Shown here one piece after another: positions 1-27,172 of a DNA stretch of 27,172 nucleotides. Where the stretch lies: positions 1-27,172 of the IMG/VR virus record IMGVR_UViG_3300010397_000080; one strand, 5' to 3'. The first letter of the stretch is position 1. Every line of letters starts with the position of its first letter. The notes under the pieces were generated by a model. That model was not told where the DNA came from. It worked only from the letters and a program-made list of their open reading frames with translations, and ran no database searches. Position numbers and translations under genes: made by a program. This DNA comes from a virus.

Positions 1-1
1 C

Positions 2-373
2 CCTGCCGTGATCGACCTTCTGGCGATCACGTGCGCGGAGATCCTGCATGACCGATGGGTGATCCGTGGCAAGGCGTCGGCTGGGTTCGTCCTGGTCGTT
101 GCTGGGTTTGGCTCTATGGCGGCCAACTGGATCGCCGGAGTCAGCGTTGGGAGTAAGACGGTGCATGCGTCGATGGTTCTGGCGTACGTTCTGGCCGAGT
201 TGGTCGTCGGCCGCGTGCGACGGGTCATGGAGGAGAAGAAGGCGGCCGAGCAGGCGGCCACACCGGCAGTAACCGCAGATGAGGCGGCGAGCCCGGACCT
301 GCCCGAGGCACCCAAGTCACCAGCCGTTGGGTACTCGGAGCGTCACGAGCGTCGGCTTCGCCGGGGCAGGTGA
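2..373 (+). CDS. DUF2637-like membrane protein, N-terminus cut by window edge
   Basis: The frame is open to the left edge, so this is probably the C-terminal part of a longer gene; a GTG at position 8 is a possible but less likely start. Two hydrophobic segments are visible (about residues 24-45 and 54-68 counted from that GTG), followed by a charged Ala/Glu-rich tail ending in a basic cluster (HERRLRRGR). The pattern of a Pro before a Val-Ile-Asp, a basic loop, a glycine-rich helix ending in AANWIAG and a second helix resembles the DUF2637/SpdB-type membrane proteins of actinobacterial plasmids, integrative elements and phages. SpdB proteins are linked to plasmid spread; no role here can be read from the sequence. 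It is convergent to the late operon and is followed by two hairpins, the second a good terminator. Confidence 0.6.
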   Translation, partial: PAVIDLLAITCAEILHDRWVIRGKASAGFVLVVAGFGSMAANWIAGVSVGSKTVHASMVLAYVLAELVVGRVRRVMEEKKAAEQAATPAVTADEAASPDLPEAPKSPAVGYSERHERRLRRGR

Positions 374-376
374 CGT

Positions 377-405
377 TAGCGGCCTAGCGTTCCTGCTAGC
401 CGCTA
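377..405 (+). repeat. Bulged inverted repeat after the DUF2637-like gene
   Basis: TAGCGG plus CTAGC pairs with GCTAG plus CCGCTA, leaving one bulged C and a six-base loop. It begins four bases after the stop codon and has no T-tract. It probably acts with the terminator at 421-453 as a tandem 3' structure. Confidence 0.5.
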
Positions 406-420
406 GGCTGGTGAAATGAG

Positions 421-456
421 GCGGCCATGTCTAGCAGGCATGGCCGCTTTTTCTTT
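421..456 (+). terminator. Rho-independent terminator for the plus-strand gene
   Basis: A perfect 9-bp stem GCGGCCATG/CATGGCCGC with a 9-nt loop is followed directly by TTTTTCTTT on the plus strand. It lies 48 bp after the stop of the DUF2637-like gene. Confidence 0.85.
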
Positions 457-467
457 GCCCTTCGTAT

Positions 468-494
468 GTCCACATTGGACTGTCCTCATTGGAC
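468..494. repeat. Two tandem GTCCnCATTGGAC dyads
   Basis: GTCCACATTGGAC (468-480) and GTCCTCATTGGAC (482-494) differ at one base and are offset by 14 bp. Each has GTCC/GGAC dyad symmetry. Such a pair could be an operator or a recombinase/integrase arm-type site. No matching DNA-binding protein is encoded in the window. Confidence 0.55.
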
Positions 495-589
495 CGGCCA
501 CTACTCGCGGTGATAGCCGATCCAGCGGACATCCGCACGTCGGATGGCCGGTTCGATCATGACCTCACCGGCCGTGGCCGGACATGACA

Positions 590-624
590 AAGAAGCCCCC
601 GGCCATGATGGCCGGGGGCTTCTT
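590..624 (-). terminator. Strong bidirectional hairpin ending the late operon
   Basis: A perfect 15-bp stem (AAGAAGCCCCCGGCC with its complement) closes a 5-nt ATGAT loop. Its outer pairs give TTCTT on the minus-strand RNA, and the symmetry makes it usable from both sides. It lies after the last minus-strand gene and the tRNA-like element, where a late-operon terminator is expected. Confidence 0.85.
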
Positions 625-630
625 GCGTTG

Positions 631-699
631 TGGGGACGCCGGAGTCGAACCGGCCCGTGTGGACGATGTCCTGCCGCGCTACCGCTACGCCAGCCCCCG
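631..699 (-). tRNA. tRNA-like element with a degenerate anticodon arm
   Basis: Read on the minus strand, 690-676 forms a D-arm (GCGT, loop AGCGGTA, GCGC). A canonical T-arm lies at 654-638 (GCCGG, loop TTCGACT, CCGGC). An acceptor stem of at least 6 bp pairs GGGGGC (698-693) with GTCCCC (637-632), one pair being G-U. U8-G9-like linker bases are present. The 21 nt where the anticodon arm and variable loop belong do not make a normal 5-bp stem with a 7-nt loop and U33; the best fold is GGAC/GTCC around ATC. No CCA is encoded. It may be a decayed tRNA, a tRNA mimic, or a tRNA-derived attachment site, so it should not be assigned an amino acid. Confidence 0.5.
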
Positions 700-728
700 C
701 CTCCGCAGACTACCTCAGCCCTCGCCCA

Positions 729-1844
729 TCAGATCCCTGCTCCCGTCTCGTCGCGGACGTTGCCCGACACCTTGGCCTCGTCGTCGCAGCCGTTCCACAC
801 GGCGTACTGCACCCACGTCGAGTTGAACCGGTTGTTGAGCACCTGCACGTTGGTGCCGTGGCCCGGGTCGGGGCAGCGCATCGAGTACCCGCCGCCGGCC
901 ATGAGGTTCCCGGTGACAATGACGTCGTGGACGTCCGTCGTGTCGGCGGAGATGACGCTGGAACCCTGCGGGTCGTTGTTGGTGAGGGTGTTGTGGGTGA
1001 ACGTCCCGCACGCATTGCCAGCCAGCTGGAGGACGTCCGTGTGGGCGCCGGTGGCGTGGAACGGGTCGTGGACGTACGAGTCGCGCACGACGGGGCAGGG
1101 GCTGGAGTTGTCCATGTAGATGCCGTCCTCGCACCCGGACACGTCGACTGCGACGGCCGTGAAGGTGACCCCCACGATGCCGTCACCGTGGGTTCCGCCA
1201 CAGGACACTGTGATGTGGTCGAGCAGCAGGCCAGCCCCGCGCGCGTTCACCGCCCAGCCGCCCGACGTGCAGGTCACCCGGGAGTTCCGGATGGTCACGT
1301 TGGCCGCGGTGACCGTGAGGCAGCCGTGGATGTCCCAACCGTCCAGGGTGGCCCCGGCCGTCGTGATGCTGAGGTCGCCGGACTGCGTCCGGATCGGCAC
1401 CCAGTTCGAGGGCACGCCGGTGTTGGTGGCGTCCGGGAACCCGCACGCGGACGGCTTGGGCAGGCAGTTGGTGGTCTGCGCCGGCGGCGTGGTGGGCGGG
1501 ACGGTCGTCGGCGGGACCGTGGTGGGCGGCGGAGTGGTCGGCACCACGGTGGGACTCGGCGTCACTGGTGGCGTTGTCGCGGCCGGCGGCGTCGTAGTTG
1601 GTGTCACTTGGGGTTGCAGCAGGACGAGGATCCGCTGCTGATCGGTGACACACTGCTGGGCGCGGGTCCGCTGCGCCGAGGACGCTGGCTTCGCGGCCAG
1701 CAACTGGCAGTTGGCGAGGTTGGCCTGCGCCACGGCGATCGGGTCGAGACCCGATGCGGCGTTCGCTGGGCTGAACGCGAAAGCAGCCCCGGCCATGACG
1801 ACCAGGGCTACGAGGGCGGCGATGATGGCCGGGCGTTTACTCAT
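729..1844 (-). CDS. Secreted right-handed beta-helix protein
   Basis: This 371-aa protein starts with a clear Sec signal peptide: basic n-region MSKR, a hydrophobic core to about residue 24, and a likely cleavage after ANA at residue 29. Residues about 30-75 form a small helical domain with two Cys. A Pro/Thr-rich linker follows (about 80-125, with PPTTV units). The rest shows the short Val/Asn-rich strands of pectate-lyase-like parallel beta-helices, with segments such as LTVTAANVTIRNSRV and HTDVLQ. Such folds bind or cut polysaccharides, but catalytic residues cannot be fixed by eye. The start is supported by GAAGGAG upstream of ATG, and it overlaps the holin-like gene by 8 bp. A signal peptide is odd for a tail spike; an exported accessory protein, perhaps a lysogenic-conversion factor or surface depolymerase, is more likely. 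Confidence 0.75.
   Translation of the reverse strand: MSKRPAIIAALVALVVMAGAAFAFSPANAASGLDPIAVAQANLANCQLLAAKPASSAQRTRAQQCVTDQQRILVLLQPQVTPTTTPPAATTPPVTPSPTVVPTTPPPTTVPPTTVPPTTPPAQTTNCLPKPSACGFPDATNTGVPSNWVPIRTQSGDLSITTAGATLDGWDIHGCLTVTAANVTIRNSRVTCTSGGWAVNARGAGLLLDHITVSCGGTHGDGIVGVTFTAVAVDVSGCEDGIYMDNSSPCPVVRDSYVHDPFHATGAHTDVLQLAGNACGTFTHNTLTNNDPQGSSVISADTTDVHDVIVTGNLMAGGGYSMRCPDPGHGTNVQVLNNRFNSTWVQYAVWNGCDDEAKVSGNVRDETGAGI
1480..1607 (-). repeat. Low-complexity Pro/Thr linker repeats
   Basis: Inside the beta-helix gene the plus strand shows reiterated GGGACGGTCGTCGGC-type units that encode PPTTV/PPTTP repeats of the linker. They are prone to slippage and length variation and separate the N-terminal domain from the beta-helix. 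Confidence 0.6.
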
Positions 1845-2094
1845 CAGGTTGCTCCTTCGGTTGCGCGGCCAGCCACGGCACGTACTGCCGCAGCCAGCCG
1901 TCCACGCCGGGGATCGCCAGCACGCGGGTCACGGCGGCGGACACGGTCAGGATCTGCGCGACCAGCGGCACGGCGTCCAGGTGTCCGACCGCCGCGATGA
2001 CCGGCAGCAGCGAGAGCAGGGCCACCAGCGCTGCCGTGGCGGTGCGCAGGGTGGCGCGCCAGGGGTGCAGGGTCTGGGTCGGGGTGGGCTGCAT
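1837..2094 (-). CDS. Small membrane protein, putative holin
   Basis: The 85-aa protein has two hydrophobic segments, about residues 17-37 and 43-60, and an acidic C-terminus (KEQPDE). The C-terminal half contains ILTVSAAVTRVLAIPG followed by an amphipathic Trp-containing segment, a layout common in small membrane proteins of actinobacteriophage lysis cassettes that are usually annotated as holins. Holins form membrane lesions that release or activate the endolysin. The ATG is preceded by AGGGGG at good spacing. It ends 8 bp inside the beta-helix gene and lies about 770 bp downstream of the endolysin. Holin function is inferred from topology and position only; the 95-aa membrane protein nearby is a competing candidate. 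Confidence 0.6.
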   Translation of the reverse strand: MQPTPTQTLHPWRATLRTATAALVALLSLLPVIAAVGHLDAVPLVAQILTVSAAVTRVLAIPGVDGWLRQYVPWLAAQPKEQPDE

Positions 2095-2120
2095 GAGGCC
2101 CCCTGTCGTAGGTTCGGGCG

Positions 2121-2339
2121 ATGGGCTGGTTCGAGGAGCTGTATCCGTGGGTGCCGGAGACCTGCGCCAACGGGCACCCGATGCGCGGCGAGCACGGGCG
2201 GCTGTCGTTCATGGCGTGCCGGGACTGCCCAGCCCAGACCGACGGGCGAGGCCACTTCCGCGCGTCCTGCGCGGTGCTGGGCTGCCGGGCGCCCCGGGCG
2301 GTGCCGCCGAACTGCACGGGCCCACGGGACCCGCGCTGA
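2121..2339 (+). CDS. Putative zinc-ribbon protein on the opposite strand
   Basis: The ATG-initiated 72-aa frame lies on the plus strand, in a 292-bp gap between two minus-strand genes. It encodes an aromatic N-terminus (MGWFEELYPWVPE), then CANGH, a CRDC pair about 21 residues later, a GHF segment and a final C-x5-C. This Cys/His spacing looks like a zinc ribbon, a small fold seen in many actinobacterial phage proteins of unknown role. No minus-strand gene overlaps it, and an inverted repeat begins at its stop codon. The weak points are the lack of an obvious Shine-Dalgarno sequence and a Pro/Arg-rich C-terminus. It may be a small regulatory protein. Confidence 0.5.
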   Translation: MGWFEELYPWVPETCANGHPMRGEHGRLSFMACRDCPAQTDGRGHFRASCAVLGCRAPRAVPPNCTGPRDPR

Positions 2340-2386
2340 CTTGGATTCGGGCGTGCCGGGTCCAAGTTCTGGGGCCAGGACTTGGA
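2339..2386. terminator. Competing inverted repeats between convergent genes
   Basis: ACTTGGA (2339-2345), TCCAAGT (2361-2367) and ACTTGGA (2380-2386) allow two mutually exclusive hairpins. The 2361-2386 hairpin extends with CTG/CAG pairing, and in plus-strand RNA also with a U-G pair. There is no T-tract. It sits exactly between the stop of the plus-strand zinc-ribbon gene and the stop of the minus-strand 63-aa gene, so termination or transcript 3'-end protection is likely. Confidence 0.5.
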
Positions 2387-2578
2387 TCAGGAGTGGCGCA
2401 AGGTCTGCTCGACGTCGTAGGCGATCGCGTCGACCTGGCCGCGCAGCATCCGCGCCACCCGCAACACCTCGGTCACGCGGGTGCCCTGCGACCGGGCCTG
2501 CGCCAGTGCGGCGGTGGCCTCAGCTTGTGCAGCCCGGGCGTCTCCGTTGTCGCCGGCGGTGCTCCACGGCCACCTCAT
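2387..2578 (-). CDS. Small DUF7620-like phage protein
   Basis: This 63-aa protein begins MRWPW, followed by a charged, Ala/Gln-rich helical stretch and a C-terminal helix. The MRWPW start and a helical body ending in an arginine-rich segment match the small cytoplasmic proteins called DUF7620 in actinobacteriophage lysis regions. Their function is unknown. The start overlaps the stop of the upstream 95-aa gene as ATGA, which indicates translational coupling. No membrane segment or signal peptide is visible. Confidence 0.6.
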   Translation of the reverse strand: MRWPWSTAGDNGDARAAQAEATAALAQARSQGTRVTEVLRVARMLRGQVDAIAYDVEQTLRHS

Positions 2579-2862
2579 GGCCCACTGCTGCCCGAAACAA
2601 GCTGGTGCACGAGCGACAGTGTCTCGCGCTGCGATGCTGCGAGTTGCTCCACGGCCGCGGTGAGTCGGGCGACGTTCGCTGCCATCTCCCGGGTCGCGGC
2701 GAGCGCGGTGTCGGCTGCGACCCGGTAGGCGTCCCGGTCGCGGCGGACTTCCTCATGGGTGGCACGGGGGACGATCCGGCCACTGAGGACGGCCCACACA
2801 GCGGCGAGCAGGACGCCAGTGGCGCCGGTCTGTGGGATCCATCCGGCCAGGTCGGGCAACAC
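2575..2862 (-). CDS. Membrane-anchored coiled-coil protein of the lysis cassette
   Basis: The 95-aa product has one N-terminal hydrophobic segment (about residues 11-32, TGATGVLLAAVWAVLSGRIV). A basic patch and a long amphipathic helix rich in Ala, Arg and Glu follow, with coiled-coil character to about residue 88. Single-pass proteins of this form (membrane segment, RxVPRxTxEE-like linker, coiled coil) are common next to actinobacteriophage endolysins and are often labelled holin or membrane protein. The GTG start lies 3 bp after the endolysin stop. A role as holin or as spanin-like lysis accessory is possible; the sequence does not decide. Confidence 0.6.
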   Translation of the reverse strand: MLPDLAGWIPQTGATGVLLAAVWAVLSGRIVPRATHEEVRRDRDAYRVAADTALAATREMAANVARLTAAVEQLAASQRETLSLVHQLVSGSSGP

Positions 2863-2865
2863 CGA

Positions 2866-3660
2866 TCAGTCCGCGAGGCGGTTGTGCATCTCGTCGACCA
2901 CGGCGGTGGCGATCTCCGGCGCCGTCGGGCCGGAGCCGCCGCCGGCGGGCGGGGCCAGCACGTTGCCGTGGGCGTCGGCCGGCAGGTCGACGCCGGGGAT
3001 CGGTCCGAACGAGTCCCGGACGTGGTCCAACGTGTCCACCACCGTCACCTTCCCCGCCGGCACGCCGAACGCGAACATGGCGTTGTCGCGGGCCGGGATG
3101 GACAGGAACCACTTCGGCTGGCCGCAGCCGTACATGTACTGGCCGCCGTTCTCCTGACAGGACACGAACACAGGCACGTCGTGGCCCCCTTCCATCGGAG
3201 GTACGGGCGACCAGTCGCCCAGGTGGGTGTTCTCCGCGTCCGTGCGGGCGGAGAGGTGGACGTGGTCGAAGTGGCCGCTGCTGGCCTGCGCCCGCCACCC
3301 GTTCCGCACGTCGTAGATCCGGGCCTGCCAGATCAGGTACTTCAGCCACGGCATCCGCCCGGCCTTCGCCTCCGCCAGCCAGTACGCGAACAGCTTCCCG
3401 GCGTCCACTCCGGACTCCGGGTGGTGCATCACGTCCAGGGCGTGCACCACCGGGTATGGGCTGGTGTTCGGGTAGCCGGTGGCGGAGAACGGCGTGTGGT
3501 CCTCGGGCGGGACGGCGTTCAGGTGGGCGTCATCACCGAGGGTTCCGTAGACCAGCTGCGGATACGCGGCCTTCAGCTTGGCCACCATGTCCAGCAGCGG
3601 CGTAGCGAGGCGCCACGGGCGGCCCTGGGACTCCCAGACGCGGAGCATGGCGGCGGCCAT
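2866..3660 (-). CDS. Endolysin, peptidase type (M15/LAS-like)
   Basis: The 264-aa enzyme has no signal peptide. In the N-terminal half are DHTPFSATGYP (His at 55), HALDVMHH (Asp at 76) and SGHFDHVHLS (His at 133 and 135). The arrangement His, Asp, then His-x-His resembles the zinc ligands and catalytic region of LAS/M15-type D-Ala-D-Ala peptidases and of the related D-Ala-D-Ala carboxypeptidase-like lysins. It would cut peptidoglycan cross-links at the end of infection. Residues about 165-235 form a second domain, with a Gly/Pro-rich linker and a helical tail; this may bind the cell wall. The ATG overlaps the stop of the upstream minor tail gene (TGATG), so I chose it over a longer open frame reaching back to 4044. 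Small membrane proteins follow it, completing a lysis cassette. Confidence 0.72.
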   Translation of the reverse strand: MAAAMLRVWESQGRPWRLATPLLDMVAKLKAAYPQLVYGTLGDDAHLNAVPPEDHTPFSATGYPNTSPYPVVHALDVMHHPESGVDAGKLFAYWLAEAKAGRMPWLKYLIWQARIYDVRNGWRAQASSGHFDHVHLSARTDAENTHLGDWSPVPPMEGGHDVPVFVSCQENGGQYMYGCGQPKWFLSIPARDNAMFAFGVPAGKVTVVDTLDHVRDSFGPIPGVDLPADAHGNVLAPPAGGGSGPTAPEIATAVVDEMHNRLAD

Positions 3661-4148
3661 CAGGCCAACTCCAGCGTGCCGGCGCACGACATCGTGTCCC
3701 CGGCGGCCCACGTCTGAGGAACCGTGGCAGTGACGGTCGTGAGGATCCCGGTGGTGCTGTAGGACAGGATCTCCAGCGTGGTGGACGACGCCCAACGCGT
3801 GGAGCCGCGACGGGTGGCGGTGCCCGAGTCCAGGAGGATGACATCGCCCAGCGGGTCGGCCATCGAATAGCCGGAGTACATCGTGTAGGGCAGCGAGAAG
3901 GTCGGTGACGTACCCACCGCGGACCCCGCGCCGTAGGTGAAGATGAACTTGTAGTCGAGCGTCTTCCCGAGCCGCCGGTACCGGGCCACGACCGTCCCGG
4001 TACCCAAGGTCAGGTTGGTCAGGGTCGGGGTCCACGCCGTCCACGCACCGGTGAGCGCCGTCTCGATGTCGTCGAGGGTCTGGAGCTTCGACGCCCTCGA
4101 CGTGGCGCCCGCGGTGTGGCTCGGAACGGTACCACTCCAGTCACCCAC
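3660..4148 (-). CDS. Minor tail protein with receptor-binding-type C-terminus
   Basis: The 162-aa product has a short helical N-terminus (SKLQTLDDIETALTG), then WTPTLTNLTLGTGTVVARY and a beta-rich remainder with alternating Thr, Ser and Tyr. The WTPTLTN...GTVVARYRRxGKT pattern is common at the C-termini of phage tail fibre and minor tail proteins, where it forms a trimeric beta-sandwich tip. Here it is a small separate gene just after the large LamG-containing tail protein and before the endolysin. A GTG start is preceded by TGAGGAG. It probably sits at the tail tip and contacts the host surface; that role is inferred from pattern and position. Confidence 0.65.
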   Translation of the reverse strand: MGDWSGTVPSHTAGATSRASKLQTLDDIETALTGAWTAWTPTLTNLTLGTGTVVARYRRLGKTLDYKFIFTYGAGSAVGTSPTFSLPYTMYSGYSMADPLGDVILLDSGTATRRGSTRWASSTTLEILSYSTTGILTTVTATVPQTWAAGDTMSCAGTLELA

Positions 4149-4157
4149 GTTGGCTCC

Positions 4158-6335
4158 TCACAGGGTTAGGACGAGGGCGTCGACGAGCTCCACGACGGCA
4201 CCGGCGGTCCACGTCTTCGAGATGCCGTTCACCGCCCGGGTGAGGGTGAGGGTCTGCGGGCTGCTGCTGCCGGAGCAGTTCGTGACCGTGGCCAACTCGC
4301 CGAGACAGCGCACGTTGAACGGGAACTCGGTCGGGTCGGTGGTGATCAGCGGCGACACGTTGACCGTGACGGTGGCGCCCGAGTCAACGGCCACGAGGCA
4401 GGAGTCCCAGTCGTCGCGGCCGATGAGCGGGTTCGGGTCGGTTCCATCCAGCGCGAGGGTCAGGACCCGCCACGGCCCGTACGGGGAGCAGTTGGCGGCG
4501 ATGTCCCAGTCGTATTGGTCCAGGGTCTCGACGGAACCTTCGACGATGAGGTCCGGTGCGTCGGGGCCGATGTCGCTGGGCGGATTGGCGATGGTCGCCC
4601 GGTAGGCGAGGCCGGCCGCGCACACCGTCGGGATCAGACTCGGTGCGGCGGCCAGGTTCAGCGAGACGGTCGGGAACCGGTAGCCCGGCCAGGTGCCCTG
4701 TCGGAGCCGCCAGCCGGCCGCCTGCTGCGGTTGGGAGTCGTCGTACAGCGACAGGGTCACCGACGTGTCCCGGCGGCCGATGTTCGGGATGGAGTTCTCC
4801 ACCGCCGCGTCGGTCTCGGTCGCGCGGTAACTCGAGCCGCCGTCGCGCTTGACCTCGACGTCGTTGTGGGCCTGCTGGTCGTCGTCCGTCGGCTCCAGCG
4901 GCGGCGCGATGTGCCCGGACGCGGCGTAGTTGAGGGCCAACGACACCGGCATGTTCTGGCGCTCGTTGTGGCCCTGGAAGATCAGGTCGAAGTTGACGCC
5001 CTCGTACAGGTACGCCGAGTCGGTGGCTTCACATTCGCGGAACAGGTCGACGGCGTTGTGGACGCCCTGCGGTCCCATCGCCTGCGACTCAGTGACGCCC
5101 GTGGAGGCGGCAATGCCTTCCTCCGCACACAAGCGGAGGAATCTGGTGTGCGCCTGCTCGCCGGAGTACGCGGACATTGCGGGAGCGCCAACGGGCGTGG
5201 TTCCGTTACCTACCGCCACATGCGCGAAGGACTCCATGGTCGCGAAGGTGTAGTTGTGGTTCAGCAGGACGGCCGTGGGGGCGCCGAGCGTGCCGGCGGT
5301 CGTATCGGTCGCGTACAGAACGCCGTCGACGTAGAGCTTGGAGACCATGCTGGAGGCGACCTGCTCGGCAGTCACCGCAATGTGGTGCCATTCCAGATCC
5401 CAGTCGGCTGTGGCCGTCGGGCCGAGCAGTGTAATGACGGGGCCGGCTCCGGCGAAGTCGTCGATGAATACCTGTACGGGATCGCCGGCCGTTGTCGGCA
5501 TGGCGAAGCGCCACACGTTCGTCAGGGCGCCGGATGTGTAGATGCGTGCGATCACGGCCAGGCTGGTGGAAAACCCGCTGACCGCGAACTCCGTATGCCA
5601 CGACGTGGACGACGCCCCGGTCACGGTTCCCTGGAGGTAGCCAGCAGTCATGTCCGGCGCGACCGATCCGCCCGGCAGATCAGTGAAGACGCCGAAATCC
5701 ACCTCGCCGCCGATCACGGCCATGGCTGCGCCACCGATGGCTGAGGCCCCTTGCGTGGCGCCCGCCGCGTCCTCCAGGGGCCAGTAGGCCACGGGATTTG
5801 AGGCGAGGATGGTTCGGGCCAGCGCGGAGCGCTCCGGCGAAGCACCCTGCATGAGCCGGTAGAGCAGCCCGCGCGCGACCACGGGCGCGTACCGGTCGTT
5901 GCCCGACAAGTCCCACCGTGGCGGCAGTTCGGAGAGGAAGCCGGAGAACCGCGGGTAGCCCTCGGCCGCCACCCGGATGGGGGTGCCCTTGCGCACCAGG
6001 CCGTACCACGGACTGTTCGGGTTCCGCGTCGACCAGTGCCCGCCGCGGTTGTCGCCGGTCATGTCGAGTTGGCACGAGTCCGCGGTGGCCGACTCGTCCG
6101 GCCGGCCGCGGTTGATGGTGATCGGGTCGCGGGTGTAGGTGATCGCGGTGGCATCGGCCCATACCCACGTCGCTGGGGACGCGGTGAGGTCGGCGCCCTG
6201 GGCGACCTCGAGCTTCACCTTCAGCGGCGTGGTCGGGAAAGTGATCGGTGGGACGACCGCCGGCGTCGCCCTGGCGAACCGTAGGCGTGTCGGTCGGCTT
6301 GGCGCGGCCGGGCGGAGGCGTGCGGCCAACCTCAT
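4158..6335 (-). CDS. Minor tail protein (baseplate hub) with inserted LamG-like domain
   Basis: The 725-aa protein has a basic N-terminus, then a beta-rich domain with a DPITINRGRPDES segment and SGFLSELPPRWD, like the hub-type tail proteins of actinobacteriophages. Around residues 180-385 it carries a concanavalin/laminin-G-like domain, recognisable by NPVAYWPLEDA at its start and WHHIAVTAEQ...KLYVDGVLYA in its middle. The C-terminal half (about 390-725) returns to tail-type beta structure. LamG domains often bind carbohydrate. Its place after the tape measure region and before the tail-tip gene fits a tail-tip hub or adhesin. The ATG comes 6 bp after the stop of the 173-aa gene. Confidence 0.75.
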   Translation of the reverse strand: MRLAARLRPAAPSRPTRLRFARATPAVVPPITFPTTPLKVKLEVAQGADLTASPATWVWADATAITYTRDPITINRGRPDESATADSCQLDMTGDNRGGHWSTRNPNSPWYGLVRKGTPIRVAAEGYPRFSGFLSELPPRWDLSGNDRYAPVVARGLLYRLMQGASPERSALARTILASNPVAYWPLEDAAGATQGASAIGGAAMAVIGGEVDFGVFTDLPGGSVAPDMTAGYLQGTVTGASSTSWHTEFAVSGFSTSLAVIARIYTSGALTNVWRFAMPTTAGDPVQVFIDDFAGAGPVITLLGPTATADWDLEWHHIAVTAEQVASSMVSKLYVDGVLYATDTTAGTLGAPTAVLLNHNYTFATMESFAHVAVGNGTTPVGAPAMSAYSGEQAHTRFLRLCAEEGIAASTGVTESQAMGPQGVHNAVDLFRECEATDSAYLYEGVNFDLIFQGHNERQNMPVSLALNYAASGHIAPPLEPTDDDQQAHNDVEVKRDGGSSYRATETDAAVENSIPNIGRRDTSVTLSLYDDSQPQQAAGWRLRQGTWPGYRFPTVSLNLAAAPSLIPTVCAAGLAYRATIANPPSDIGPDAPDLIVEGSVETLDQYDWDIAANCSPYGPWRVLTLALDGTDPNPLIGRDDWDSCLVAVDSGATVTVNVSPLITTDPTEFPFNVRCLGELATVTNCSGSSSPQTLTLTRAVNGISKTWTAGAVVELVDALVLTL

Positions 6336-6341
6336 CGCGGG

Positions 6342-6863
6342 CTACTCCTCGACGTCGACGTAGCAGCTCATGTCCGCGGCGGTCGTTGGGGTTGTCACGC
6401 GCACGCGAAGGAACTCGCTGACGTTCACCACGGGCGGGATGCCGTTGAGTTCGAAGTTCCGGTCGTACTGCATGGTCGGAGCGGCCTCGGCTGAGGTTGA
6501 TGACAGCCGCTTTACGTCGAAGACCCGGGTGGCCGTGATCGTGCCTTCCGCCGAGGCGGTGTAGCCGGTGGCCGAGGTGCCCAACGTCATCAACGAGGCG
6601 GGGATGCCTGGGAGCAGCTTCACCAGTCCGGACGCGACGTGCGCGGTCACCGTGGCCGCGACGTCCGTAACGAGCAACTCGACCACGGCGTCCGCGCCGG
6701 GCGGGTCATCGAACTCGAAGCCCCAGCCGACGACGACGAGCTGGCGGGTCGCCGGTGCGGCCAACTGGACCATCGTCTTCACGGTCGTGCCCGTGCTGAC
6801 GGACGCCAGAGCGGCCGTTGTTGGGGCGGGACCATTCCACACCCGGTAGCGATGGACGCCCAC
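6342..6863 (-). CDS. Beta-rich minor tail-region protein
   Basis: The 173-aa product is predicted by eye to be mostly beta structure. It opens MGVHRYRVWNG and has VVVGWGFEFDDPPGADAVVE in the middle and a beta-rich end (FLRVRVTTPTT...CYVDVEE). Proteins with this kind of opening and an internal GWGxxFDxPxxxxPVxVEL-like run are conserved in the tail regions of actinobacteriophages, but I know no assigned function. The GTG is preceded by AGGGAG. It lies between the inserted HNH gene and the hub gene, so a distal-tail or tip role is plausible. No membrane segment or signal peptide is seen. Confidence 0.55.
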   Translation of the reverse strand: MGVHRYRVWNGPAPTTAALASVSTGTTVKTMVQLAAPATRQLVVVGWGFEFDDPPGADAVVELLVTDVAATVTAHVASGLVKLLPGIPASLMTLGTSATGYTASAEGTITATRVFDVKRLSSTSAEAAPTMQYDRNFELNGIPPVVNVSEFLRVRVTTPTTAADMSCYVDVEE

Positions 6864-6872
6864 GGAAACTCC

Positions 6873-7364
6873 CTAGCTGGTCGGTTGCTCGCGGTGAATT
6901 GCGAGGTACTGAATGGCTGCGGACAGAACCCGCTCGTCTTCCCGCGCGTGCCCGACTAGGAGGTTGCAGGACTGACAGAGCAGGCCGCGCACACTTCCGG
7001 TCTCATGCGCGTGATCGACATAGAGGTTGGAGTAGTCGCCCGGCCGCATCCGTGGCAGATCGTCCTCATGCGTCCGGCAGATTGCGCAGCAGTAGTCCTG
7101 CGCCGCGCGGAGGGCGTCGAAGTCCTCCAACTCCATGCCGTAGTACCGGCGAAGGCGAATGCGGCGGGCCCGCTCTCTGGCCACGTCCGGGTCTAGCGCC
7201 GCCCGCCATGCCTGGACCTTCGCCTTGTGCTTCTCAGGGTTCCGGGCATAGTGCTCGCGCCACTTGGCTCGTGCGGCCTCCGGGTCGGCGGCGCGGATCG
7301 CGGCCATACGGACCCGGTTCGCCTCACGGGCCCTAGCTTTCGCTTCAGCGGAGACCGCGCCCAC
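6873..7364 (-). CDS. HNH endonuclease, endonuclease VII-like
   Basis: The 163-aa protein has a basic, helical N-terminus (about residues 1-75) suited to DNA binding, with a YARNPEKHKAKV segment. The nuclease core follows: CAIC (93-96), VDHAHETG (116-123) and a CQSCN cluster (130-134). This CxxC / DHxHxTG / CxxCN arrangement is the zinc-bound beta-beta-alpha core of the recombination endonuclease VII family; D117 and H118 are the expected catalytic positions. In phages such free-standing genes often act as homing endonucleases. It sits between tape measure and minor tail genes, an unexpected place for a DNA enzyme, in keeping with insertion. A GTG is preceded by AGGGGGAG. Confidence 0.85.
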   Translation of the reverse strand: MGAVSAEAKARAREANRVRMAAIRAADPEAARAKWREHYARNPEKHKAKVQAWRAALDPDVARERARRIRLRRYYGMELEDFDALRAAQDYCCAICRTHEDDLPRMRPGDYSNLYVDHAHETGSVRGLLCQSCNLLVGHAREDERVLSAAIQYLAIHREQPTS

Positions 7365-7376
7365 GGATCACTCCCC

Positions 7377-9896
7377 CTAGTTGCCGAACGCGACCTGGAC
7401 GTTGCCGCCGCCGTCGGAGCGGGTGATCTTCCGGATGGCGCCCTTGAGGTCGCCGTAGACGTGCAGGTGGATGTCTGGCGCCGCGGTGGCCATTGCCTGG
7501 CCTTTCGGGACGACGGTCTCTCCCTTGTGGACGACGGCCACGCCGGTTTCGAGGATCTTGCCGCCGACGTCGAGGTATGGCATGTCGGGCAGGATGTCCG
7601 GGATGGTGAAGCCCTTGCCGCCGATCCCGGGGACCCAGTCGGGGACCTTGATGTTGATCCCGAAGTCGATCCGGTTCCACAGGCTGATCAGCCAGTTGAT
7701 GGCGCCCTTGAAGGACGTGACGATGCCGTCCCACATGCCCCGGGCCGCGACGGCGATCTTGCCCGGTAGGGACATCACGAAGTCCACAATGGACCACAGT
7801 TTGTCGTGGACCCACAGCGTTGCCTTGGCCGCCGAGTTCATGATCCAGTTCCATGCGCCGACGAAGAAGTCGACGAACGGGCCGGCGAACCACGCGCCGA
7901 TCATCTTCAGGAACGACCAGATGTGGTCCCACATGCCGATGAAGAAGTTCCTGAACCCTTCCGAGTGGGTCCACAGTAGAACGAACACCGCGACCAGGGC
8001 CACGATCGCCAAGATGATCAGCCCGACCGGATTGGCGTCCATGGCGATGTTCAGCAGCCACTGCCCGATGGTCGCGGCCTTCTGTGCGGCGGCCAGGGCC
8101 CACTGCTTGGCGATCCACAGCCCGATTGCGGCGTTGATGGCCACTGTCTGGATGAGGCCGATCTTCTGGGCGGTGCCGAACAGGACCTGCCACGCGACCG
8201 CGATCTTGTACGCGCCGCCCACCGCGAGCAGGATTGCCTTGTGTGCGGCCATGGCCACGTTCCAGGCCACAAAGCCTGCGATCAGGACCGGCAGGAGGGG
8301 GCGGATGGTGTCCATGTTGTTTGCCAGCACGGTCACCACGGCGCCCGCCACCGTGAGATAGCCGGCGAAGGCGGAGATGCCCGGGCCGGCCTGGGTGAAG
8401 GCGTCGAGTAGCCCCTTGAGGATCGTCCACAGCCCTGACGCCGCTTCGCGTAGGGACGTGAAGAACTCGTGCAGCTGGGACTGACCCTGCATCGACGCGG
8501 TCCAGTCTCGGAACACCGCCGCGCTCTGCACCAACGTCGACAGGAACTGCGGTCCGCCGTTACCGGCCTTGAAGATGTTCGCCACCGCGCCGGTCCAACT
8601 GCGCAGGACCGATCCGAACTCCTTCGCTACCGTGACACCGTTCTCGATCCAGGCGTTGATCTTCCCGGTCTCCCTGGACTTCGTGGCCCACCGGTCGAAG
8701 CCCTGGGCGATGTCGCGGAGCCACATACCCATGCGGGGCAGGAAGTTGGCGCCAGCCGCACCGAACTGGAGCAGCCCATGCACCAGCGGGGCCATGGACT
8801 GGCCCGCCTCATGCGCGTACTCCGCCGTCTTGGACAGCATGAAGTTGACGTCCCGAACGGCTGCCGGGGTCTGCAGCAGTGCCCCGGTCTGCCGGAACGC
8901 CAGGTTCCAGCCGGACGCGATCGCGGCCAGCTGGACCTTCAGGATCGGCAGGTAGGTCCCGCCCAGCGCCCGGATATCGGCACCGACGCCGACGAAGGTG
9001 GCCTGTTGTGTGGCCTGTTGCACCTCGCGCCACGCCGGGGCGAGGGACTTGAGCGCGTCCACCACGGACCTCGCCGACGGCGCGAGCTTCGCGTACGCCT
9101 CCGCGGCCGCGTTGGACCCACCCGACCCGGCCTGCGCCTTGGCGAGCGCCTGCTGGGCCATCACCAACTCGTGGGCGGTGTCGGCCTGGCGCTGAAGGGC
9201 CTGCTGGACCGCGTCGGAACCCTCGACGCCCTGCGCGGTGCGCTTGGCATCCTCTTCGCGGAGATCAGTGGTGCGGGCCTGGATCTCCGCCAGCGACTGC
9301 TTGGCCTCGTCCAGGCTCAGCTGGGCGTGCTGGACCGCGGACCGGTCACCGCTGCCCCGGGCGGTCCGTAGAGCCTTCTGGGCGTCGCTGACCGCCAGCA
9401 CCGCGGCGCGCTCGTCGAGCCCGGCCCGAGCCAGTGCCAGGGACAGATCCCGCAGGCCGTCAGCGGCCTCCTCGCGGGCGTCGTTCACCGCCAATTGGGC
9501 GGCCCGTGCGTTGCGCTGAGCCTGGGCGACGCGATACTCCGCATTGGCGATGGCGTCCGCAGACGGTCCGGCGCCGCTGGCGGTCGACTTCAGCGCGGCG
9601 CCGAGCCCATGAAAGCCCACGGCCAGCGCGACGATCGACGCGCCGGCGGCGAACGCCACGGCCGGCACGGCAGCAAGAAGTCCGGTCATCGGTGCGACCG
9701 CGTCGGTGAACGCAACGACCTCGGAGCCGGCGGTGACAACAGCGGTCCCGATCAGGAACATGCTGTTGGTCATCAGCCCGCCGGCGAGCTTCGTCTTCGC
9801 CGCCATCTTCAGGGCGTCGTCGCCGGCCTTCGCCATGGCCGGGGTGGCGGTGTCGCGCCCCTTGAGGAAGTTGAAGAGCAAGCTCACGTCGGACAC
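7377..9896 (-). CDS. Tape measure protein
   Basis: At 839 aa this is one of the largest products, and it directly follows the frameshifted tail-chaperone pair, the hallmark position. It has a hydrophobic N-terminal block (about residues 38-100), a long Ala/Gln/Glu/Arg-rich helical section (about 110-280) and several hydrophobic segments in the second half, for example GLIILAIVALVAVFVLLW. A Trp-rich stretch with FFIGMWDHIWSFLK follows. The C-terminus is Gly/Val-rich and ends DIHLHVYGDLKG. Tape measure proteins set tail length at about 0.15 nm per residue, so a tail near 125 nm is expected. The GTG lies 7 bp after the stop of the frameshift product, with GCGGGGGTGA upstream. No lysozyme or peptidase motif was noticed. 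Confidence 0.9.
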   Translation of the reverse strand: MSDVSLLFNFLKGRDTATPAMAKAGDDALKMAAKTKLAGGLMTNSMFLIGTAVVTAGSEVVAFTDAVAPMTGLLAAVPAVAFAAGASIVALAVGFHGLGAALKSTASGAGPSADAIANAEYRVAQAQRNARAAQLAVNDAREEAADGLRDLSLALARAGLDERAAVLAVSDAQKALRTARGSGDRSAVQHAQLSLDEAKQSLAEIQARTTDLREEDAKRTAQGVEGSDAVQQALQRQADTAHELVMAQQALAKAQAGSGGSNAAAEAYAKLAPSARSVVDALKSLAPAWREVQQATQQATFVGVGADIRALGGTYLPILKVQLAAIASGWNLAFRQTGALLQTPAAVRDVNFMLSKTAEYAHEAGQSMAPLVHGLLQFGAAGANFLPRMGMWLRDIAQGFDRWATKSRETGKINAWIENGVTVAKEFGSVLRSWTGAVANIFKAGNGGPQFLSTLVQSAAVFRDWTASMQGQSQLHEFFTSLREAASGLWTILKGLLDAFTQAGPGISAFAGYLTVAGAVVTVLANNMDTIRPLLPVLIAGFVAWNVAMAAHKAILLAVGGAYKIAVAWQVLFGTAQKIGLIQTVAINAAIGLWIAKQWALAAAQKAATIGQWLLNIAMDANPVGLIILAIVALVAVFVLLWTHSEGFRNFFIGMWDHIWSFLKMIGAWFAGPFVDFFVGAWNWIMNSAAKATLWVHDKLWSIVDFVMSLPGKIAVAARGMWDGIVTSFKGAINWLISLWNRIDFGINIKVPDWVPGIGGKGFTIPDILPDMPYLDVGGKILETGVAVVHKGETVVPKGQAMATAAPDIHLHVYGDLKGAIRKITRSDGGGNVQVAFGN

Positions 9897-9903
9897 GGGA
9901 GTC

Positions 9904-10460
9904 TCACCCCCGCTTCTTGGCCTCTTCGTTCGCCCGGTCGATGTAGGCGACCGCCTGGTAGAACTCCTCGACGGTCAGGTCATCCAGAGCGCGGGGGCCG
10001 ATGTGGAGCATCTCGGCGATGGCTAGCCAGTAACGGCCTCGGAGGTCGTCGAGGCGGCTTTTCCCGAGGTGTCCTCCGGGGCGCTCATCGCATCCAGGCC
10101 GGCGAGGATCATCTCCCGCTGCGAGTCCGACAGCCCGGTGTTCTTCGCAATCGCGTCACGCAGCTGGTCGATCTCCGCCTTGGACGCCTTGACCTCGACC
10201 TCACCGACGAGCGGGTCGACATCCTCGATGCGGACCTTGCCCATGTGCTGGAGGTCCAGCACGTGCCACAGCGCTACCCGCGTGGCGGCCGAGCCGCCCT
10301 GGATAGCGCTCATGCGCAATTCCTCCAGGGTGGCCGTCGTGTTGCCGGTCAGCTTCTGGTACCGGCTCTCCAGCATGGTGGCCCGAGACAGCGAGATCTT
10401 GCGGAAGTCGCAGTCGAACATCTCCGGCGGTGCGCCCTCGGGCGAGTAGGTGATGAGCAC
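9904..10460 (-). CDS. Tail assembly chaperone, frameshift (gpGT-type) product
   Basis: This is the extended product of a -1 ribosomal frameshift, 185 aa in all. The first 134 codons are shared with the short chaperone. After slipping on GGGAAAA (10065-10059) translation resumes at SRLDDLRGRYWLAIAEMLHI, gives 51 further residues and stops at 9904-9906, just before the tape measure gene. The extension is helical, with WLAIAEMLHIGPRALDDL and an EEFYQAVAYIDRANEEAKKRG-like end, a pattern typical of the T domain of such proteins. In phage lambda the G/GT pair binds the tape measure and recruits tail tube subunits. The extension has no start codon or other reading that explains its coding quality. 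Confidence 0.88.
10023..10460 (-). CDS. Tail assembly chaperone, short (gpG-type) product
   Basis: The 145-aa zero-frame product starts with GTG at 10460, overlapping the stop of the upstream gene (TAGTG). It begins with a beta segment (MLITYSPEGAPPEMFDCDFR), followed by helices and an acidic, Ser/Thr-rich C-terminus. This is the expected form of the abundant short chaperone that binds the tape measure protein during tail assembly and is absent from the finished virion. Most ribosomes should stop at 10023; the minority that slip make the longer product. The identification rests on position, the slippery site and the coding quality of the extension. Confidence 0.85.
   Translation of the reverse strand: MLITYSPEGAPPEMFDCDFRKISLSRATMLESRYQKLTGNTTATLEELRMSAIQGGSAATRVALWHVLDLQHMGKVRIEDVDPLVGEVEVKASKAEIDQLRDAIAKNTGLSDSQREMILAGLDAMSAPEDTSGKAASTTSEAVTG
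10059..10065 (-). other. Programmed -1 frameshift site GGGAAAA
   Basis: On the minus strand GGGAAAA lies in the zero frame as TCG GGA AAA, exactly the X XXY YYZ register (G GGA AAA). It is close to the lambda site GGGAAAG. A -1 slip joins the short chaperone to an open frame of 51 codons that ends just before the tape measure start. Confidence 0.9.
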
Positions 10461-10987
10461 TAGATCTTGGACCTCTCCTCGATGCGCCGCGCGGCCTCAC
10501 GCAGGGCGGCGGCGGCGGCTTCCTTGGCGGGCTGCTTGAACGGGCGGATCGTGCCGTCGAACCAGCCCGGCTTGCCGATCTGGCGCACCCAGACGTTGAT
10601 TTCCTTGCCTGCGGGTGAGATCCGCTGGTACACGGGGTGCCGCCAGCCGCCCTTTGCGTTCAGGTGGCGCGCGGCGTTACGGAACCCGCGCGGCATGCCC
10701 TTCTTGCTGGAGACGATCGAAATCCCGGGGTGCCTGCCGGTGGTGCGGACGACGATCTTCGTCTGCTTCGCCACCGAGGCCCGCAGGCTCGGCTGCCGGA
10801 CAGACTGGGACGGCATCGTCAGGATCGCCGCCCGGGCCGCCTCCAGTGCGGGCTGGACCACCACCCGCAGGTTGCGGCGAAGGTCGCGGGCCAACTCCTT
10901 GCCGTCGGACTCCTTCCGGAGGGCGGTCACGACGCGCTTGAGGGTCTGCGCGTCGACCTCGACCTCCCACCGGTTGGTGCCGGCCAT
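10460..10987 (-). CDS. Tail completion-type protein (HK97 gp10-like, tentative)
   Basis: The 175-aa protein is strongly basic. It opens with RWEVEVDAQTLKRVVTALRK, an amphipathic helix, followed by a long helical section with a Q-P-A-L-E-A-A-R run. A beta region contains GWRHPVYQR and GKPGWFDGTI, and the end is Ala/Glu/Arg-rich. Helical N-terminus, HPVYxR and a Trp-Phe near the C-terminal helix are features of HK97-gp10-type head-tail or tail-completion proteins, which cap or join the tail. It is unusual that it comes after the tail tube genes, since in most siphoviruses it precedes them. The ATG lies 3 bp after the upstream stop, without a clear Shine-Dalgarno sequence. Confidence 0.55.
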   Translation of the reverse strand: MAGTNRWEVEVDAQTLKRVVTALRKESDGKELARDLRRNLRVVVQPALEAARAAILTMPSQSVRQPSLRASVAKQTKIVVRTTGRHPGISIVSSKKGMPRGFRNAARHLNAKGGWRHPVYQRISPAGKEINVWVRQIGKPGWFDGTIRPFKQPAKEAAAAALREAARRIEERSKI

Positions 10988-10990
10988 CGA

Positions 10991-11407
10991 CTAGGAGGTC
11001 GCCCGCGTCACGACGCCGGAGGTCGGGAACGACACGTCCTGCGTGGCCACGTCGCCCACGGAGCCGGCGATCGGCTTCAGTTCCTTGATCAGGACCGAGC
11101 CGGTGTACTTCGGGTTCGAGACGCCGACCGCGGACTGGGTCAGTCGCACCTCGAAGGTCACCACGTTGCCGAGTTGCGCCCAGAACAGGCCGTCGAGGTT
11201 GCCCGACGCGATGTCGTTGAAGAACGAGATCGCCAGCGTGCCTTCCTTCAGGCCACCGAGGCGCTCCTTCCAGCCGAGCGACGCGTAGGTGGTGACCTCC
11301 TTGTCCTCCACCTGGACGGTCAGCTCGATCTTCGGAGCGTGGTCGTGGATGGTGCTGATCGACCCACCCAGGGAGCAGTAGGCCGCCGTCAATACCATGA
11401 TCGCCAT
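10991..11407 (-). CDS. Tail tube protein, paralogue 2 (short)
   Basis: The 138-aa beta-rich protein contains KIELTVQVEDKEVTTYASLG followed by WKERLGGL, nearly repeating a segment of the upstream 251-aa protein. A C-terminal GSVGDVA...FPTSGVV also matches GSTVGDVA...PVSRGVV there. This form fits the single-domain tail tube subunits that stack as hexamers in lambda-like tails. The ATG at 11407 is favoured because GAGGAGGG lies 9 bp upstream; another ATG lies three codons inside. Which paralogue builds the main tube is not visible. It may be a tube initiator, a terminal-ring subunit or the main tube protein. Confidence 0.72.
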   Translation of the reverse strand: MAIMVLTAAYCSLGGSISTIHDHAPKIELTVQVEDKEVTTYASLGWKERLGGLKEGTLAISFFNDIASGNLDGLFWAQLGNVVTFEVRLTQSAVGVSNPKYTGSVLIKELKPIAGSVGDVATQDVSFPTSGVVTRATS

Positions 11408-11474
11408 TACGGGTGACCCTCCTCAGGGCATGGTGGAAAAGCCCGGGCGCCTGCGGGGCCGGGAAGTGGAGCGG

Positions 11475-12230
11475 TTACTTGATGCCGATGCCTGCGACGA
11501 AGAGGAAGCTCGGCCCGGTCCCGGTGATCGTGTAGGCGACCCGGAACCACGTGTCCGTGATCGGCCCCGCGGCGCGGGTCATCTGACCTCCGATGGCCGT
11601 GGCCGCGGTGAAGGTCAGAATGTCCGTGGGCGAGCCGAAGGTGTTGTCCACGCTGGACTGCACCTTGACCGTGATCGTCGGGCTGCTCGTGCCGGCAACG
11701 GACAGGACGTGCAACGTGGCGTACAGGTACTGCGTGGCCGACACTGCCGCGAGTTGCACCGCGGTGCCGGAGCCGGTGGCGGTCCGCGCCGTCCCCGGCG
11801 GGTTCAGCACCACCCCGCGCGACACCGGCCAGGAGCCGCCGGCCGTGGTGATCCAGGGCGCCACATCGCCCACCGTGCTGCCGAGCTTGTACGACGCCTG
11901 CATGGCTTTGATGAGCCACACCAGGTCCCCGGCGGCCATGGTGGCCCCAGCGGTGGCGTTGTTCCCGACCGTGTAGCCGGCCACTGTGCCCATCGCCGCC
12001 CACGCCTGGTCGTCAACCTTGCTGAGGTCGGTGGCCTCCCACTGGCCCTCGCCGACAAGAGCACAGTCGCCGAGCCCGCCGAGGCGTTCCTTCCAGCCGG
12101 CGGAGGCGTAGTTGGTGGTGTCCTTGTCCTCGACTTCGGCGGTGATCTCGACCTTGTTCGAGCGTGAGGTCAGGTCCGCGCCGCCGGCGAACAGCCGAAC
12201 GTTGGTCAGCACGAACGGTGTTGCGGTCAC
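11475..12230 (-). CDS. Tail tube protein, paralogue 1, with an extra C-terminal domain
   Basis: This 251-aa protein shares with the next gene a core with KVEITAEVEDKDTTNYASAG and WKERLGGL (about residues 26-53), and then GSTVGDVAPW and PVSRGVV. The last roughly 100 residues are an added beta-sandwich-like domain rich in Thr, Ser and Val (from about AVQLAAVSATQYLYATLHV). Added C-terminal Ig-like or sandwich domains are common on siphovirus major tail proteins and decorate the outside of the tube. A GTG is preceded by GGAG. It follows the tail-terminator-like gene, as expected for a major tail protein. Confidence 0.75.
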   Translation of the reverse strand: MTATPFVLTNVRLFAGGADLTSRSNKVEITAEVEDKDTTNYASAGWKERLGGLGDCALVGEGQWEATDLSKVDDQAWAAMGTVAGYTVGNNATAGATMAAGDLVWLIKAMQASYKLGSTVGDVAPWITTAGGSWPVSRGVVLNPPGTARTATGSGTAVQLAAVSATQYLYATLHVLSVAGTSSPTITVKVQSSVDNTFGSPTDILTFTAATAIGGQMTRAAGPITDTWFRVAYTITGTGPSFLFVAGIGIK

Positions 12231-12239
12231 GGTCGTCTC

Positions 12240-12689
12240 CTAGGTGAGGTCGGACTGGAAGAGGACCGAGTAGTCGAGGTTCGTGTAGGTGCCGTCGTCG
12301 TCGGCGGTGCTGTTGAGCTTGAAGCCGAAGATCTTCGCTATCAGCAGCCCGGGCACGCCGAGAGTCGGGTTGGAGGCGAGGTAGTCCTCGATCAGCGCGC
12401 CGACCTCCGTCGCGCGGACCTCACTGGCCTCGACCGTCGACTCGCCCTTGCGGGTGATGTTGATGCACACCTCGACGGGCGCTTCCTCTTGCCGCCGGTA
12501 CCGGCCGCTGTCGTTGCGGAACGCGGCCAGGGCGACTTCAGCCTCCGTGGAGGTGCCCAGGTAGACGTAGTCGCGGGCGCCCGCGTGGACCTTGCCGACG
12601 TAGGAGTACCCGACCGTGCAGTCGGGCAACTCGTCTGTCAGAGCGGCGACGAGGGCGAGCTTGCCGGCGACGACGTTGATGCCGGTCAT
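12240..12689 (-). CDS. Tail terminator-like protein
   Basis: The 149-aa product has an N-terminal helix (MTGINVVAGKLALVAALTD), beta strands with TVGYSYVG and PVEVCINI, a helix with EVGALIEDYLASNPTLGVP, and a C-terminal strand. This alpha/beta pattern, with an 'LPDxxVxYxY' segment early and 'ExRAxEVxALIEDYLAxNPTL' in the middle, is that of the small proteins that sit between head-tail adaptors and tail tube proteins in actinobacteriophages, usually called tail terminators. It would cap the tail end that joins the head. The ATG overlaps the upstream stop (ATGA), which shows translational coupling. Confidence 0.65.
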   Translation of the reverse strand: MTGINVVAGKLALVAALTDELPDCTVGYSYVGKVHAGARDYVYLGTSTEAEVALAAFRNDSGRYRRQEEAPVEVCINITRKGESTVEASEVRATEVGALIEDYLASNPTLGVPGLLIAKIFGFKLNSTADDDGTYTNLDYSVLFQSDLT

Positions 12690-13669
12690 CGGCGGTGGAA
12701 CAGCGAGTTCCGCTGCCCTTCGTAGGTCACCGTGACGCCGGTGGGCGCCGGCATGCCGTCAGCCCCGCTCGTGGTCCGGCGCGAGTACCGGGCGTAGGCC
12801 GCATCGACCTCCGGCGAGCCGGTCTCGTACGGGCCGGGCATGGCGATGCGGTACGTCCCGCCGCCGTCTACTGTGTACGACGCGGCCCGGTCCGGCACCC
12901 CGGACTTGTTCAGGTTCAACCGCTGCAGCAGGCGCTGCTTGGCCGCCCACTGCAGGTCCTCGGGCGGGGCGTCGTTGCCGTACTCGTACTCGACGATGAC
13001 GTTCTGGATGCCTTCGGTCCAGACGTTGCCGTCGGTGCGACGGAGCTTCCCGTCGGCCGTCACCGCGACGGCGGCGAGTTGGGGGGTGGTCAGGTCGACG
13101 AACGTGCCGGCCAGCGTCGGCGCGATCGACGCGCGGCGGATGGTGCGAACGCCGCGGAGAAGGATGCCGCCGCGATGTACGTCGCCGCCGTCGGGGACGG
13201 GCAGGTCGGTGAAGCCGGTCCCGTCGAGGACGAGCCGGCGGTACCGGACGGTCCAGGCTTGGTCGCAGATCTGCTCGCACTCAACCTCGGTCTCCTGGCG
13301 CTTGGCCTTGAGATCTGCGGTCGGATACTTGCTGGTGTCGGCGAGGGTGGCGTCCGAGGCGCGAGCGTCGGCGAGGGTGAACAGGAACCCACCGACGATC
13401 TCGACCTGGTCGTACTCGACGATGGCGAACCCGCCGACCGTTGCCGACCAGGCCACCGTGTACCAGGCCACGTCGGGCTGGCCGGCGAGTGCCAGGGTGG
13501 TCCTGCCCTGACCGGCGACGATCGTGGCGTTGCCCGACGCGACCGCGTCACCGTTGGCGTCGGTGATCGCATACGTCGGGGTGCCCGTTGGGTCCGTCGG
13601 CGTCTCGTCGACGAACCAGGTGTGAGAGAGCGTGGCCGCGGCCGAGCGCTGAACTCTGGTCGTGGTCAC
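12686..13669 (-). CDS. Head-to-tail adaptor with N-terminal beta domain
   Basis: The 327-aa protein has an Ig-like N-terminal region (about residues 1-95, with TWFVDETPTDPTGTPTYAIT and alternating Val/Thr strands). A helical segment follows, with SKYPTADLKAKRQETEVECE, then beta structure and a second helical segment with LQWAAKQRLLQRLNLNKSG. A helical bundle beginning with ...YPTxDL...RxxAE... is typical of gp6/gp15-type adaptors, which bind below the portal. The beta N-terminus is an extension compared with compact adaptors of about 100-150 aa. Its place between capsid genes and tail genes fits. A GTG lies just after AAGGGGAGGGC. Confidence 0.65.
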   Translation of the reverse strand: MTTTRVQRSAAATLSHTWFVDETPTDPTGTPTYAITDANGDAVASGNATIVAGQGRTTLALAGQPDVAWYTVAWSATVGGFAIVEYDQVEIVGGFLFTLADARASDATLADTSKYPTADLKAKRQETEVECEQICDQAWTVRYRRLVLDGTGFTDLPVPDGGDVHRGGILLRGVRTIRRASIAPTLAGTFVDLTTPQLAAVAVTADGKLRRTDGNVWTEGIQNVIVEYEYGNDAPPEDLQWAAKQRLLQRLNLNKSGVPDRAASYTVDGGGTYRIAMPGPYETGSPEVDAAYARYSRRTTSGADGMPAPTGVTVTYEGQRNSLFHRR

Positions 13670-13681
13670 GCCCTCCCCTTC

Positions 13682-13945
13682 CTAGAACCGGACGTGGCCC
13701 TGAATGGCGGCCGTGGAGGTGAGGTGGATTCCGGTTGTCACGACGACACCGCCGGGGATGTCGACGTGCAGGAACCCCTTGGCGGCCAGGGTGAACTGGG
13801 CCAGGATCGTGCCGGCCGCGCTGACGCCGTCGTAGAGGACGACGTCAGCGCCAGCGGTCGAGCCGATCGAGAAGCCCCGGTAGAGGGCGTTGCCCGTGAA
13901 CACCGTTCCGGTCGCCGTGACGTTCTTCGCGGCGGCGGCCGACAT
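13682..13945 (-). CDS. Small beta-rich virion-type protein
   Basis: The 87-aa product begins with MSAAAAKNVTATGTVFTGNA and continues as short Gly/Thr/Val strands with VVLYDGVSAAGTILAQF. It has no membrane segment. Small beta proteins with a 'VxxGxALYxG...VVLYDGTSAxGxxL' pattern occur in many phage structural regions, often near capsid or tail genes, and are thought to be virion surface or decoration proteins. Nothing here proves that. The ATG is 3 bp after the upstream stop, and translation is probably coupled. Confidence 0.55.
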   Translation of the reverse strand: MSAAAAKNVTATGTVFTGNALYRGFSIGSTAGADVVLYDGVSAAGTILAQFTLAAKGFLHVDIPGGVVVTTGIHLTSTAAIQGHVRF

Positions 13946-13948
13946 GAC

Positions 13949-14359
13949 TCAGACGCCGTAGTTCTTGTAGCTGATGATCAGCGCGCCGTCCGGGATGACC
14001 AGGCCGTTGCCGGCATGGGTCTTCACCATCGACAACGTGTCCGCAGTCGCCAGCAGCAGGTTGGCGGCGGTGGCCGAGAGGGTCATCGCCTCTGGCGTCT
14101 CGTTCACCGAGTCGGTCGCCGCCCACGAGCGGGTCGCCACCGTGGTGCCGGTCGCACCCGCGGTGTACCGGGTCAGGGTGTAAATGGAGTAGTGGGTGGC
14201 GTTCGCGGTGATCGCGGCCGACGGCACGAAGCTGACGGCCGTGATCTGCACCTTGTTCGGGGCCTGCCACAGCGGCCAGTTGTCGTCGGTGCCGAGGGTG
14301 GCCTGAGAGGGCACGTAGCAGGCGACGGTGATGACGCCGCCCATCTCCTTGAGCTGCAC
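13949..14359 (-). CDS. Beta-rich protein after the capsid gene, possible head decoration protein
   Basis: The 136-aa product is mostly Thr/Ala/Val-rich strands. It has WPLWQAPNKVQITAVSFVPS near residues 28-47 and ends GALIISYKNYGV, a form that suggests a single beta-sandwich. It is the first gene after the major capsid gene, a usual place for decoration or cement proteins, separated from it by a strong hairpin at 14402-14430. The GTG is preceded by AGGGAG. The role is inferred from position only; another possibility is a small tail-side component. Confidence 0.5.
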   Translation of the reverse strand: MQLKEMGGVITVACYVPSQATLGTDDNWPLWQAPNKVQITAVSFVPSAAITANATHYSIYTLTRYTAGATGTTVATRSWAATDSVNETPEAMTLSATAANLLLATADTLSMVKTHAGNGLVIPDGALIISYKNYGV

Positions 14360-14401
14360 GATCTATCTCCCTTGCGGAGTGGTCAGTGGTTGATGGGTCC
14401 G

Positions 14402-14430
14402 CGGCCCACCCCCGGGATGGGGGCGGGCCG
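14402..14430 (-). terminator. Hairpin after the major capsid gene
   Basis: A 12-bp stem with a 5-nt loop follows the capsid stop codon by 12 bp. One position is A opposite C on the plus strand but becomes a U-G pair in minus-strand RNA, so the stem is complete only in the transcribed strand. No U-tract follows. It may be an attenuating terminator or an RNA-stability element that lowers expression of downstream genes relative to capsid. Confidence 0.7.
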
Positions 14431-14442
14431 TCAGGGGATCGA

Positions 14443-16725
14443 TCAGGTGAGGCCCTTGTAGAAGCCGCGGTGGTCCAGGGCGGTGCCGCTGTAGATGTGG
14501 CGGATCTTGAAACTCAGAACATCCGCGTTCCACATCGAGCCGACCGACTGGTCGGACTGGGTGAAGATCTCCGGCTCCTGGCGACCCTGGTAGAAGCCGA
14601 TCTCGATGGTCGGGGTCATGTTCGGGTCGGCGACCAGCACCCACTCGGTGGCCGCGGTGTAGTACGGCACCAGGATGGGCGTGAGGCCCTGCGCCGAGTT
14701 GATGTTCGGGCTGTCCGAAGCCGACGCCGGAGTCGACGGGATCGCCACGGCGGAGGTGCACAGCTGCCAGGCCAATTCCTCGAGTTCGTTCGGCACCACC
14801 AGGTAGCGCGGCTGCAGGCCGAGGATCTCGGAGGTGTCACCGTAGGCGGCCTGGTCGCGCATCTTGCGCCGGCCCACGCCCAGCGTGGTCTGGGTCAGGG
14901 TCGCACCGGACGCGTCGTAGTTGTTGTGGTTGGTGTGGAACAGCACCGTCGAGTCGTAAGTGCAGGTCACGCCGGTCGAGGTGAGCATGTCCCACACGAA
15001 CCGGTACAGGGTCTGCGCGGCGGTGCGGCCCAGCCGCACGGGGATCTTCGAGATGACCCGACGGTCGTCGTTGGCGATGGTCTCCATCGTGAGGTCCTCG
15101 GTGCCGCCCCGCTTCGTGATCGCGTAGGTGGCTTCCTCGTCCGGCGGGGTCGTCAGCGGCTGGTACGGCGAGCCCTGCGTCACCGCGGGGAGCGTGCCGT
15201 AACCGCCGATGCGGCCGACCCGCTGGGTGCGGAAGTCCTCGACGGGCTGGATGTCGGAGACGATCTGCCGCCACGTCTGCAGGTTGGGCAGCCCGTACTC
15301 GGCCACGACCCGCCGAGTGACCGAGTCGCCGAGCAGTTCGGCCCACGTCGAGGTCGTCGCGGACTCCGTGGTCCGCTCGCCCGAGTCGTAGGCGCGGGTG
15401 CCGATCGACTCCCGCAGGATCTGGCGGTTCACGTCCTCGGTGCCGAGCGCGTTGCCCCGGTACCCGGTGATGTCCATCCACGCCGACCGGAAGGACCGGT
15501 AGCCGTTGTTGAAGTCGCCGGCGAAGAACTTGTCGAGGCCCTCGAGCTTCTTGTCCCGCGACTCACGGGTGACGCCCTCGCCGAAGCGGGGCGCGAGGCC
15601 GGCCCGCTCCTCGGCGGCCAGGCCGTCCTTGTAGGTCGCCACCCACACGTCGATGTCGGCCTCGGTGAACCGGTCCGGCAGCGCGGCCTCCAGGAGGCGC
15701 TTGTTCAGACCGGCGTCCTCGGCCTTGGTCTGGATCATCATGCGGCCGAGGAACGAGGTCTTCAGCAGACCTCCCTCGGTGACGCGACCCTCGACGACCC
15801 GCTCGGACGGGATGGTGGACTCGGTGCTCCGGCTCAGACCAGCCGCCGCGAGCTGCGCGGGCGTGAGGTTCTGCAGCGCGGCGAGCAGTTCAGTAGCCTG
15901 CACTTCGCTCTCCTGGGTGTGTACGGCCCCCGTGGGGGTTGTCTCGATGCCGCCCTGGACCACGCGGACGGCCTGGCCGCCGGCGGACGGGTCGGCCACA
16001 ACATCGGCGGACTGGACGGCGGTGATCGCCACGGCTTCGCGGGTGCGGCGCCCGCCCTCGGGCCGGCCGGGCTTGAAGTTCGCCATCACGTCGTGGGAGA
16101 TCCCGACTAGCGACGGCAGTCCGGCGGCCTGGTTGACGATGGTGGCGTCCAGCGCCTCGGCGGTGTGCCGGGCCGAGGGCAGCAGGTGCAGATCGCCGTA
16201 CAGGCCGTCGGCGGTGGCTTCGACGTTGCGATACGACCCGACCAGTCCGGTCAGGGTGGACGACTGGAGCTCGGCCGCGGACCGGTGGTGGTCGTACGCC
16301 TTCGCCCCGTCGTAGAGCGGCGCCGCGGCGCGCATGACGGCTTCGGTGTAGTGGTTGCCGTTGCGGCTAGTGCCGTACTTGAGGATCTGCACCCGGAAGA
16401 CTCGGCCGCCGTTGCTGTCGACGCCCTTCGCCTCCAGCACCCGCCCTTCGACGGTCTCGACGGACTCGGTGACCCGCATCCCCGGGTTGGCCGCAACGTA
16501 CGCCTCGGCGGCCTGCTGGACGGCCATGGCGAACGCCGGGTCGTCCGGGTCGGCATCGACCAGCGGGTCCAGCATGCCGAGGAAGGCGAACCCCTCGGCG
16601 GTGGTCTGGTCGATCAGCGCCTCGACGTCAGCGCCGTGACGGTCGGCGGATTCCTCCAGGGCCTCACGGACGGCGGCCGCCCATGCGACCGCGAGGTCGG
16701 TGTCTTCGTCCGTGGCTGTGGACAC
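14443..16725 (-). CDS. Prohead protease-major capsid protein fusion
   Basis: At 760 aa the protein is far longer than a normal capsid subunit. Residues about 1-80 are acidic and helical. Residues about 95-255 look like a prohead protease: KYGTSRNGNHYTEAVM, AYDHHRS (His 146/147), GISHDV (Ser 210) and VVADPSAGG are signature-like segments, giving a candidate His-Ser catalytic pair. A Gln/Ala-rich linker (about 255-320) may act as scaffold. From about 320 (TSFLGRMMIQTKAEDAG) to the end lies a capsid-type region with FLFHTNHNNYDASGA-like elements near the middle and a conserved-looking VPNELEELAWQLCTSA. Self-cleavage during prohead maturation would release the shell subunit. A GTG is preceded by GGAGG at good spacing. 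No separate scaffold or protease gene is present, which fits the fusion. Confidence 0.82.
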   Translation of the reverse strand: MSTATDEDTDLAVAWAAAVREALEESADRHGADVEALIDQTTAEGFAFLGMLDPLVDADPDDPAFAMAVQQAAEAYVAANPGMRVTESVETVEGRVLEAKGVDSNGGRVFRVQILKYGTSRNGNHYTEAVMRAAAPLYDGAKAYDHHRSAAELQSSTLTGLVGSYRNVEATADGLYGDLHLLPSARHTAEALDATIVNQAAGLPSLVGISHDVMANFKPGRPEGGRRTREAVAITAVQSADVVADPSAGGQAVRVVQGGIETTPTGAVHTQESEVQATELLAALQNLTPAQLAAAGLSRSTESTIPSERVVEGRVTEGGLLKTSFLGRMMIQTKAEDAGLNKRLLEAALPDRFTEADIDVWVATYKDGLAAEERAGLAPRFGEGVTRESRDKKLEGLDKFFAGDFNNGYRSFRSAWMDITGYRGNALGTEDVNRQILRESIGTRAYDSGERTTESATTSTWAELLGDSVTRRVVAEYGLPNLQTWRQIVSDIQPVEDFRTQRVGRIGGYGTLPAVTQGSPYQPLTTPPDEEATYAITKRGGTEDLTMETIANDDRRVISKIPVRLGRTAAQTLYRFVWDMLTSTGVTCTYDSTVLFHTNHNNYDASGATLTQTTLGVGRRKMRDQAAYGDTSEILGLQPRYLVVPNELEELAWQLCTSAVAIPSTPASASDSPNINSAQGLTPILVPYYTAATEWVLVADPNMTPTIEIGFYQGRQEPEIFTQSDQSVGSMWNADVLSFKIRHIYSGTALDHRGFYKGLT

Positions 16726-16750
16726 GGTCTACCTCCGGGCATGGTGACGG

Positions 16751-16769
16751 ACCGTCCGGTGAGGACGGT
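16751..16769 (-). promoter_or_regulatory. Small hairpin in the leader of the capsid gene
   Basis: ACCGTCC/GGACGGT forms a perfect 7-bp stem with a 5-nt loop, 25 bp upstream of the protease-capsid start and between it and the 848-aa gene. It may protect the highly expressed capsid message or partly end upstream transcription. The function is inferred. Confidence 0.4.
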
Positions 16770-16784
16770 TGGAACGGGGATGAG

Positions 16785-19331
16785 TCAGAGGCCGCCGGTA
16801 CGCCGACGGGAGTCGGCGAGCAGCGTCTGTGCGATGTGCAGTCGACGAGCAGCCGCCGTGCGAGCGGTGGGCGGCAGTTGGACGTTGAGCTCGTTCCGTG
16901 CGAGCGCCGGGAGGTCGGAGGCTTTCACGCTCGCCAACTCCTCCAGGATGGCCCGCTCGCTCGACATGTGGCGGACCAACGACGCCACGTCCGACAGCGA
17001 CCTCGGTGCCGCCTTCGGTGCCGCCTTGGCCCTGGTCATCTTCGCTACAGCAGGAGATGAGGAGGGCGCGGACGGGGAGGACGAGCCGAAATGCGACTCC
17101 ATGTGGCCCACGGTGTCCTGAGGCGTGACGTGGGGCTCGATCATGATGAGGTGACGGTCCTGGTTGCCGATGCTCAGCGCCGCATCGCGGTCGACCGGCC
17201 TTAGCGTCTTCTGGTTGGACTCGGGAACGATCTGAACGCCGTGCCGACCGGCCGTCATCCGGATGAGAGTCCGATCGAGTTGCTCGCGGCTGACATCAGG
17301 CATCTCGGCGCGAAGGTCAGCGAGGCTGACCATGGAGCCCGGCCGGCGCTCCAGCTTCCGTGTCGCCGCGTGCACCCGTTCGACAATCTGGGCCTCGGAG
17401 TGCGTCCCGGCCGGTGGTGCCTTCGGTGCGCTCGCCGCCTTCGCCTGCCTGATCGCCGGTGACTCCACACCCTGCGCCCGGAGTGCGGCCTTGACCTCGG
17501 AGGCGGACATCGTCCGGGCCTCCGGGCCGAGGTACTCCTCGCCGAGGGACTTCAGGGAGTGTGACTGCATGTCGTCGAGGCCGTCAGCGTGGGGCGCGGA
17601 CGGGGAGTGGCCGGGTGTGGCCGCGTGACCCTCGGCATGGTCAGCAGCCGGGGCGCCGGGCCGGAACGGTCGGTCGGCGTTCCACCGGCCACTCAAGATG
17701 CTGGTGTGATCCACCCGCGTCCCGACCGTGGCCTCGACGAGCGCGTCGCGCAACTCCGTCTTGTTCAGCCGGGTTGTGCTGACGGAGAGTCCCTTCGCGG
17801 CGGTCTTGAGTTGGTCGACCGACAAGCCCTCCAGTGCTGCCCGACCCTCTTCGCGGGACTGCGCCGACGCGAGCCGGGAGTGGACGTCAGCGACGTCGAA
17901 CGGCGCTGCCGCTGCTTTCCCTCGCGCCATCTTCGCTGCTGCGGGGGAAGCCTTGGCGGCCTTCTTCGCGTCACGGGCAGCGGTCCGCTCGGCGTTGAGT
18001 TGCCGGGTGAACTCGATGGCCGGAGAGGCACCGCGACCACGGCCACCGGCTGACCGGCCCATCGATGACGCCATGTCCTGGATGGCGAAGGAGGCCATCA
18101 CCTGCTGGACCCCATCAACAGCCTGAGCATCGGTCAGTTGCCCAGACGCGATCCGCTCCCGGATCCCAGCGAGCATCTCGCGTGGAGAGCCTCGGCCAAG
18201 GGCGCGCTCGTCGAAGCCGGGCACCGACTCGCCACGCTTCAGGGCGTCGTCCAAGAACGCGAGTTCGGCCTGCTGCTTGGCGGAGACCTTGCCGCTGCCG
18301 GCCTTCTTCGCTCCCGTGGGTACGAGCGAGTCGACCTGTTCGGGGGTCATGCCCATGGCCTTGAGTCGGGACCGCTTCTCCGCGTCGGTCAGGGCAGGGT
18401 CGGTCGCTATAGCCTCAGCTCTCGGAGACGCTGACTTCGATGGAGGAAGTGCCTTCTTGCCGACGCCGCCGAACCGTTCGTTGTCGGTCCGTTCGGATCG
18501 AGGGATCGCAGGCGCCGTCTTCGGTGCAGACTTGGTGGCTTGCAGTGGCTTGGGGGCGCCAACCTGCGAACCGCGAATCGCCTCGTCGCCACCGGCAGCA
18601 CGGAACGCTTGTTCGTGGCTCAGGCCCGAGTCACGGCCGAACGAGTACCGGTCGGTCTGCGCGCGGGTGAGCTTCTCCACATCGTTGAAGTCCGCCGGGG
18701 TCATCGACCAGTCCGATGCCTGTAGGGCATCCACGTGGGACTGGGCGGCGGCGATGTGGTCACCCTGGGCCGCGCGCATCGCATCCGCTGCAGTGCGGGA
18801 GTCGACCCGGCCGGCCGCAACCTCGTCGGCGAGGTGCTGGCGGAACTGGTCCTGGGGTGTCGCGGCACGAGCGGCGGCCATCTTCCGCGCGGCCGGGGAA
18901 GTGGCCAGCGGGTGCGCGTCGAACGACCGTGCCGGGTCGTGGATCGGGTCCGTCACCGACTGCTGCGGGCGGACCTCATGCGTGCCGTCGTCCCAGTGGA
19001 CGCGCATCGTTCCGGCGGCGTGGTCCACCGTGGCGACGGTGCCGAGGCGGCGCTCGTCGCGGGTGTCGACGACCCGGTCATCCGGGCGCGGCCTGCGGGA
19101 GGGCAGGTGCAACGAGGCCACCGAGCCACCAGCAGTCACCGAACGGCCCATGGAGCGGCGGATGTCGGATGCGGTCCGGCCGTCTTCCAGGTGACGGGCC
19201 GCGTCCTCGTGACCGGCGCTCCGCAGCGAAGAGATCACTGCGCCCAGCAGCGTCCAACGGCCGTGGTCGTCGCGGGGCTGGGACGGGTCGAACCTCTCGG
19301 CGATCCGGAACATCTCGGCGGCACGCGACAC
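16785..19331 (-). CDS. Large modular protein of unknown function, candidate internal virion protein
   Basis: This 848-aa gene lies between portal and capsid. Visible modules: an N-terminal motif RAAEMFRIAERFD with QPRDDHGRWT (residues 3-27); a KOW/Tudor-like beta segment (about 84-122, DDRVVDTRDERRLGTVATV...MRVHWDDGTHEV); helical regions (about 160-255 and 300-425); a SAP/Rho-N-like segment (about 495-545, LEGLSVDQLKTAAKGLSV...LRDALVEATVGTRVD); a winged-helix-like segment (about 645-732, with VSLADLRAEMP, VPESNQKTL and ALSIGNQDRHLIMIE); and a second SAP-like C-terminal segment (about 780-840). Basic Ala/Pro/Lys linkers with SPA..K motifs separate them. Each module type is linked to nucleic-acid binding. 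No toxin, nuclease or MuF motif was recognised. I infer a DNA-associated head protein or one ejected with the genome. A GTG is preceded by AGGGGAG. Confidence 0.6.
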   Translation of the reverse strand: MSRAAEMFRIAERFDPSQPRDDHGRWTLLGAVISSLRSAGHEDAARHLEDGRTASDIRRSMGRSVTAGGSVASLHLPSRRPRPDDRVVDTRDERRLGTVATVDHAAGTMRVHWDDGTHEVRPQQSVTDPIHDPARSFDAHPLATSPAARKMAAARAATPQDQFRQHLADEVAAGRVDSRTAADAMRAAQGDHIAAAQSHVDALQASDWSMTPADFNDVEKLTRAQTDRYSFGRDSGLSHEQAFRAAGGDEAIRGSQVGAPKPLQATKSAPKTAPAIPRSERTDNERFGGVGKKALPPSKSASPRAEAIATDPALTDAEKRSRLKAMGMTPEQVDSLVPTGAKKAGSGKVSAKQQAELAFLDDALKRGESVPGFDERALGRGSPREMLAGIRERIASGQLTDAQAVDGVQQVMASFAIQDMASSMGRSAGGRGRGASPAIEFTRQLNAERTAARDAKKAAKASPAAAKMARGKAAAAPFDVADVHSRLASAQSREEGRAALEGLSVDQLKTAAKGLSVSTTRLNKTELRDALVEATVGTRVDHTSILSGRWNADRPFRPGAPAADHAEGHAATPGHSPSAPHADGLDDMQSHSLKSLGEEYLGPEARTMSASEVKAALRAQGVESPAIRQAKAASAPKAPPAGTHSEAQIVERVHAATRKLERRPGSMVSLADLRAEMPDVSREQLDRTLIRMTAGRHGVQIVPESNQKTLRPVDRDAALSIGNQDRHLIMIEPHVTPQDTVGHMESHFGSSSPSAPSSSPAVAKMTRAKAAPKAAPRSLSDVASLVRHMSSERAILEELASVKASDLPALARNELNVQLPPTARTAAARRLHIAQTLLADSRRRTGGL

Positions 19332-19346
19332 GTCAGCTCCCCTACA

Positions 19347-19625
19347 TCAGCCCGGGCCCACGACGTGGCCGCGGGGAGGTTTGCCGTGCGTGACCCGATT
19401 CAGATCGCTGCCAGCGGTGAAGTGGAAGACGTCCTCGAACCACGCGGAGGCGGCGAGCTTGGCGCGCTCCTCGTCCATGTGCTTCAGGAGGTGGTGGTAG
19501 AGCGTCGTCCACGGGTGGTCGGACTTGACCCACTTCGCCAAGCCCTCGGGCGAGCGGGTCCAGTAGTGGTGGAGCTGCTCGCGGTCGAACGCCTCAGCCA
19601 GGCGCATCAGGTCGACGGCGCGCAC
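19347..19625 (-). CDS. 92-aa protein sharing an N-terminal motif with the 848-aa protein
   Basis: The 92-aa product begins MRAVDLMRLAEAFDREQ, which aligns with RAAEMFRIAERFDPSQ at the start of the next gene: Arg, Ala, Arg, Ala-Glu, Phe-Asp and Gln are identical. The rest is His/Trp-rich (LHHYWTRSPEGLAKWVKSD, then a helix with LYHHLLKHMDEERAKL). No known domain was recognised. It lies 3 bp after the portal stop and 15 bp before the 848-aa gene, so the three are almost certainly co-translated. It may be packaged in the head by the same signal as its neighbour; that is inference. Confidence 0.55.
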   Translation of the reverse strand: MRAVDLMRLAEAFDREQLHHYWTRSPEGLAKWVKSDHPWTTLYHHLLKHMDEERAKLAASAWFEDVFHFTAGSDLNRVTHGKPPRGHVVGPG

Positions 19626-19628
19626 GCC

Positions 19629-21074
19629 CTACTTCGCCACCTTCAGCCGGGTCTTCGCGGAGTCCTCAACGTGGGTGGCGATGTCGTCGACCTGCGCCGT
19701 GCCCTTGCCCAACTCGGCCTTCCACGGCACGCCCATGAAGCCCTCCCACGCCTTCTCGGCCGCCACCGCGACCGCGTCATCGGACAGGGCGCCGATCTGG
19801 CGGAGCTTCTCCAGGCCGGTGGACAGGTTGAGCAGCACCTGCGCGGTGAACTGCGCGTCCGCCGCGGCCACCTCCGGGCCGGTGACGGTGACGGTCATCG
19901 CGGCCGGCATCTCGGACTCTTCGCCGGTCTTCGGGTCCTTCACCGTCACGGTGTCCGGTAGGCGCTTCGCCGCGACGGCGCGGTCGACGGCGAAGCGGCA
20001 CAGCTCCGTCATCTGCTCCAGCCACACCCGCTGCACCGCGCCCACCCGACGGCGAACCGGCTCGGCCATGGTCTGGCTGGTGGCGCGGTTCGCGTCCTCC
20101 GGGTCGGCCAGCCACGTCTTAGCAAGACCCGACCCGCCGGCCACCGACGTGAGGACGGTGGAGGCGGTCTTCGCGTCCTCCTCGGCGCCCGAGGTCACCT
20201 GCAGTGGCTTCCACTCCACCGACTGGTTGTGCACCTCGATCGACCCGGACGGCGGCAGGGTCCGGCCGCCGCGGCCCGCGATGTACGCGGCCACCGCCGA
20301 ACCGGAGCCGTCGTCCTGCACGGTCACGTCGTAGGCGGCGTAGCGGGCGAGCTCGGTGCGGTCGATCAGGTTGGACAGGACGACGTCGTAGTTGTCCAGC
20401 CAGTCCAGGATCGAGTTGATGAACGGCACCCCGCGGATATCGGTCACGACCGCCCGCCAGGGCGCCCAGAACGCCGCCTGGCCCTCGCGTAGACCGGTCT
20501 CGTCGTTGACCTGCATCAGCGCCAGGACCTCGTTCTCGCCCTCGCTGGTGCGCGACGGCGGCAACGTGATCGACTTCAACCACAGCGGGTTCCCGCGGTC
20601 GGTCTGCACCGAGATGATCGCCGCCGGCTCGATCGGGCAGAACCGCACCACACCCGAGGACTCGCCCTGCATCAACTCCAGGACGGTCTCGCCGAGGAGC
20701 ATCTGTGACCGCAGCAGGATGTCCTGGATGGCGCCGAGCCTGTTCTTCGGGTCGTTCCAGAACTCGTCGACGACCTCGCGGACCTTCTTGTCCGTAACCG
20801 TAGGAGATACCCCGGAGTCACCGACGCAAAACGACGTGAACGTATCGAGGACCGCGGTGCACATCGGGTTCATCCGGTACGACGTCACTGCGTAGTCGCG
20901 GGCCTTCTCCCGGGTCCACGGCGGCACCTCGCGGCGGAAGTTCCCACCCGCACGGCGGTAGCCGGTGTCGCCGTCGATCGGGTCGACCCCGTACAGGCCG
21001 ATGCCGCCGCCGGATGCGACCACCTGCTGCGGGGTGGCCTCGACGACTCGGCGAGGGGCGAAGAGGGCGCGCAC
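19629..21074 (-). CDS. Portal protein
   Basis: The 481-aa protein follows the large terminase and two tiny genes. It has the usual portal layout: a flexible N-terminus, helices with TREKARDYAVTSYRMNPMC, a wing region with QMLLGETVLELM, a beta region with IEPAAIISVQTDRGNPLWLK, and a long helical stem with SILDWLDNYDVVLSNLIDR. A section with RATSQTMAEPVRRRVGAVQRVWLEQM precedes the helical C-terminus. This is the dodecameric ring at one capsid vertex through which terminase packages DNA and to which the tail joins. Length is normal for siphovirus portals. The GTG at 21074 follows AGGGGGTAGC. Confidence 0.85.
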   Translation of the reverse strand: MRALFAPRRVVEATPQQVVASGGGIGLYGVDPIDGDTGYRRAGGNFRREVPPWTREKARDYAVTSYRMNPMCTAVLDTFTSFCVGDSGVSPTVTDKKVREVVDEFWNDPKNRLGAIQDILLRSQMLLGETVLELMQGESSGVVRFCPIEPAAIISVQTDRGNPLWLKSITLPPSRTSEGENEVLALMQVNDETGLREGQAAFWAPWRAVVTDIRGVPFINSILDWLDNYDVVLSNLIDRTELARYAAYDVTVQDDGSGSAVAAYIAGRGGRTLPPSGSIEVHNQSVEWKPLQVTSGAEEDAKTASTVLTSVAGGSGLAKTWLADPEDANRATSQTMAEPVRRRVGAVQRVWLEQMTELCRFAVDRAVAAKRLPDTVTVKDPKTGEESEMPAAMTVTVTGPEVAAADAQFTAQVLLNLSTGLEKLRQIGALSDDAVAVAAEKAWEGFMGVPWKAELGKGTAQVDDIATHVEDSAKTRLKVAK

Positions 21075-21075
21075 G

Positions 21076-21273
21076 CTACCCCCTCACCAGTTCCGTTGTG
21101 ACCCACGGGATGTCGATCGACACATAGGCCGAGGTGAGCACCGAGACCGGCGGCCGAGGGGGCGGCCCGTCGGCGAGCGCCCACTGTTGGTTGAGCCAAT
21201 CCACGTCCGGGCTGAGGGCCGCGAGTAGGCCGCGCCAGTCCGACTCATCGGGAGGCAGCCAGCCGTACCGCAC
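21076..21273 (-). CDS. Small unknown protein between terminase and portal
   Basis: The 65-aa product has PPDESDWRGLLAALSPDVDW followed by a Trp- and Pro-rich centre and a beta-like end (SVLTSAYVSIDIPWVTTEL). It has no membrane segment, Cys pair or known motif. It is tightly packed: its GTG is 4 bp after the upstream stop and its own stop is 1 bp before the portal start. Tight packing and minus-strand direction support it as a real gene. The function is unknown; a head-assembly accessory is possible. Confidence 0.5.
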   Translation of the reverse strand: MRYGWLPPDESDWRGLLAALSPDVDWLNQQWALADGPPPRPPVSVLTSAYVSIDIPWVTTELVRG

Positions 21274-21277
21274 CGAC

Positions 21278-21508
21278 CTAGGGCGCCTTCTTGAGCGGCG
21301 TCACGGCGGCCGGCTTCGCCTCGGCGGGGAACGACATCACGACCGCGAGGATCGTGGCGAACACCCCGCCCAGGCCCACGCCCCAGCGCCAGTCGGTCAG
21401 GAACGCCAGCGCCAGGCAGATCGCCGTCAGACCAAGGAGACCCAGCACGTTCGGGAGGAGGTTCGTGGTCCAGGCCGGGATGCGGATCGAGATGGTCTTG
21501 CCGGCCAT
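21278..21508 (-). CDS. Small two-span membrane protein in the head operon
   Basis: The 76-aa protein has a short amphipathic start (MAGKTISIRIPAWTTN), two hydrophobic segments (about residues 17-38 and 42-60) separated by a Trp-Arg-Trp turn, and a basic C-terminus ending PLKKAP. The ATG lies 1 bp after the terminase stop and is preceded by GGGAGG. A membrane protein here is unexpected in a packaging cluster, but small membrane genes after terminase do occur in actinobacteriophages. It could act in superinfection exclusion or simply be an accessory gene; the function is unknown. Confidence 0.55.
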   Translation of the reverse strand: MAGKTISIRIPAWTTNLLPNVLGLLGLTAICLALAFLTDWRWGVGLGGVFATILAVVMSFPAEAKPAAVTPLKKAP

Positions 21509-21509
21509 G

Positions 21510-23039
21510 TCAGCCTCCCAGTCTCAGACGGGTCGTGCCACGGAAGAACGGCGGCGACGGAGCCATCGGGGCCGTCGCTGGCGGGACGATGACCTCCGGG
21601 GCGGGGCGGGCCGCGAAGCCGTGCAGGGCGTAGGTCAGAGCGACCAGCGGTGAGATGTCCACCGACTCGGCCCGCCGGTCCCACACGGTGCCCTCTTCGA
21701 CCCGGCGCGTCGCCGAACCAGCGACCGCCAGGGTCAGCGCCTGCGACGGGCGGACATGCAACCGACGGGCCGGCGTCTCGCCGTCGGCGGTCTGCGACGA
21801 CACGTGCTGGTGGAACAGGCCGTACGCGTGGGCCCGGTCGCGGGCCTTCATCTCGGTCAGTTCCTCGTAGACCGATGGCACCAACTCGAACTCGAGCTCC
21901 GGGATGAGCGAACCGCCGGCGCCGCCCGGGTTCACCACGACGCGGAAGGGCTTCCACTTCGCCACCAACGCCTTGACCCGCGCCACAACCCAGTCGGTAT
22001 GTGCGCGGTGGTCGATGATCTCGCCGTGCAGGTCCCCGTCCGCGCGCGGCCCGACCACCGCGATGGCCGCATGGGACCGGTCCGGGGTCACATCGATCGC
22101 CAGAATCAGCGGGGTCGTCGCCTGCGAGTCCGGGTCCTGCGCGGCCAGCCAGTCGGCCTCGGTGATGACGCCCCACGTCTCGCTGGGCATCAGCGGCCAG
22201 ATGCCCAGCCGCTCCCGGCCGAAGCCCTCATCCGTCATCGCCGCGCGTTCGCGCGCCACGAACTCCTCGGTGATGCGATACCCCATCGCCGGGTTCGTCT
22301 CAGCCCACACGTCGCGGTCGTCCAGGTCCGCGCCGGGCTTCGCTCCCCACTCGAACCAGCACAACGGGTCGCCCTCGACCGGCGGTGAAGCACCGCGCCG
22401 GCGCAGGTTGAACAGCGGCGCGGCCATCTCCCCGTCCAGCGGCGGCGAGGAGGTGTACCACATCTGCGGGTTCGGCCTGGCCGACATCGTCGGCATCAGC
22501 GCTTCGAGCTGCTCGTCGGTCAGCGCGAACGCCTCATCGAGGATCACCACGTCGGCCGGGAAACCGCGACCGGAGCCCTTCGTCCGGGCCATGAACCGCA
22601 AGGCCCGGCCGTCCTGCATCACGATGCCCTCAGTGCCGGGCGCCTTCGGATACGCCGCCACCTTGCGATGAAGGTCCGGCGTGCCGCGCACCAGTCGCTC
22701 GATGCGCCGGTAGTGGTCCATCGACGTCTTGAACTCGTGCGACGTGTGCAGGATGGACTCGCCGAACAGGAACAGCCCGGCCAGCTCGCGGGCCTCAAGG
22801 ATCGAACCCTTCCCGGACTGCCGGCTCACGATCAGGCCCACCTCGAACGAGGCCCACTTCCCGCCCGGGCGCTCGTACAGGCTCGCCACGAGGATGTCCT
22901 GCTGCCACGGGTCGAGGATCAGCCCTGCGCTCGCGGCCAGGTCGATGGCATCCTGACCGGCGCTTGACGCGGTGGTCGGGAACTTACTAACCCGCGGCTT
23001 GCGCGAGCCGAGCCTGGCGGCGGGCAGCAAGGTCGTCAC
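21510..23039 (-). CDS. terL: Terminase large subunit
   Basis: The 509-aa packaging motor has an ATPase domain with a Walker A-type loop VSRQSGKG (residues 71-78), Walker B VVILDEA (164-170) and a coupling motif YTSSP (195-199). The C-terminal nuclease half starts at LILAIDVTPDRSHAAI with the likely metal-binding Asp at 316. Phage terminases use ATP to drive DNA into proheads and cut it at genome ends. The GTG start at 23039 is set by a strong AAGGAGGGG (23055-23047) 9 bp upstream; it overlaps the preceding putative small terminase by 53 bp. Length is normal. It is followed by membrane protein, small protein and portal genes. Confidence 0.92.
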   Translation of the reverse strand: MTTLLPAARLGSRKPRVSKFPTTASSAGQDAIDLAASAGLILDPWQQDILVASLYERPGGKWASFEVGLIVSRQSGKGSILEARELAGLFLFGESILHTSHEFKTSMDHYRRIERLVRGTPDLHRKVAAYPKAPGTEGIVMQDGRALRFMARTKGSGRGFPADVVILDEAFALTDEQLEALMPTMSARPNPQMWYTSSPPLDGEMAAPLFNLRRRGASPPVEGDPLCWFEWGAKPGADLDDRDVWAETNPAMGYRITEEFVARERAAMTDEGFGRERLGIWPLMPSETWGVITEADWLAAQDPDSQATTPLILAIDVTPDRSHAAIAVVGPRADGDLHGEIIDHRAHTDWVVARVKALVAKWKPFRVVVNPGGAGGSLIPELEFELVPSVYEELTEMKARDRAHAYGLFHQHVSSQTADGETPARRLHVRPSQALTLAVAGSATRRVEEGTVWDRRAESVDISPLVALTYALHGFAARPAPEVIVPPATAPMAPSPPFFRGTTRLRLGG

Positions 23040-23283
23040 TAGTCGACCCCTCCTTGCCCGGAGCCATCGAGTTGAGTTCGGTCATCACGACGCGCAACTC
23101 CTTGACCAGCGCGACGAGCATCCGGCCGTCGCCCATGCCGCACACGCAGTGACATTCCTCTTTGTGCTTGTTCCACAAGGTGTCGCTGGTCTCGGCCGCC
23201 AGCCGGTCCCTGATGGCGCGCATCGACTCGATGAGGTCGCCGTCGGGGACGGCATCTTCGATGGATCTGGTCATGGCACCCAC
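22987..23283 (-). CDS. terS: Putative terminase small subunit
   Basis: The product is 98 aa from a GTG at 23283, or 95 aa from an ATG at 23274; no strong Shine-Dalgarno sequence decides. It is helical, with DLIESMRAIRDRLAAE, a Cys-containing turn (ECHCVCGMGD), a helix with LVALVKELRVVMTELN, and an Ala/Arg-rich end (DDLAARRQARLAQAAG). The LVKELR helix and the DDLAARRxAR end are seen in many small proteins before actinobacteriophage large terminases. Small terminases recognise the packaging site. It follows the motif-bearing intergenic region, as expected. It might instead be an accessory DNA-binding protein. Its 3' end overlaps the terL start. Confidence 0.62.
   Translation of the reverse strand: MGAMTRSIEDAVPDGDLIESMRAIRDRLAAETSDTLWNKHKEECHCVCGMGDGRMLVALVKELRVVMTELNSMAPGKEGSTSDDLAARRQARLAQAAG
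23047..23055 (-). promoter_or_regulatory. Strong ribosome binding site for terL
   Basis: AAGGAGGGG on the minus strand lies inside the putative small terminase gene and 9 bp before the GTG at 23039. It fixes the terL start and allows high, independent initiation in spite of the overlap. Confidence 0.75.
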
Positions 23284-23534
23284 TCACGCGCGTCGATCTA
23301 CCAGCGTGACGCTAAGTGATCATGCCTAGGGCGATTACTCAGCGTAAAAAAATGAAAGAGGGTCTGGGTCAGCCGGTGTCCGTTTTGTGGAGGGACATCG
23401 ACCCGGGGGGTGGTGACTGTCTATATGCGCAGGTCAGAGGCTTGCACATCGCCTCATGATTCACGGTCGAGCGAGCCCATGATCCCGATACGAAGCGCGC
23501 GCACTTAGCGTGACCTCACACTGATCACTCTGCG
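23284..23534. promoter_or_regulatory. Motif-rich intergenic region, candidate cos/pac or operator
   Basis: This is the longest gap in the late operon, 251 bp between the HNH gene and the small terminase. Copies of an ACGCTRAGTRA-like motif lie at 23309-23319 (plus), 23335-23345 (minus), 23501-23511 (minus) and, with two changes, 23525-23535 (minus, overlapping the HNH stop). Two copies are followed by TGATCA (23317-23322 and 23522-23527). AGCGTGACGCT at 23303-23313 is an 11-bp dyad. Near the middle is a C/G-rich run, ACCCGGGGGGTGG (23401-23413). No protein frame is convincing. A packaging site bound by terminase and HNH proteins is my preferred reading; an operator is the main alternative. 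Confidence 0.5.
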
Positions 23535-23535
23535 T
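23309..23535. repeat. Four dispersed ACGCTRAGTRA motifs
   Basis: The motif pairs are 26 bp apart (copies 1 and 2) and 24 bp apart (copies 3 and 4), and flank about 155 bp. Copy 1 reads TGACGCTAAGTGATCA on the plus strand; copy 4 reads AACGCAGAGTGATCAG on the minus strand, so the outermost copies face each other. Copy 2 is within TTACTCAGCGTAA, itself an imperfect dyad. Confidence 0.6.
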
Positions 23536-23843
23536 TACCAGTCACGGGATGCAGTAGCGATAGGTGCCTGCACATCCACGCCTATCTGACGTGCACCCAA
23601 CTCCTGGTTGCACTTACGCCCACACGTAGGACACCCACGCCACCCATGGATGGGGCTCAGGTTCGACCTCACCATGGCCAGCCAGGGAGCCCTGGACCTA
23701 GGGACGTTGTGGTTGACCTCGTCGTAGCCGCCATGGCCACACCACACGCAGTTCAGGCCCCATGCCCTGCTCTCGCGCAGTACCCGCGCCCGCATGCGTA
23801 GCCAGGGTCGACCCTTGCGCCCATGCCAGCGGGGCAGCGCCAT
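23535..23843 (-). CDS. Small HNH endonuclease next to the terminase genes
   Basis: The 102-aa protein has CVWC (residues 32-35), an N-H pair in DEVNHNVPRS (44-45) and CPTCGRKCN (71-79). This is the zinc-bound HNH layout with Asn-His in place of Asp-His at the core. A basic N-terminus (RWHGRKGRPWLRMRARVLR) suits DNA contact. In HK97 and related phages an HNH protein encoded beside the terminase genes is needed for DNA cleavage at cos, so this gene is probably a packaging factor and not a homing enzyme. The start is the ATG overlapping the upstream stop (TGATG); the longer frame back to 24164 is out-of-frame reading of the upstream gene. Confidence 0.82.
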   Translation of the reverse strand: MALPRWHGRKGRPWLRMRARVLRESRAWGLNCVWCGHGGYDEVNHNVPRSRAPWLAMVRSNLSPIHGWRGCPTCGRKCNQELGARQIGVDVQAPIATASRDW

Positions 23844-24151
23844 CAGACGACCGTGAACACGCCAGCGGGTTCGACGATGGTCTCCGGCGAGTGGACGACC
23901 TTGACCCACATCACCCACTGACCCACGGCCAGATCCCCGGCCGTGACGAGCCGTCGAGCCAGGTACGTCGTCGGCGTGGTGGTGGAGTCGGTCTCCCATG
24001 AGGCTGTGGAGAACCCGGTCGGTGCATCGCCGGGTCGAGCCCAGGCCACCGCGACCGTGTCGCCGCTGAGGTCGGCCCAGGCGCCGGAGATCTTCGCCGC
24101 GACCTTGGCCTTGACGTACTCCGTGGACAGGGCCGAGATGGACACGCTCAC
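23843..24151 (-). CDS. Small beta-rich virion-type protein
   Basis: The 102-aa product starts at a GTG that overlaps the upstream stop as GTGA; a longer frame from 24223 would overlap the upstream gene by 76 bp and is less likely. The sequence begins VSVSISALSTEYVKAKVAAK, has PTTYLARRLV and ends QWVMWVKVVHSPETIVEPAG. This 'YVxxxV...W.....YLAR.LV...L..G.Y.VWVKI...PE.PV...G.F.V' pattern is conserved in small proteins beside minor tail proteins of actinobacteriophages. The function is unknown; an Ig-like fold is plausible. Confidence 0.62.
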   Translation of the reverse strand: MSVSISALSTEYVKAKVAAKISGAWADLSGDTVAVAWARPGDAPTGFSTASWETDSTTTPTTYLARRLVTAGDLAVGQWVMWVKVVHSPETIVEPAGVFTVV

Positions 24152-25803
24152 TGCAGTCCCCCAACCGTCCAGGTCTGCTCGAGGTCCGTATCCCAGTGCG
24201 ACCGCACCGTAGTTGCCGTCCACGTGGGCGCGAGTTCAGCGGTCCATGGTGTGCGCGGCCGGCCGACCGTGATGTCGATGTCCGGGCCCGGAGGAGCGGT
24301 GACGCCGACCAGGGTCAGCGGCCGTACAGCGGAGCGGACCGCGAATGTCGGCGCGACCACGATCGGTGCCGAGAGGATCCCTGCCGTGGCTGCGGAGAGC
24401 GCCGGTCGACACAGCGAGATCTGCGGTTGCCTCGGCCGCCACGTCGACGTCACCACCACGACTGGTGCAGCTGCCTGCGGTAGTGCTGCCGGTACGAGCG
24501 TGATGACCGCGGCGAGGAGTGCCTGCGGCCGGGCCGATGCGACGGTGATCGGCGCCGGAGCCTGCGGCAGAGAGGGCGGGGTGATGCTGGTGACCGCGGC
24601 GAGTGGAGGCTGCGACCGGCTCGGGTTGATCCAGAACGGTGCGGACGGTACCGGCAGGCCGGGCAGGGCCGGGTTGACCACGACAGGTGGGGCCGATTGC
24701 GGCCGGAACTGCTGTGCCGCGACCAGCACGGCCGCCGGTTGAGCCGGCGGCGCGAGGATCGGTGGAGTCAGAACGATCGGCGGGACAACGGCCGGGCGGA
24801 ACTGCTCCACCGCGACCGTTACAGCCAGCGGAAGAGGTGGAGTGCCCGCGATCTGCGCCGACGAGACCGTCACCGTTGCCCGCCGGAGTGGCTGAGCCTG
24901 GCGGACGACCAGGATCGGCGCGGCGAAGGCCGGCAGGAGCGGCGGGGTGACCGCGGTCGGGAACGGCGCGGGCAGCACGCGCGGGAACTGCAGGGCCGTG
25001 ATCGGCGCCAGTCGGATGACCTGCGGAGGTCCGATGGTCGGCGCGACCACGATCGGGCTGATGCGGGTGGTCCCCGCTGACGCCGGGATGACCTGCGCCT
25101 GCGGTGCGGTGCCGCTGCTGCTCGGCGGCAGCATCTCCAGCCACGCCCACGACAGGTCAGTGGAACTGCCGGCGGCGTTGACGTTGAGGGAGTTGCTGCC
25201 ACCGTTGGTGTCGTCCGCGACAGTGCGGCGTGCGAACGCGTAGCTGAACTGGGTGGTGGGAACAGTTCCGGTGGCGTCGACCGTGCAGCCGGTGCCGGCG
25301 GTAAAGCTGCCCAGCGCCGACCAGTCGCATGTGACCAGGAAGCCCCAGCCACCCGTGCCGGCACCGGTGTAGGACTGGCTGATCGACGACGCCGACGTGG
25401 ATGCGTTCTTGCCGTTGGTCCCGACCGGCGTGACGCTGTCCTGGCCGGTGACGACCCAGACCTTCAACGCGGTCTGCTGGTTGCCCGATGCGGTGCCGGT
25501 GGTGACCGACACGATCATCGCGCCGCCCGAGACCACGGGCGCGGTCCAGATGGCGACCTGGCCGTTGGCCGTCGGTGCGGTTGCTCGGGTCTTCCACTGA
25601 CGGAGGTTGTACGTCAGTGGCGTGCCGAGGTTGTCCGTGATCGTCGGCGTGCCCGGCGTCACCCCGGATGCCGTGTTGGCGGAGAACGCGACGACCAGGT
25701 AGGACCCGGCCGGCGGGTTGAAGCTGGCCGTAGAGATCGGGGTGGTGGAGACACCCGAGACGGTGGTGGCGGCCGGGCTCGACGCATCAATCGCCAGAGC
25801 CAC
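24148..25803 (-). CDS. Virion-type surface protein with Pro/Ala repeat tail
   Basis: The 551-aa protein has two parts. Residues about 1-228 form a Ser/Thr/Gly-rich beta domain with SYLVVAFSANTAS, NLRQWKT and LSWAWLEMLPPSSSG, like the N-terminal jelly-roll of minor tail proteins. Residues about 251-505 are extremely rich in Pro, Ala and Val and form seven or eight degenerate 29-33-residue units. The last 45 residues are Trp-rich (RTPWTAELAPTW, HWDTDLEQTWTVGG). It has no signal peptide. Co-translation with the downstream 102-aa gene is shown by the GTGA overlap. It is probably a fibre or adhesin on the virion. Its place upstream of terminase, away from the tail genes, leaves open whether it is on head or tail. 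Confidence 0.6.
   Translation of the reverse strand: MALAIDASSPAATTVSGVSTTPISTASFNPPAGSYLVVAFSANTASGVTPGTPTITDNLGTPLTYNLRQWKTRATAPTANGQVAIWTAPVVSGGAMIVSVTTGTASGNQQTALKVWVVTGQDSVTPVGTNGKNASTSASSISQSYTGAGTGGWGFLVTCDWSALGSFTAGTGCTVDATGTVPTTQFSYAFARRTVADDTNGGSNSLNVNAAGSSTDLSWAWLEMLPPSSSGTAPQAQVIPASAGTTRISPIVVAPTIGPPQVIRLAPITALQFPRVLPAPFPTAVTPPLLPAFAAPILVVRQAQPLRRATVTVSSAQIAGTPPLPLAVTVAVEQFRPAVVPPIVLTPPILAPPAQPAAVLVAAQQFRPQSAPPVVVNPALPGLPVPSAPFWINPSRSQPPLAAVTSITPPSLPQAPAPITVASARPQALLAAVITLVPAALPQAAAPVVVVTSTWRPRQPQISLCRPALSAATAGILSAPIVVAPTFAVRSAVRPLTLVGVTAPPGPDIDITVGRPRTPWTAELAPTWTATTVRSHWDTDLEQTWTVGGLQ
24289..25053 (-). repeat. Degenerate 29-33-residue Pro/Ala/Val repeats
   Basis: Units begin at residues 268, 297, 328, 359, 390, 419, 448 and 481, with a partial unit at 251. 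Each has three or four beta-branched residues, then often FRP or RP, a second strand and a PPxLP-like turn, for example VTVAVEQFRP, VLVAAQQFRP and ITVASARPQ. The first and last units share IVVAPT. Confidence 0.65.
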
Positions 25804-25819
25804 GGCTCAGCCCCCAGGG

Positions 25820-26137
25820 TTAATGGAAGTTGGCGTTGGCCAGGTGTTGGGCGTCGAACCAGAAGTTCACCAGCGACGGCACCGTAGAGCCGCCACGGGA
25901 CACGGTGTTCAGCAGCGACAGCGACGTGAACGAGTTGCGGATCTGCTGGATCTCACCGCTCGAGGTGTTGCCGGTGTAGCCGAGCCCGGTCAGCACCGAG
26001 TCCGGCAGCATGGTCGCGTCGTCGAGCAGCGAGGTCTTGAACAGAGCGATCGCGTTGAAGGCGTCGCGCAGGTTCACCACCATGCCGCCCATGCGATTGT
26101 CGAGGTCGGCCTTCGTGAACGGGTAGCCGATGCTCAT
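25820..26137 (-). CDS. Small helical phage protein
   Basis: The 105-aa product starts at the ATG that overlaps the upstream stop (TGATG); the longer frame from 26194 would overlap the upstream gene. It opens YPFTKADLDNRMGGMVVNLR and continues as helices with ALFKTSLLDDATM and EIQQIRNSFTSLSLLN. It ends with a helical FWFDAQHLAN. The 'PFTKADLDxRxGxxVxxLRDAxxxxxxFKxxLxD' opening and a middle GYT followed by EIxxIRxxFxxLxxL are shared by small proteins in many actinobacteriophage virion gene clusters. No function is known to me. Confidence 0.6.
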   Translation of the reverse strand: MSIGYPFTKADLDNRMGGMVVNLRDAFNAIALFKTSLLDDATMLPDSVLTGLGYTGNTSSGEIQQIRNSFTSLSLLNTVSRGGSTVPSLVNFWFDAQHLANANFH

Positions 26138-26604
26138 CAGCAGCGCTCGAAGATCATCGAGGCGCGCACGTTCACCGATGACTGTGACGTGCACCGGATG
26201 GCGAGCCCGCTGGATATGGCGGTGTCGTAGCCCTCACCGAAGTTCCAGGGCCGCACGACCGTGCCGTTGACCGCGACGGTGAAGCTGTCGATCGGGGTGA
26301 GCACCGTCGGCTCGGAGGTGGAGGCGTAGAACCCGGTGAACCCGGCCGTGATGGACCGGCCGTAGACCTGGTTGACCGTGCCGGTGGTGTTGTTGGTGCC
26401 GGGGGTCGAGTTGGTCGCCAGGGTCGAGGTGCACAACTCGACCAGGATGCCCGTGGCCGCCGCGGACGCGTCGAAGCCGAAGTCGATGGCGCGCAGGTCG
26501 ATGCCGAACTGCGCCGGGCAGATCACGCACAGGATCGTCTTCGCCGTACCGGAGCTCAGCGCCACGGCGGCACCTGTCTGGAGCGAGTAGCCAGCTTTGG
26601 CCAT
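26137..26604 (-). CDS. Beta-rich virion-type protein
   Basis: The 155-aa protein opens AKAGYSLQTGAAVALSSGTA. It has alternating strands with ILCVICPAQFGIDLRAIDFG and ILVELCTSTLAT, and ends VNVRASMIFERC. The middle FTGFYASTSEPTVL, the basic segment near VVRPWNFGEG and the VNVRAxMxFE end are features of small beta-sandwich proteins found in phage structural operons, probably on the virion surface. The ATG is preceded by a moderate GGAAGG. It is translationally coupled to the next gene. Whether it is a head or tail component is not visible. Confidence 0.58.
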   Translation of the reverse strand: MAKAGYSLQTGAAVALSSGTAKTILCVICPAQFGIDLRAIDFGFDASAAATGILVELCTSTLATNSTPGTNNTTGTVNQVYGRSITAGFTGFYASTSEPTVLTPIDSFTVAVNGTVVRPWNFGEGYDTAISSGLAIRCTSQSSVNVRASMIFERC

Positions 26605-26629
26605 GGTGGATGCCTTCCGGGGACACGAA

Positions 26630-26675
26630 ACGGCCCACCGGCCGTCTCAGGGGGTTGAGTAGGTCGGTGGGCCGT
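26630..26675 (-). terminator. Inverted repeat between the first two genes
   Basis: ACGGCCCACCG (26630-26640) and CGGTGGGCCGT (26665-26675) form a perfect 11-bp stem with a 24-nt loop. It lies between the stop at 26689 and the start at 26604, overlapping no gene. No T-tract follows, so attenuation or RNA processing is as likely as termination. Confidence 0.55.
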
Positions 26676-26688
26676 GCGGTGGTGAGGG

Positions 26689-27054
26689 TCAGGCGGTCGG
26701 GGTGTCCTCGGCCGGCGGCTCGACGACCTCGGGGTCGGCGGTCTCGGCCGCGTCGTCGGTGCCCTGCACGATGTCCTTGAGTTCGCCGATCGAGGCGGTG
26801 ACCGCGCTCAGGTCGCCGGCGCCAGCCGCGTCCTCGAGCTTCGCAATGACCCGCAGGACGTCCTTCTGGGTCTCGGCCGCGAGCGCCTTGACCTCGGCCA
26901 GCTGCGCGAGTACGTCGTCCTGGTTGCTCATGAGTAGCTCCTTGATCGGTGCGAGTTCGGCCCGTACGGCCTTGTGGACAAGGCGGGCGATGAGGTCGCG
27001 GTCGTCCGGGTCGATGCGGTGGACGATCTCGACGGTCAGGGTGGCGAGCGCCAC
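26689..27054 (-). CDS. Small acidic coiled-coil protein
   Basis: The 121-aa product begins MALATLTVEIVHRIDPDDRD, followed by a helix with RLVHKAVRAELAPIKELL and a coiled-coil-like stretch (NQDDVLAQLAEVKALAAETQ). A second helix with AVTASIGELKDIVQ and an acidic Pro/Glu/Thr tail end the protein. Small proteins with a short beta start and a coiled coil of the 'DxVLAxLAxxxxxLAxEVxxV' type are common near actinobacteriophage tail or fibre genes, with no known function. A GTG is preceded by GGAGGTGAGCC, a strong ribosome binding site. It is the first complete minus-strand gene of the window. Confidence 0.6.
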   Translation of the reverse strand: MALATLTVEIVHRIDPDDRDLIARLVHKAVRAELAPIKELLMSNQDDVLAQLAEVKALAAETQKDVLRVIAKLEDAAGAGDLSAVTASIGELKDIVQGTDDAAETADPEVVEPPAEDTPTA

Positions 27055-27076
27055 GGCTCACCTCCAGACACGAAGA

Positions 27077-27104
27077 AGGCCGGGGCGACGTACGCCTCCG
27101 GCCT
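27077..27104 (-). terminator. Hairpin upstream of the first minus-strand gene
   Basis: AGGCCGG plus GGCG pairs with CGCC plus CCGGCCT around a 5-nt loop with one bulged base. Minus-strand RNA continues with UCUUC. This suits a terminator for a transcript from further right, or a leader structure of the 27054 gene, which starts 22 bp on. Confidence 0.5.
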
Positions 27105-27134
27105 GTGGGCAGACTGCTCGCCCAGATGCCGGTC

Positions 27135-27143
27135 ACAGTAGCA
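27135..27143 (-). promoter_or_regulatory. Possible extended -10 promoter element
   Basis: The minus strand reads TGCTACTGT, matching TGnTAnnnT. No good -35 box is placed 16-18 bp upstream. It lies about 80 bp before the first gene and before the hairpin at 27077-27104. Confidence 0.25.
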
Positions 27144-27172
27144 AACGCAAGGTCATCCGGCCATGAGGCGCG

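Follow-up and report, generated by a model that had tools for sequence, protein, structure and literature searches.

In phage lambda, the short elements cosB, cosN and cosQ are arranged around a fixed cut beside the terminase genes, and the cut leaves a 5' overhang. In HK97, cos lies within a run of genes that reads gp74 (an HNH protein), cos, gp1 (the small terminase, TerS) and gp2 (the large terminase, TerL). HK97 TerS binds from +15 to +29, in a site marked by an A-tract that must stay without G:C pairs and by a specific base pair at +21 (PMC11331095).

Here we analyze a locus of similar layout from an uncultured phage, in a stretch of 27,172 bp that we refer to as the window. With a probability of about 0.83, the gap between an HNH-like gene and TerS appears to be the cos region of an HK97-type packaging system in a phage of actinobacteria, the TerS/TerL/HNH mechanism included. 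Judged from sequence, the gap very probably holds the site where, for packaging, the phage DNA is cleaved into unit genomes. A first-pass annotation had placed a candidate packaging site between these two genes, a location now supported by the contig ends of relatives, a cut-site matrix and the HK97-like gene order.

Results

The late operon of the window lies on the minus strand and comprises the following genes around the gap:

23535..23843, minus strand: HNH-like gene encoding 102 aa, the partner upstream of the putative site
22987..23283, minus strand: TerS, the small terminase gene (98 aa if started at GTG, 95 aa if started at ATG 23274)
21510..23039, minus strand: large terminase gene TerL (509 aa)

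The gap (23284-23534) is bounded by the end of the HNH open reading frame at 23535 and by the start of TerS at 23283 (GTG) or 23274 (ATG); TerS in turn overlaps TerL. This order, HNH, gap, TerS and TerL, equals that of HK97, in whose record the HNH gene, the right end, TerS and TerL follow one another as in the window. In both phages the start of TerS is no more than 100 nt from the left end, which in the window is a predicted one. The lambda arrangement of short elements around a fixed cut is also similar, but unlike lambda the window has a partner gene for an HNH protein, and its predicted overhang is 3'. The same succession of HNH, junction and TerS is repeated in four other loci (L016, L044, L058 and L064). 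The HNH gene may stand before or after the site: we find both HNH, cos, TerS (window, L016, L059) and cos, HNH, TerS (L009, L025), and in Clark HNH genes flank the site on both sides.

TerL matches PHROG 9, terminase large subunit (E = 6e-64), and the HNH-like protein matches PHROG 144, HNH endonuclease (E = 5e-5), its relatives being likewise placed before cos. The PHROG for terminase small subunit, 1459, is matched by 11 of the 16 members of the TerS family, the window's own TerS matching only PHROG 6975, for which no function is annotated. No alignment was obtained between this TerS family and the TerS proteins of HK97 and Clark, a point of difference from HK97, and the structural model of the window TerS consists of helices only, at low to middling confidence (pLDDT 72). 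In the HNH-like protein the usual DH pair reads NH in the window and DL in L059, L061 and L063; because this pair varies, some members may have weakened catalytic activity or none. A second HNH-type gene, of the Endonuclease VII family (Pfam, E = 6e-19), lies between tail genes at 6873-7364.

The gap itself is a long non-coding stretch within the late operon, with an A/T content above that of its surroundings. A search of 22900-23900 against Rfam gave no match, no tRNA was found in the whole window, and comparison of the gap DNA with phage records gave no match longer than 28 nt, located around the start of the box region described below.

Relatives were drawn from viral and genome contigs, because the HNH protein had no match in the phage collection. 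When viral contigs were searched with TerL, L002-L008 were recovered, and five of these stop no more than 350 nt upstream of where TerL matches. Among 15 related contigs gathered through TerL or TerS only, seven (L002, L004, L006, L009, L014, L015 and L213) start 6-10 nt before a T/pyrimidine tract, which sits upstream of TerS, or upstream of HNH in L009. Two others (L013 and L016) continue through a junction of the type where L014 and L015 start, and two right-end contigs (L061 and L062) end at GGACCAC and GGATGAC, on the opposite side of such a junction. About 10 nt are absent between the right-end and left-end contigs, as would be expected if a 3' overhang were lost during library preparation; this length would fit the 10-nt 3' overhang of HK97-type packaging. 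Cultured actinophages follow the same rule in five of seven genomes, again ahead of the first packaging genes: the left end lies 6-7 nt before a T/pyrimidine tract in BaileyBlu, CallinAllBarbz, Saal and Faith1 and 9 nt before T8 in Clark, and no such tract is found at the left ends of Gaia and Rhodalysa. The window resembles Saal, Faith1, Clark and BaileyBlu in having its tract 6-10 nt inside the left end, here as predicted, and it shares with Lentzea, Streptomyces and Actinoplanes prophages a cut region like GACCCCGCGCCC.

The window record itself reads across the predicted site, and its putative genome end was placed from the relatives and from a two-part weight matrix, which scores GAC plus overhang and then a tract at variable distance. 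For training, read-through junctions were taken from 21 and then from 18 other loci, with the window excluded. Across both strands of the window (about 54,300 positions) its top place is the GAC at 23370-23368, with a score of 19.2 against 14.2 for the next, and such a maximum is attained anywhere in only 1.5% of random 27-kb sequences (n = 200). In leave-one-out trials the true site ranked first in 17 of 18 loci, all of which had been picked for showing the pattern. Because the best place is this GAC, the predicted cut on the late strand is GGCTGAC/CCAGACCC(TC)/TTTCATTTTTTT, just before a T7 tract:

23358..23370, minus strand: predicted cut region (cosN), GAC/CCAGACCC(TC), with a putative 3' overhang; relatives' contig ends lie at the homologous place
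23346..23352, minus strand: T7 tract, at about +8 to +14 counting from the predicted left end; it corresponds to the T/pyrimidine tract found 6-10 nt into most of the left ends examined

The first-pass annotation had described a C/G-rich centre with the two motif pairs around it. Such a stretch does exist, at about 23400-23410, but the predicted cut at 23358-23370 does not fall there.

The gap might instead be no cut site, but the start of headful (pac) packaging, or it might serve the terminase genes as their promoter or regulatory leader. Its length, non-coding character and higher A/T content would suit such a role, as would a record that reads straight across. We nevertheless consider this very improbable: the contig ends of relatives converge on a single base position, unlike the pattern of headful packaging, the peak of the cut-site matrix falls in the gap, and a promoter and terminator scan of the gap against a simple consensus, which misses some actinobacterial promoters, gave no match.

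Four copies of the motif ACGCTRAGTRA lie around the predicted cos site:

23525..23535, minus strand: motif A, ACGCAGAGTGA then TCA; one mismatch
23501..23511, minus strand: motif B, ACGCTAAGTGC; one mismatch
23335..23345, minus strand: motif C, ACGCTGAGTAA, candidate TerS site; exact
23309..23319, plus strand: motif D, ACGCTAAGTGA then TCA; exact

No further copy with fewer than two mismatches occurs elsewhere in the window. The motif scan bore out the first description of four motifs with facing outer copies: spacings within the two pairs are 26 and 24 bp, and the outer copies are oriented toward each other and each continue into TGATCA, forming part of an inverted repeat (23306-23322 and 23522-23538) that is 82% complementary. 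The best 11-mer family of the gap comprises four copies within two mismatches, with five mismatches summed. Dinucleotide shuffles of the gap (n = 1000) gave four copies in 0.9% of cases and never of matching quality; a first-order Markov null, which is cruder and looser, gave four copies in 5% of trials, and equally large families are common in GC-rich coding windows of the contig. The pattern is real, yet not striking on its own, and the motif count taken alone is moderate evidence.

Comparison across relatives singles out motif C. Among five close TerS relatives it recurs in L002 (at +18) and L009 (at +45) and partly in L004 (at +16), and it is absent from L011 and L213; recurrence of A, B and D was not seen, and at motif D only the adjoining CTAGGCATGATCAC is common to L004. 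A search of viral contigs with TTTTTTTACGCNGAGWNA gave 16 matches, one being the L002 contig again. In 32 other cos regions there were nine near matches to the motif against one for a reversed control, a weak excess. A similar-looking motif cluster in L112 was rejected, as no terminase of the window's family was found there.

Motif C comes immediately after the T7 tract and spans about +13 to +26 counted from the predicted left end, close to the position of the HK97 TerS site. Over the first 30 nt of the left end, a predicted one in the window, HK97 has an A/T tract together with a short sequence that is specifically required, and the window has such a tract together with the candidate motif; they differ in that the T7 tract of HK97 spans +24 to +30, whereas that of the window comes before the motif. 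On its position and recurrence we regard motif C as the best TerS-site candidate. The earlier proposal that the motifs bind terminase is plausible for this candidate copy alone, and the emphasis on all four did not hold, as they are not the core of the site: what relatives conserve is the cut region together with the T/pyrimidine tract and the two boxes upstream, with C recurring in some close TerS relatives. Where lambda-type cosB has several conserved TerS-binding repeats beside the cut, the window has four motifs of which one recurs. The TerS proteins of the close group (window, L002, L004, L009, L010, L011 and L213) contain an inserted Cys/His-rich HKEECHCVCGMGDG, which most other members are without. 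This insert may be a metal-binding DNA-reading element and could read a group-specific site.

Only motif C may matter, with A, B and D being chance or drifting copies. We lean against this reading while taking it seriously: relatives repeat C alone and the Markov null yields four copies in 5% of trials, but the dinucleotide shuffles rarely do and never at equal quality, and the 26- and 24-bp spacings are paired. A further alternative accepts the cos site as real and takes the four motifs to be operators, bound by a repressor or activator of the phage in the manner of the stoperators of cluster A mycobacteriophages. Those are asymmetric sites of 13-14 bp, concentrated close to the right cos end (PMC9934374). 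The lack of recurrence of A, B and D would fit this, and the early region, the expected place of a repressor gene, lies outside the window. Stoperators, however, occur in many copies genome-wide in a single orientation relative to transcription; in the 27-kb window, early region excluded, the motif is confined to the gap and occurs in both orientations, and L002 and L009 have motif C again at their left ends. We judge the operator explanation unlikely.

On the other side of the predicted cut lie two boxes:

23428..23445, minus strand: right-end box GCAAGCCTCTGACCTGCG, with core CCTCTGACCTGCG at 23428-23440
23377..23386, minus strand: box AAAACGGACA, just upstream of the predicted cut

The first is identical over 18 nt in the cos region of a Lentzea prophage (L048), and AAACGGACA, from the second, is also found before the cut in L016, L038, L044, L056 and L058. 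A 30-nt box query matched 878 of 50,697 phage records (704 from Mycobacterium, 73 from Gordonia, 46 from Streptomyces and 38 from Rhodococcus), against 17 for the reversed query. When an even sample of 60 records was counted by hand, the box lay within 150 nt of the right end (at 46-138 nt) in 41, cases that are not independent since many of the records are closely related; these boxes stand in either orientation and mostly outside annotated genes. Gaia, Saal and Faith1 have two to four copies around the genome ends. Where viral contigs have both the box and a TerL of the window's family, 24 of 27 cases place the box upstream of TerL, 15 of them within 1 kb. Right-end boxes are present in many cultured and integrated actinobacterial phage cos regions, as in the window; the window differs in combining one TCTGACCTGCG box with four ACGCTRAGTRA copies, which was not seen in the actinobacterial phages compared.

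The non-coding box GCCTCTGACCTGCGGAAACG was seen, sometimes in several copies, in the window, L037, L048, L073, L089, L109 and L117. An inverted pair, CCTCTGACCTGCGG...CCGCAGGTCAGAGG, occurs in L083, an imperfect palindrome in L237, and in L240 a second, inverted copy lies some 70 nt away; such pairs could be a hairpin or a dimer site. Several prophages (L020, L037, L040, L050 and L013) have a GATCATGG-like sequence just before the cut, mostly after a T run, and the window has GGATCATGGGC only farther upstream, at about 23474-23484.

The right-end box also occurs at mid-genome positions in the sampled phages, at 0-3 places per host genome, and in a primer at an integrase region (PMC5311408). 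Given these occurrences we dropped the idea that it is exclusive to cos sites, and it is not a sign of cos alone.

Discussion

The cut site proposed here is of an ordinary kind, and its short signals are common to many other phages. We suggest the following mechanism, in which gene order, the cut-region match, the ends of relatives and the recurrence of the boxes are observed, and from which we infer the cut, the overhang and the pairing of proteins with boxes. On concatemeric or circular DNA, TerS would bind just inside the future left end, at the T7 tract and ACGCTGAGTAA (23352-23335). It would then position TerL, which, with the help of the HNH protein, would cut at 23358-23370 and leave a short 3' overhang. 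Packaging would proceed through TerS, TerL and the remaining genome and stop at the next copy of the site, where the right-end boxes CCTCTGACCTGCG (23440-23428) and AAAACGGACA (23386-23377) are candidates for recognition in the terminal cut.

A wider reading is that many unrelated actinobacterial phage groups have a common cos-site grammar that includes the box CCTCTGACCTGCGG, read by one conserved factor (terminase, HNH or host protein) and undescribed before. We regard this as close to balanced, tending slightly against it. Our literature search, which covered few subscription papers, so that an earlier description is possible, did not find the box described as such a signal.

For an uncultured phage, these results provide a base-level, testable prediction of the genome ends, and they illustrate that the ends of metagenome contigs can map cos sites. 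The right-end box is a signal conserved among mycobacterial, Gordonia, Rhodococcus and Streptomyces phages, and it raises the question of which protein recognizes it. If the shared grammar is true, the genome ends of many prophages and metagenomic phages would be predictable from sequence alone.
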